A DNA stretch of 30,249 bases, taken from positions 1 through 30,249 of IMG/VR virus record IMGVR_UViG_3300047560_001538. The stretch is one strand, 5' to 3'. The translations under genes and the position numbers were made by a program. This document shows positions 1 through 30,249 of this stretch, one piece after another. The notes under the pieces were generated by a model. That model had not been told where the DNA came from and searched no databases. It saw nothing but the letters and a program-made list of their open reading frames with translations. This DNA comes from a virus. Numbering within the stretch: the stretch's first letter is position 1; each line of letters begins with the position of its first letter.

Positions 1-179
1 TTCAACTTCAGCAGACAGCTGAAGAGTTGCAGGCTAAGATCAACGGTCTGCGTTCGATGATCATGCCGCTGTTGAATAACTTGGCTTCTGATCCTGAAAA
101 AGAATATATTTTGTGGCCCGATCGCGCTACTAAGATCAAAGCTTTCATCAAGAAGATCGACGACTACATCGTCAGCTGA
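1..179 (+). CDS. 3' end of a small conserved phage protein (partial)
   Basis: The reading frame is open from the window edge (frame 3) to TGA at 177-179. The visible 58 residues begin with a short Gln/Glu-rich helix, continue through a hydrophobic stretch (MIMPLLNNL) and contain the phrase EYILWPDR before a Lys/Ile-rich end. This arrangement resembles a short conserved protein of unknown function common in T4-like marine phages, recalled from memory rather than searched. The next gene starts on the last base of this stop codon (TGATG), so the two are probably translationally coupled. Its start lies outside the window. Confidence 0.75.
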   Translation, partial: QLQQTAEELQAKINGLRSMIMPLLNNLASDPEKEYILWPDRATKIKAFIKKIDDYIVS

Positions 180-1012
180 TGATAGATTACCTAGCCTTAT
201 TAGTAGCGTTGGGCGTATCTGGCGTCTCTGCTTACTACTCTATTATAGGTCTGACTGCTATCTTTGCGTCTGCTTACTATCCTGTGATAGTCATGGGTGT
301 AGCGCTGGAGTTAGGCAAGCTAGTATCAGCTTCGTGGTTGTATCGTAACTGGAATCATACACCTTTCTTACTTAAGTCGTATCTGTCTTTTGCTGTCATA
401 CTATTGATGCTCATATCGAGCATGGGTATCTTTGGCTTCTTATCGAGAGCACACATAGAACAGCAACTGAACATTAATACGGGTCAAGCTGACCAGATAA
501 AGATTATCGATACTAAGATAGAGTTTATCAAGTCATCTATGGCCGATATAGACAAGCAAGTATCTCTTATCGATAATGCTCTTACTAAGATGACTGATCG
601 TGGACAAGCTGCTTCTTCGTTGAAGGCCGCTGATCAGCAAAGAAGAACTAGGACTGATCTTATAAAGAAGAAAGAGGGCTATGTCAAAGAACTATCAGAG
701 CTCACAACAGAACGAGTATCACTCACATCTGGAATCAAGAAGCTCGAAGCAGAAGTGGGTCCAATCAAGTACATCGCCGAACTCATATATTCGGACGGAG
801 GAACTGAACAGCTCGAGCGATCCGTTCGTGCAGTTATTATACTTCTCGTACTCGTGTTTGATCCTCTTGCTGTCGTTCTACTCTTGGCTGCTAATCATGG
901 ATTGAACAGAAGAAAGCAGTTGACATTTTTTAAAGAACCGAGTATATTAAAGATTGACGATGAAGTACTAGGAGATGTTAATGTCGTTGAAAGAAAAGCT
1001 GATAAAGAATAG
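179..1012 (+). CDS. Multi-pass membrane protein with periplasmic or cytoplasmic coiled coil, function unknown
   Basis: A 277-residue protein. Hydrophobic segments lie at about residues 4-30, 33-52 and 66-88, followed by a long charged, coiled-coil-like stretch (about 92-195) and a last membrane segment at about 217-238. The tail is basic and then acidic. I do not recognise an enzyme motif. The architecture (three membrane spans, coiled coil, one span) occurs in conserved hypothetical proteins of marine T4-like phages located beside uvsX. The ATG overlaps the upstream stop by one base, and the 3' end overlaps uvsX by about 32 bases. The uvsX promoter lies inside this gene at 920-948. A role at the host membrane is inferred from topology only. 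Confidence 0.8.
   Translation: MIDYLALLVALGVSGVSAYYSIIGLTAIFASAYYPVIVMGVALELGKLVSASWLYRNWNHTPFLLKSYLSFAVILLMLISSMGIFGFLSRAHIEQQLNINTGQADQIKIIDTKIEFIKSSMADIDKQVSLIDNALTKMTDRGQAASSLKAADQQRRTRTDLIKKKEGYVKELSELTTERVSLTSGIKKLEAEVGPIKYIAELIYSDGGTEQLERSVRAVIILLVLVFDPLAVVLLLAANHGLNRRKQLTFFKEPSILKIDDEVLGDVNVVERKADKE
920..948 (+). promoter_or_regulatory. Sigma70-like (early) promoter for uvsX
   Basis: TTGACA at 920-925 matches the -35 consensus exactly. A 17-base spacer leads to TATATT at 943-948, one mismatch from the -10 consensus. The start point would be near 955, about 26 bases before the likely uvsX start. The same TTGACATTTT / 17 bp / TATATT arrangement occurs before nrdA, which supports it as a phage early promoter type. 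It lies inside the upstream coding region. Confidence 0.7.
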
Positions 1013-2030
1013 CACTATTGATCTTACCTCGACTCTCGAGAACTCTAAGATCTTTACTAAGAAAGATATGATCCCGACCGCAGTGCCTATGATCAACGTG
1101 GCACTCTCAGGTTCAATCGACGGCGGCGTCACTCCGGGTCTAACCATGTTAGCCGGTCCTTCCAAGCACTTTAAGACTGGCTTTGCACTATTGCTGGCTT
1201 CTGCGTTCTTGAAGAAGTATCCTGACGGTGTGATCTTATTTTACGATTCAGAGTTTGGTACTCCTCAAGACTACTTCAAGACGTTTAAGATCCCCTTCGA
1301 TTCAGTCGTACATACTCCTATTACCGACGTAGAAGAGTTGAAGTTTGACATCATGGCTCAGCTGAAAGAGATCGGTCGTGACGACAAGGTCATGATCGTC
1401 ATCGACTCCATTGGTAACCTTGCATCGAAGAAAGAAGTCGAAGACGCACTCGACCAAAAGTCAGTGGCAGATATGTCTCGCGCTAAGCAGCTAAAGTCTC
1501 TCTTCCGTATGGTCACACCACATCTGACTCTCAAGGACATTCCCGCAGTCGTGGTCAATCACACTTACAAAGAGATCGCGATGTATCCTAAAGACATCGT
1601 CGGTGGTGGTACTGGTTCGTACTATTCAGCTGACGCTATCTGGATCCTCGGTCGCCAGCAAGAGAAGGATGCTGATGGCATCTCTGGTTATCATTTCGTT
1701 ATCAATATCGAGAAGTCGAGGTACGTACGTGAGAAGTCGAAGATCCCGATCACTGTTTCCTTTGAAGGTGGTATCAATCGTTGGAGTGGTCTGCTTGACG
1801 TCGCTATTGATGGCGGTTACATCGTCAAGCCAAAAGCCGGCTGGTATGCGCGAGTGGATCGTGAGACCGGTGAAGTGAAGCAACCTTCTATGCGTGCTGG
1901 CGACATCGTAGACAACAAGGACTTCTGGTTCACGATGTTCAAGGAAACTGACTTCGCGCAGTATATCGAGAAGACTTATAAGATCGCTCACGGCTCCATC
2001 ATGGACGACGAAGATGATGAAGCAGCCTAG
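981..2030 (+). CDS. uvsX: UvsX, RecA-family recombinase
   Basis: Strand-exchange recombinase for phage recombination and repair; it forms filaments on single-stranded DNA and hydrolyses ATP. From ATG 981 the protein has 349 residues, close to T4 UvsX. The Walker A loop GPSKHFKT is at about residues 59-66, in the UvsX-typical form. Walker B (VMIVIDS) is at about 138-144, and a GGGTGSYYSAD segment matches the DNA-binding loop region. The tail is highly acidic (DDEDDEAA), as in T4 UvsX. I chose 981 over the in-frame ATG at 975 because GGAG at 971-974 abuts 975 but sits 6 bases before 981. The gene overlaps the upstream gene and has its own sigma70-like promoter. Confidence 0.95.
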   Translation: MSLKEKLIKNSTIDLTSTLENSKIFTKKDMIPTAVPMINVALSGSIDGGVTPGLTMLAGPSKHFKTGFALLLASAFLKKYPDGVILFYDSEFGTPQDYFKTFKIPFDSVVHTPITDVEELKFDIMAQLKEIGRDDKVMIVIDSIGNLASKKEVEDALDQKSVADMSRAKQLKSLFRMVTPHLTLKDIPAVVVNHTYKEIAMYPKDIVGGGTGSYYSADAIWILGRQQEKDADGISGYHFVINIEKSRYVREKSKIPITVSFEGGINRWSGLLDVAIDGGYIVKPKAGWYARVDRETGEVKQPSMRAGDIVDNKDFWFTMFKETDFAQYIEKTYKIAHGSIMDDEDDEAA

Positions 2031-2078
2031 TAGTTGTAAGTACGACTATACTCAACACACTTCGGAGAACAAGAGTAA

Positions 2079-3482
2079 ATGGCGATTGAAAATACTATCC
2101 TTGCGCATCTCGTCCATGATGAAGAGTATGGTCGCAAGGTCATGCCTTTCATTAAAGAAGAGTATTTCTCGGACTACCAAGACAAAGTAATCTACCAGCT
2201 CATCATCGAGTACGTAAACAAGTACAACTCCTTTCCTTCTAAAGAAGCGTTGGCTATCGACCTCTCTAACAGAGACGGCATCAATGAAGAAGCTTTTAAG
2301 CAAACAAAAGAGATCATCTCTCACCTTAAGATCGATGCCGATACACAAGAGCAGTGGTTGCTTGATCAGACAGAGAAGTGGTGTCAAGACAGAGCAATCT
2401 ACAACGCGATCATGTCTTCAATCCAGATATTGGACGACAAGACAGGAAAGACGACAAAGGGTGCAATACCTCAGATCCTCTCAGACGCCCTTGCAGTGTC
2501 ATTTGATACGCACATCGGGCACGATTTCATTGAAGATGCGGCTTCTCGCTATGAATTTTATCACACAAAAGAGATCCGTATACCGTTCGACCTCGAGTAT
2601 CTTAACAAAATCACGAACGGTGGGTTGCCTAAGAAGACGCTGAACATCTGCCTAGCTGGTACTGGTGTTGGTAAGTCTCTGTTCATGTGTCACTGTGCCG
2701 CTGCAAATCTGACACAGGGTCGCAATGTCCTGTACATCACTATGGAAATGGCCGAAGAGAAGATCGCCGAGCGCATCGATGCCAATCTATTGGACACACC
2801 CATCGATCAACTCGCGTTGCTACCTAAAGACGTGTATGACAAGAAGGTCGCGCGCATTCGTAACAATACGACCGGTAAACTGATCGTCAAAGAGTATCCT
2901 ACCGCTTGCGCTGGTTCAGCCAACTTTCGTCACCTGTTGAATGAGTTGAAGCTCAAGAAGAACTTCGTTCCAGAGATCATCTACATCGACTACCTGAACA
3001 TCTGTATGTCTTCGAGGATCAAACATGGAGCCAACGTCAATTCTTATACCTATATCAAAGCGATCGCAGAAGAACTACGAGGACTTGCGGTGGAGTTCAA
3101 TGTTCCTGTCGTCTCTGCGACTCAAACAACTCGAAGCGGATATTCGAGCAGCGACTTGGGACTGGAAGATACATCAGAATCCTTTGGACTCCCAGCCACA
3201 GCTGATTTTATGTTTGGTATCTCCACATCAGCGGACTTGGAAGACCGCGGTCAAATTATGGTTAAACAGCTCAAGAATCGCTATAATGATCCAGGGGTCA
3301 ATCGTAAGTTTGTTCTTGGTGTGGATCGCAGCAAGATGCGGCTATATGATGTAGAAGAGTCTGCACAAGATCTGTCTGACGATCGTCCTGTGATGGATAA
3401 GGGTAAGTTCATGACTGAAGACATCGAACGCAGCCTAACTAAACCAAAGTATACTAAGGAAATGTTTGCGGGGTTTAAATGA
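2079..3482 (+). CDS. gp41: Replicative DNA helicase, DnaB family (T4 gp41-like)
   Basis: Hexameric 5'-3' helicase that unwinds the replication fork and partners the primase encoded at 17838. The protein has 467 residues, the usual gp41 size. An N-terminal helical domain (about 1-140) is followed by a RecA-like ATPase core with Walker A GTGVGKS at 194-200, Walker B-type IIYIDY at 300-305 and a sensor-type VVSATQTTRSG segment around 344-354. GGAG at 2064-2067 is the likely ribosome site, 11 bases before ATG. A 48-base gap separates it from uvsX. The stop codon overlaps the next gene's start. Confidence 0.94.
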   Translation: MAIENTILAHLVHDEEYGRKVMPFIKEEYFSDYQDKVIYQLIIEYVNKYNSFPSKEALAIDLSNRDGINEEAFKQTKEIISHLKIDADTQEQWLLDQTEKWCQDRAIYNAIMSSIQILDDKTGKTTKGAIPQILSDALAVSFDTHIGHDFIEDAASRYEFYHTKEIRIPFDLEYLNKITNGGLPKKTLNICLAGTGVGKSLFMCHCAAANLTQGRNVLYITMEMAEEKIAERIDANLLDTPIDQLALLPKDVYDKKVARIRNNTTGKLIVKEYPTACAGSANFRHLLNELKLKKNFVPEIIYIDYLNICMSSRIKHGANVNSYTYIKAIAEELRGLAVEFNVPVVSATQTTRSGYSSSDLGLEDTSESFGLPATADFMFGISTSADLEDRGQIMVKQLKNRYNDPGVNRKFVLGVDRSKMRLYDVEESAQDLSDDRPVMDKGKFMTEDIERSLTKPKYTKEMFAGFK

Positions 3483-3787
3483 TGAAAAGACGTGAATTCT
3501 TTAAATTACCAGCTGGTGTTGCGCTCGGAGCATCTATCGGTGTTCCCATTGCAGAAGCAAAGTCGACTGCTATCGAAGTCCCTCAACCACCGCCGAATGA
3601 AGGGGTTCACATCGTTCTTCAAGGATACAAGAAACGAGAGACACCGCTGCAATCAACAGCTAATGGAGCTTTAGGCTACTTTAGCACTTCAGAACCGTCA
3701 GAACATAAAGTTGCTATGGCTGTTGGCGAAGACGGTCGTCTGTGGATTAAGATTGGTGATGAATGGAAGAGGGTAGCAGTAGAATGA
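3479..3787 (+). CDS. Small protein with a twin-arginine (Tat) type signal peptide
   Basis: 102 residues from ATG 3479; ATG 3482 would give one residue fewer. The N-terminus reads KRREFFK, a close match to the Tat motif S/T-RR-x-F-L-K. A weakly hydrophobic, Ala/Gly-rich stretch and a possible signal-peptidase site near IAEA (about residues 24-28) follow. The mature part is short and proline-rich, then beta-like, ending in LWIKIGDEWKRVA. This ending recalls small phage virion domains, but I cannot name a family. It overlaps the helicase stop and is followed by another Tat-like gene starting on its own stop codon. Folded export into the periplasm is inferred from the signal alone. Confidence 0.75.
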   Translation: MMKRREFFKLPAGVALGASIGVPIAEAKSTAIEVPQPPPNEGVHIVLQGYKKRETPLQSTANGALGYFSTSEPSEHKVAMAVGEDGRLWIKIGDEWKRVAVE

Positions 3788-4233
3788 ATAGGCGATCTAT
3801 GTTAGGTATGCTTGGTATCGGCGCTGCTGCTGGACCTGCTATTGCTGAGAATATTGTTTCACAATCTAGTGAAAAATCTGTTCTTGCTCATAATTACAAA
3901 TATGATGTAGATTATGGACTTGTTAACAAGTACGCTCCTGATGTTGTTCAAGAAAATCCACTACAAAGATTAGAACACATTCGCGAACATTATAATTTTC
4001 TGAAAGATAAGGGGAAATGGGTCAATGACGTCGTTTCTCGCGAAGTACAAGAACTACATAGATATGGTAGTTACCAAAATCATATCGATCCAGATATTAT
4101 GGCCTTGAAATCTTTTTCGATGTCTGCAAAAATTCGTTTTCATGTTCAGCGTAGAGCTGAAAGAAGATACGACCAAGAATTTTCTGAAGTATCTGAACAA
4201 TTGAAGTATTGGATGGAGAAAGTAGGACTATGA
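3784..4233 (+). CDS. Second small protein with a Tat-like signal peptide
   Basis: I place the start at ATG 3784, giving 149 residues. An ATG 21 bases upstream would bury the signal peptide. The N-terminus MNRRSMLGMLG has paired arginines before a Gly/Ala-rich hydrophobic run and a plausible cleavage site around AIAE (about residues 20-23). The mature part is charged and helical, with several aromatic residues (HYNFLKDKGKW, QRRAERRYDQEF) and no recognised family. The start overlaps the upstream stop (ATGA), so it is co-translated with the other Tat-like gene. Codons here are more AT-rich than in the flanking helicase gene, which may indicate separate acquisition. Confidence 0.7.
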   Translation: MNRRSMLGMLGIGAAAGPAIAENIVSQSSEKSVLAHNYKYDVDYGLVNKYAPDVVQENPLQRLEHIREHYNFLKDKGKWVNDVVSREVQELHRYGSYQNHIDPDIMALKSFSMSAKIRFHVQRRAERRYDQEFSEVSEQLKYWMEKVGL

Positions 4234-4469
4234 GTAGTTTGATAGGCGACATCAGAGCAGTAAATAAATGGGAATACGTCGAACAACCGTGGGACGGCGT
4301 TACTCTTCCACGTCCACAGCCTCAACTCATGTGCACTCAGTTCGAGTTTCAGGTGCGTAGAGTAGTTGTAACAGAAGAGGGTCTTCCAGCACTGTCTGAT
4401 TGGACTGCCATTCAGGTGTTCGATGAGTATCCAGAAACGACCAAACCAACCATCATGGTGAAGGAATGA
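4230..4469 (+). CDS. Small hypothetical protein
   Basis: 79 residues from ATG 4230, which overlaps the preceding stop as ATGA. An upstream in-frame TTG is less likely. The protein is soluble, with a Trp/Pro-rich first half (WEYVEQPWDGVTLPRPQP) and a beta-like second half. No motif is recognised. The last bases overlap the next small gene (ATGA), so it belongs to the helicase-downstream set of coupled small genes. Confidence 0.65.
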   Translation: MSSLIGDIRAVNKWEYVEQPWDGVTLPRPQPQLMCTQFEFQVRRVVVTEEGLPALSDWTAIQVFDEYPETTKPTIMVKE

Positions 4470-4660
4470 ACTACAAGATCGTAACTAATCCAGGACATTT
4501 TTTCGACGTTGTAGAAACTAAGACATCCCAGATCGTCTATACGTCTGGTGTGCACAGTAAGGCCAAGGAACTCTTACGCCATCTAAACTTCGGTGGCGGG
4601 TTCGATGGCTTTACACCGTCTTTTATGCTAAAAAATATTGCATTTAAGACAAAAAAGTAG
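4466..4660 (+). CDS. Small hypothetical protein
   Basis: 64 residues from ATG 4466, overlapping the previous stop (ATGA), with AAGGA just upstream. It opens with YKIVTNPGHFFDVVETKTSQIVYTS, a compact beta-hairpin-like segment, followed by a helix (KAKELLRHLNFGGGFDGF). This looks like a small conserved phage protein with an embedded fold, but I recognise no function. It is the last coding gene before the structured non-coding segment and terminator. Confidence 0.65.
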   Translation: MNYKIVTNPGHFFDVVETKTSQIVYTSGVHSKAKELLRHLNFGGGFDGFTPSFMLKNIAFKTKK

Positions 4661-4669
4661 TCGTGCTCG

Positions 4670-4677
4670 TATAAATA
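4670..4677 (+). promoter_or_regulatory. T4-type late promoter box TATAAATA
   Basis: This is an exact TATAAATA octamer, the T4 late promoter motif read by the phage late sigma factor. No protein gene begins soon after it. Transcription would start near 4683, exactly where the foldable RNA segment begins, and would meet the terminator at 4794-4823. Confidence 0.6.
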
Positions 4678-4682
4678 ATCCC

Positions 4683-4823
4683 AGAGCAAATTGCGTAGAC
4701 GCTGCAGCGTCAGTGGCAAGAATTAAGTACGGTTCAGGAATAGTCGGGAATAACGGTGGGGTTCCGCCCGACCGCAATTGCTTTTGGGAGTACGGGAGAG
4801 GTCTTATGGCCTCTCCCTTTTTT
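4683..4823 (+). ncRNA. Candidate structured small RNA of about 140 nt
   Basis: The segment between a late promoter box and a strong terminator contains no convincing gene but several helices. A long-range stem pairs 4689-4695 (AATTGCG) with 4773-4779 (CGCAATT), and G4686/C4687 with G4780/C4781. Inside it lie a hairpin at 4698-4711 (GACGC-TGCA-GCGTC) and a hairpin whose 6-bp stem 4743-4748/4767-4772 (GTCGGG/CCCGAC) abuts the closing stem. The terminator follows. Promoter, fold and terminator are seen; that it is a functional RNA is inferred. It is not a tRNA by my reading, and I do not recognise an RNA family. Confidence 0.4.
4794..4823 (+). terminator. Rho-independent terminator
   Basis: A perfect 8-bp GC-rich stem GGGAGAGG (4794-4801) / CCTCTCCC (4810-4817) with an 8-base loop is followed directly by six T residues (4818-4823). 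It closes the transcripts from the helicase side and the candidate small RNA. A new late promoter begins 5 bases later. Confidence 0.9.
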
Positions 4824-4827
4824 CGTT

Positions 4828-4835
4828 TATAAATA
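4828..4835 (+). promoter_or_regulatory. T4-type late promoter box TATAAATA
   Basis: Exact TATAAATA, 25 bases before the ATG at 4860 and just after the terminator. It should drive the 4860-7927 gene pair late in infection. Confidence 0.75.
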
Positions 4836-4859
4836 CTAAAAACTAAACGGGAATAGACT

Positions 4860-5594
4860 ATGTCAGCAGCATCGGACAAATACGAGAAAGACGTAGCGGC
4901 CTACATCAACAGGATCGCCGGCATCAAAGCTGAGCGACCATCAGTTGGCGCCGACTACTCTGACGTGAAGATCAGTAAGTTCAAGAACGAAAAGCTGGAT
5001 AAAGCTGCGTGGGTAGAAGTGAAGATGTCACACACCGACAACCTCTCCAATCCTCGCGTGTTCTACTCTGATGGTAAGTGGCAGACTACATATAAGACTC
5101 CTGCAGCTGCAGCTGCAGTCAAACTGTTGAACAACTCTAAGAAGGCGGCAGCGTTCATCACTGCTATCTCTAAGTTCTCTGGCATTCCAAAGAGCATCAT
5201 CAAGATCCCGACTACCAAGGGCGGACTCAACGAGAAGGGTGCAGTACCGTTGAAGATCATGAAGGCGTACTTCAATCAGCCCGGTGTCAATCGCTACATC
5301 CTCGACGAAGCAGACTACGACCTCGGTGAAGTAGTCACGCTGCACTACACTAAGGGTAAGACAGAGCCAGCATACTACATGCAGGCTGGTGACGACTTCT
5401 ATCTCATCTCTTCGAAGAACCCTCTCGGTCTTAACAAGAAGATTCCAGTACTCAAGGGAACTGGCAGCTTCAAGATGCGTGTTGGTACTCGTTCGGAGTT
5501 CTATGAGGTGCAAGCAGAGATCAAGATCACATCGATGCCGGATTCAGCTTATTCGGTGAAGCCAGGCACTAGCAAGAAAAACCCATTCGTATGA
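4860..5594 (+). CDS. Putative PD-(D/E)xK nuclease-like protein
   Basis: 244 residues. The N-terminal third has a layout that fits the PD-(D/E)xK nuclease fold: a first helix with acidic residues (DKYEKD, residues 6-11), a GADYSDVKI segment (30-38) and AWVEVK (50-55), where D32 or D35 with E53-x-K55 would be the metal-binding set. A Lys-rich middle and a beta-rich C-terminus follow. I do not recognise an exact family, and the nuclease reading is an inference from motif spacing. It is first in a late transcription unit and overlaps the next gene by 4 bases, suggesting a role in late DNA processing or the virion. Confidence 0.55.
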   Translation: MSAASDKYEKDVAAYINRIAGIKAERPSVGADYSDVKISKFKNEKLDKAAWVEVKMSHTDNLSNPRVFYSDGKWQTTYKTPAAAAAVKLLNNSKKAAAFITAISKFSGIPKSIIKIPTTKGGLNEKGAVPLKIMKAYFNQPGVNRYILDEADYDLGEVVTLHYTKGKTEPAYYMQAGDDFYLISSKNPLGLNKKIPVLKGTGSFKMRVGTRSEFYEVQAEIKITSMPDSAYSVKPGTSKKNPFV

Positions 5595-7927
5595 TACAGT
5601 TCACTCAATACCTCACAGAGTCGTTAGACGTAGAGAAGCTGAAACACCTCGAACACCTCGAGGATCACATCATACACGGCGGACACGAGGGTGTGGCGCA
5701 TGCCTCAGAGACTCTGTCAGATGTCGTGGCTGCGTTGGAGGGTAAACCTCGCAAGAACTTCAACCTGTCGACTAAGATCACCACTAAGTACGACGGCTCT
5801 CCTTCGATCGTATTCGGTACAGACCCACGCACCGGCAGGTTCTTCGTCGGCACCAAGTCGGTGTTCAACGAGAAGCCGAAGGCTGCATATACAGATAGCG
5901 ACATCGAACAGATGTACGGACATGCACCCGGCCTCGTTCAGAAGTTGAAGGTAGCTCTTCGTGAGTTGCCAAAGATCATGCCCAAGACTGGCGGAATTTT
6001 TCAGGGCGATCTGATGTACGAGAAGGGTGATCTGAAGGACGACGGTAAGACGTTCACGTTCACTCCCAACACCATCAGCTACTCGGCTGACGTAGACTCG
6101 GCGATGGGAAGACAGATCGCTGCTGCCAACCTCGGCATAGTTGTGCATACCAAGTACACTGGCAAGACTTTTGAGGACATGAAGGCGTCGTTCGATGTGG
6201 ATCAGACTGCGTTCCAGAAGGACCCTCTGGTGCACATGATCAATCCCGAAGTTACTAGTGCAAACATCGCGCCGATCGAGAAGAAGCAGTACGAGGCCGA
6301 GATACAGCAGGCGACTGACCTGTACTCGCAGATGCCAGAGGACGTGTTCAACGTCGTCGACGGCCACGACGTGTTGATCAAGACGTACATCAACCAGTGC
6401 ATCAAGGACAAGACTGTCCCGACTGCTAAGGGCTACCTCGGCTTCATCAAGGCACGTAATAAGAAAGAGATAGAGAAGAAGAAGTCACCCGACGGCAAAG
6501 CTAAGGCTCGTGAGAAGGGTGCTGTGATAGAAGATCACGTGAAGAACCACATGGACACCATCGACGCTGTGTTCAAGATGCACGGACACCTTCAGCGTGC
6601 GAAGAACGCTCTGGTCAACGCGCTGTCGAGAGTAGAGACCGGATTCAAGACTACCATCGGCGGCAAGCCTACCAAGCCAGAGGGATTCGTAGCCATTCGC
6701 GGTGGTAGACCTACCAAGCTAGTGGACCGCGCAGAGTTCAGTGCGGCCAACTTCGCCATGGGTGCTTTCCGTAAAGGCAGCAAGGAAGAACAAGCTGCGG
6801 CAGAGGATCTCAATCCAGTCGTCACGTCGTTCGCCCGTATGAACCCGCCGACTTACTACGGTCATGGTGCGGTAGTAAGCAAGGTGAAGGAACTGGCTGA
6901 TGAGATGAAGGCCAAGTCAGTCATCGCTCTGTCGCGTTCGCAGGATCCAGAGAAGAACCCTCTGACTCCGGAGCAGAAGCTGAAGCACGCCAAGCGCATG
7001 TTCCCCGACGCCAACATCGTCATAGCTGACGAGGACGCCAAGGACATGATGAGCCACATCAAGAAGCTGGCTGGCAAGGGTCACAAGCATTTGGTCCTAG
7101 TGGTAGGATCGGATCGCGTAGAGGAGATGAGAAAGCTCCTTGACAGGTACAAGGACCAGTTCGGCTTCAAGAAGGTCGACGTGGTGTCTTCCGGCGACAG
7201 AGACATGGAGTCTGACAAGGAAGAGGAACCCGGCGCGAAGAAGCCCGAGACCGAAGAGGACATTCGTCGCGGCATGTCTGCATCCAAGATGAGGGGTCAT
7301 GCTATCCGTGGACAGTACAAGGACTTCCGTCACGGCTTCCATCCAGACACACCAGAAGAAGTAACTCGAGAGATGTACGACGAAGTGCGTAAGGGCATGG
7401 ACATCAAGATCGATGCCTCAACTCCCATTAGAGCACTAGTCAACCATGCCAAGAGAAAAGATCCGATCGGTGTCAAGGCAAGAAGAGAACTAGAGAGACG
7501 ACACAAAGCCGGTGAGATGGAAGAGACCAGACAGAAGGCTATAAGAGCTGCCAAGAGACCGGTCAAAGCGCCGCCTAAAGCTGCCACTAAAGCACCCGCG
7601 CCGACTGTCGCCAAAAAGCCAGCGGGATTAAAATCAGCACAGAGAAACCCCGTGCGAGTTAAGACTCCTTCGAAGAGCATCCGTGAAGAGATGACGACCG
7701 GAGACATCAGGGGCATGGGTTACGTGACAGGCAATCCTCTCGTAGATGCCGGATTCCAAACAGTGTGGACTGCCATGAATCAGGCTGACGCGGACACCAA
7801 AGATCAGATCATGAACCAGACGAAGAAGAGCTTACACGACGACCTGCATGCCAACATCGAGGCACGCAGAGAATCCATGAAGCAAAACTTCATACGTTCG
7901 GTAGTCAGTTCTATAAATAGAAAATAA
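5591..7927 (+). CDS. Large fusion: ligase-like nucleotidyltransferase domain plus cytidylyltransferase-like domain
   Basis: 778 residues. The N-terminal 400 residues carry marks of the covalent nucleotidyltransferase (DNA/RNA ligase) superfamily: KYDGS at 66-70 (motif I, K66 the candidate adenylated lysine), FFVGTKSVF (84-92), GGIFQGDLM (134-142, motif III-like), EGFV (364-367, motif IV-like) and KLVDR (376-380, motif V-like). Residues about 410-580 look like an HxGH-type nucleotidyltransferase: SFARMNPPTYYGH (413-425) and MSASKMRG (562-569), the usual ISxTxxR position. The remaining C-terminus is very basic. Similar marine phage proteins are, from memory, labelled cytidylyltransferase. Substrate is unknown; RNA end repair or nucleotide/NAD metabolism are options. 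It lies in a late unit with the 4860 gene. Confidence 0.7.
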   Translation: MIQFTQYLTESLDVEKLKHLEHLEDHIIHGGHEGVAHASETLSDVVAALEGKPRKNFNLSTKITTKYDGSPSIVFGTDPRTGRFFVGTKSVFNEKPKAAYTDSDIEQMYGHAPGLVQKLKVALRELPKIMPKTGGIFQGDLMYEKGDLKDDGKTFTFTPNTISYSADVDSAMGRQIAAANLGIVVHTKYTGKTFEDMKASFDVDQTAFQKDPLVHMINPEVTSANIAPIEKKQYEAEIQQATDLYSQMPEDVFNVVDGHDVLIKTYINQCIKDKTVPTAKGYLGFIKARNKKEIEKKKSPDGKAKAREKGAVIEDHVKNHMDTIDAVFKMHGHLQRAKNALVNALSRVETGFKTTIGGKPTKPEGFVAIRGGRPTKLVDRAEFSAANFAMGAFRKGSKEEQAAAEDLNPVVTSFARMNPPTYYGHGAVVSKVKELADEMKAKSVIALSRSQDPEKNPLTPEQKLKHAKRMFPDANIVIADEDAKDMMSHIKKLAGKGHKHLVLVVGSDRVEEMRKLLDRYKDQFGFKKVDVVSSGDRDMESDKEEEPGAKKPETEEDIRRGMSASKMRGHAIRGQYKDFRHGFHPDTPEEVTREMYDEVRKGMDIKIDASTPIRALVNHAKRKDPIGVKARRELERRHKAGEMEETRQKAIRAAKRPVKAPPKAATKAPAPTVAKKPAGLKSAQRNPVRVKTPSKSIREEMTTGDIRGMGYVTGNPLVDAGFQTVWTAMNQADADTKDQIMNQTKKSLHDDLHANIEARRESMKQNFIRSVVSSINRK
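7912..7919 (+). promoter_or_regulatory. T4-type late promoter box TATAAATA
   Basis: Exact TATAAATA lying in the last codons of the upstream gene and 26 bases before the ATG at 7946 of a virion-type gene. Confidence 0.75.
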
Positions 7928-7945
7928 TTCTAGCAGAGGCTTACT

Positions 7946-9256
7946 ATGGCTCAATTTCGTAAAGACACGCATCAGTACTTGAACGATGGTAAGACCATCT
8001 TCGAAGTCATGATGTTAGCAGACCAGTACGGTAACTTGGTAGGTCCAGCTAATCCATCTGGTACTGCAGTCGATGCTTTTGGCAGAGCTCGTGTCTCTAA
8101 TCCCTACACTCTCTTTGATTCGTTCCATAGATTTACAGACAACGGCAAAATCAACTCTGCTAACAGCGCAGGCGGTACGTACGCTTTCAATTCCAATACT
8201 TCTTCTATAGACTGCACTCTGACTACTGCTTCTGGTGCTTACGTCTATCGTGAGAGCAAGAGAGTGTTTGCTTATCAGCCGGGAAAGTCTCTTCAGATCT
8301 TTACTACCTTCGTCATGAATCCTGCTAAGACTAATCTACGCCAGCGTATTGGTTACTTTAGCACTACTAACGGTATCTTCTTAGAAAGATCAGACAGCGT
8401 CTACTTTGTCAAGCGTTCTAGTGTTACTGGATCTGCTGTAGACACCAAAGTAGCTCAGTCTTCATGGAACGTAGATCCTTTAGACGGTACCGGTCCGTCT
8501 CTACTCACTCTCAACTTAGATCACCCGCAGATCTTTTGGACAGACGTAGAGTGGCTAGGCGTTGGATCTGTGCGATGCGGGTTCGTCATCAACGGTCAGC
8601 TGATTCACTGTCATACTTTCCATCACGCCAACTTGAGCTCTTCACCAAAGGGAGCTTACATGCAGACTGCTTGCTTGCCGGTTCGCATGGAGATCGAGAA
8701 CACGGGAGTCACTGCAAACAGCAGTACTTACAAACAGATCTGTTCTACTGTCATCTCTGAAGGCGGCTATGCTCTAGCAGGTCGACCGCGCATGGTCGCT
8801 ACTCCTCTAGTAGCTGGTAGTACAGTGCAGTGTGCAGTTGCTGGTACATTTTATCCAGTAGTATCCATTCGTCTGAATACTAGTACTCTCGATAGCATAG
8901 TCATTCCTAAACAGATCAACGTCTTACCGATCAACTCTGCTAACTATCAGTGGAAACTGGTCAACGGAGCTACTATAACTGGTGCAGTCTGGGCGAACGT
9001 AGCTTCTGATTCTACAGTTCAGTACAATAGTAACACTGCAGCTACTATGTCTGGTGGCGATGCTTTAGACAGCGGCTTCATAACTTCTACAGTTCAAGGT
9101 GGCGGAACTCTTGCACTAAATACCGAGAACTTATTCCAGTATCAGCTAGAGAGAAATAGCTTCACTTCTACTCCTACGACGCTCACTCTAGCGGTAGCGA
9201 GCGGCACGGCTACTTCTAACGTAGCTGGTTCTATGTCTTGGGAAGAAATTACTTAA
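7946..9256 (+). CDS. Virion structural protein, probably fibre- or decoration-type
   Basis: 436 residues, Ser/Thr/Asn/Gly-rich and mostly beta-like, with no signal peptide or membrane segment. The N-terminus has the phrase YLNDGKTIFEVMMLADQYGN and then GTAVDAFGRARVSNPYTLFD (about 57-76), which I associate from memory with an abundant family of structural proteins in marine T4-like phages. The C-terminal half is repetitive beta sequence (SGFITSTVQGGGTLALN). It has its own late promoter directly upstream and stands alone as a transcription unit, in keeping with a high-copy virion component. The exact place in the particle is not decidable here. Confidence 0.75.
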   Translation: MAQFRKDTHQYLNDGKTIFEVMMLADQYGNLVGPANPSGTAVDAFGRARVSNPYTLFDSFHRFTDNGKINSANSAGGTYAFNSNTSSIDCTLTTASGAYVYRESKRVFAYQPGKSLQIFTTFVMNPAKTNLRQRIGYFSTTNGIFLERSDSVYFVKRSSVTGSAVDTKVAQSSWNVDPLDGTGPSLLTLNLDHPQIFWTDVEWLGVGSVRCGFVINGQLIHCHTFHHANLSSSPKGAYMQTACLPVRMEIENTGVTANSSTYKQICSTVISEGGYALAGRPRMVATPLVAGSTVQCAVAGTFYPVVSIRLNTSTLDSIVIPKQINVLPINSANYQWKLVNGATITGAVWANVASDSTVQYNSNTAATMSGGDALDSGFITSTVQGGGTLALNTENLFQYQLERNSFTSTPTTLTLAVASGTATSNVAGSMSWEEIT

Positions 9257-9258
9257 AG

Positions 9259-9266
9259 TATAAATA
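9259..9266 (+). promoter_or_regulatory. T4-type late promoter box TATAAATA
   Basis: Exact TATAAATA, 3 bases after the upstream stop codon. Unlike the other late boxes it leaves a leader of about 56 bases before the next ATG (9328); that leader can form a pseudoknot. Confidence 0.7.
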
Positions 9267-9273
9267 AAGCGTC

Positions 9274-9313
9274 GACAGAAAGCTACGGCAACCCTGTCTG
9301 TTCTGGTTAAGCC
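9274..9313 (+). promoter_or_regulatory. Possible pseudoknot in the 5' leader
   Basis: GACAG (9274-9278) can pair with CTGTC (9294-9298). Within that loop, GGC-AACC (9287-9293) can pair with GGTT (9305-9308) and GCC (9311-9313), leaving AA bulged. The two helices interlock as an H-type pseudoknot just upstream of the ATG at 9328. I do not recognise a known riboswitch class. Function is inferred only from position and the unusually long leader. Confidence 0.3.
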
Positions 9314-9327
9314 CACGGGAAACACCA

Positions 9328-10311
9328 ATGGATAAAGATACGAGTCTCTCTACTAGTCCTCAGCTAGAAGTTCGCGAACAGAACGGGGTCGTCGTAGCCC
9401 TGTCGCAAAAGCAGATCATTTCCCTATTCAAGAAGTCTGAAGCGTCCGGCATTCCCTTCGATACGTTGAAGGAAGTGTACGAGCGCGGCTTCACGTCAGA
9501 ACTATCAGAACAAGCGGCGTTCGGCCGCGTAAACTCATTCATCGCAGGTGGAGCAGCAGCAAAAATGGATAAAGACCTAATCGAGAAGCGCGGACTGTGG
9601 GACAACATCCATGCCAAGCGCGAGAGGATCAAGCACGGATCCGGAGAAAAGATGCGTAAGCCCGGAAGCAAGGGCGCTCCTACCGCACAAGCATTCAAGG
9701 ATGCAGCAGAAGAAGTACAGCTTGAAGGAAAGTGGCCGTATCCAAAAGAGATCAAGGGTAAAGCTACAGACGACGATAGCTATCTTGGAACCGGTGATCG
9801 CAAGCGTACTGCCAGAAAAGCTATTCGTCAAGCTGTTAAAGCTAAAGCTCACAAAGAGTTGATGACTGGTAAGAGCGCTAACGAAGAGTACACCGGTGCA
9901 GAGAAGACTACTTCCGACATGACTAAGCCAGCCAGCAGATTCGTCGGGACTACAGAGCTCACCAACACTTATAAGGACATGACTCCCGGTCAGTCAGTCA
10001 AGGACACGATCAAGCGCGTCGTCAAAGAGCAGCTAGAAGAAGCGGCCACTGACGATGCCAAGGGATACAAGAGTTCGACCGGTGGTCTTACTCAGAAGGG
10101 CAGAGATCACTACAACCGCACTACTGGCAGCAACTTGAAAGCCCCGGTCACTACTAAACCATCTAAGCTGAAGCCGGGTTCAAAGGCAGCGAATCGCCGC
10201 AAGTCGTTCTGCGCTCGTATGGGTGGCATGAAGAAGAGACTGACTGGATCAGAGACAGCAAACGATCCTGATTCACGCATCAACAAGGCACTGAGAAAGT
10301 GGAACTGCTGA
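9328..10311 (+). CDS. Conserved late phage protein, charged, multi-domain, function unknown
   Basis: 327 residues. The N-terminal domain has the segment SGIPFDTLKEVYERGF (about 40-55) followed by FGRVNSFIAGGAAAKMDKDL, a signature I recall from a domain of unknown function in many large phages (DUF5824-like). The middle is Lys/Glu-rich. The C-terminus (about 245-327: LTQKGRDHYNRTTGSNLKAP ... SRINKALRKWNC) matches a second common marine phage domain (DUF6321-like, by memory) with a conserved Cys near RKSFCARM and a terminal Cys. The late promoter upstream suggests a virion-related or assembly role. The domain names are not verified by search. Confidence 0.7.
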   Translation: MDKDTSLSTSPQLEVREQNGVVVALSQKQIISLFKKSEASGIPFDTLKEVYERGFTSELSEQAAFGRVNSFIAGGAAAKMDKDLIEKRGLWDNIHAKRERIKHGSGEKMRKPGSKGAPTAQAFKDAAEEVQLEGKWPYPKEIKGKATDDDSYLGTGDRKRTARKAIRQAVKAKAHKELMTGKSANEEYTGAEKTTSDMTKPASRFVGTTELTNTYKDMTPGQSVKDTIKRVVKEQLEEAATDDAKGYKSSTGGLTQKGRDHYNRTTGSNLKAPVTTKPSKLKPGSKAANRRKSFCARMGGMKKRLTGSETANDPDSRINKALRKWNC

Positions 10312-10469
10312 TGAAGAAGTTCAAGCAGTTTGTCAAAGAGTTAGCTGTCAGAGATCCCTCTGGTAAGCTGATACAGATCAAGAAGCAAGTGTTTCGTGGC
10401 GCTGACATGAAGCTGCACAAGGACTTCCCGGGAAAGTCATCTAGTTCGGGTGGCGGGAACGGAAGCTAA
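10311..10469 (+). CDS. Small basic protein of 52 residues
   Basis: ATG at 10311 overlaps the last base of the preceding TGA, and the frame runs to TAA at 10467-10469. The protein starts MKKFKQFVKELAVRDPSGK and ends in a Ser/Gly-rich tail. It is Lys-rich with one amphipathic helix and no known motif. The coupling to the upstream gene and the codon style like its neighbours support it as real. The late promoter variant for the next gene overlaps its stop codon. Confidence 0.6.
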   Translation: MKKFKQFVKELAVRDPSGKLIQIKKQVFRGADMKLHKDFPGKSSSSGGGNGS

Positions 10470-10475
10470 TAAATA
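10468..10475 (+). promoter_or_regulatory. Late promoter variant AATAAATA
   Basis: AATAAATA fits the NATAAATA form of T4-like late promoters in marine phages (one base from TATAAATA). It overlaps the TAA stop of the small upstream gene and lies 30 bases before the next ATG, matching the spacing of the other late boxes. Confidence 0.5.
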
Positions 10476-10505
10476 CACAATAGTTAACAACCAAATGGAG
10501 TAAGT

Positions 10506-10784
10506 ATGATGAGCATTGAATCAATCATTGGAGTAGCAGTAATCGCTGGTGCTGGTTGGGTCGTATGGAAGATGCTGACCAAGGGCGAGACTGTACAGCA
10601 GGCTGCAGCAGAAGCAGCAGCTGAAGTTAAGGCTGAAGTAGCCAAGGTAGCTGACGTCAACGGCGACGGCAAGGTCGACATGGCTGATGCAGTAGAAGCT
10701 GTGAAGAAGACTCGCGGCGCTGCTAAGAAGGCTGCAGGCAAAGTCAAGGCTGCTGCTAAGAAGACTAAGAAGGCTAAGGCGTAA
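10506..10784 (+). CDS. Small membrane-anchored protein with an EF-hand-like loop and histone-H1-like tail
   Basis: 92 residues from ATG 10506 (ATG 10509 also possible), with GGAG at 10497-10500. One N-terminal membrane segment is at about 6-24. An Ala/Glu-rich linker follows, then a 12-residue loop D50-V-N52-G-D54-G-K56-V-D58-M-A-D61, a dockerin/EF-hand-type calcium-binding pattern. The last 30 residues are almost only Lys and Ala, like histone H1 tails, and could bind DNA. Function is unknown. It overlaps the dps-like gene by one base (TAATG) and shares its late unit. Confidence 0.7.
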   Translation: MMSIESIIGVAVIAGAGWVVWKMLTKGETVQQAAAEAAAEVKAEVAKVADVNGDGKVDMADAVEAVKKTRGAAKKAAGKVKAAAKKTKKAKA

Positions 10785-11221
10785 TGGATGAACTAGTCGA
10801 ACAGATGAAGGTAGTGCTGGCGAGTGCTTTCTCGCTTTACCTCAAGGCGCACTACTTTCATTGGAACGTAGAGGGTCCTAACTTCCCGCAGTATCACTCT
10901 TTCATGGGTGACTTCTACGAGGAAGTCTACGGTTCGATCGATACTATAGCAGAAGAGATGAGAGCTCTGGGTGCTTATGCTCCCGGTTCTCTCAAGCGTT
11001 TCTCTGAGTTGTCTAAGATCGAGGACGAGACAGCTATTCCAGATGCCGCGCGCATGATCAAGATCCTGTTCATGGACAACCAGATCGTGCTCGACGAGTT
11101 AGCAAAAGCGCGAGAATTAGCAGAAAGTGCTAATAAGTACGGACTCGTTAACTTCCTGGAAGACAGGTTGGACAAACATTCCAAGCATCAGTGGATGCTA
11201 AGATCAACTATAAAGGCGTAA
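10784..11221 (+). CDS. dps: Dps-like ferritin (DNA protection / iron storage)
   Basis: 145 residues, the size of mini-ferritins. The family signature is clear: KAHYFHWNVEGPNFPQYH (residues 21-38), then a segment with I-D53-TIAE57-EMRALG. H26, H38, D53 and E57 fall at the spacing of the Dps ferroxidase ligands formed between subunits; one usual acidic ligand (position 42) is Gly, with D43 next to it. Dps dodecamers oxidise Fe(II) with hydrogen peroxide, limiting Fenton damage, and some bind DNA. Here it could protect phage or host DNA, store iron, or be packaged. There is no Lys-rich tail of its own, but the gene just upstream ends in one. Confidence 0.88.
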   Translation: MDELVEQMKVVLASAFSLYLKAHYFHWNVEGPNFPQYHSFMGDFYEEVYGSIDTIAEEMRALGAYAPGSLKRFSELSKIEDETAIPDAARMIKILFMDNQIVLDELAKARELAESANKYGLVNFLEDRLDKHSKHQWMLRSTIKA

Positions 11222-11224
11222 GAG

Positions 11225-12301
11225 ATGGACAAGGACTATCGCTCCCTAGAGCACAAGATCAGAGACCTAATGGTTAAGGAAGCGATGGCTCGCAACTCTG
11301 CTAAGAGGATGCAGGTGACCAACGTCGCTCGTCCCGACACTGCTACTGATCCTACAGACGTCAAGTCGAAGATCGCCAAGCAGGGCGAGATCAAGACCAA
11401 GATCATCGACGAGGATACAGATGCTCCAGAAGTAGCTGACAAAAAGAAGAAGGGCGACGACGATGCCGCTCCTAAGAAGGCCAAGTCTGACGAGATGGAC
11501 GACAAGGATGCCAAAGAGATCAAGGGCGGTAAGACTGAAGTCGACCTAGATCCCAAGACAGACGACGATCCAGATGAGTCTGCCGAAGAGGACAAGAAGT
11601 CAAAGAAAGCCACTAAGGCAGAGAACGCAAAGATAGGCGCTAAGAGCGGAGTAAAAGAAGAGATGACTAACACACCATTCGGCCTACCTCAGAGCCTGAT
11701 CGACTCGGTGACTGAAGCTCTTAAGGGCGGTCAGAAGAACCTCGACAAGAACCACAACGGCAAGCTCGACGGACAGGACTTCAAGATCCTGCGCGGCGAG
11801 ACCAAAGCCAAAGCGAAGCCGCAGTACGACAAGGCTCGTCCAGCTTTCAAGGAAGAAGCAGAACAGATCGACGAGCTTTCCAAGAAGACTCTCGGTAACT
11901 ACGTAAAGAGCGCAGCTGCTTCTATGGACGACATGCGTGCTGACAACGAAAAGGGCAAAGAGATGGGTGCTGGTTCTGACCCGTACCTAGTCAAAAAGAT
12001 CAAGCAGCGCAGTCAAGGCAAGTACGTAGCTAACGTGAAGCTCGCGGGTGGTGCACGCGTCAACGCTACGGAAGAAGTAGAACAGATAGACGAGGTCAGC
12101 GCAGAAGTAAAGAAGAACAATCCAATGGTCTTCGGCGACAAGAAGAAGTCTAATCCGATGGTCTTTGGAGACAAGAAGAGAGACAATCCTCTAGTGTTCG
12201 GCGACAAGAAGAAGTCTAATCCACTCGTTCACAAAGAAGAAGTACAGCTGTCTGCAGAAGAGCTAGCACGCATCGAGTCCATCGCAAAGGGAATGGAATG
12301 A
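11225..12301 (+). CDS. Highly charged repeat-containing protein with EF-hand-like loop, function unknown
   Basis: 358 residues, dominated by Lys, Asp and Glu. An EF-hand-like loop lies at D174-K-N176-H-N178-G-K180-L-D182-G-Q-D185. The phrase EEAEQIDELSKKTLGNYVKS (about 210-229) is a motif I recall across many marine T4-like phage proteins; a second VEQIDE is at 285-290. Residues 299-335 hold an 11-residue tandem repeat (NPMVFGDKKKS type, three full copies plus a partial one). The IDE sites resemble the cleavage rule of T4 prohead protease gp21, so a capsid-internal or scaffold-like protein is possible, but this is inference. It lies 3 bases after dps and its end overlaps the next gene (ATGA). 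Confidence 0.7.
   Translation: MDKDYRSLEHKIRDLMVKEAMARNSAKRMQVTNVARPDTATDPTDVKSKIAKQGEIKTKIIDEDTDAPEVADKKKKGDDDAAPKKAKSDEMDDKDAKEIKGGKTEVDLDPKTDDDPDESAEEDKKSKKATKAENAKIGAKSGVKEEMTNTPFGLPQSLIDSVTEALKGGQKNLDKNHNGKLDGQDFKILRGETKAKAKPQYDKARPAFKEEAEQIDELSKKTLGNYVKSAAASMDDMRADNEKGKEMGAGSDPYLVKKIKQRSQGKYVANVKLAGGARVNATEEVEQIDEVSAEVKKNNPMVFGDKKKSNPMVFGDKKRDNPLVFGDKKKSNPLVHKEEVQLSAEELARIESIAKGME
12119..12229 (+). repeat. 33-bp in-frame tandem repeat (three copies plus a partial fourth)
   Basis: Three direct repeats of 33 bases lie at 12119-12151, 12152-12184 and 12185-12217, with a 12-base partial copy at 12218-12229. Each full unit encodes an 11-residue unit of the NPxVFGDKKxx type. Copies differ at several third positions and at one or two residues, so the array is not brand new. 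The frame is kept throughout. Confidence 0.85.
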
Positions 12302-12966
12302 TCGACTTCAGTTCATGGCTCGAAGAGAAGAAGACTAAGGAGTCGCTGCCAGACACAGCGACTCCTTCTCCCTTGCGTGGCCAGAACCAAGACCAGTCCG
12401 GCTACGACGGAAAGAAGGACGTGGCCGACTATACCATCTCTGACTCCGCTGGACCCGACAGCTGGGAGAAGAACTCTCCTCAGAAGCGCGTGGCTACCGT
12501 CAGAAAGATCATTAAGCAAGACGCTCGCTACGCTGCTGTACCCATGCCGCACAGCAAGATCAAAGAAGAAGTGGTGATGGAGATCTCTGACAAGTTGATC
12601 GGTAAGGTCAACAAGGCGAGAGCTCTTCAGAACAAGCCTTCCAAGACTCCAGCAGCCAACGCAACTTTGCAGAGAGCTGTCAGAAGAGCATTCATCAAGA
12701 CGCCCAAGCCAGTCAACGAAGTCATCGCCGGCGTAGGCAAGACTAGGATTACTCCAGTTAGCATGAAGACTTCTGGTCATACCGGCACTAAGGGTTCACC
12801 GACTGCAGCGCATGCTATGCAGCACGCTGCCGATGCTCGTAGGATCCAGCTAGACAAGATGGCTCAGCAAGAAAGAGATCGTGCTAAGAAGGATCGTGAG
12901 CAGAAGGTCAGAGAACGTCAAACTGCTGACGCTCAGAGAAAGAGCCAAGATGGCGTTAATAGCTAA
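12298..12966 (+). CDS. Charged late phage protein, function unknown
   Basis: 222 residues from ATG 12298, overlapping the upstream stop (ATGA). It begins IDFSSWLEEKK. A central segment (IKEEVVMEISDKLIGKVNKA, about 88-107) is like the EEA-xx-IDELSK-type segments of its neighbours. The C-terminal 60 residues are a charged coiled-coil-like helix rich in Gln, Arg and Lys. I recognise no catalytic motif. Position in the late block and the shared segment suggest a virion-assembly-associated protein; confidence in function is low. Confidence 0.65.
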   Translation: MIDFSSWLEEKKTKESLPDTATPSPLRGQNQDQSGYDGKKDVADYTISDSAGPDSWEKNSPQKRVATVRKIIKQDARYAAVPMPHSKIKEEVVMEISDKLIGKVNKARALQNKPSKTPAANATLQRAVRRAFIKTPKPVNEVIAGVGKTRITPVSMKTSGHTGTKGSPTAAHAMQHAADARRIQLDKMAQQERDRAKKDREQKVRERQTADAQRKSQDGVNS

Positions 12967-13258
12967 CAACATAAACACTAAGCAATCTCCACCGCCGCGC
13001 GAAGCGCCGATTGTCGAACCGATCTCATTCACTGAGATAGTTCAGAAGAGGTTGGATGCAGAAGTAGCTAGCAAGAGACCGCTCATCTACAATCCAATAG
13101 AAGCTGCAGCTCTCGTAACGGTTCAAAGACAAGATCCAGAACCAGAACATGAAACAGAACCAGTTCAGCAGTCCAATCAGAACGACGTAATAGTTCCAAG
13201 AAGAGTGACTAAACGTTCGCAGTACATGCGAGACATGTTGACCGTGGAAAAACTATAA
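12950..13258 (+). CDS. Small hypothetical late protein
   Basis: I place the start at ATG 12950, giving 102 residues and a 17-base overlap with the previous gene; a longer version would overlap by 86 bases. The sequence has a Pro-rich start, a helix (ISFTEIVQKRLDAEVASK), an acidic Gln/Glu/Pro linker and a basic end (RRVTKRSQYMRDM). No motif is recognised. Its stop codon TAA is part of the late promoter box at 13254-13261. Confidence 0.6.
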   Translation: MALIANNINTKQSPPPREAPIVEPISFTEIVQKRLDAEVASKRPLIYNPIEAAALVTVQRQDPEPEHETEPVQQSNQNDVIVPRRVTKRSQYMRDMLTVEKL

Positions 13259-13261
13259 ATA
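13254..13261 (+). promoter_or_regulatory. T4-type late promoter box TATAAATA
   Basis: Exact TATAAATA overlapping the upstream stop (the TAA inside the box is the stop codon). It precedes a strong ribosome site AGGAGG at 13282-13287 and the ATG at 13296, suggesting high late expression. Confidence 0.75.
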
Positions 13262-13295
13262 AAGACAAGATTTGCTTTCCTAGGAGGATATTCTA

Positions 13296-14009
13296 ATGGC
13301 ACAATGGGGTAGAAACGATAAGGCTGTTACTGCCAACAGCACTACTACTAAAGAGACGTCAACTGGCGCGCCGATCGGTACTTACGCTCTCGTCAAGGGT
13401 GATCAAGTAGGCCGCGTCAACGGCGCTAACGCTCACTACGGCAACACTTCGCCTGGCTCACGCGCTAACGTAGACGTACGTATGTTCAATAACACTACAC
13501 CGAGCGCTTTCATTCCTGGTCAAGCTGTCGGTGTATTCGGTGTAGACACTACTGAAATCGCTGTAAGCAACACAGCAGGCATCGCGCATGCTGGTTGGAA
13601 CGTTCGCCGCGCTGGTACAGGCCCGATCACTTCGATCACTTACACCGGTACTGCAACTGGTTACAATAATACTGACGTCATCACGGTCGCTTCTCCAGTC
13701 GCAGGTGGCAACGCTACTGCTACCGTATCGACTAACTCTACTGGCGGCGCTCTTAGCATCACTATCACTAATGCTGGTAAAGGATTCTTCCTGGTTAACG
13801 CTTCTGCTAACGTATCTATAGCCAACTCTACTGGTGGTTCTTCTGCTGGTTCAGGTGCTACTTTCCGTGCTACTGCAGGCGGTCGTGCTGGTCGAGTTCA
13901 CTATGAAACTCTCGTAGCAATGGGTTCACTCGGCAAGCAGTCAGCAGCTTATGGTACTGCAGCTACTGTAGCAGACGCCAGCGACGACACTATCCTTCCA
14001 GACTCCTGA
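13296..14009 (+). CDS. Abundant-type virion structural protein
   Basis: 237 residues. The N-terminal MAQWG, the FGVDTTE / GIAHAGW segment (about 81-101) and the C-terminal GRAGRVHYETLVAMGS (196-211) match, from memory, a structural protein family common in marine T4-like phages. Residues about 109-195 are a Gly/Thr/Asn-rich beta insertion (TGYNNTDVITV, ITNAGKGF) that breaks the otherwise short core. A late promoter and one of the strongest ribosome sites in the window (AGGAGG, 8 bases from ATG) point to a high-copy virion protein. Its position in the particle is unknown. Confidence 0.75.
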   Translation: MAQWGRNDKAVTANSTTTKETSTGAPIGTYALVKGDQVGRVNGANAHYGNTSPGSRANVDVRMFNNTTPSAFIPGQAVGVFGVDTTEIAVSNTAGIAHAGWNVRRAGTGPITSITYTGTATGYNNTDVITVASPVAGGNATATVSTNSTGGALSITITNAGKGFFLVNASANVSIANSTGGSSAGSGATFRATAGGRAGRVHYETLVAMGSLGKQSAAYGTAATVADASDDTILPDS

Positions 14010-14015
14010 TAAATA
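14008..14015 (+). promoter_or_regulatory. Late promoter variant GATAAATA
   Basis: GATAAATA fits the NATAAATA late motif, overlaps the upstream TGA stop and lies 32 bases before the ATG at 14048, which has AGGAG at 14036-14040. It would drive the fibre/adhesin genes. Confidence 0.5.
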
Positions 14016-14047
14016 AGAATAAGAACTATTCTTTCAGGAGCTGGTAA

Positions 14048-14860
14048 ATGACGACTGACTCGAGGAGAGTATCCGAATTAGGAATAACCAGCACTGTATC
14101 CGCTAACGATAGAGTGCTGGTACTCACTAATCCGAATACCAGTGCTAACGTACAGACGATAACTGTACGCAACCTAACGACTTATCTTCCTATAGCTAAC
14201 AGCACTGTACCCGGTGTCATCAAGATAGGACCGGGTCTCTCAGTCGCTGCCAACGGTACTGTTACCGCTCCTCTTCCAGTAGCTTCAGGCGATGTAACCG
14301 GTGTAGTCAAGATCGGTTCGGGTATCAACGTAGACGCGAACGGCGTCATCAGTGTTTCTGGCGGCGGATCTGCTAATACCGGTAACATTAGATTTAACGA
14401 AGACGTAATCTACACAAACAGCGGCGAAACAATCTTTATCAACAACCCTAACAACGCCATTCAAATAGGCGGTCAGTGGTTGGTTCAGATGTCAGCCACG
14501 TCAAATGCTGAATCTCTTTGGGGTTCTGGTAATACACAGTCATATGCATGGGTCTATCAAGATCCAAACTATAGTAATGGCTATGCTGAATTTGGAACTT
14601 ACGTTTCAGGAGATACTGGTGAAAACCACTATGCTGAAATGTTTGTTACTTCCAATACAGAAAATATGTTCTTTATCGGACACAATGATGGTGTAAATTA
14701 TAAGAGATTGACTTACAGTGCGAATTGTGTATTCAATTTACCAGAAGGTGGCGATTATAGAATAAATGGTGTATCTATTGTAGGTACAGGCGAAATAGAT
14801 GGCGGCAACGCGTTCACTAGTCCAACAGCCGAAATAACCGTAGACGGAGGCGGTGCTTAA
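14048..14860 (+). CDS. Tail fibre-like protein
   Basis: 270 residues. An N-terminal attachment-like part (MTTDSRRVSELGITSTVSAN) is followed by two fibre repeats, VPGVIKIGPGLSVAANG (54-70) and VTGVVKIGSGINVDANG (83-99), a pattern typical of tail fibres in marine T4-like phages. From about residue 115 the sequence changes to an Asn/Tyr/Gly-rich beta region and the codons become noticeably more AT-rich, consistent with a swapped distal domain. It ends in a Gly-rich tail. It sits directly upstream of the adhesin gene, and together they form a likely host-recognition unit. Confidence 0.75.
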   Translation: MTTDSRRVSELGITSTVSANDRVLVLTNPNTSANVQTITVRNLTTYLPIANSTVPGVIKIGPGLSVAANGTVTAPLPVASGDVTGVVKIGSGINVDANGVISVSGGGSANTGNIRFNEDVIYTNSGETIFINNPNNAIQIGGQWLVQMSATSNAESLWGSGNTQSYAWVYQDPNYSNGYAEFGTYVSGDTGENHYAEMFVTSNTENMFFIGHNDGVNYKRLTYSANCVFNLPEGGDYRINGVSIVGTGEIDGGNAFTSPTAEITVDGGGA

Positions 14861-14861
14861 T

Positions 14862-16127
14862 ATGACACAGATCAAACTACGCAGAGACACAGCCGCTAAT
14901 TGGGCTACTGCTAATACAGTACTCGCTCAGGGTGAACCTGCTATTGACGGAACAAATCGCGGTTTAAAAATTGGTGATGGTAATACTGCTTGGACAGATT
15001 TACCATATCTAGCTGGTGGTTATCCAATGCCTAGTATTACCTATACTGGTACATTTGGTCAGGAACCAACTTACTGGGTGTTTGCAGAACCAAAGAAGCT
15101 TCTACAAACATCAAACAATACATTTGCAAATGGATCAAATCTGTATTGGTTAGATCAGAGATTCGACGATCAATACTATGATCTCAGTGCTCTTGAATCA
15201 ATTTCATTTAATAACATCGGTGGAATAACAGACTATCTCGATTTCTCAGACAAATCCGAATTAGCTCTAGAAAGCATTGACTTTGGAGATCTGGCTATTG
15301 TACAAGATAGTTTTTATCTATCGGGATTTGGTGGTGTTCTTCAAACAGTAACAGCAAATAATCTTTCTTTTGTTGGTGGTACATTAGAAATATACAGCAA
15401 CGGTTTTACTGATGGACCAAACCTAGAGTTTCCTAGTCTTCAGTTAATAAGCAGCGATTTGTATCTTGATTACAACAATGAATATAATGGTTTGTCAAAT
15501 ACTGCTGCTCCATCGTTTTCTGCTTTAGAATCAGTTGGCTCATCAGTTCAAATTTATCAAAATTCTTTTAATTCATATCCTGAATTCACTTCATTAGAAC
15601 GTGTAGATTGGTCTTTCACTTTCACCAATAATTGGTGCAATGAAAATAGCTATGCTGGTCCAGGTATTCCTGCAATCGTAAGCGTTCCTGGGTATGTTCA
15701 ATATTATAACAATGGTAATATGACAAGTATTCCAGAATTCACAAACCTAGCTACTGTTGGTTATTGGGTTCAGTTCTACAACAACAGCTCATTAACAGAT
15801 TTCCCATCGATGCCAGCTCTTGTAGAAACAACAAATGGCGGTATTGAAGCGTATAACTGCACTAGCATGACTACTGTAGGAACATTTTTACCAGTTGTTA
15901 AGAAGATAGGTGGTGATGTTAATTTTGAAAACTGTGCGCTTGATGAAGCTTCCGTAGACGCTATCCTTGCTAAACTTGTATCCCTAGATGGCACTAATGG
16001 AACAACGTTATATGAATATCGCAATGTATATCTTCACAATGGAACAAACGCCATTCCTTCTGCGCAAGGTCTTGCTGATGTAGCGACTCTTCAAGGTCGT
16101 GGCTGTAACGTATATGTAAATTCATAA
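14862..16127 (+). CDS. Repeat-rich adhesin / receptor-binding protein
   Basis: 421 residues from ATG 14862, one base after the upstream stop. A GTG at 14853 is possible, but GGAGG at 14846-14850 is too close to it. The N-terminus (IKLRRDTAANWATANTVL ... GLKIGDGNTAWTDLPYL) is a fibre-attachment domain seen in many phage tail proteins. The rest is a solenoid-like series of irregular leucine-rich-repeat-like units (LESISFNNI, LESIDFGDL, LESVGSSVQIYQNSF, TNLATVGYWVQFYNN) rich in Asn, Tyr and Phe, suitable as a receptor-binding surface. The coding region is AT-rich relative to the window. It probably sets host range; the receptor is unknown. Confidence 0.75.
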   Translation: MTQIKLRRDTAANWATANTVLAQGEPAIDGTNRGLKIGDGNTAWTDLPYLAGGYPMPSITYTGTFGQEPTYWVFAEPKKLLQTSNNTFANGSNLYWLDQRFDDQYYDLSALESISFNNIGGITDYLDFSDKSELALESIDFGDLAIVQDSFYLSGFGGVLQTVTANNLSFVGGTLEIYSNGFTDGPNLEFPSLQLISSDLYLDYNNEYNGLSNTAAPSFSALESVGSSVQIYQNSFNSYPEFTSLERVDWSFTFTNNWCNENSYAGPGIPAIVSVPGYVQYYNNGNMTSIPEFTNLATVGYWVQFYNNSSLTDFPSMPALVETTNGGIEAYNCTSMTTVGTFLPVVKKIGGDVNFENCALDEASVDAILAKLVSLDGTNGTTLYEYRNVYLHNGTNAIPSAQGLADVATLQGRGCNVYVNS

Positions 16128-16136
16128 GGATAAAAA

Positions 16137-16835
16137 ATGGCAGACATTATCGTATCAACATCTGGAACATCTGGCGGCATGGGCAAACAGCTTGCTCTTT
16201 CGCCTGAAATTATGAAACTTCGTGTCGATATGACTGACATTGGCAAGGGTAAAAACATTACTGATTGCAAAGTCGTATACGTAGCAAAGGCAGTTGGTTC
16301 TTCATCTTTCCAACGTTGGAAAGCATGGGCTGAAGTAAAGGGTAAGAAAGTTCTTACTGCAGTTAAACCAGATAAGATTCTTGAAACTTTTGCAAAAGAA
16401 GGCGTTGATGCTATTGACGCCGCGCCCGGTTATCTTGTAATGGTTGCAAAGATGTATGAAGCGACCGGCAAATCAGCAAATCTTAAGCAAGTTATCTCCG
16501 GTCATGATAAGATGGAACGCTCTGACATTCCATATATTCAGAAGTGGCTTGGTAAAGACTTTCAGATCGGCTATGGTTGTACTGAAATTGGTACAGTTGC
16601 TTCTGGTTCAGCAGAAGAAGTTGCTGACATCGACGGTTGCGTCGGTAAGCCATTAGAAGGAATCGTTGTAGAGATAGATGCTGGTTATATTCGCATCAAG
16701 TCACCATCTATGGCAGAGAACTACTTAGACTTTGCTGAGATGGATGCAATCCACTTCAGAAACGGATGGTTCTATCCGGGCGATATGGGTTATTTTACAG
16801 CTGACGGAAGGCTGGTAATCACTAAAAATAGATGA
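16137..16835 (+). CDS. Shortened ANL-superfamily (AMP-forming acyl-CoA synthetase-like) domain
   Basis: 232 residues carrying the central motifs of adenylate-forming enzymes in order: A3 STSGTSGG (7-14), an A4-like segment around 91-105, A5 GYGCTE (145-150), A6 GCVGKPLEGIVVEI (167-180), A7 FYPGDMGYF (212-220) and the start of A8, GRLVITKNR (224-232). Full enzymes have about 500 residues: here the roughly 150-residue N-terminal part and the whole C-terminal subdomain with the A10 lysine are missing, and the protein ends at the hinge. AAGGA precedes ATG. It follows the adhesin gene by 9 bases. It may still bind ATP or an acyl/aminoacyl ligand, modify the fibre, or act as a chaperone; all are inference. 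Confidence 0.8.
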   Translation: MADIIVSTSGTSGGMGKQLALSPEIMKLRVDMTDIGKGKNITDCKVVYVAKAVGSSSFQRWKAWAEVKGKKVLTAVKPDKILETFAKEGVDAIDAAPGYLVMVAKMYEATGKSANLKQVISGHDKMERSDIPYIQKWLGKDFQIGYGCTEIGTVASGSAEEVADIDGCVGKPLEGIVVEIDAGYIRIKSPSMAENYLDFAEMDAIHFRNGWFYPGDMGYFTADGRLVITKNR

Positions 16836-16839
16836 TGTG

Positions 16840-17238
16840 ATGAGTGAAGCTTTGAATGAAGATGTGTTTTTGATATATTGTGCCAAGTACTATGACAATC
16901 CAAACTGCCATAGTACAGATGAATTTCTCGAAGACTTGAAGAGAATCAAGTACATCAAGAAGCTCGTGACTAGATATGTCGAGAACGGAGAGTTGAAGGA
17001 AAGGTTGATTCTAAATCATTTGACCATCCTCAACAACGTCTTTGGACCAGAACATACGTGTAAGATACTTTACTTGAAGATGAAGAGTCAGTTTGAGTAT
17101 ATCAAGCCATTTCTGATACTGTTAAATATATTACCAAAGACTATTTTGAATGTAAATGATGAAGTGTCTATAGACACAGATTTGATTCCTATGGACGAGA
17201 ACATAGTAAGAGCGTTAAGAGAGATCAGGAATGGATAA
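16840..17238 (+). CDS. Conserved phage protein, function unknown
   Basis: 132 residues from ATG 16840 (a GTG at 16837 is also in frame). The protein is helical with a central stretch KRIKYIKKLVTRYVENGELKERLILNHL split by charged residues (about 34-61), then LKMKSQFEYIKPFLILLNILP. I recall similar proteins as conserved hypotheticals in T4-like marine phages; no function is known. It begins 4 bases after the ANL-like gene and overlaps the next small gene by 8 bases. Confidence 0.7.
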   Translation: MSEALNEDVFLIYCAKYYDNPNCHSTDEFLEDLKRIKYIKKLVTRYVENGELKERLILNHLTILNNVFGPEHTCKILYLKMKSQFEYIKPFLILLNILPKTILNVNDEVSIDTDLIPMDENIVRALREIRNG

Positions 17239-17407
17239 GTTAAACGAGACAGAATCTGGCGTACCTGCAAACGCAATGGGTGGTTCTAGTTCTACAGCTG
17301 GAACTGGTGGCATCGATACGTACGATCCTCTCTTGCAGAAATCAAAGAAGAAGTTGCGTACGATAGTGACGCGCAAGACGCTGAGCGATATTCGTGGACG
17401 CAACTGA
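17231..17407 (+). CDS. Small conserved protein of 58 residues
   Basis: ATG at 17231, stop TGA at 17405-17407. The sequence has a Gly/Ser/Ala-rich start with VPANAMGGSSS, the phrase GGIDTYDPLL and a basic tail (KSKKKLRTIVTRKTL). Similar short proteins occur, from memory, in marine T4-like phages with unknown role. It overlaps both neighbours (8 and 14 bases), which supports a coupled operon. Confidence 0.6.
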   Translation: MDKLNETESGVPANAMGGSSSTAGTGGIDTYDPLLQKSKKKLRTIVTRKTLSDIRGRN

Positions 17408-17771
17408 TCGCATCGAAACTGCTATAGAGAAGCTTACTGCGGTCTCGATCGAGCTTAAGTCTATGCTCGCTGTGCATGAAGAGAGACTCAATCGACAGGA
17501 AAAGACTACAGGCGACATCCAAATAACAGTGGAAAAACGTAGAGAAGAGCTTGACACAAAATTGAAAGACGTGTATGATACTATGAGAGATCAGGATAAC
17601 AACATCCTTCGCGAGATAGCAAATCTTAGAGAAGAATCACAAGAAGCACACAAGCAGCTGACTAATAAGATTGGACAACTAGAAAGATTCATCTGGATGG
17701 CTGTCGGCGGCGGTATGGTCCTTACTTGGGTCATCACAAACTTAGCACAAATCTTTAAAATAGTCCACTAA
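17394..17771 (+). CDS. Coiled-coil protein with a C-terminal membrane anchor
   Basis: 125 residues from GTG 17394; the first in-frame ATG would lose 23 residues of coiled coil. A continuous charged coiled coil (about 5-98) leads into one C-terminal hydrophobic segment, ERFIWMAVGGGMVLTWVITN (about 96-115), and a short tail. This resembles XhlA-type or other lysis/holin-accessory proteins and several phage membrane-anchored coiled-coil proteins. No enzyme motif is present. A role in lysis or at the inner membrane is inferred from topology. Confidence 0.65.
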   Translation: MDATDRIETAIEKLTAVSIELKSMLAVHEERLNRQEKTTGDIQITVEKRREELDTKLKDVYDTMRDQDNNILREIANLREESQEAHKQLTNKIGQLERFIWMAVGGGMVLTWVITNLAQIFKIVH

Positions 17772-17784
17772 GTAAAAATAAGCA

Positions 17785-17813
17785 TGTACATCTAGCTCTC
17801 CAGTCAGTATAAT
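17785..17813 (+). promoter_or_regulatory. Possible sigma70-like promoter for the primase gene
   Basis: TATAAT (17808-17813) is an exact -10 box. TGTACA (17785-17790) matches the -35 consensus at four of six positions with a 17-base spacer. The start would be near 17820, with GGAG at 17828-17831 and ATG 17838 just downstream. A small hairpin (17804-17821: AGTAT-AATA-ATACT plus flanking pairs) overlaps the -10. Confidence 0.4.
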
Positions 17814-17837
17814 AATACTGGTTTCATGGAGTATTGA

Positions 17838-18860
17838 ATGAATTGGCTAGATCACAAGTACATCGGATTGGTATCCAACAGACTGCGTAACTACAGACGC
17901 AAGTCATCCGGATTGTACAACTTCTCATGCCCCATCTGCGGAGACTCTGCTACCAACGAGCGTAAAGCCCGTGGGTACATCTTTGACAAAAACGGTAAGA
18001 TGCTGTACCATTGTCATAACTGCGGTGTTACCACTGACGTTCCCAAGTTCATCAAGATGATCGATCAGACTCTCTATAACGAGATGATGATGGAGAAGTT
18101 GAAGGGTGAAAAGACAGACGATCAGAAAGAGTTTGAGACATTCGTAGATAAGATGAAGAAGCCTAAGTTCTTGTCTAACGGTCCTCTCAAGGGTCTCAAG
18201 AAAGTATCTCAACTACCTCCAGATCATAGGGTGAAGAAGTTTGTGGAATCTCGTCGAATCCCTAACCCATTCCACGCCGTTCTTTTTTCCTGCCCTAATT
18301 TTAAGCAGTATACTAATAACCTGGTTCCTGGCAAGTTTGAGTCTAGTTCTCTTGAACGCGATGAGACTCGTCTTCTTATACCCTTTATGGATGCTAATAA
18401 GAATGTGCACGCCTATCAGGGTAGAGCGTTGGGTAAGTCGGCAGTCAAGTACATTACTATCGTACTCGATGAGTCTGTACCAAAAGTCTATGGACTGGAT
18501 CGAGTTAATTGGAATAGCACTGTATACGTCTTTGAGGGTCCTATCGATAGCATGTTTGTTCCTAACAGCATCGCTACTGCAGGTGGTGATCTTATTTCCG
18601 CGGTCTCCACATTTGCGAAAGATAGTATGGTCATCGTATACGACAACGAGCCGCGTAACAAAGAGACTATTAAGAAGATGGATAAAGCTATTCTCAACGG
18701 CTACAGAGTATGTGTATGGCCGGATAACCTCGATCATAAAGACGTTAACGATATGGTGTTGGCTGGTCTTTCACCCGAGTTTATCAAACACATCATCGAC
18801 AAACACACCTACCGTGATCTGGCCGCGAAGCTGGCATTAATTAGATGGAGCAAAGTATGA
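17838..18860 (+). CDS. gp61: DNA primase (T4 gp61-like)
   Basis: Makes RNA primers for lagging-strand synthesis and works with the gp41-type helicase at 2079. 340 residues, the usual gp61 size. The N-terminal zinc ribbon has C31, C34, C59 and C62 (CPICG ... CHNCG). The TOPRIM-type catalytic region includes VYVFEGPIDSMF (229-240, E233) and IVYDNEPR (266-273, D269), followed by a helical end. GGAG lies 6 bases before ATG. The stop overlaps the next small gene (ATGA). Confidence 0.93.
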   Translation: MNWLDHKYIGLVSNRLRNYRRKSSGLYNFSCPICGDSATNERKARGYIFDKNGKMLYHCHNCGVTTDVPKFIKMIDQTLYNEMMMEKLKGEKTDDQKEFETFVDKMKKPKFLSNGPLKGLKKVSQLPPDHRVKKFVESRRIPNPFHAVLFSCPNFKQYTNNLVPGKFESSSLERDETRLLIPFMDANKNVHAYQGRALGKSAVKYITIVLDESVPKVYGLDRVNWNSTVYVFEGPIDSMFVPNSIATAGGDLISAVSTFAKDSMVIVYDNEPRNKETIKKMDKAILNGYRVCVWPDNLDHKDVNDMVLAGLSPEFIKHIIDKHTYRDLAAKLALIRWSKV

Positions 18861-19072
18861 ACGAGCTTGACATGGCCAGAGTAGAGATGGTAATAGAACT
18901 CAACAACGAATTTGTGATAGCTATCAAGAAGATCGTCAAGACACATGGTGATGATCCTCGATTAGCTCAGATTATAGCTTCTGCGTTTACTATGTCCATC
19001 AATCAAATAGATAGTCTGTCTCCTGGTTTTAACGACTTTATGATAGCGATGTTAAAAGATGAATCATCTTGA
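18857..19072 (+). CDS. Small hypothetical helical protein
   Basis: 71 residues from ATG 18857, chosen because GGAG at 18847-18850 sits 6 bases upstream and the ATG overlaps the primase stop; an ATG at 18845 lacks this site. The protein is helical and acidic (LDMARVEMVIELNNEFVIAI) with no known motif. It overlaps the next gene by 14 bases. Confidence 0.6.
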   Translation: MNELDMARVEMVIELNNEFVIAIKKIVKTHGDDPRLAQIIASAFTMSINQIDSLSPGFNDFMIAMLKDESS

Positions 19073-19301
19073 TAGACCATTGGGGTATGGCTGTAAGCCA
19101 CAACCTCTGACTAAAGAAGAAATAAAAAATAGACTTCGTAAGTGGGCTATGTATGGAGAAGCTCACGTAGATAACTTATGGTCAGAAGCAGCGAACTACA
19201 TCGAAGAACTGGAGAGAAAAGTCAATGATCTTGGAAAAAATGGAGAACGACCTGTTCTACAACCTACGTCATCTCAAGACGTTCAAAGAGATGACGGGTA
19301 A
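19059..19301 (+). CDS. Small hypothetical protein
   Basis: 80 residues. It includes a helical segment EEIKNRLRKWAMYGEAHVDN and a short coiled-coil-like stretch (EAANYIEELERKVNDL) before a Pro/Gln-rich tail. No family is recognised. It overlaps both neighbours; the downstream overlap (77 bases if the next gene starts at 19225) is unusually long, so its tail may be little constrained. Confidence 0.5.
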   Translation: MNHLDRPLGYGCKPQPLTKEEIKNRLRKWAMYGEAHVDNLWSEAANYIEELERKVNDLGKNGERPVLQPTSSQDVQRDDG

Positions 19302-19479
19302 CAGTACAAACGTTTGGCGTATCGACTGGCCAGATGGTGGAGATCCTTCTATCGTAAGTGGTAAGCGAGTGATCTGTAATATCCCAAGTCATGACATTCA
19401 ACTCGCTGAGTACATGTGTGCACTACATAATATGTCAACTATGCTAATCAAAGAAGTGGAATCAAAGTATGTTTCTTAA
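19225..19479 (+). CDS. Small hypothetical protein
   Basis: 84 residues from ATG 19225, with GGAGAG 8 bases upstream; ATG 19240 is the alternative. It contains WRIDWPDGGDPSIVSGKRVI and a helix with CALHNMSTMLIKEVESK. No known motif. It overlaps the next gene by 11 bases. Confidence 0.55.
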   Translation: MILEKMENDLFYNLRHLKTFKEMTGNSTNVWRIDWPDGGDPSIVSGKRVICNIPSHDIQLAEYMCALHNMSTMLIKEVESKYVS

Positions 19480-19681
19480 ACTAACTAATATGTTCGGAGC
19501 TCTTAAAGGCGATCCGATCTATGTCAACATGGATCAGATCATGACTATTCATGAGAAGCCTTCTGAAGACGGTGGTGGTATCGTGACTTGGTTGTACGGT
19601 GGTCCTAAGAGTGAAGTGTGGTACGTCGAAGAGAGTCCTGCTAAGATCTTCAAGATGCTAAAGGAAAAGAATAATGAATAG
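19469..19681 (+). CDS. FlbD-like small protein
   Basis: 70 residues. The pattern MFLKLTN, then PIYVNMDQIMTIHE, an acidic/Gly turn, VTWLYGG, and VWYVEESPAKIFKML is that of the short beta-strand plus helix family named for FlbD (a flagellar-operon protein), which also occurs in phages. There is no other sign of motility genes. It overlaps the thyX start by 8 bases. Role unknown. Confidence 0.6.
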   Translation: MFLKLTNMFGALKGDPIYVNMDQIMTIHEKPSEDGGGIVTWLYGGPKSEVWYVEESPAKIFKMLKEKNNE

Positions 19682-20333
19682 AGTTATCCTTAAGGGTGTG
19701 ACACGACCCGTTGAAGGAATGCAAATGAACGTCGACGAGTTCGTAGCCTATGTGGCTCGAGTCTCTAATCCATCTAATCAAAACAATACTGAGACTGCAC
19801 CTAAGCTACTTCGCTACCTCGCTAAGCATAAGCACTGGTCACCTTTTGAAATGGTGAACGTAGTCATGGAAATAGAGACGACACGAGACATTGCTCGTCA
19901 GATCCTTCGTCATCGTTCGTTTCATTTTCAAGAGTTCAGCCAGCGATATGCCGATCCTACTCAGGACTTAGGTTTTGTTACTCGCGAAGCTCGTCTTCAA
20001 GATCAAAAGAATAGACAAAATAGTATTGAGACTAATGACGATGACATTCAAGAGTGGTGGAATGTAGCACAGACTATATCTCAACAACAAGCACAATTGC
20101 TTTATAAACAAGCTATAGATCGTGGTATTGCCAAAGAACAAGCTCGTGCAGTTCTTCCTGAGGGTCTGACTTTGTCTCGTATGTACATGAACGGTACCCT
20201 CCGCAGCTGGATCCATTACTGTCAGCTTCGTATGGGTCCAGAGACCCAGAAAGAACACCGTGAGGTGGCATCTTTGGCATGGGAAGTCATAGTTGGACAG
20301 TTTCCTAGCCTCAAAGACGCGCTCGAGTTATAA
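19674..20333 (+). CDS. thyX: Flavin-dependent thymidylate synthase ThyX
   Basis: Methylates dUMP to dTMP using methylene-tetrahydrofolate, NADPH and FAD, supplying thymidine nucleotides for phage DNA. 219 residues, normal for ThyX. The signature RHRSFHFQEFSQRY (residues 79-92) matches the ThyX motif RHR-x7-S. VNVVMEIETTRDIARQILRH precedes it as in the family, and the C-terminal substrate-binding part (LRSWIHYCQLR) is present. It is last in the primase-to-thyX string of overlapping genes. Its stop TAA is part of the late promoter for the curli-like cluster. Confidence 0.95.
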   Translation: MNRVILKGVTRPVEGMQMNVDEFVAYVARVSNPSNQNNTETAPKLLRYLAKHKHWSPFEMVNVVMEIETTRDIARQILRHRSFHFQEFSQRYADPTQDLGFVTREARLQDQKNRQNSIETNDDDIQEWWNVAQTISQQQAQLLYKQAIDRGIAKEQARAVLPEGLTLSRMYMNGTLRSWIHYCQLRMGPETQKEHREVASLAWEVIVGQFPSLKDALEL

Positions 20334-20336
20334 ATA
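20329..20336 (+). promoter_or_regulatory. T4-type late promoter for the curli-like cluster
   Basis: Exact TATAAATA overlapping the thyX stop codon. Predicted start is near 20342, so the leader is only about 14 bases before ATG 20356, with GGAG at 20346-20349. This places csgF-csgG and the genes behind them under late control. Confidence 0.75.
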
Positions 20337-20355
20337 GTTAAAATCGGAGTGCAAT

Positions 20356-20793
20356 ATGAAGAAGTTAGTTATAGCCTTTTTACTAATTTCTTCTGCTTCC
20401 CACGCCTCTGAAATGCAGTTTGGGTTCAAGAGTCCTGCATTCAACGGCGTGGGTTTTTCGTCTCATGTTCTTACTATTGATAATCTGGAACAGACCAGAA
20501 AGCAGAAGATCATAGACGACAAGAAGGCAGAGGCTGCCAAAGCGGCTGCCGACGCTAAGAACACAAACTTAGCAAAATTCCTAAATAACCTAGAGAGTCG
20601 TATCTACGCCACAATCTCGCAGAACATAGCTGCTGAGTTGTTTAAAGACGGTGGTGCGACCTCTGGTGCTTTTGATATTCAGGGTAACCATCTACAGTGG
20701 TCGTCTGACGGATCTAGCATCACACTGACTATAACTGATGCCGGCGGCAGCACTACGCAAGTCGTCGTACCCTACGGAAGTTTAGCATGGTAA
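20356..20793 (+). CDS. csgF: CsgF-like curli assembly factor
   Basis: 145 residues with a Sec signal peptide (MKKLVIAFLLISSASHA, about 1-17). The mature start EMQFGFKSPAFNGVGFSS (about 19-36) fits the CsgF N-terminal segment that plugs into the CsgG pore (E. coli pattern: FxFxNPNFGGNP). The C-terminal beta part (ITLTITDAGGSTTQVVVPYG) also fits. A Lys/Ala-rich helical insertion (about 52-68) separates the parts. In curli systems CsgF sits at the outer face of the CsgG channel and couples export to fibre nucleation. The csgG start overlaps its stop. The DNA around 20399-20458 also has a terminator-like inverted repeat. Confidence 0.85.
   Translation: MKKLVIAFLLISSASHASEMQFGFKSPAFNGVGFSSHVLTIDNLEQTRKQKIIDDKKAEAAKAAADAKNTNLAKFLNNLESRIYATISQNIAAELFKDGGATSGAFDIQGNHLQWSSDGSSITLTITDAGGSTTQVVVPYGSLAW
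20399..20458 (+). terminator. Terminator- or attenuator-like structure inside csgF
   Basis: A perfect 8-bp GC-rich inverted repeat, CCCACGCC (20399-20406) / GGCGTGGG (20446-20453), is followed at once by five T residues (20454-20458). Nested inside is a second perfect repeat, AATGCAG (20412-20418) / CTGCATT (20435-20441). It begins at the end of the signal-peptide coding part. Coupled translation would keep it open; stalled translation could let it form and stop transcription of the cluster. The fold is visible; the regulatory role is inferred. Confidence 0.45.
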
Positions 20794-21590
20794 AAGCCTT
20801 TGTCATAGCTTTAGCTTTGGTTCTAACTGGTTGTGCCGGTAAAGGTATCACTCAAAAGACCATTGAGAAAGAAGTGGATGGTCCTGAGATAGTGACACAC
20901 AAGCGATTCAACGAGCTAGTCAACATAACTGCTCCAGATGGTCCTGTAATACCGATCGCAGTGTATCGCTTCAATGACATGACTGGACAGCGTAAGCCAA
21001 ATAGCAACTACGCTTCTCTAAGTTCAGCAGTCACACAGGGCGGCGAAGTATTTCTGATCAAAGCATTACAAGATGCTGGCAAGGGTAAGTGGTTTCAACC
21101 GGTCGAGAGAGTCGGCCTTGAGAACTTAGTTAAAGAGAGACAGCTTATTCGTTCTCAGCGTGAGACGTATGAGAAAGATCAAGCTAAACCTCTTGTACCT
21201 CTAATCGTTGCGGGAGTGATGATAGATGGTGGAATTGTGGGTTACGATACTAATATCGCTACTGGTGGTTTGGGCGCTAGATTCCTTGGAGTAGGCGCTG
21301 ATCAACAGTACAGAAAAGATGAAGTCACTATCATGTTGCGACTCATCTCAGTAAACACCGGTGAGATCCTTCTCTCTACCGGTTCGACTAAGACAATTTA
21401 CAGTACCGGCGTGAGCGCTAACGTCATGAAGTTCGTGGACGCAGGTACTAAGTCAGTAGAGCTAGAAGCTGGTTCAACTATCAACGAGCCTACGACTTAT
21501 GCAGTGAGAATAGCGATTGAAGCAGCCGTTACAGATATGATTAAAGAGGGAGCAAAAAGAAAGATCTGGGGTTTCAAGAAAGGGAAATAA
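20787..21590 (+). CDS. csgG: CsgG-like outer-membrane curli secretion channel (lipoprotein)
   Basis: 267 residues, near the 277 of E. coli CsgG. A lipoprotein signal with lipobox LTGC (C16) is followed by the CsgG core: AVYRFNDMTGQRKP (58-71), FQPVERVGLENLVKERQLI, IVGYDTNIATGGLGARFLG, GADQQYRKDEVTIMLRL, NTGEILLSTGSTKTI. All align by eye with the E. coli protein, including the membrane-spanning segments. CsgG forms a nonameric 36-strand pore exporting curli subunits. At the constriction loop (KPNSNYASLSSAV, 70-82) the residues equivalent to E. coli N55/F56 appear to be S77/L78. It overlaps csgF and abuts the curlin-like gene. Confidence 0.93.
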   Translation: MVKAFVIALALVLTGCAGKGITQKTIEKEVDGPEIVTHKRFNELVNITAPDGPVIPIAVYRFNDMTGQRKPNSNYASLSSAVTQGGEVFLIKALQDAGKGKWFQPVERVGLENLVKERQLIRSQRETYEKDQAKPLVPLIVAGVMIDGGIVGYDTNIATGGLGARFLGVGADQQYRKDEVTIMLRLISVNTGEILLSTGSTKTIYSTGVSANVMKFVDAGTKSVELEAGSTINEPTTYAVRIAIEAAVTDMIKEGAKRKIWGFKKGK

Positions 21591-22265
21591 ATGAAACTAA
21601 TAACAAGAATGATGGCGTTTTTGTCATTCTTGGTTATGTTTCAATATGCAAATGCGGCGAGCAACAGCATCTATATGGATCAAATAGGTGATGGCTCCAC
21701 GATCTCGATCACGCAGACTGGCAGCGGAAATCAGGTTGGCAATAGTACGAACAGAGCCACTCTGAACGGCAATAATAATAGTGTTACTGTTCAACAGATT
21801 GGTAACTCTAACGTCACGAACATAAACGTAGACGGTGCAGGCGCGACTGTGACTAGTAATGTAACTGGTAGTTCGAACCAATCCACGATCAATTGCGACT
21901 CATGTACTGGTACTACTATCAATAAGACTGTAACGGGTGACGGTAACACCGTATCTATTCAGAACGACGGTGTCGCGACTACTAATGTATCAGTATCGTC
22001 TGATAACAATACCGTGACTATGACTAACAACTCTACGAACGCAGCTGGCGTAGTCAACAACATCGATATATCTGGTGGCAACGGTAACCAAGTGACTGTA
22101 GATCAGACTGGTGCAGCTAGCACTACTGGTCATTCGCTTGATCTTACTATAACTGGTGCGCTTAATACAACTACTATAGGACAGGGTGGCGCAGTTGATT
22201 CAAAGGTTAATGCTACTATCACTGGCTCTAGCAACACTCTTACTATTAAGTCCAACCACAACTAA
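21591..22265 (+). CDS. Curlin-repeat protein (CsgA/CsgB-like), secreted
   Basis: 224 residues with a signal peptide (about 1-22, ending QYANA). The mature part is almost wholly short beta repeats rich in Asn, Thr, Ser, Gly and Val. Several fit the curlin pattern with QxGxxN: MDQIGDGSTISITQTGSGNQ (29-48), VQQIGNSN (67-74), GNGNQVTVDQTG. A CDSC cysteine pair (C102, C105) is unusual for curlin. It begins on the base after the csgG stop and is the obvious export substrate. The last 80 bases overlap the next gene in another frame. A 9-bp inverted repeat lies just inside its 5' end. Confidence 0.75.
   Translation: MKLITRMMAFLSFLVMFQYANAASNSIYMDQIGDGSTISITQTGSGNQVGNSTNRATLNGNNNSVTVQQIGNSNVTNINVDGAGATVTSNVTGSSNQSTINCDSCTGTTINKTVTGDGNTVSIQNDGVATTNVSVSSDNNTVTMTNNSTNAAGVVNNIDISGGNGNQVTVDQTGAASTTGHSLDLTITGALNTTTIGQGGAVDSKVNATITGSSNTLTIKSNHN
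21604..21632 (+). promoter_or_regulatory. Hairpin at the 5' end of the curlin-like gene
   Basis: CAAGAATGA (21604-21612) pairs perfectly with TCATTCTTG (21624-21632) around an 11-base loop. It starts 13 bases after the ATG, inside the signal-peptide codons, where an mRNA hairpin could slow early translation or protect the message. Confidence 0.3.
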
Positions 22266-23304
22266 AGCGGACATCGGTAGAGTAACAGAGCAGACTGGTC
22301 CGACTGAAATTAAGAGGAACAACTCAAGCGTTCCATCTCAAGTTCAGTCTGAGATAGAGATGAACGACGTGGTATCTACTGCGAATTCAAAGGCAGGTAT
22401 CACGTTCAAAGATGATACTAAAGTACAGATCACGGAACACTCTCGTCTCGTGATCGATAACTTTGTCTATGATGGTGAGAAGAAGACCGGTAAGCTGGGC
22501 ATCAAGATGGCGCTCGGTACTATTAAGTACGCTTCTGGTCAGATAGCTAAGAACGATCCACAGCAAGTCGTAGTAGAGACTCCAACTGCTACCATCGGTG
22601 TACGTGGTACCGACTTCTCTGGAACCGTCGACGAGACTGGTAAGTCGACTATTATCTTATTACCTTCATGTCCTGCAGGATGGAAGAACTTACAGAGAGA
22701 TTGCACAGTAGGTAACATCACTGTAACTACGATGATGGGTACAGTGTTACTTACTAAAGCGTTTGAATCTGTAACAGTCAGCACTGGCATACAGCAGCCG
22801 AAGTCTGCTCTTCTAAATCTTTCTCTAGATCAGATCAATAACATGTTGATCGTTACACCGCCAAGAGAAGTAAGACAAGAACAGAGCAGGGGTATAACGA
22901 AAGCATTTAACTTCCTAGATCAAGACTTCTTGTCTGTAGACTACTTAAAGTTTACTGCGCTGGAACAGAACGCTCTGGATAGACCAACTGGATTAGATAA
23001 GAACTATCTGGCTTATGAAGACTATCTTCTCAACTATCTGGACGTGACTGCTGCACAGATGTTGAGTAACGAGCTCGATCAGTTCAATGCTCTTCTACCT
23101 AAATACGACAAGACTACAGGCCTTAAGTACTTCGTCGATAATGACTACGTTACCCTGTACAGAGAGACTGCTAGCCACTACGCTGAAGTCACTCTGAGTA
23201 CTACAAGGATGGCGACTCTGAATTTAAGTCAGGACGGTATTACTGTGAAGCAAGTGGTTAATGGTCCCGGCACTACAACTATAACTATAAAGCAGAGCCA
23301 ATGA
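22186..23304 (+). CDS. Secreted FecR-domain protein
   Basis: 372 residues from GTG 22186, chosen because it gives the signal peptide a charged start (Arg 7) before the hydrophobic run; ATG 22210 would give an uncharged start but is possible. After the signal (cleavage near TKA, residue 28) comes a FecR domain (about 29-160), including AGITFKDDTKVQITEHSRLV and the hallmark TPTATIGVRGTDF (132-144). Cysteines C162 and C173 follow. The C-terminal 170 residues are helical then beta, with no known domain. FecR domains of this type act in the periplasm or at the cell surface. It lies between two curlin-like genes and overlaps both. Confidence 0.82.
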   Translation: MAQLIQRLMLLSLALATLLLLSPTTTKADIGRVTEQTGPTEIKRNNSSVPSQVQSEIEMNDVVSTANSKAGITFKDDTKVQITEHSRLVIDNFVYDGEKKTGKLGIKMALGTIKYASGQIAKNDPQQVVVETPTATIGVRGTDFSGTVDETGKSTIILLPSCPAGWKNLQRDCTVGNITVTTMMGTVLLTKAFESVTVSTGIQQPKSALLNLSLDQINNMLIVTPPREVRQEQSRGITKAFNFLDQDFLSVDYLKFTALEQNALDRPTGLDKNYLAYEDYLLNYLDVTAAQMLSNELDQFNALLPKYDKTTGLKYFVDNDYVTLYRETASHYAEVTLSTTRMATLNLSQDGITVKQVVNGPGTTTITIKQSQ

Positions 23305-23564
23305 AGATACTTATAGCGCTACTCTTAATCTCTACATCTGTCCATGCACAGACCGTAAACAATGCTACAGTGAACATGCAAGGAACGAATCAAAATGTTA
23401 TTATTACTCAAAGCGGTGGAAGCCATTCTGCTAGTGTGGACCTGCGTGGAAATGGTATTACTTTTCTTGGATCCCAAAGCGGAACATCTAATCAAAGTTA
23501 CAGCATTGCTATTGATTGCGGCAGTAACTGTCCCACCAGCCCGTATACAATTACACAGTACTAA
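23301..23564 (+). CDS. Second, short curlin-like secreted protein
   Basis: 87 residues with a clear signal peptide (MKILIALLLISTSVHA, 1-16). The mature protein has NVNMQGTNQNVIITQSGG-like short beta repeats resembling curlin units (QGTNQN, QSGGSHSA, SQSGTSNQS) and a Cys pair, DCGSNC (C73, C77), similar to CDSC in the larger curlin-like protein. Its small size suggests a minor subunit or nucleator (CsgB-like), but this is inference. The start overlaps the FecR gene stop (ATGA), and two bases separate it from the cyclase gene. Confidence 0.65.
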   Translation: MKILIALLLISTSVHAQTVNNATVNMQGTNQNVIITQSGGSHSASVDLRGNGITFLGSQSGTSNQSYSIAIDCGSNCPTSPYTITQY

Positions 23565-23566
23565 CG

Positions 23567-25630
23567 ATGGAAAAGTTAGGCATCATTCTTACCAGCAAAT
23601 GGGCAGCTGTTCTTTCAGCGATGATCTTTATCGCTGTGGCAGTATGGAATCCAACCGCCGTTGAAACTTTACAACTGAAGACCTTTGACTACTTCATTAC
23701 GTCACTAGACAGTAAAGAGTCCGAGGAGATAGTACTTGTTGAGTTCGGTGAAAAGTCTGTACAGAGTTTTGGCCAGTGGCCGTTCGATCGTCGAGACATC
23801 GCGAAGACTATTGACAAGCTTCGTGAGAACGGCGCAGCCATTATTGCAGTTCCTATCCTGTTTTCTGAAAAAGATCGTGCAGGCGGCGACTCCGCTCTTG
23901 AAAAGAGTATCGCTGGCGGTGGCATCGTTATATCACAGACACCAACTTCTCAAACCAGAAACCCAGATGCTGCTCGCCGAGGGTTTGCTGCTATCGGTAA
24001 TGATCCTGCTCCATATCTCTTTACTTGGCGCGGGGCTATCCCTCCTCTTCCAAATCTTGCAGGAAATGCAGACGGCGTTGGACTCTTGGCTGTTGCTCCC
24101 GAGCGCGACGGTGTTGTTCGTCGCGTGCCTATGTTGGCTCGCATTGGGGATACACTGTATCCTTCACTTGTACTGGAAACCCTACGCACAGCTGCTGGAG
24201 ACCCCTCCTATCAAATCAAAACTGGTGACGCCGGTGTCGAGGCCGTCCGTATCCCGGCCTTCCCAGCCATCTCTACAGATCAGAACGGTCGCGTCTGGAC
24301 AACCTGGAACAATAAGTTCAGACAAGTTGAAGCAACTGAAATCCGTAAGACAGATGTCGAAGGGAAAATTGTTGTCTTAGGGTTAACAATCGAGGGAGTC
24401 GGTGGTATAATAGCTACTCCAGTCGGCGAGAAGTGGGCTCACGAAGTTCAAGCTCAGACCCTTCAGACTCTGATCGATGGGACTTCTGTTTCGAGAGCTT
24501 CATATGCGAGTTTAGTAGAAATAGGAATAACAACAATACTGCTATTGATGTTAGTTGTCCTAGTGCCACGAGTGTCTGTACGATTGACTGTCCCATTTTA
24601 TGTTCTCTTTATTGGACTTGTTATCGGTGGTTCTTACTACTTATTCCATACTCATCTTCAGTTGTGGAATCCAAGCTATATAGTCTTGTCTGGAACTATG
24701 GTGTTCTTCCATCTGGTATATAATAACTTTGCCAGAGAGAACAGACTGAAGTTACAAATCAAGAAGCAGTTTGGAACTTATCTGTCACCTAAGATGGTAG
24801 AGAAGTTGCAAGAGAATCCTGACCTACTTAAGCTTGGAGGAGAGACTCGTGAGCTTTCGATTATGTTTACTGACGTCCGTGGCTTTACATCTATTTCTGA
24901 GCATTATGGCGCTGACGTTCAAGGCTTAACACAGATCATGAACCGTTACATGACTGCCATGACTGCAAAGATCCTACAGAACGAGGGTACGTTAGATAAG
25001 TACATCGGCGACGCGCAGATGGCATTCTGGAATGCACCGCTTGACGATGCTGATCATGCAAAGAACGCAGTAAAGACTGCACTGGAGATGTTAGGTGACT
25101 TGGAACGATTTAATAGAGAAATTGCGGTGGAAGGTGTACCTGCTTTTGGAATGGGCCTTGGAATCAATACTGGTTCTGTCGTTGTGGGTAATATGGGAAG
25201 CTCCCAGCGTTTCGACTATACCTGCCTCGGTGATTCTGTTAATCTCGCTTCACGTCTTGAAGGACAGTCGAAGCCTTATCATGTCAAACTCGTCATTGGA
25301 CAACGTACTTACGAGTTGGTAAAAGACGAGTACCTATGTCTTGAACTTGACTGTATCGCTGTTAAGGGAAAGAAGGAGGGTGTGAACATCTACACGATCG
25401 TAGATAACAATAGTTTGAACGTAGCTTATTCTCGTACTCATGCTGACTTCATTCAACTATATCGCTCCCAGCAGTGGAATAGAATGAAAGAATACTATAT
25501 GACTCTAAGAGATGCTTTTAGCGGAGATATGAGAGAGTACTACGATATGATGATGGAGAGAGTGGAGGAGTTCATTAAGAATCCTCCAGGTAATGATTGG
25601 GACGGAATCTACCGTGCGACTAGCAAATAA
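23567..25630 (+). CDS. CHASE2-domain membrane adenylate cyclase (class III)
   Basis: 687 residues. An N-terminal membrane segment (about 10-28) leads to a CHASE2 extracytoplasmic sensor (about 35-310). Three membrane spans follow at about 313-335, 340-360 and 368-386. The class III cyclase domain (about 428-615) has the metal-binding aspartates D436 (FTDVRGF) and D482 (YIGDAQMAFW), K478 and D550 at the base-recognition positions, and transition-state N559/R563 (GDSVNLASRLE). K and D there favour ATP, so cAMP is the likely product. All catalytic residues appear intact. No ribosome site is obvious; it is probably coupled to the curlin-like gene 2 bases upstream. It converges with the minus-strand genes. 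Confidence 0.93.
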   Translation: MEKLGIILTSKWAAVLSAMIFIAVAVWNPTAVETLQLKTFDYFITSLDSKESEEIVLVEFGEKSVQSFGQWPFDRRDIAKTIDKLRENGAAIIAVPILFSEKDRAGGDSALEKSIAGGGIVISQTPTSQTRNPDAARRGFAAIGNDPAPYLFTWRGAIPPLPNLAGNADGVGLLAVAPERDGVVRRVPMLARIGDTLYPSLVLETLRTAAGDPSYQIKTGDAGVEAVRIPAFPAISTDQNGRVWTTWNNKFRQVEATEIRKTDVEGKIVVLGLTIEGVGGIIATPVGEKWAHEVQAQTLQTLIDGTSVSRASYASLVEIGITTILLLMLVVLVPRVSVRLTVPFYVLFIGLVIGGSYYLFHTHLQLWNPSYIVLSGTMVFFHLVYNNFARENRLKLQIKKQFGTYLSPKMVEKLQENPDLLKLGGETRELSIMFTDVRGFTSISEHYGADVQGLTQIMNRYMTAMTAKILQNEGTLDKYIGDAQMAFWNAPLDDADHAKNAVKTALEMLGDLERFNREIAVEGVPAFGMGLGINTGSVVVGNMGSSQRFDYTCLGDSVNLASRLEGQSKPYHVKLVIGQRTYELVKDEYLCLELDCIAVKGKKEGVNIYTIVDNNSLNVAYSRTHADFIQLYRSQQWNRMKEYYMTLRDAFSGDMREYYDMMMERVEEFIKNPPGNDWDGIYRATSK

Positions 25631-25631
25631 G

Positions 25632-25985
25632 TTACTTCTTCTTTACTTCTTTGCTTGGTTCGTCTGGTTTATTTTCGGGCTCTTTATGTGGTATCTCTTT
25701 GGGCATACTCTCATCTTTACGGAACTTACTCGCTTTTGCTAGTAGTTCGTCGTGCTCCATTTCACGAAGCATAAGTACTATGTTAACCTTTTGATTCAAT
25801 CTAATCAGGTCGTTGTCTAACATACGGATACGGTCGATGAGAGCTATAAGAACAGTGTTGGCATCAGACAAAACGGGCTTGATCTCTTTGGTCGCCCATT
25901 CCCATACATAGTAAACGAAGTAACCGAGTCCTACAGCAGCAACGATTGGAAAACCGTACTTTGAAATTAGCTGTGCAATATCCAT
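25632..25985 (-). CDS. Small single-span membrane protein, paralogue of its neighbour
   Basis: 117 residues on the minus strand. N-terminal MDIAQLISKYGFPIVAAVGL and a membrane span (about 12-31) precede a coiled-coil-like segment (about 40-75) and a charged, Lys/Glu/Pro-rich tail. The pattern GFPIxAAxxxGYF plus LIDRIRMLDNDLIRL is shared with the 25988-26275 gene. AGGAG stands before its ATG on the minus strand. Topology fits a holin-like or virion membrane protein. It shares the late promoter with its paralogue, ends 1 base from the cyclase gene stop, and no terminator is visible between them. Confidence 0.7.
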   Translation of the reverse strand: MDIAQLISKYGFPIVAAVGLGYFVYYVWEWATKEIKPVLSDANTVLIALIDRIRMLDNDLIRLNQKVNIVLMLREMEHDELLAKASKFRKDESMPKEIPHKEPENKPDEPSKEVKKK

Positions 25986-25987
25986 TT

Positions 25988-26275
25988 TTAATCTCTCCTA
26001 GCGTCGTTCTTGCCGTCGGCTCGAGCGATACGATCGATGTCAGGCTTAACACCCAGAGCATTAGATACAAGGGTGTCGATTCGTATGACGTCGTGGTTCA
26101 TGGTCTTGACCCTGTTGTCAAGAGCGGTGATGATTCCACTGAGACCCTTTACCGAGCTCATGACACCAGCGAGAATAAACTTCATGGTGAGAAAGATAAA
26201 ATATCCGCCAGCTATCGCAGCCGCGATTGGAAAACCGACGTCGGCTATTAGTTTAAAGATTGAATTAACATCCAT
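25988..26275 (-). CDS. Small single-span membrane protein (first of a paralogous pair)
   Basis: 95 residues on the minus strand. The N-terminus MDVNSIFKLIADVGFPIAAA runs into a membrane span (about 14-38), followed by a helix with ITALDNRVKTMNHDVIRIDT and a basic/acidic tail. Similar proteins are known to me as conserved hypotheticals of marine T4-like phages. The minus-strand late promoter (26321-26314) lies 38 bases upstream of its ATG. It is followed 2 bases later by the related 117-residue gene. Candidates: holin-type lysis protein or minor virion protein; undecided. Confidence 0.72.
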   Translation of the reverse strand: MDVNSIFKLIADVGFPIAAAIAGGYFIFLTMKFILAGVMSSVKGLSGIITALDNRVKTMNHDVIRIDTLVSNALGVKPDIDRIARADGKNDARRD

Positions 26276-26288
26276 AGAAGCACCCGTG

Positions 26289-26317
26289 TTGACATTTTGT
26301 GATATTCATGGTATATT
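26289..26317 (+). promoter_or_regulatory. Sigma70-like (early) promoter for nrdA
   Basis: TTGACA (26289-26294), a 17-base spacer and TATATT (26312-26317); the predicted start is near 26324, followed by AAGGAG at 26329-26334 and ATG 26341. It has the same -35, spacer length and -10 as the uvsX promoter. Its -10 overlaps the minus-strand late box at 26314-26321. Confidence 0.75.
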
Positions 26318-26321
26318 TATA
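26314..26321 (-). promoter_or_regulatory. Minus-strand T4-type late promoter box
   Basis: TATTTATA on the plus strand reads TATAAATA on the minus strand. It is 38 bases before the minus-strand ATG ending at 26275, the same spacing as the plus-strand late boxes. It should drive the two small membrane proteins. Confidence 0.7.
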
Positions 26322-26340
26322 GTTTAGTAAGGAGAAGAAA

Positions 26341-28632
26341 ATGAGCCAAATCCAAGTAACCAAGCGCAACGGAACAAAAGAACTATTGGACCTGAATAAG
26401 TTTCACAGGGTAGTCGCTTGGGCTTGCGAGGGTATCAATGGAGTCTCAGAGTCTGAGATAGAGATCAAGTCTCATATCCAGTTCTACAACGGTATCAAGA
26501 CTACTGATATTCAAGAGACTCTTATTAAAGCTTCTGCAGACCTGATCAGCGAAGACGTTCCTGGTTATCAGTACGTAGCTGGTCGCCTAATCAATTATCA
26601 TCTAAGAAAAGAAGTTTATGGTGATTTCAATGTTCCTCACCTTCGCGATCATATTCACAGTGTTATCGATGCTGGATATTATGATAAGGACATTCTTGAC
26701 TGGTATACTGATTCTGACTTGGACGCTCTTAATGGCTTTATTGATCACAAGCGTGATTTTACTATTGCATATGTTGGGATGGAGCAATTTCGCGGTAAGT
26801 ATCTGATCAAGAACAGATCTATTGGTAAGATCTTCGAGACTCCTCAGATGGCATACATGCTCATCGCGATGGTGCTATTCCGTAACTACAAAGAAGACAG
26901 ATTAAAATGGATTAAGGACCTCTACGATGCAACATCTACTTTTGAGATTTCGCTGCCAACTCCAATTATGGCTGGTCTCCGTTCGCCTCAAAAGCAGTTT
27001 AGTTCGTGCGTACTTATCGAGACAGATGATAGCCTTGATTCAATCTCTGCGACAGCTGCCTCGATCGTTAAGTACGTTTCTCAAAAAGCTGGTATTGGCA
27101 TTGGCGCTGGTCGCATTCGTGCTCTCGGCTCTCCTATTCGCAGTGGGGATGCTACGCATACTGGAGTTATTCCCTTCTTCAAGCACTTTAACAGCGCGGT
27201 TAAATCATGCTCACAGGGCGGCGTCAGAGGCGGTGCAGCAACTCTTTATTACCCTATCTGGCATCTGGAAGTCGAGGACCTTTTAGTTCTCAAGAACAAC
27301 AAGGGAACTGAAGACAACCGCATCAGGGGTATGGACTATGGCGTTCAATTCAATAAAGTCATGTATGAGAGACTTCTTTCGGGTGGAAACATTACACTCT
27401 TTAGTCCCCATGATGTTCCCGATCTCTATGATAGTTTTTATATTAATGTTGATCTATTCAGAGAACTCTATGAGAAGTATGAGCGAAATACGAAGCTTAG
27501 AAAGAAGTCAATACCAGCAATCGAACTCTTTTCAGCATTCATGCAGGAACGAAAAGATACTGGACGAATTTACTTGCAGAACGTGGACCATGCAAATGAT
27601 CATGGATCGTTCATCAAGGAATTAGCACCCATTCGTCAGTCTAATCTCTGCTCTGAGATCGACTTACCAACTAAACCACTGACAGACATCAATGACGAGA
27701 ACGGCGAGATCTCGTTGTGTACTCTCGCTGCAATTAACTGGGGAAAGATTCGTGATATTACTGATTTTGAGCGTCCTTGTACCCTCGCTGTTCGCGCTCT
27801 TGATGAACTTCTGGATTATCAAGAATATCCAGTTAGTGCTGCTCGAATTTCCACAATGGCTCGTCGTCCTTTGGGTGTTGGGATCATTAATCTTGCTTAT
27901 TGGCTTGCTCGTAATGATCTATCTTATCAACACATTGACGCTGATGGACTTAACAAACTTCATCAGTATACTGAAGCATGGTCTTATTATTTGATTAAGG
28001 CATCGATCGATCTCGCTAAAGAGAAGGGTCCATGTCCAAAGTGGAAGGAAACAAAGTATGGACAAGGGTTATTCCCTATTGACACTTACAAAAGAGACGT
28101 TGATGAACTGGCTGCCCCGCAATACAGATTCGACTGGGGACTATTGGCTACCGAGGCGAGAGAATCAGGAATCAGAAACTCCACGCTCATGGCTCTTATG
28201 CCATCGGAGACATCAGCTCAGATTAGCAATGCGACGAATGGAATCGAGCCTCCGCGCTCGCTTGTATCCGTTAAGCAGTCAAAGGATGGAGTGCTTAAAC
28301 AAGTCGTTCCAGAAGTACGACGACTTAAGAATAAGTACGATCTTCTTTGGAGTCAAAAAACACCAGAAGGCTATCTTAAGATCTGCGCTATCCTTCAAAA
28401 GTTCATCGATCAAGGTATCTCGGTCAACACGTCGTACAATCCGAAGTTCTACGAAGATGAAAAGATCCCGATGAGTGAGATGATTAAGCATCTTCTCATG
28501 TTCTATAAGTATGGTGGTAAGCAGCTCTATTACTTTAACACATTTGACGGCGCTGGCGAGATAGAAGTGAAGCAACCTGAGCTGCAACAAGGTTCAATTA
28601 GTGATGAAGATTGTGAGGCATGTAAGATATGA
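26341..28632 (+). CDS. nrdA: Ribonucleoside-diphosphate reductase class Ia, alpha subunit
   Basis: Reduces ribonucleotides to deoxyribonucleotides, with NrdB supplying the radical. 763 residues. A short N-terminal cone-like region (about 4-90) is followed by the catalytic barrel with C223 (FSSCVL), the N435-L-C437-S-E439 active-site triad (SNLCSEIDLPT) and C460 (SLCTLAAIN). Radical-transfer tyrosines are in QLYYFNT near the C-terminus, and the redox cysteines C758 and C761 (CEACKI) lie at the very end. AAGGAG lies 6 bases before ATG. It overlaps a small gene, then nrdB. Confidence 0.96.
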   Translation: MSQIQVTKRNGTKELLDLNKFHRVVAWACEGINGVSESEIEIKSHIQFYNGIKTTDIQETLIKASADLISEDVPGYQYVAGRLINYHLRKEVYGDFNVPHLRDHIHSVIDAGYYDKDILDWYTDSDLDALNGFIDHKRDFTIAYVGMEQFRGKYLIKNRSIGKIFETPQMAYMLIAMVLFRNYKEDRLKWIKDLYDATSTFEISLPTPIMAGLRSPQKQFSSCVLIETDDSLDSISATAASIVKYVSQKAGIGIGAGRIRALGSPIRSGDATHTGVIPFFKHFNSAVKSCSQGGVRGGAATLYYPIWHLEVEDLLVLKNNKGTEDNRIRGMDYGVQFNKVMYERLLSGGNITLFSPHDVPDLYDSFYINVDLFRELYEKYERNTKLRKKSIPAIELFSAFMQERKDTGRIYLQNVDHANDHGSFIKELAPIRQSNLCSEIDLPTKPLTDINDENGEISLCTLAAINWGKIRDITDFERPCTLAVRALDELLDYQEYPVSAARISTMARRPLGVGIINLAYWLARNDLSYQHIDADGLNKLHQYTEAWSYYLIKASIDLAKEKGPCPKWKETKYGQGLFPIDTYKRDVDELAAPQYRFDWGLLATEARESGIRNSTLMALMPSETSAQISNATNGIEPPRSLVSVKQSKDGVLKQVVPEVRRLKNKYDLLWSQKTPEGYLKICAILQKFIDQGISVNTSYNPKFYEDEKIPMSEMIKHLLMFYKYGGKQLYYFNTFDGAGEIEVKQPELQQGSISDEDCEACKI

Positions 28633-28844
28633 GCAATAAGTTACTACAGCTCGATCCACCGATTCCACTAGATACACCAAAAGGGAAGGGTCTTGCGCAT
28701 TTTCTTGTCGACTACGGCACAGAGCATCACTGGTTATGGGTGGTGTTTATGGACGAGACCGGTGAATGTTGGACATTTGAGAATACACAGATCAAAGCAC
28801 AGCATAATCCTACGTTTGGAAGAGTACTAAAGAAAGAAAAATGA
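28629..28844 (+). CDS. Small conserved phage protein between nrdA and nrdB
   Basis: 71 residues. The sequence LLQLDPPIPLDTPKGKGLAH, then HHWLWVVFMDETGECWTFEN and a C-terminal GRVLKKEK, is familiar as a short conserved hypothetical in phages and some bacteria (from memory); no function is known. It overlaps nrdA and nrdB by 4 bases each (ATGA), so it is translated with the reductase. Confidence 0.75.
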   Translation: MSNKLLQLDPPIPLDTPKGKGLAHFLVDYGTEHHWLWVVFMDETGECWTFENTQIKAQHNPTFGRVLKKEK

Positions 28845-29941
28845 GCTACTCAGTCTTCGACTCAGAAAACAAGAAAGATCATATGACCGTCAAAGCTTTC
28901 TTTGACGACGCTCCAACTATTGCTCGATACGATAAAGTAAAGTATCCGTGGCTAGAGAAGCTAACTGATAAGCAGCTCGGCTTCTTCTGGCGTCCCGAGG
29001 AAGTGGACATCTATAAAGATGCAAAAGACTTCAAGGATCTGACAGAACATGAGCAACATATCTTCACTTCAAACCTCAAACGACAGATACTTCTGGACTC
29101 GGTTCAAGGTCGAGCACCCACAGCCGCCTTTGGGCCAATATGCTCTCTTCCAGAGCTTGAGACTTGGATACAAACATGGACCTTCTCAGAGACAATCCAC
29201 TCAAGAAGTTATACGCATATTATTCGGAACATCTATCCAAATCCTAGTAAAGTCTTCGACGAGATAATGGACATTCAAGAGATCGTGGACTGTGCTGGTG
29301 ACATCAGCAAGTATTATGACGATTTGATCAAAATGAATAACGATCTAGAACGGAGCGGTGTTTTCAACTATTCTCCGTATGAACACAAGAAAGCTCTTTG
29401 GCTCGCGCTCATGTCTGTAAACATCCTTGAAGGAGTTAGATTCTATGTTTCGTTTGCATGTTCTTGGGCGTTTGCAGAGGTCAAAAAGATGGAAGGCAAC
29501 GCCAAAATTATTAAGTTCATCGCAAGGGACGAAAACCTCCATCTTGCTGGAACCCAACAACTCCTTAAAGCACTCATTAGAGAAGATGAAGACTTCGCCA
29601 AGATTGCTGAGGAAACAAAAGAAGAAAGCATTAAGATGTTTGTCGATTGTGTCAATCAAGAAAAAGCATGGTCCAGTTATCTATTCAAAGACGGGTCGAT
29701 GGTTGGTCTCAACGCATCCCTACTGGATGAATATATAGAATGGATTGCTAATAAGCGTATGACAGCTGTAGGGTTGTCATCACCTTATAAGGGAGGTAGC
29801 AATCCACTTCCTTGGACGCAGAAGTGGATCAGCGGCGCCGAAGTACAAGTGGCACCACAGGAGACTGAAATTACATCTTACGTAGTTGGCGGCGTGAAGA
29901 AGGACGTGTCGGCTGATACATTTAAAGGATTTTCGCTATGA
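28841..29941 (+). CDS. nrdB: Ribonucleoside-diphosphate reductase class Ia, beta subunit
   Basis: Carries the di-iron centre and tyrosyl radical that activates NrdA. 366 residues. Iron ligands at the family positions are D86, E117, H120 (SETIHSRSYTHII), E197, E231 and H234 (RDENLHL). The radical tyrosine is Y124 in RSYTHI, so it is a true tyrosyl-radical type rather than a Phe-substituted variant. It follows nrdA through one coupled small gene and overlaps the next zinc-ribbon gene by 4 bases. Confidence 0.96.
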   Translation: MSYSVFDSENKKDHMTVKAFFDDAPTIARYDKVKYPWLEKLTDKQLGFFWRPEEVDIYKDAKDFKDLTEHEQHIFTSNLKRQILLDSVQGRAPTAAFGPICSLPELETWIQTWTFSETIHSRSYTHIIRNIYPNPSKVFDEIMDIQEIVDCAGDISKYYDDLIKMNNDLERSGVFNYSPYEHKKALWLALMSVNILEGVRFYVSFACSWAFAEVKKMEGNAKIIKFIARDENLHLAGTQQLLKALIREDEDFAKIAEETKEESIKMFVDCVNQEKAWSSYLFKDGSMVGLNASLLDEYIEWIANKRMTAVGLSSPYKGGSNPLPWTQKWISGAEVQVAPQETEITSYVVGGVKKDVSADTFKGFSL

Positions 29942-30162
29942 AAGAATCAGATGATTATAAGCGTGGATGGTATGACGGCTATCAAGCTGCACAACGACAC
30001 AATCCAACGATTACTCAGCCACCAATAACAATACCAAATACAAAATGCCTTCTTTGTGGTATTGAATTTGGAACTGGTGCTTGGGGATATGTGTGCCATC
30101 ATCCAAATTGCCCAACCAAAATCACTGCGTTAGGAACAATAACTACAGATCAAACAAAATAA
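29938..30162 (+). CDS. Small zinc-ribbon-like protein
   Basis: 74 residues. It begins MKESDDYKRGWYDGYQAAQ, then a Pro/Thr-rich linker and a probable zinc site C37-LL-C40 ... C53-HHPN-C58. No enzyme domain is visible. It overlaps nrdB (ATGA) and is followed by another short Cys-rich gene, as if part of a small-gene string after nrdB. Confidence 0.65.
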   Translation: MKESDDYKRGWYDGYQAAQRHNPTITQPPITIPNTKCLLCGIEFGTGAWGYVCHHPNCPTKITALGTITTDQTK

Positions 30163-30174
30163 GGAAGAAGAAGA

Positions 30175-30249
30175 ATGGAATTTGAGTGCGACGATTGTTC
30201 AGAACAGTTTGAGATAATCACGGATAGCCTTGAGAGTCCAAAGTACTGT
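30175..30249 (+). CDS. Start of a small Cys-rich (zinc-ribbon-like) protein, cut by the window end
   Basis: ATG at 30175 with AGGAAG upstream. The visible 25 residues begin MEFECDDCSEQFEI and reach a third Cys at the window edge, the usual start of a short zinc-ribbon protein (CxxC ... YC). The rest lies outside. Confidence 0.55.
   Translation, partial: MEFECDDCSEQFEIITDSLESPKYC

Follow-up and report, generated by a model that had tools for sequence, protein, structure and literature searches.

Members of the ANL superfamily, a large and common group of adenylate-forming enzymes, normally have about 500 residues and a mobile lid. What, then, could be the role of a phage protein that retains only the central ANL core, nucleotide motifs included, and accompanies a single type of phage fibre? 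The locus lies in a stretch of viral DNA of 30,249 nucleotides (IMG/VR record IMGVR_UViG_3300047560_001538, positions 1 to 30,249), here called the window, which comes from a T4-like, aquatic phage related to Melnitz and HTVC008M (41-43% in the primase). The core looks like a maintained partner of the fibre rather than a broken gene. Our leading reading, to which we give a probability of about 0.42, is that it serves the fibre as a dedicated ATP-binding or adenylate-forming core and would mature or modify a fibre of the LRR type, with a partner replacing the parts that have been lost. The novel point of the analysis is the linkage of the core to this fibre.

The core gene and its extent

By sequence and predicted fold the core belongs to the ANL superfamily, yet it is not a complete ANL enzyme. 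In a protein profile search it scored 33.4 bits against PF00501 (AMP-binding; gathering threshold 29.9 bits), covering positions 244-384 of the 384 in the profile, and its phage relatives scored 32-52 bits. The best NCBIfam model was TIGR01923 (MenE; E 3.7e-14), at 52 bits against a curated 330.

Table 1. Features of the fibre locus in the window
Feature	Position	Strand	Support or remark
T4-type late promoter TATAAATA	13254..13261	+	42 bases before operon
Variable structural-type gene (MAQWGRND...), first of operon	13296..14009	+	Homologue upstream in most related loci
Fibre anchor-like protein	14048..14860	+	N-terminus similar to short genes that relatives have at this site
Mtd_N + LRR-type fibre protein, linked partner	14853..16127 (start maybe ATG 14862)	+	PF18454 E 3.3e-13; PF01030 weak; tail-fibre PHROGs
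Short ANL core protein, 232 aa, A3 to A8 arginine	16137..16835	+	PF00501 E 2.9e-8
A3 P-loop TSGTSGGMGK, residues 8-17	16158..16187	+	
A5 YGCTE, residues 146-150	16572..16586	+	
A7 GWFYPGD, residues 210-216	16764..16784	+	
A8 arginine R232, final codon of core gene	16830..16832	+	
DUF7207/phrog_407 gene, right-hand boundary of exchangeable cassette	16837..17238	+	PF23837 E 2.5e-34

An earlier reading of the sequence alone (the sequence-only reading) had motifs A3 to A8 all present in order. This holds for A3, A5, A6 (GCVGKP, residues 167-172), A7, and the A8 arginine, but A4 has no recognisable consensus in the core and A8 is reduced to its first arginine. That residue, R232, aligns with the R of 'GR' in full-length ANL enzymes and is kept as the terminal residue in 5 of 5 phages. 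The same reading saw correctly that both ends of a canonical enzyme are missing: the N-terminal subdomain that precedes A3 is absent, the upstream gene being the fibre, and the chain goes no further than the A8 arginine, lacking the C-terminal lid and its A10 lysine (PF13193). In the window, as in each of its complete relatives, an in-frame stop lies 2-4 codons 5' of the ATG, so that no N-lobe has been overlooked through the choice of start. The protein begins seven residues before TSGTSG, not five as had been counted, and the clean ends and good ribosome site that had been described correspond to ends common to five phages and to a conserved purine-rich ribosome site at the core start.

Predicted structure

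Structure prediction, proposed in the sequence-only reading as a check, returned an ANL core fold that depended on homologues. AlphaFold2 gave a model with pLDDT 93.5 and pTM 0.89 from a 33-sequence alignment in which the core segments of full-length cellular ANL genes were included; from the five phage sequences alone the pLDDT was 59. Because the high value needed full-length homologues, the model gives the fold class and not the stability of the lone protein. All 232 residues of the core superpose on the A3-A8 middle part of solved ANL enzymes with Z up to 23.8, as for residues 163-410 of 5ie2 (Z 23.8, rmsd 2.4, 225 residues; VIA). The predicted core thus has the A3-A8 fold of the superfamily, in a model that leaned on ANL homologues. 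ANL enzymes contact the nucleotide through A3, A5, A7, and the A8 arginine, and their substrate pocket lies mostly between A4 and A5; the stretch from A3 to A8 that holds both is kept whole in the core.

Relatives, conservation, and selection

Short ANL proteins standing alone at fibre loci, which the sequence-only reading had suggested looking for, occur in four further phages. A direct search gave L001, a search with the resulting two-sequence alignment gave L024, and a scan for DNA encoding GWFYPGD gave L039, L040, L053, and L054. L054 is identical to L040, and L053, another contig, holds only a C-terminal piece of the core, leaving five distinct phages with the window included. Several GWFYPGD matches of 168-188 aa were unrelated proteins, and L099 and L100, from a start-anchored pattern scan, were not members. 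The complete relatives (L001 86%, L024 about 64-65%, L039 58%, and L040 53% identity) have 232-233 aa and the same ends. Since these ends are shared by all complete phage members and the cellular genes are long, the trimming is ancestral to the phage family rather than a local accident.

Between the core and L001, dN is 0.084 and dS 0.846 (dN/dS about 0.1), and conservation is concentrated at the nucleotide site: across the five phage proteins, 16 of 18 nucleotide-site motif positions are invariant, against 85 of 232 positions overall (hypergeometric P=3e-6), and the other two are S/T exchanges. In A3, residues G10, T11, S12, G14, and K17 are invariant in all phage members, and G10, G14, and K17 also across the 33 ANL sequences; in A5, Y146, G147, and E150 are invariant in the phage members, and E150 in all 33 sequences; A7 is invariant across all phage members. 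Positions 62, 66, and 217, which are hydrophobic in full-length ANL enzymes, are polar in the phage cores (62 and 66 charged), as could be expected if they lined a newly exposed face. Judged from the sequences, the identical ends in five phages together with purifying selection exclude a chance origin of the core.

Searches for missing parts

Could the core be what is left of an ANL gene that was once full-length or split, given that two parts of the canonical enzyme are missing? We consider this highly improbable. The ends stay the same in five phages down to 53% identity, selection is purifying at the dN/dS given above, in-frame stops lie just 5' of each ATG, and no lid or N-lobe was detected elsewhere in a 157-kb relative. 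The earlier judgement that the gene is not decayed thus fits its shared boundaries and low dN/dS, and neither a split gene whose partner had been lost nor a frameshift, the two findings that would have told against that judgement, was found in the relatives or their phage records. In six phage records, one of them of 157 kb, PF13193 (AMP-binding_C) had no match and PF00501 at most one match per record, with positive controls in 12 of 14 genomes; in the 157-kb relative a single ANL core was detected, and no lid domain. A six-frame PF00501 search of the window missed the core gene that the protein search detects, so a strongly diverged lid might escape detection too.

The short form was absent among the 29 loci of a cellular genome scan, where ANL genes have 478 aa or more when complete (one match, L075, is cut by a contig end), and the neighbours of these cellular relatives (kinases, FMO, P450, AAA, and methyltransferase genes) have no common theme. 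Other matches to the protein query were set aside; they lay only in unannotated fecal and Listeria 'phage' contigs, are probably bacterial, and belong to ANL genes of at least 440 aa, apart from L028, which a contig end truncates. Ahead of the primase, Melnitz and HTVC008M carry no gene annotated as ANL, and neither gave a tblastn match; a 12-kb region of the locus had no megablast match among GenBank phages, PADLOC gave no match, and no description of short phage ANL proteins was found in the open-access literature.

Linkage to the LRR fibre

The association with fibre genes noted in the sequence-only reading proved specific: in 5 of 5 distinct phages, the core lies directly 3' of a complete fibre gene of one type, whose LRR part is common to the window, L001, L024, L039, and L040. 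L039 and L040 have no Mtd_N, the LRR region being fused instead to an anchor-like N-terminus, and the ANL core still follows directly 3'; the pairing of core and LRR region persists despite exchange of the fibre N-terminus. Two cysteines of the LRR part are invariant, one of them close to the C-terminus. A separate scan for the LRR region found the core behind it at every locus except L090, whose contig ends inside the fibre (positions 3437-4291, 63% identity), before the expected place of the core. A distant LRR protein of cyanophage S-CBWM1 (30% over 45%) was rejected; an unrelated 164-aa gene comes after it.

Retrieval through the DUF7207 gene gave 20 viral loci, and the 11 related DUF7207 loci with enough upstream sequence carry other or shorter genes at this site, neither LRR region nor core. 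With both present at five loci, only one at none, and neither at 11, Fisher's exact test gives P about 2e-4 (1 in 4368), for a sample that is biased because the LRR query was built from core-carrying loci. Pairwise distances of the core correlate with those of the LRR region at r 0.95 and with those of the primase at 0.79 (partial correlation with the LRR region 0.97 given the primase), the pairs not being independent.

Expression of this operon is likely late in the window and in L001, where the late promoter stands at the same spacing from the operon. The element TATAAATA occurs 7 times in the window against 0.68 expected, and none of 100 shuffles reached 7; no exact copy was seen before the operon in L024, L039, or L040. 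Within the operon, the anchor-like ORF overlaps the next ORF by 8 bases, and the first gene (13296-14009) and its homologues in L001 and L005-L021 are conserved at both ends, with a middle part that differs between phages in both sequence and length.

Other genes in the window

Several further genes of this phage were recorded. Genes for CsgF (PF10614), CsgG (PF03783), and a curlin-repeat protein stand in a row at 20356-22265, with TATAAATA just upstream (20329); HTVC008M and Melnitz have similar curlin-repeat genes, although two published descriptions say that such phages lack csgA and csgB. At 22186-25630, a FecR-domain protein precedes a CHASE2-adenylate/guanylate cyclase; the Melnitz annotation lists both and that of HTVC008M the cyclase, and the word 'cyclase' is absent from those two papers. 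A ferritin/Dps-like protein (10784-11221; PF00210 E 7e-26) lies shortly before the structural block. The region 5591-7927 encodes a DUF6267 protein, downstream of which a stretch with NPPTYYGH resembles, by eye, a nucleotidyltransferase signature, and a small protein at 3763-4233 has an N-terminus (MNRRSMLGMLGIGAAAGPAIA) that on inspection by eye resembles a leader of the signal or Tat type.

Possible roles of the core

From the sequence of the core we infer ATP binding and catalysis, and from its neighbourhood the fibre as its target. Because the nucleotide contacts and most of the substrate pocket lie within A3 to A8, the core would bind ATP and a carboxylate. It would act on the LRR fibre during virion assembly: an acyl-adenylate that it forms could modify the fibre or a ligand bound to the fibre, or ATP binding could serve to mature the fibre. 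The face exposed by the missing N-lobe could be covered by self-dimerisation or by the fibre. The invariant ATP-site residues favour activation of a small molecule. Canonical ANL enzymes use the A10 lysine for adenylation, and its absence from the core speaks against an enzyme; adenylation by a core that lacks the lid is uncertain, and with the lid missing, a CoA thioester is unlikely to be formed unless this part comes from a partner. The stronger proposal of ATP-driven adhesin modification, in which the receptor-binding fibre would be enzymatically matured by its own minimal ANL enzyme and the fibre or a self-dimer would supply the missing lobe and lid, is speculative and, we think, rather unlikely.

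Phage fibre chaperones and gp38-type adhesins are encoded by the gene after the fibre. A non-catalytic fibre chaperone, cap, or tip, in which the ANL fold would have taken on the folding, capping, or extension of the LRR fibre, is the main alternative and would suit the position of the core directly after the fibre, its linkage to it, and the absent lid lysine, as well as the known exchange of fibre and cognate chaperone as one module between marine phages (PMC10579305). What it explains poorly is that the nucleotide-site residues are the most conserved part of the core, and a tip in contact with the host would hardly evolve more slowly than its fibre, as the core does (53-65% identity against 35-46% for the LRR fibre in distant pairs). 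No PHROGs family matched the core at E 0.1. The loss of the lid lysine and the linkage to the fibre leave room for such a reused fold.

The core might instead act on the host, as an auxiliary enzyme or a decoy that binds, for example, host acyl-adenylates or carrier proteins, and be tied to the fibre only through its operon position. Its cellular ANL relatives are full-length and presumably metabolic, in line with this idea, but the core is linked to one fibre type, is missing where sister phages have other genes at the locus, and has a late operon position in the window and L001, and we regard a host-directed role as improbable.

Taken together, the earlier overall view of a minimal core that is not decayed and is linked to the fibre stands on the shared ends, the low dN/dS, and the linkage, and the results do not decide between the roles that it offered. 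If active, the fibre-dedicated core that we favour would rank as remarkably small among natural ANL enzymes and would offer a new means of diversifying phage adhesins; if not active, it would show that an enzyme fold has been taken over for a chaperone or tip role at the fibre.

Comparison with known systems

MenE (o-succinylbenzoate-CoA ligase) and related ANL acyl/aryl-CoA ligases, the best Foldseek matches, have the same fold as the core over residues about 141-383 and share with it A3, A5, A6, A7, and the A8 arginine. Compared with MenE, the core lacks the N-lobe (about 140-160 residues), the lid, and the A10 lysine, at about 20% identity. The PaaK family retains the C-terminal lid, whereas both ends are missing from the core. 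The PaaK of B. cenocepacia resembles the core in having lost its first ANL subdomain while retaining the ligand site, a 'domain atrophy' of a part that touches ligands little and for which dimerisation compensates (PMC4432964). Alteromonas phages A5 and V22 exchange fibre and chaperone together, a likeness to the core-fibre pair in organisation only, and the available part of the source describes no ANL relationship of these chaperones (PMC10579305). Closest in extent is another phage protein, the 214-aa 'AMP-dependent synthetase/ligase' A0A6J5L770 of an uncultured Caudovirales phage (BFVD), which covers the same core (TM 0.68/0.73) at 19% identity.

Follow-up and report, generated by a model that had tools for sequence, protein, structure and literature searches.

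Curli clusters have been reported in pelagimyophages (PMC7029224) and a full six-gene cluster in pelagiphages (PMC9599517), and phage curli genes occur oceanwide, at all 65 GOV2.0 stations (PMC9599517). In this pelagiphage T8SS/curli module (PMC9599517, PMC7029224) the genes run in the order CsgF, CsgG, curlin, FecR, an optional second curlin and adenylate cyclase, and CsgE is lacking. We analyzed a stretch of viral DNA of 30,249 nucleotides (IMG/VR record IMGVR_UViG_3300047560_001538, hereafter the window) whose module shares both the gene order and the lack of CsgE. The six-gene cluster is thus not new, having already been described in full (PMC9599517), and a sequence-only reading of the window had correctly pointed to the pelagimyophage clusters (PMC7029224). 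The text of these two papers describes neither late control, nor the two small genes that we call sm1 and sm2, nor T4-like carriers of 285-364 kb. The operon count in PMC7029224 includes two unnamed, equal-sized hypothetical proteins, which might be sm1 and sm2 (93 aa each in HTVC008M) or might be others. Podophages in PMC9599517 have a histidine kinase in front; none was found at the loci compared here.

Two cultured Kyanoviridae T4-like phages, Melnitz (MZ577098) and HTVC008M (KC465899), carry the same eight genes including sm1 and sm2, with the csgF-to-cyclase order of the window. Their CsgG proteins are only 44-49% identical to that of the window, their second curlin has 339-442 aa as against 87 aa, and their sm genes lie upstream on the same strand, whereas those of the window are convergent. 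In the Melnitz cyclase, unlike that of the window, active-site residues are altered. Bacterial curli operons (E. coli csg and alphaproteobacterial csgFG) have CsgG, CsgF and curlin repeats in common with the phage module. E. coli curli has CsgE, whereas the phage modules do not, and five alphaproteobacterial curli regions were without FecR, cyclase, sm1 and sm2. Bacterial FecR genes neighboring a CHASE2-type class III cyclase resemble the phage pair but showed no curli linkage in the sampled loci.

Gene content and conservation of the module

An open reading frame check found csgF, csgG, curlin 1, a FecR-domain gene, curlin 2 and a CHASE2 cyclase gene lying contiguously at 20356-25630, each abutting or overlapping the next gene (Table 1). 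The run of six genes proposed in the sequence-only reading was thereby verified, with Pfam support for csgF, csgG, FecR and cyclase and weaker support for the curlins. As a description of the conserved unit it needed revision: the six genes are present, but sm1 and sm2 had been missed and curlin 2 is optional, which leaves a conserved unit of seven genes.

Table 1. Features of the curli module and its flanking promoter boxes, in window coordinates.
Feature	Position	Strand	Basis
Late promoter box, T4-type, TATAAATA	20329..20336	+	exact match; 27 nt 5' of csgF; overlaps thyX stop codon
csgF, exported chaperone/partner of CsgG pore, 145 aa	20356..20793	+	PF10614 E 7e-17
csgG, outer-membrane lipoprotein pore, 267 aa, with lipobox	20787..21590	+	PF03783 E 3e-53
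curlin 1, secreted curlin-repeat protein, 224 aa, predicted beta-solenoid	21591..22265	+	Curlin_rpt in relatives; AF2 model
FecR-domain exported protein, 364 aa from ATG 22210	22210..23304	+	PF04773 E 6e-12
curlin 2, small optional exported protein, 87 aa	23301..23564	+	weak Curlin_rpt E 0.08
CHASE2-domain class III adenylate cyclase, membrane, 687 aa	23567..25630	+	CHASE2 E 5e-40, Guanylate_cyc E 2e-21
sm1, one-helix small membrane protein, 117 aa, sm2 paralogue	25632..25985	-	phrog_18771; sm2 profile
sm2, one-helix small membrane protein, 95 aa	25988..26275	-	in 22/22 large records; curli linkage; conservation
Late promoter box, T4-type, TATAAATA	26314..26321	-	exact match; precedes sm2

Some 170 related loci were compared with the window. 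Every one of the 30 nonredundant, long-flanked csgG loci held csgF, curlin 1, FecR and cyclase as well, and in 29 of the 30 these five genes lay on one strand in a single order. The co-conservation that the sequence-only reading had put forward for testing was borne out for these five genes in this gene-order comparison, and a csgG standing alone, named beforehand as the refuting case, was seen at none of the 30 loci. The order of the seven-gene core was kept in both the CsgG-anchored and the sm2-anchored sets. As judged from these comparisons, the conserved unit is sm1, sm2, csgF, csgG, curlin 1, FecR and cyclase, together with an optional second curlin. The gene 5' of csgF varied in many loci. 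T4-like phages of 285-364 kb also carry the module, so that it is not restricted to ordinary-sized phages of SAR11 and OM43. This appears to be a new point; in the literature collection that we searched, no account of jumbo phages with curli turned up. A Salmonella phage match (OR851715), an unverified and unannotated 1.5 kb contig, was set aside.

The best-conserved module protein was sm2, present in all 22 large records and conserved at the protein level with saturated silent sites. Among 50,697 phage records it occurred solely in the six that have full curli clusters. Its apparent loss from two loci (L140 and L155) was an artefact of flank truncation. On one contig in a MAG (L121) that carried sm2, neither the roughly 9 kb upstream of it nor the 3.2 kb downstream held any curli gene, so the linkage of sm2 to curli is near-universal rather than absolute. 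We found sm1 in 27 of 30 CsgG-anchored loci, and it matched the sm2 profile at 8.6e-12, which marks the two as paralogous. Both gave weak matches to the holin family phrog_4898 (sm1, E 2.6e-4; sm2, E 0.013) that were limited to the first residues, and a PDB profile search with sm2 returned coiled-coil-like matches only. The charges flanking the helix gave no clear side for sm1 and hinted at a cytoplasmic C-terminus for sm2, which disfavors the pair as a periplasmic substitute for CsgE. These two tiny, extremely conserved proteins, not named in earlier accounts of the module, appear to be new.

Pore, curlins and the FecR-cyclase pair

The window CsgG matched the solved CsgG across nearly its full length (E 2e-49) and has a lipobox; by these features it is assigned to the family of nonameric outer-membrane lipoprotein pores. 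The CsgF profile matched the signal peptide and N-terminal segment of solved CsgF (residues 4-57, E 3e-4), and the motif F..P.[FL].G was present in 137 of 166 sequences. Since the retained N-terminal segment is the part that sits inside the CsgG barrel in solved structures, the two pore partners probably still pair. CsgE gave no match in 22 records in a search that detected the E. coli control, in agreement with the absence noted in the sequence-only reading. According to PMC7029224, curli do not strictly require CsgE, and we therefore do not count its absence as ruling out a T8SS. Export without it may be inefficient or may operate differently.

Curlin 1 of the window fell slightly short of the Pfam cut-off for Curlin_rpt (E 0.0012), while 30 of 42 relatives matched at E <= 0.01, the best at 1e-8. 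An AlphaFold2 model, built like our other structure models on alignments with rows from viral and genome loci only, was a beta-solenoid (pLDDT 89). Its best Z score was to the solved curlin CsgA (8c50; Z 19.2, rmsd 8.7), with other solenoids reaching Z 18. From the model and the matches of its relatives, curlin 1 is a predicted curlin-repeat fiber subunit. The similarity of curlin 2 to Curlin_rpt was below the Pfam cut-off, and in relatives its slot was empty or filled by proteins of widely differing size. The second curlin is, on this evidence, an optional component.

For the FecR-domain protein, ATG 22210 is the more likely start codon, and GTG 22186 is also possible. In structure comparison the protein had the periplasmic FecR/PupR fold (Z 15.3 to PupR 6ovk). 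We found neither a cytoplasmic anti-sigma domain nor a transmembrane helix in it; a signal-peptide-like segment leads directly into the FecR domain, and the searches gave no further domain. The nearest NCBIfam models, below cut-off, were of surface adhesins and lipoproteins. A curlin-like tail at the C-terminus was considered and rejected (hhalign probability 35%; weak structural matches were Ig-like). The window cyclase, aligned with solved CyaB, has a complete active site (D436, D482, K478, D550, N559 and R563), covering the two metal Asp, the adenine-selecting Lys/Asp and the transition-state Asn/Arg, and by these canonical residues it fits class III adenylate cyclase. A canonical active-site residue was lost in 32 of 122 phage cyclases (about a quarter), which weakens a universal cAMP role. 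Of 20 bacterial loci lacking curli, nine have FecR and CHASE2-cyclase genes as neighbors, and several phage loci show the two reading frames overlapping. Together these arrangements suggest that the two form a functional pair.

Late promoter boxes and the role of the module

The exact TATAAATA box that the sequence-only reading had placed at the start of the cluster was confirmed there. Seven copies occur in the window against 0.68 expected, a count reached in no shuffle. If the boxes drive the module, then they should accompany whichever gene comes first. In the convergent layout, the TAAATA late-box core lay 5' of csgF in 43 of 43 loci and also 5' of sm2 in 35 of 43. In the upstream layout, where sm2 becomes the first gene, the core preceded sm2 in 56 of 63 loci, and before the now internal csgF it occurred only at chance level (7 of 64). 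The core thus tracks whichever gene opens the unit and shifts with layout, which supports late control and indicates that the module would be switched on late in infection. The earlier idea of a dedicated, late-controlled module gains support from this relocation, and late control of phage curli appears to be a new point. A gp55-type late sigma was encoded on all 19 large contigs bearing a T4-type capsid gene (gp23). The window, a genome fragment, does not include gp55.

We read the locus as a phage-encoded late type VIII (curli) secretion and sensing module, with a probability of roughly 0.6. What the sequences show is which genes are present and in what conserved order, the late boxes, the fold predicted for the curlin, the catalytic residues and the co-conservation. 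Under it, gp55-dependent late transcription would yield CsgG and CsgF; curlin 1, with curlin 2 where present, would pass the inner membrane via the host Sec system and leave through the CsgG-CsgF pore to form surface amyloid. Periplasmic FecR and the CHASE2 cyclase would act as a sensor pair that converts envelope or pore state into cytoplasmic cAMP, and sm1 and sm2 would be inner-membrane components. The parts that we infer are that fibers assemble, that FecR interacts with the cyclase, what sm1 and sm2 do and how the phage benefits. The most likely benefit, though at somewhat less than even odds, is that amyloid keeps cells, debris and progeny attached to one another around the time of lysis; the lack of clumping in cultured cells infected with Melnitz (PMC9004378) counts against a fiber or aggregation role. 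More tentatively still, the module may be a distinct phage machine and not a borrowed curli operon. Curli export, a FecR-CHASE2 sensor pair and the phage-specific inner-membrane pair sm1 and sm2 would then form a single late unit linking amyloid export at the cell surface with signaling in the cytoplasm around the time of lysis, and sm2, the most constrained protein, would be its core component.

A lysis role for CsgGF has been outlined from gene neighborhood (PMC9004378). With CsgG as an outer-membrane pore and sm1 and sm2 as holin-like proteins, the module would set the time of cell opening and exit. The late boxes, the weak holin similarity and the one-helix paralogous pair agree with this, but the holin match spans first residues only, CsgF retains its pore-binding segment, and the conserved curlin 1, CsgF, FecR and cyclase would be left unexplained; we consider it improbable. 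Equally improbable is superinfection exclusion, in which surface amyloid or an altered outer membrane keeps other phages out (suggested in PMC9599517). The module is dedicated to the phage, and exporting a large repeat protein would change the cell surface, but the late boxes imply expression past the period when exclusion matters most. In T4, imm and sp, which serve exclusion, belong to the early genes, so late timing fits exclusion poorly. Slightly less probable again is masking of debris, whereby late amyloid would cover receptors on the lysing cell and spare released virions from adsorbing to it; this agrees with late timing and surface export and requires no clumping, consistent with PMC9004378, but masking alone does not explain the cyclase. 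Nutrient uptake, with an ungated CsgG pore importing cofactors or iron compounds and FecR as an iron regulator (PMC7029224, PMC9599517), draws on the missing CsgE gate in 22 records and on the FecR domain. We regard it as very unlikely, since only the periplasmic part of FecR is present, its nearest models are the adhesins and lipoproteins named above, the curlins would serve no purpose and late timing leaves little time. That the phage simply picked up a host operon that is not under late control, with csgF read through from the closely preceding thyX, is scarcely credible given a conserved late box that moves with the first gene, different genes 5' of csgF in many loci, and sampled bacterial operons without FecR, cyclase or sm genes.

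For phage biology, the late secretion and sensing module would mean that marine T4-like phages probably make the infected cell export a curli-type amyloid protein. The conserved late boxes narrow the candidate roles to events around virion release. As unstudied and highly constrained proteins, sm1 and sm2 offer targets for work on phage curli, and their occurrence in two cultured phages makes the purpose of the module directly testable.

Gene content and setting of the cluster

The six consecutive curli-cluster genes proposed in the sequence-only reading are all real and contiguous at 20356-25630, and the exact late box claimed for their start is present as TATAAATA, which overlaps the thyX stop codon 27 nt before csgF. 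Seven exact late boxes occur in the window against 0.68 expected, and other boxes stand before likely late genes; the box at 7912, for example, lies 34 nt ahead of the start of a virion structural protein (phrog_1645). The neighbours of the cluster include a RecA-like gene, a gp41-type helicase, a primase-like gene, thyX, nrdA and nrdB. The window, a 30,249-base IMG/VR fragment, is 46% GC, and on sequence evidence its source is a T4-like phage. It also encodes a Ferritin/Dps-like protein (10784-11221; PF00210, E 7e-26). The 232 aa encoded at 16137-16835 match the C-terminal portion of the AMP-binding family (acyl-CoA synthetase type), unusual content for a phage structural region.

Positions in the window of the curli genes and the adjoining small membrane-protein genes
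Gene	Position	Strand
csgF	20356-20793	
csgG	20787-21590	
curlin 1	21591-22265	
FecR	22210-23304	
curlin 2	23301-23564	
CHASE2 cyclase	23567-25630	
sm1	25632-25985	-
sm2	25988-26275	-

The locus belongs to an already known type of phage curli cluster. The pelagimyophage Csg genes that the earlier reading mentioned were described in 2020 (PMC7029224), and the series CsgF, CsgG, CsgA/B, FecR, CsgA/B, adenylate cyclase was reported in 2022 from pelagi-podophages, where a histidine kinase stands ahead of it, and from myophages (PMC9599517). The GenBank records of two cultured phages, HTVC008M and Melnitz, have the published order. csgA and csgB were stated to be missing from Melnitz (PMC9004378), contrary to its own record, in which two curlin-repeat proteins are annotated.

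Conservation of the module and of sm1 and sm2

Scanning viral contigs with CsgG as anchor gave 104 nonredundant loci, 30 of them with long flanks on both sides. In all 30, csgG is accompanied by csgF, curlin 1, FecR and the cyclase, and in 29 the order is the same on one strand. Co-conservation did not extend to all six genes: the second curlin is outside the core set, since in a number of loci the FecR frame runs directly into the cyclase frame and overlaps it, and in others the slot varies in size, holding proteins of up to 683 aa. About 25 loci (including L026, L027, L064, L091, L118, L140 and L155) carry within or beside the module a metallophosphoesterase (LpxH-like, under the NCBIfam cut-off), often with a GT4 glycosyltransferase whose nearest relatives are glycolipid synthases; this candidate pair calls to mind PlcP-Agt, which remodels lipids in marine bacteria.

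The adjoining genes sm1 and sm2 encode small paralogous proteins (sm1 against the sm2 profile, 8.6e-12) with one predicted membrane helix and weak similarity to holin. They lie upstream on the same strand in 64 loci, and downstream and convergent in 44. Of 50,697 annotated phage records only six contain sm2, and all six have the full curli cluster. An sm2-anchored scan returned at least 595 relatives, and among the best 80 all loci of at least 18 kb have curli genes. sm2 is present in 22/22 large records and in 26 of the 30 long-flanked loci of the independent CsgG-anchored set. Flanks that end early explain two of the other four; the sequence of L170, where no sm2 was found, breaks off shortly past the cyclase, and L031, with no sm2 found within its flanks, does not look T4-like because it lacks gp23 and gp55. 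Median identity over 47 loci, a set partly selected by sm2, is 86.5% for sm2, the highest of the module proteins, versus 58% for CsgG, and the direction is the same in loci selected by CsgG and in both cultured phages. Fourfold-degenerate sites are equally diverged in the two genes (in locus L027, 7/34 identical in sm2 and 27/76 in CsgG), so what keeps sm2 conserved is selection on its protein rather than a recent transfer.

On L120, a 10 kb MAG contig, sm2 (9150-9431) lies near a truncated phosphoesterase-like ORF and the remaining genes are chromosome-like (CTP synthase type); a chimeric contig and an integrated remnant are candidate readings. In L179 and L201 the top-scoring sm2 hit overlaps the interval from sm1/csgF to csgG, and the order around it is unlike either main layout.

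Evidence for late control

The TAAATA core of the late box was counted in the 80 nt before start codons, where about 3% is expected from background. It precedes csgF in 43/43 loci in which csgF opens its unit; with sm2-sm1 ahead of csgF the count is 7/64, and in that layout the core stands before sm2 in 56/63. Shuffled upstream sequences gave about 6/43 and 12/63, respectively. Internal genes are close to zero (CsgG 0/134, sm1 3/107), and thyX has none (0/13). The cyclase is the exception: in the convergent layout, in which it often has other genes ahead of it, it reaches 15/43. This placement at the first gene of the unit supports the late promoter control that had been claimed. Since late-promoter prediction was reported to have failed in pelagimyophages (PMC7029224), the present multi-locus comparison adds evidence. 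A gp55-type late sigma is found in 19/19 large contigs that carry the gp23 capsid gene. Ten of these 19 belong to divergent T4-like phages, whose gp23 shares about 36% identity with that of Melnitz, and nine of the ten measure 285-364 kb.

Module proteins, origin and possible role

CsgG matches the solved CsgG across nearly its full length. The CsgF profile matches solved CsgF over the N-terminal part, the segment that sits in the CsgG barrel. Its retention speaks against the suggestion that CsgF has left the complex (PMC9004378). The curlin 1 model is a beta-solenoid with CsgA as top match by Z, at high rmsd and with other solenoids scoring near CsgA. FecR shows the periplasmic fold of FecR/PupR, with a further resemblance to a surface-anchoring domain of an adhesin (5ix9); the protein has no anti-sigma part, so that 'ferric citrate regulator' is a doubtful name for it. 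The window cyclase has the canonical active-site residues. All 122 phage cyclases compared keep the metal Asp, Lys and Arg. The catalytic Asn (N559 in the window) is replaced by Ser in 32 of the 122, and the adenine-selecting Asp (D550) by Ser or Gly in 32 of the 122, changes that indicate an altered active site in one sublineage (including Melnitz (L039), L105, L112, L118, L150, L160, L172, L189 and L202).

Five alphaproteobacterial csgFG regions (18-19 kb) contain no FecR, cyclase or sm gene, unlike the phage module. A FecR-domain gene and a related CHASE2 cyclase share one short stretch in 9/20 bacterial loci picked without regard to cyclase; adjacency by chance would, by rough estimate, amount to a few per cent, because genomes of this class have between none and about 22 cyclase matches. 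In the CsgG phylogeny proposed earlier as a check, the phage proteins form one clade apart from the bacterial ones, sparsely sampled with five sequences. The module would thus unite a curli exporter, a FecR-cyclase pair and a phage-type membrane pair. Phage contigs with the module have been sorted into MAGs labelled Flavobacteriaceae, Rhodobacteraceae, Pelagibacter, Maricaulis and Synechococcus (L122, L123, L125-L128, L215, L217-L219), which gives rise to spurious 'bacterial' FecR-cyclase curli operons.

What is new here is the late-control evidence, sm1 and sm2, a wider range of phages and the pairing of FecR with the cyclase. The best reading is that amyloid would be exported late in infection through the curli module, with a sensor arm that would run from periplasm to cytoplasm. 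Superinfection exclusion had been proposed alongside aggregation and the holding of progeny, and late timing argues against its classical early form. No clumping of Melnitz cells was seen in one study (PMC9004378). Late timing fits better with a role around virion release, where the exported amyloid may aggregate cells, hold progeny or mask debris.

What the first reader, a model, noticed from the sequence alone, without database searches (positions are those of the whole stretch)
23567..25630. Phage-borne membrane adenylate cyclase with all catalytic residues
Both metal aspartates (D436, D482), the adenine-specifying K478/D550 pair and N559/R563 are present, joined to a CHASE2 sensor. A virus that installs a signal-responsive cAMP source in the host inner membrane is unusual; it could reprogramme host regulation or feed information about curli export back to the cell.
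Basis: partly seen in the sequence, partly recalled or inferred. Interest (0 to 1): 0.75.

Follow-up and report, generated by a model that had tools for sequence, protein, structure and literature searches.

The report
Phage cAMP-making enzyme in curli operon
This T4-like virus carries, beside its curli (amyloid-secretion) genes, an intact-looking membrane enzyme predicted to make the signal molecule cAMP; the gene is real, but the same gene set was already published in marine phages, so it is another member of a known module and not a surprise.

Summary
Window 23567-25630 (+) encodes a 687-aa CHASE2 plus class III cyclase protein (Pfam E 5e-40 and 2e-21), AlphaFold2 pLDDT 88, with a cyclase domain matching CyaB and CyaC. 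D436, D482, K478, N559 and R563 are correctly identified. D550 is not the adenine partner: spacing to N559 and R563 puts that residue at T552. The gene ends a csgF-csgG-curlin-FecR-curlin-cyclase operon behind an exact T4-type late promoter motif. It is not new: the same module occurs in Pelagibacter phage HTVC008M and Methylophilales phage Melnitz and was described in 2022 (PMC9599517). Additions here: (i) metal and Lys residues are invariant in 242 viral relatives, but the Melnitz-like clade has N559S with T552D, one origin, still under purifying selection; (ii) FecR genes cluster with CHASE2 genes in alphaproteobacteria (22 of 35 within 10 kb, 0.5 expected), so FecR and cyclase were probably acquired as a pair; (iii) no cNMP-binding domain in 19 related phage records, so any cAMP effector should be the host's; (iv) two small membrane proteins (phrog_18771) accompany the module. 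Activity, signal and purpose are untested.

The parts
23567..25630 (+). CHASE2-class III adenylate cyclase (687 aa): TM helix 11-27, periplasmic CHASE2 about 30-312, TM helices 314-335, 338-363, 370-402, cytoplasmic cyclase 425-612, conserved C-terminal tail 613-687
22210..23304 (+). secreted FecR-domain protein (signal peptide; the ORF listing opens at GTG 22186, ATG at 22210 is the likelier start)
   Evidence: Pfam FecR E 5.7e-12; present in 130 of 133 viral loci; start choice is inference from the signal-peptide-like N-terminus
20787..21590 (+). CsgG, curli outer-membrane secretion pore (lipoprotein signal, Cys16)
   Evidence: Pfam CsgG E 3e-53
20356..20793 (+). CsgF, curli pore partner
   Evidence: Pfam CsgF E 7.4e-17
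21591..22265 (+). curlin-repeat protein (CsgA/B-like)
   Evidence: Pfam Curlin_rpt E 0.0012, just below the curated cut-off; same position as annotated curlin genes in Melnitz and HTVC008M
23301..23564 (+). short curlin-like secreted protein (87 aa) between FecR and cyclase
   Evidence: no Pfam match; assigned by position and sequence; Melnitz has an annotated curlin-repeat protein in the same place
20329..20336 (+). T4-type late promoter motif TATAAATA, ending about 20 nt before the csgF start; it overlaps the thyX stop codon
   Evidence: 7 exact copies in the window against 0.68 expected; exact copy upstream of csgF in 39 of 113 viral loci against 1.4% background
25632..25985 (-). small membrane protein, phrog_18771 family, companion of the module
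25988..26275 (-). second small membrane protein, phrog_18771 family; a late-promoter motif lies at 26314-26321 on the - strand

Best explanation
A T4-like phage carries a late-expressed envelope operon: CsgF/CsgG outer-membrane pore, curlin subunits, a secreted FecR-domain protein and a CHASE2 adenylate cyclase. The cyclase sits in the inner membrane as a dimer, with CHASE2 in the periplasm and the Lys/Thr-type class III domain in the cytoplasm. An envelope event (FecR protein state, curlin export or envelope stress) is read by CHASE2 and changes cAMP output, which a host CRP-like protein then reads to adjust surface or biofilm physiology while curli is made. Shown: gene content and order, domains, topology in the model, residue conservation, purifying selection, late-promoter motif, viral separation from the cellular sample, FecR-CHASE2 pairing in alphaproteobacteria, no phage cAMP-binding domain found. 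Inferred: enzyme activity, dimer, signal identity, host receptor and benefit.
For: Domains and residues; AF2 model and match to CyaB 3r5g, TMt 0.88, rmsd 1.9, 36% identity; operon with overlapping or abutting genes; FecR in 130, CsgG in 122 and CsgF in 118 of 133 viral loci with enough upstream DNA; late-promoter motif; cyclase dN/dS 0.04 in the unsaturated pair and about 0.18 for CHASE2; viral cyclases split from 28 cellular ones with 100% SH-aLRT; FecR within 10 kb of 22 of 35 CHASE2 genes in 12 alphaproteobacterial genomes, 0.49 expected; no cNMP-binding domain in 19 related phage records, with control genomes positive. Precedent: S. meliloti CHASE2 cyclases act with the outer-membrane barrel NsrA and the CRP-like regulator Clr (PMC13001267), and a FecR gene lies beside cyaD1 and clr (PMC5498481).
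Against: No activity data. In S. meliloti the FecR protein beside CyaD1 was a Clr target and was not needed for signal perception (PMC5498481), so FecR may be an output and not an input. Host unknown, so no receptor could be tested. The exact late-promoter motif is missing in most Melnitz-clade loci (7 of 46 have it). Melnitz infections showed no clumping (PMC9004378).
Confidence: 0.6

Rival explanations
1. The cyclase is a passenger of a curli/FecR module whose real role is envelope permeabilisation or lysis timing: CsgG as a pore with the small phrog_18771 membrane proteins acting like holins, and cAMP output incidental or only fine-tuning.
For: The Melnitz authors propose CsgGF as a gated secretin or pinholin in lysis (PMC9004378); phrog_18771 proteins are found near the module in 43 of 43, 46 of 49 and 17 of 19 loci, and in isolated phages only in the six records that also carry this CsgG and cyclase; one matches a holin PHROG weakly, E 2.6e-4 over 18 residues; late-promoter motifs precede both gene sets.
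Against: Curlin-repeat genes are present, so the system is more than a pore; strong constraint on the cyclase domain is not what a passenger would show; the holin match is short and weak.
Confidence: 0.2
2. cAMP from the phage cyclase is a host-takeover or anti-competitor signal acting through host CRP, unrelated to curli; the linkage is only co-transcription.
For: No phage cAMP receptor found, so the target must be a host protein; phages carry other auxiliary metabolic genes.
Against: Linkage to FecR and curli genes is kept across three diverged viral clades; the late-promoter motif argues against takeover; FecR-CHASE2 pairing is common in bacteria.
Confidence: 0.12
3. In part of the family the protein is a degenerate cyclase kept as a receptor or scaffold.
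For: 79 viral sequences, all of the Melnitz-like type, have N559S, with one change on the tree.
Against: The window's clade keeps all residues; the Melnitz clade still shows dN/dS 0.02-0.06 in the cyclase domain; Ma1120 is an active natural cyclase with Lys/Asp and Ala in place of Asn (PMC4215837), a pattern close to the Melnitz Lys/Asp/Ser.
Confidence: 0.08

Closest known systems
T8SS/curli module with FecR and adenylate cyclase in pelagiphages (PMC9599517; HTVC008M KC465899; first curli report PMC7029224)
   Same: csgF, csgG, curlin, FecR, second curlin, cyclase in the same order; cyclase 41% identical to HTVC008M
   Different: this window is in a separate clade with Thr552 instead of Ser552 and a 75-residue conserved C-terminal tail that HTVC008M lacks; small membrane proteins lie 3' of the cyclase on the other strand instead of 5' of csgF
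Methylophilales phage Melnitz curli region (MZ577098, PMC9004378)
   Same: same gene order; cyclase 43% identical over 99%
   Different: the Melnitz clade has S550, D552 and S559 where this one has D, T and N; the Melnitz paper does not discuss the cyclase ('adenylate' and 'FecR' do not occur in its text)
CyaD1/CyaD2/CyaK CHASE2 adenylate cyclases of Sinorhizobium meliloti with NsrA and Clr (PMC13001267, PMC5498481)
   Same: CHASE2-cyclase architecture; FecR gene beside cyaD1; an outer-membrane barrel partner is known
   Different: bacterial, with their own CRP-like regulator Clr next door, and no curli genes are described with them; sequences were not compared directly here
Class III cyclases CyaB (3r5g) and CyaC (1wc1)
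   Same: fold, metal aspartates, Lys, Thr aligned at the second substrate position, Asn and Arg
   Different: different sensor domains; only about 32-36% identical
BiofilmReg operon of Burkholderia (LysM-FecR protein plus CHASE2 histidine kinase; PMC5192318)
   Same: periplasmic FecR-domain protein beside a CHASE2 sensor, in a biofilm operon
   Different: output is a histidine kinase, not a cyclase

Membership tests
Class III nucleotide cyclase | Guanylate_cyc domain and fold | tested here: met
   PF00211 E 2.2e-21; CyaB TMt 0.88
Class III nucleotide cyclase | two metal aspartates | tested here: met
   D436 in 242 of 242 and D482 in 241 of 242 viral sequences (one gap); both in 80 of 80 cellular
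Class III nucleotide cyclase | transition-state Asn and Arg | tested here: met
   N559 and R563 in the window; Asn replaced in the Melnitz clade only
Adenylate (not guanylate) cyclase | Lys at first substrate position | tested here: met
   K478 in every sequence without a gap; Lys marks ACs and Glu marks GCs (PMC4215837)
Adenylate cyclase, Lys/Thr (class IIIb-type) | Thr (or Ser) as second substrate residue | tested here: met
   T552, found by spacing to N559/R563; the label 'class IIIb' is from general knowledge
Adenylate cyclase | makes cAMP from ATP | not testable with these tools
   needs an assay
CHASE2 receptor | CHASE2 domain between an N-terminal TM helix and three TM helices | tested here: met
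   PF05226 E 5.3e-40; helices 11-27, 314-335, 338-363, 370-402 in the model
Phage T8SS-FecR-AC module (PMC9599517) | CsgF, CsgG, curlin, FecR and cyclase in order | tested here: met
Phage T8SS-FecR-AC module (PMC9599517) | histidine kinase 5' of csgF (described for the podoviruses) | tested here: not met
   the gene 5' of csgF is thyX; phrog_18771 membrane proteins lie 3' of the cyclase instead. The paper lists the kinase for podoviruses, so it is not a core feature of the myovirus modules

The most novel reading that the evidence does not exclude
A phage-encoded trans-envelope signalling chain: the secreted FecR-domain protein and the CsgG pore report envelope or export state to a CHASE2 cyclase, and the resulting cAMP acts on the host's CRP-type regulator late in infection, so that a virus wires its own surface-fibre machinery into host second-messenger control.
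Probability: 0.2. Interest if true: 0.7.

Novelty: new member of a known kind. Interest (0 to 1): 0.3.

Why it matters
If active, this is a virus-made second-messenger source tied to a surface-amyloid system and carried by many environmental phages. The clade-wide N559S/T552D change in Melnitz-like phages, beside intact relatives, is a ready natural test of whether cAMP output matters. The FecR-CHASE2 pairing suggests that FecR here belongs to an envelope sensor pair and not to iron regulation as published.

Tried and rejected
A class-wide survey of cAMP receptors in alphaproteobacteria could not be run because the tool needs a genome handle as centre. Host prediction from NrdB gave only distant jumbo phages of enterobacteria and Xanthomonas at about 59% identity, so the host stays unknown. 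D550 as adenine partner was considered and rejected (spacing). CRP binding sites were not searched because the host is unknown. Sigma-70 and terminator scans were at chance level. Set aside: FecR as iron regulator, since cellular neighbours include large proteins with RTX, cadherin or VWA domains and the phage FecR protein weakly matches surface-adhesin models.

Full report
What is there. The ORF at 23567-25630 (+) is real and intact: 687 aa with no internal stop. Pfam finds CHASE2 at residues 21-330 (E 5.3e-40) and a class III cyclase domain at 428-611 (E 2.2e-21). The surrounding genes are those of a T4-like phage: UvsX, DnaB-like helicase, primase, ThyX, NrdA, NrdB and a virion protein.

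Residues. Alignment with solved cyclases and with 242 viral and 80 cellular, mostly alphaproteobacterial, relatives confirms D436, D482, K478, N559 and R563. In Ma1120 the second substrate residue, the Asn-equivalent and the Arg are 157, 164 and 168 (PMC4215837), a spacing of 7 and 11; here that gives T552. The protein is therefore a Lys/Thr enzyme; Lys at the first position marks adenylate cyclases. In the sample, position 552 is Thr in 77, Ser in 81 and Asp in 79 viral sequences, and Ser or Thr in all 80 cellular ones.

A clade-wide catalytic change. All 79 viral sequences with S559 are of the Melnitz-like type and also carry S550 and D552. On a tree built without columns 545-565 the Asn-to-Ser change occurs once. 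The cyclase domain in that clade is still under strong purifying selection, dN/dS 0.02-0.06, and Ma1120 shows that a cyclase with Lys/Asp and no Asn can be active. Loss of activity there is possible but not implied. For the window's own clade most cyclase dS values were saturated; the single usable pair gave 0.04.

Structure. AlphaFold2 with 40 aligned sequences gave mean pLDDT 88.4 and pTM 0.64, with helices 11-27, 314-335, 338-363 and 370-402 and a class III fold. Foldseek matches CyaB (3r5g; TMt 0.88, rmsd 1.9) and CyaC (1wc1) for the cyclase domain. Inner-membrane topology with periplasmic CHASE2 is inferred from this and from CHASE2 proteins in general.

Operon and timing. csgF, csgG, curlin, FecR, a short curlin-like gene and the cyclase follow each other with overlaps or gaps of a few bases. 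An exact T4-type late promoter motif, TATAAATA, ends about 20 nt before csgF; the window has 7 such motifs against 0.68 expected. The motif is present upstream of csgF in 39 of 113 viral loci against a 1.4% background, but unevenly: 17 of 26 HTVC008M-type, 15 of 41 window-type, 7 of 46 Melnitz-type. Late expression is thus likely for this window and unproven for the family.

Distribution. Among 50,697 phage records only nine match, and only six (HTVC008M twice, Melnitz four times) carry the full protein. Of 133 viral loci with enough upstream DNA, 130 have FecR, 122 CsgG and 118 CsgF. The viral cyclases separate from 28 cellular ones with 100% SH-aLRT; the cellular set was chosen as best hits, so this supports but does not prove one origin. 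An alphaproteobacterial origin agrees with PMC9599517.

FecR. In 12 alphaproteobacterial genomes, 22 of 35 CHASE2 genes have a FecR domain within 10 kb against 0.49 expected; the genomes are not independent samples and were chosen because they carry such cyclases. Cellular neighbours include proteins with RTX, cadherin and VWA domains. S. meliloti has the FecR gene smc02177 beside cyaD1 and clr (PMC5498481), and Burkholderia pairs a FecR-LysM protein with a CHASE2 kinase in a biofilm operon (PMC5192318). No CsgG or CsgF homologue was found near the cellular cyclases. The simplest reading is that FecR and cyclase were taken up as a pair and joined to curli. Against FecR as sensor: the S. meliloti FecR gene was not needed for signal perception.

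Who reads cAMP. No cNMP-binding domain was found in 19 related phage records, while control genomes were positive; several records are fragments, and the window itself is one. The cyclase is single-copy in all 19. The receptor would have to be a host protein, and the host is unknown.

Small membrane companions. Two phrog_18771 proteins lie just 3' of the cyclase on the minus strand. Relatives sit near the module in 43 of 43, 46 of 49 and 17 of 19 loci with both flanks, usually 5' of csgF in the HTVC008M type, and in isolated phages they occur only in the six records that carry this module.

Known or new. The module with FecR and cyclase was described in PMC9599517; curli genes in pelagimyophages in PMC7029224; Melnitz in PMC9004378, which proposes a lysis role. 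This window is a new member. New here, as far as the searches show: the T552 correction, the N559S clade, the late-promoter motif, the FecR-CHASE2 statistics and the constant phrog_18771 companions.

Noticed in passing
window 16137-16832 (+): A 232-aa ORF resembles part of an acyl-CoA synthetase (AMP-binding, Pfam E 2.9e-8; best NCBIfam MenE E 3.7e-14), much shorter than a full enzyme, beside tail-fibre genes; only weak partial matches in isolated phages.
   Followed up: partly
window 10784-11221 (+): Dps-like DNA-protection or ferritin-like protein; matches PHROG 3636 and, below their cut-offs, Dps models.
   Followed up: partly
window 3479-3787 and 3763-4233 (+): Two adjacent small proteins begin with Tat-like signal sequences (MKRREFFKL, MNRRSMLGM), read by eye only.
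   Followed up: no
window 4670, 4828, 7912, 9259, 13254, 20329 (+) and 26314 (-): Seven exact T4-type late promoter motifs against 0.68 expected, most just upstream of virion or module genes.
   Followed up: partly
window 25632-26275 (-): Tandem paralogues of phrog_18771, membrane proteins of unknown function that travel with the curli module.
   Followed up: partly
Melnitz-type loci (L001, L164 and others), cyclase position 559 in window numbering: Clade-wide replacement of the transition-state Asn by Ser together with a Lys/Asp pair, single origin, still under purifying selection.
   Followed up: partly
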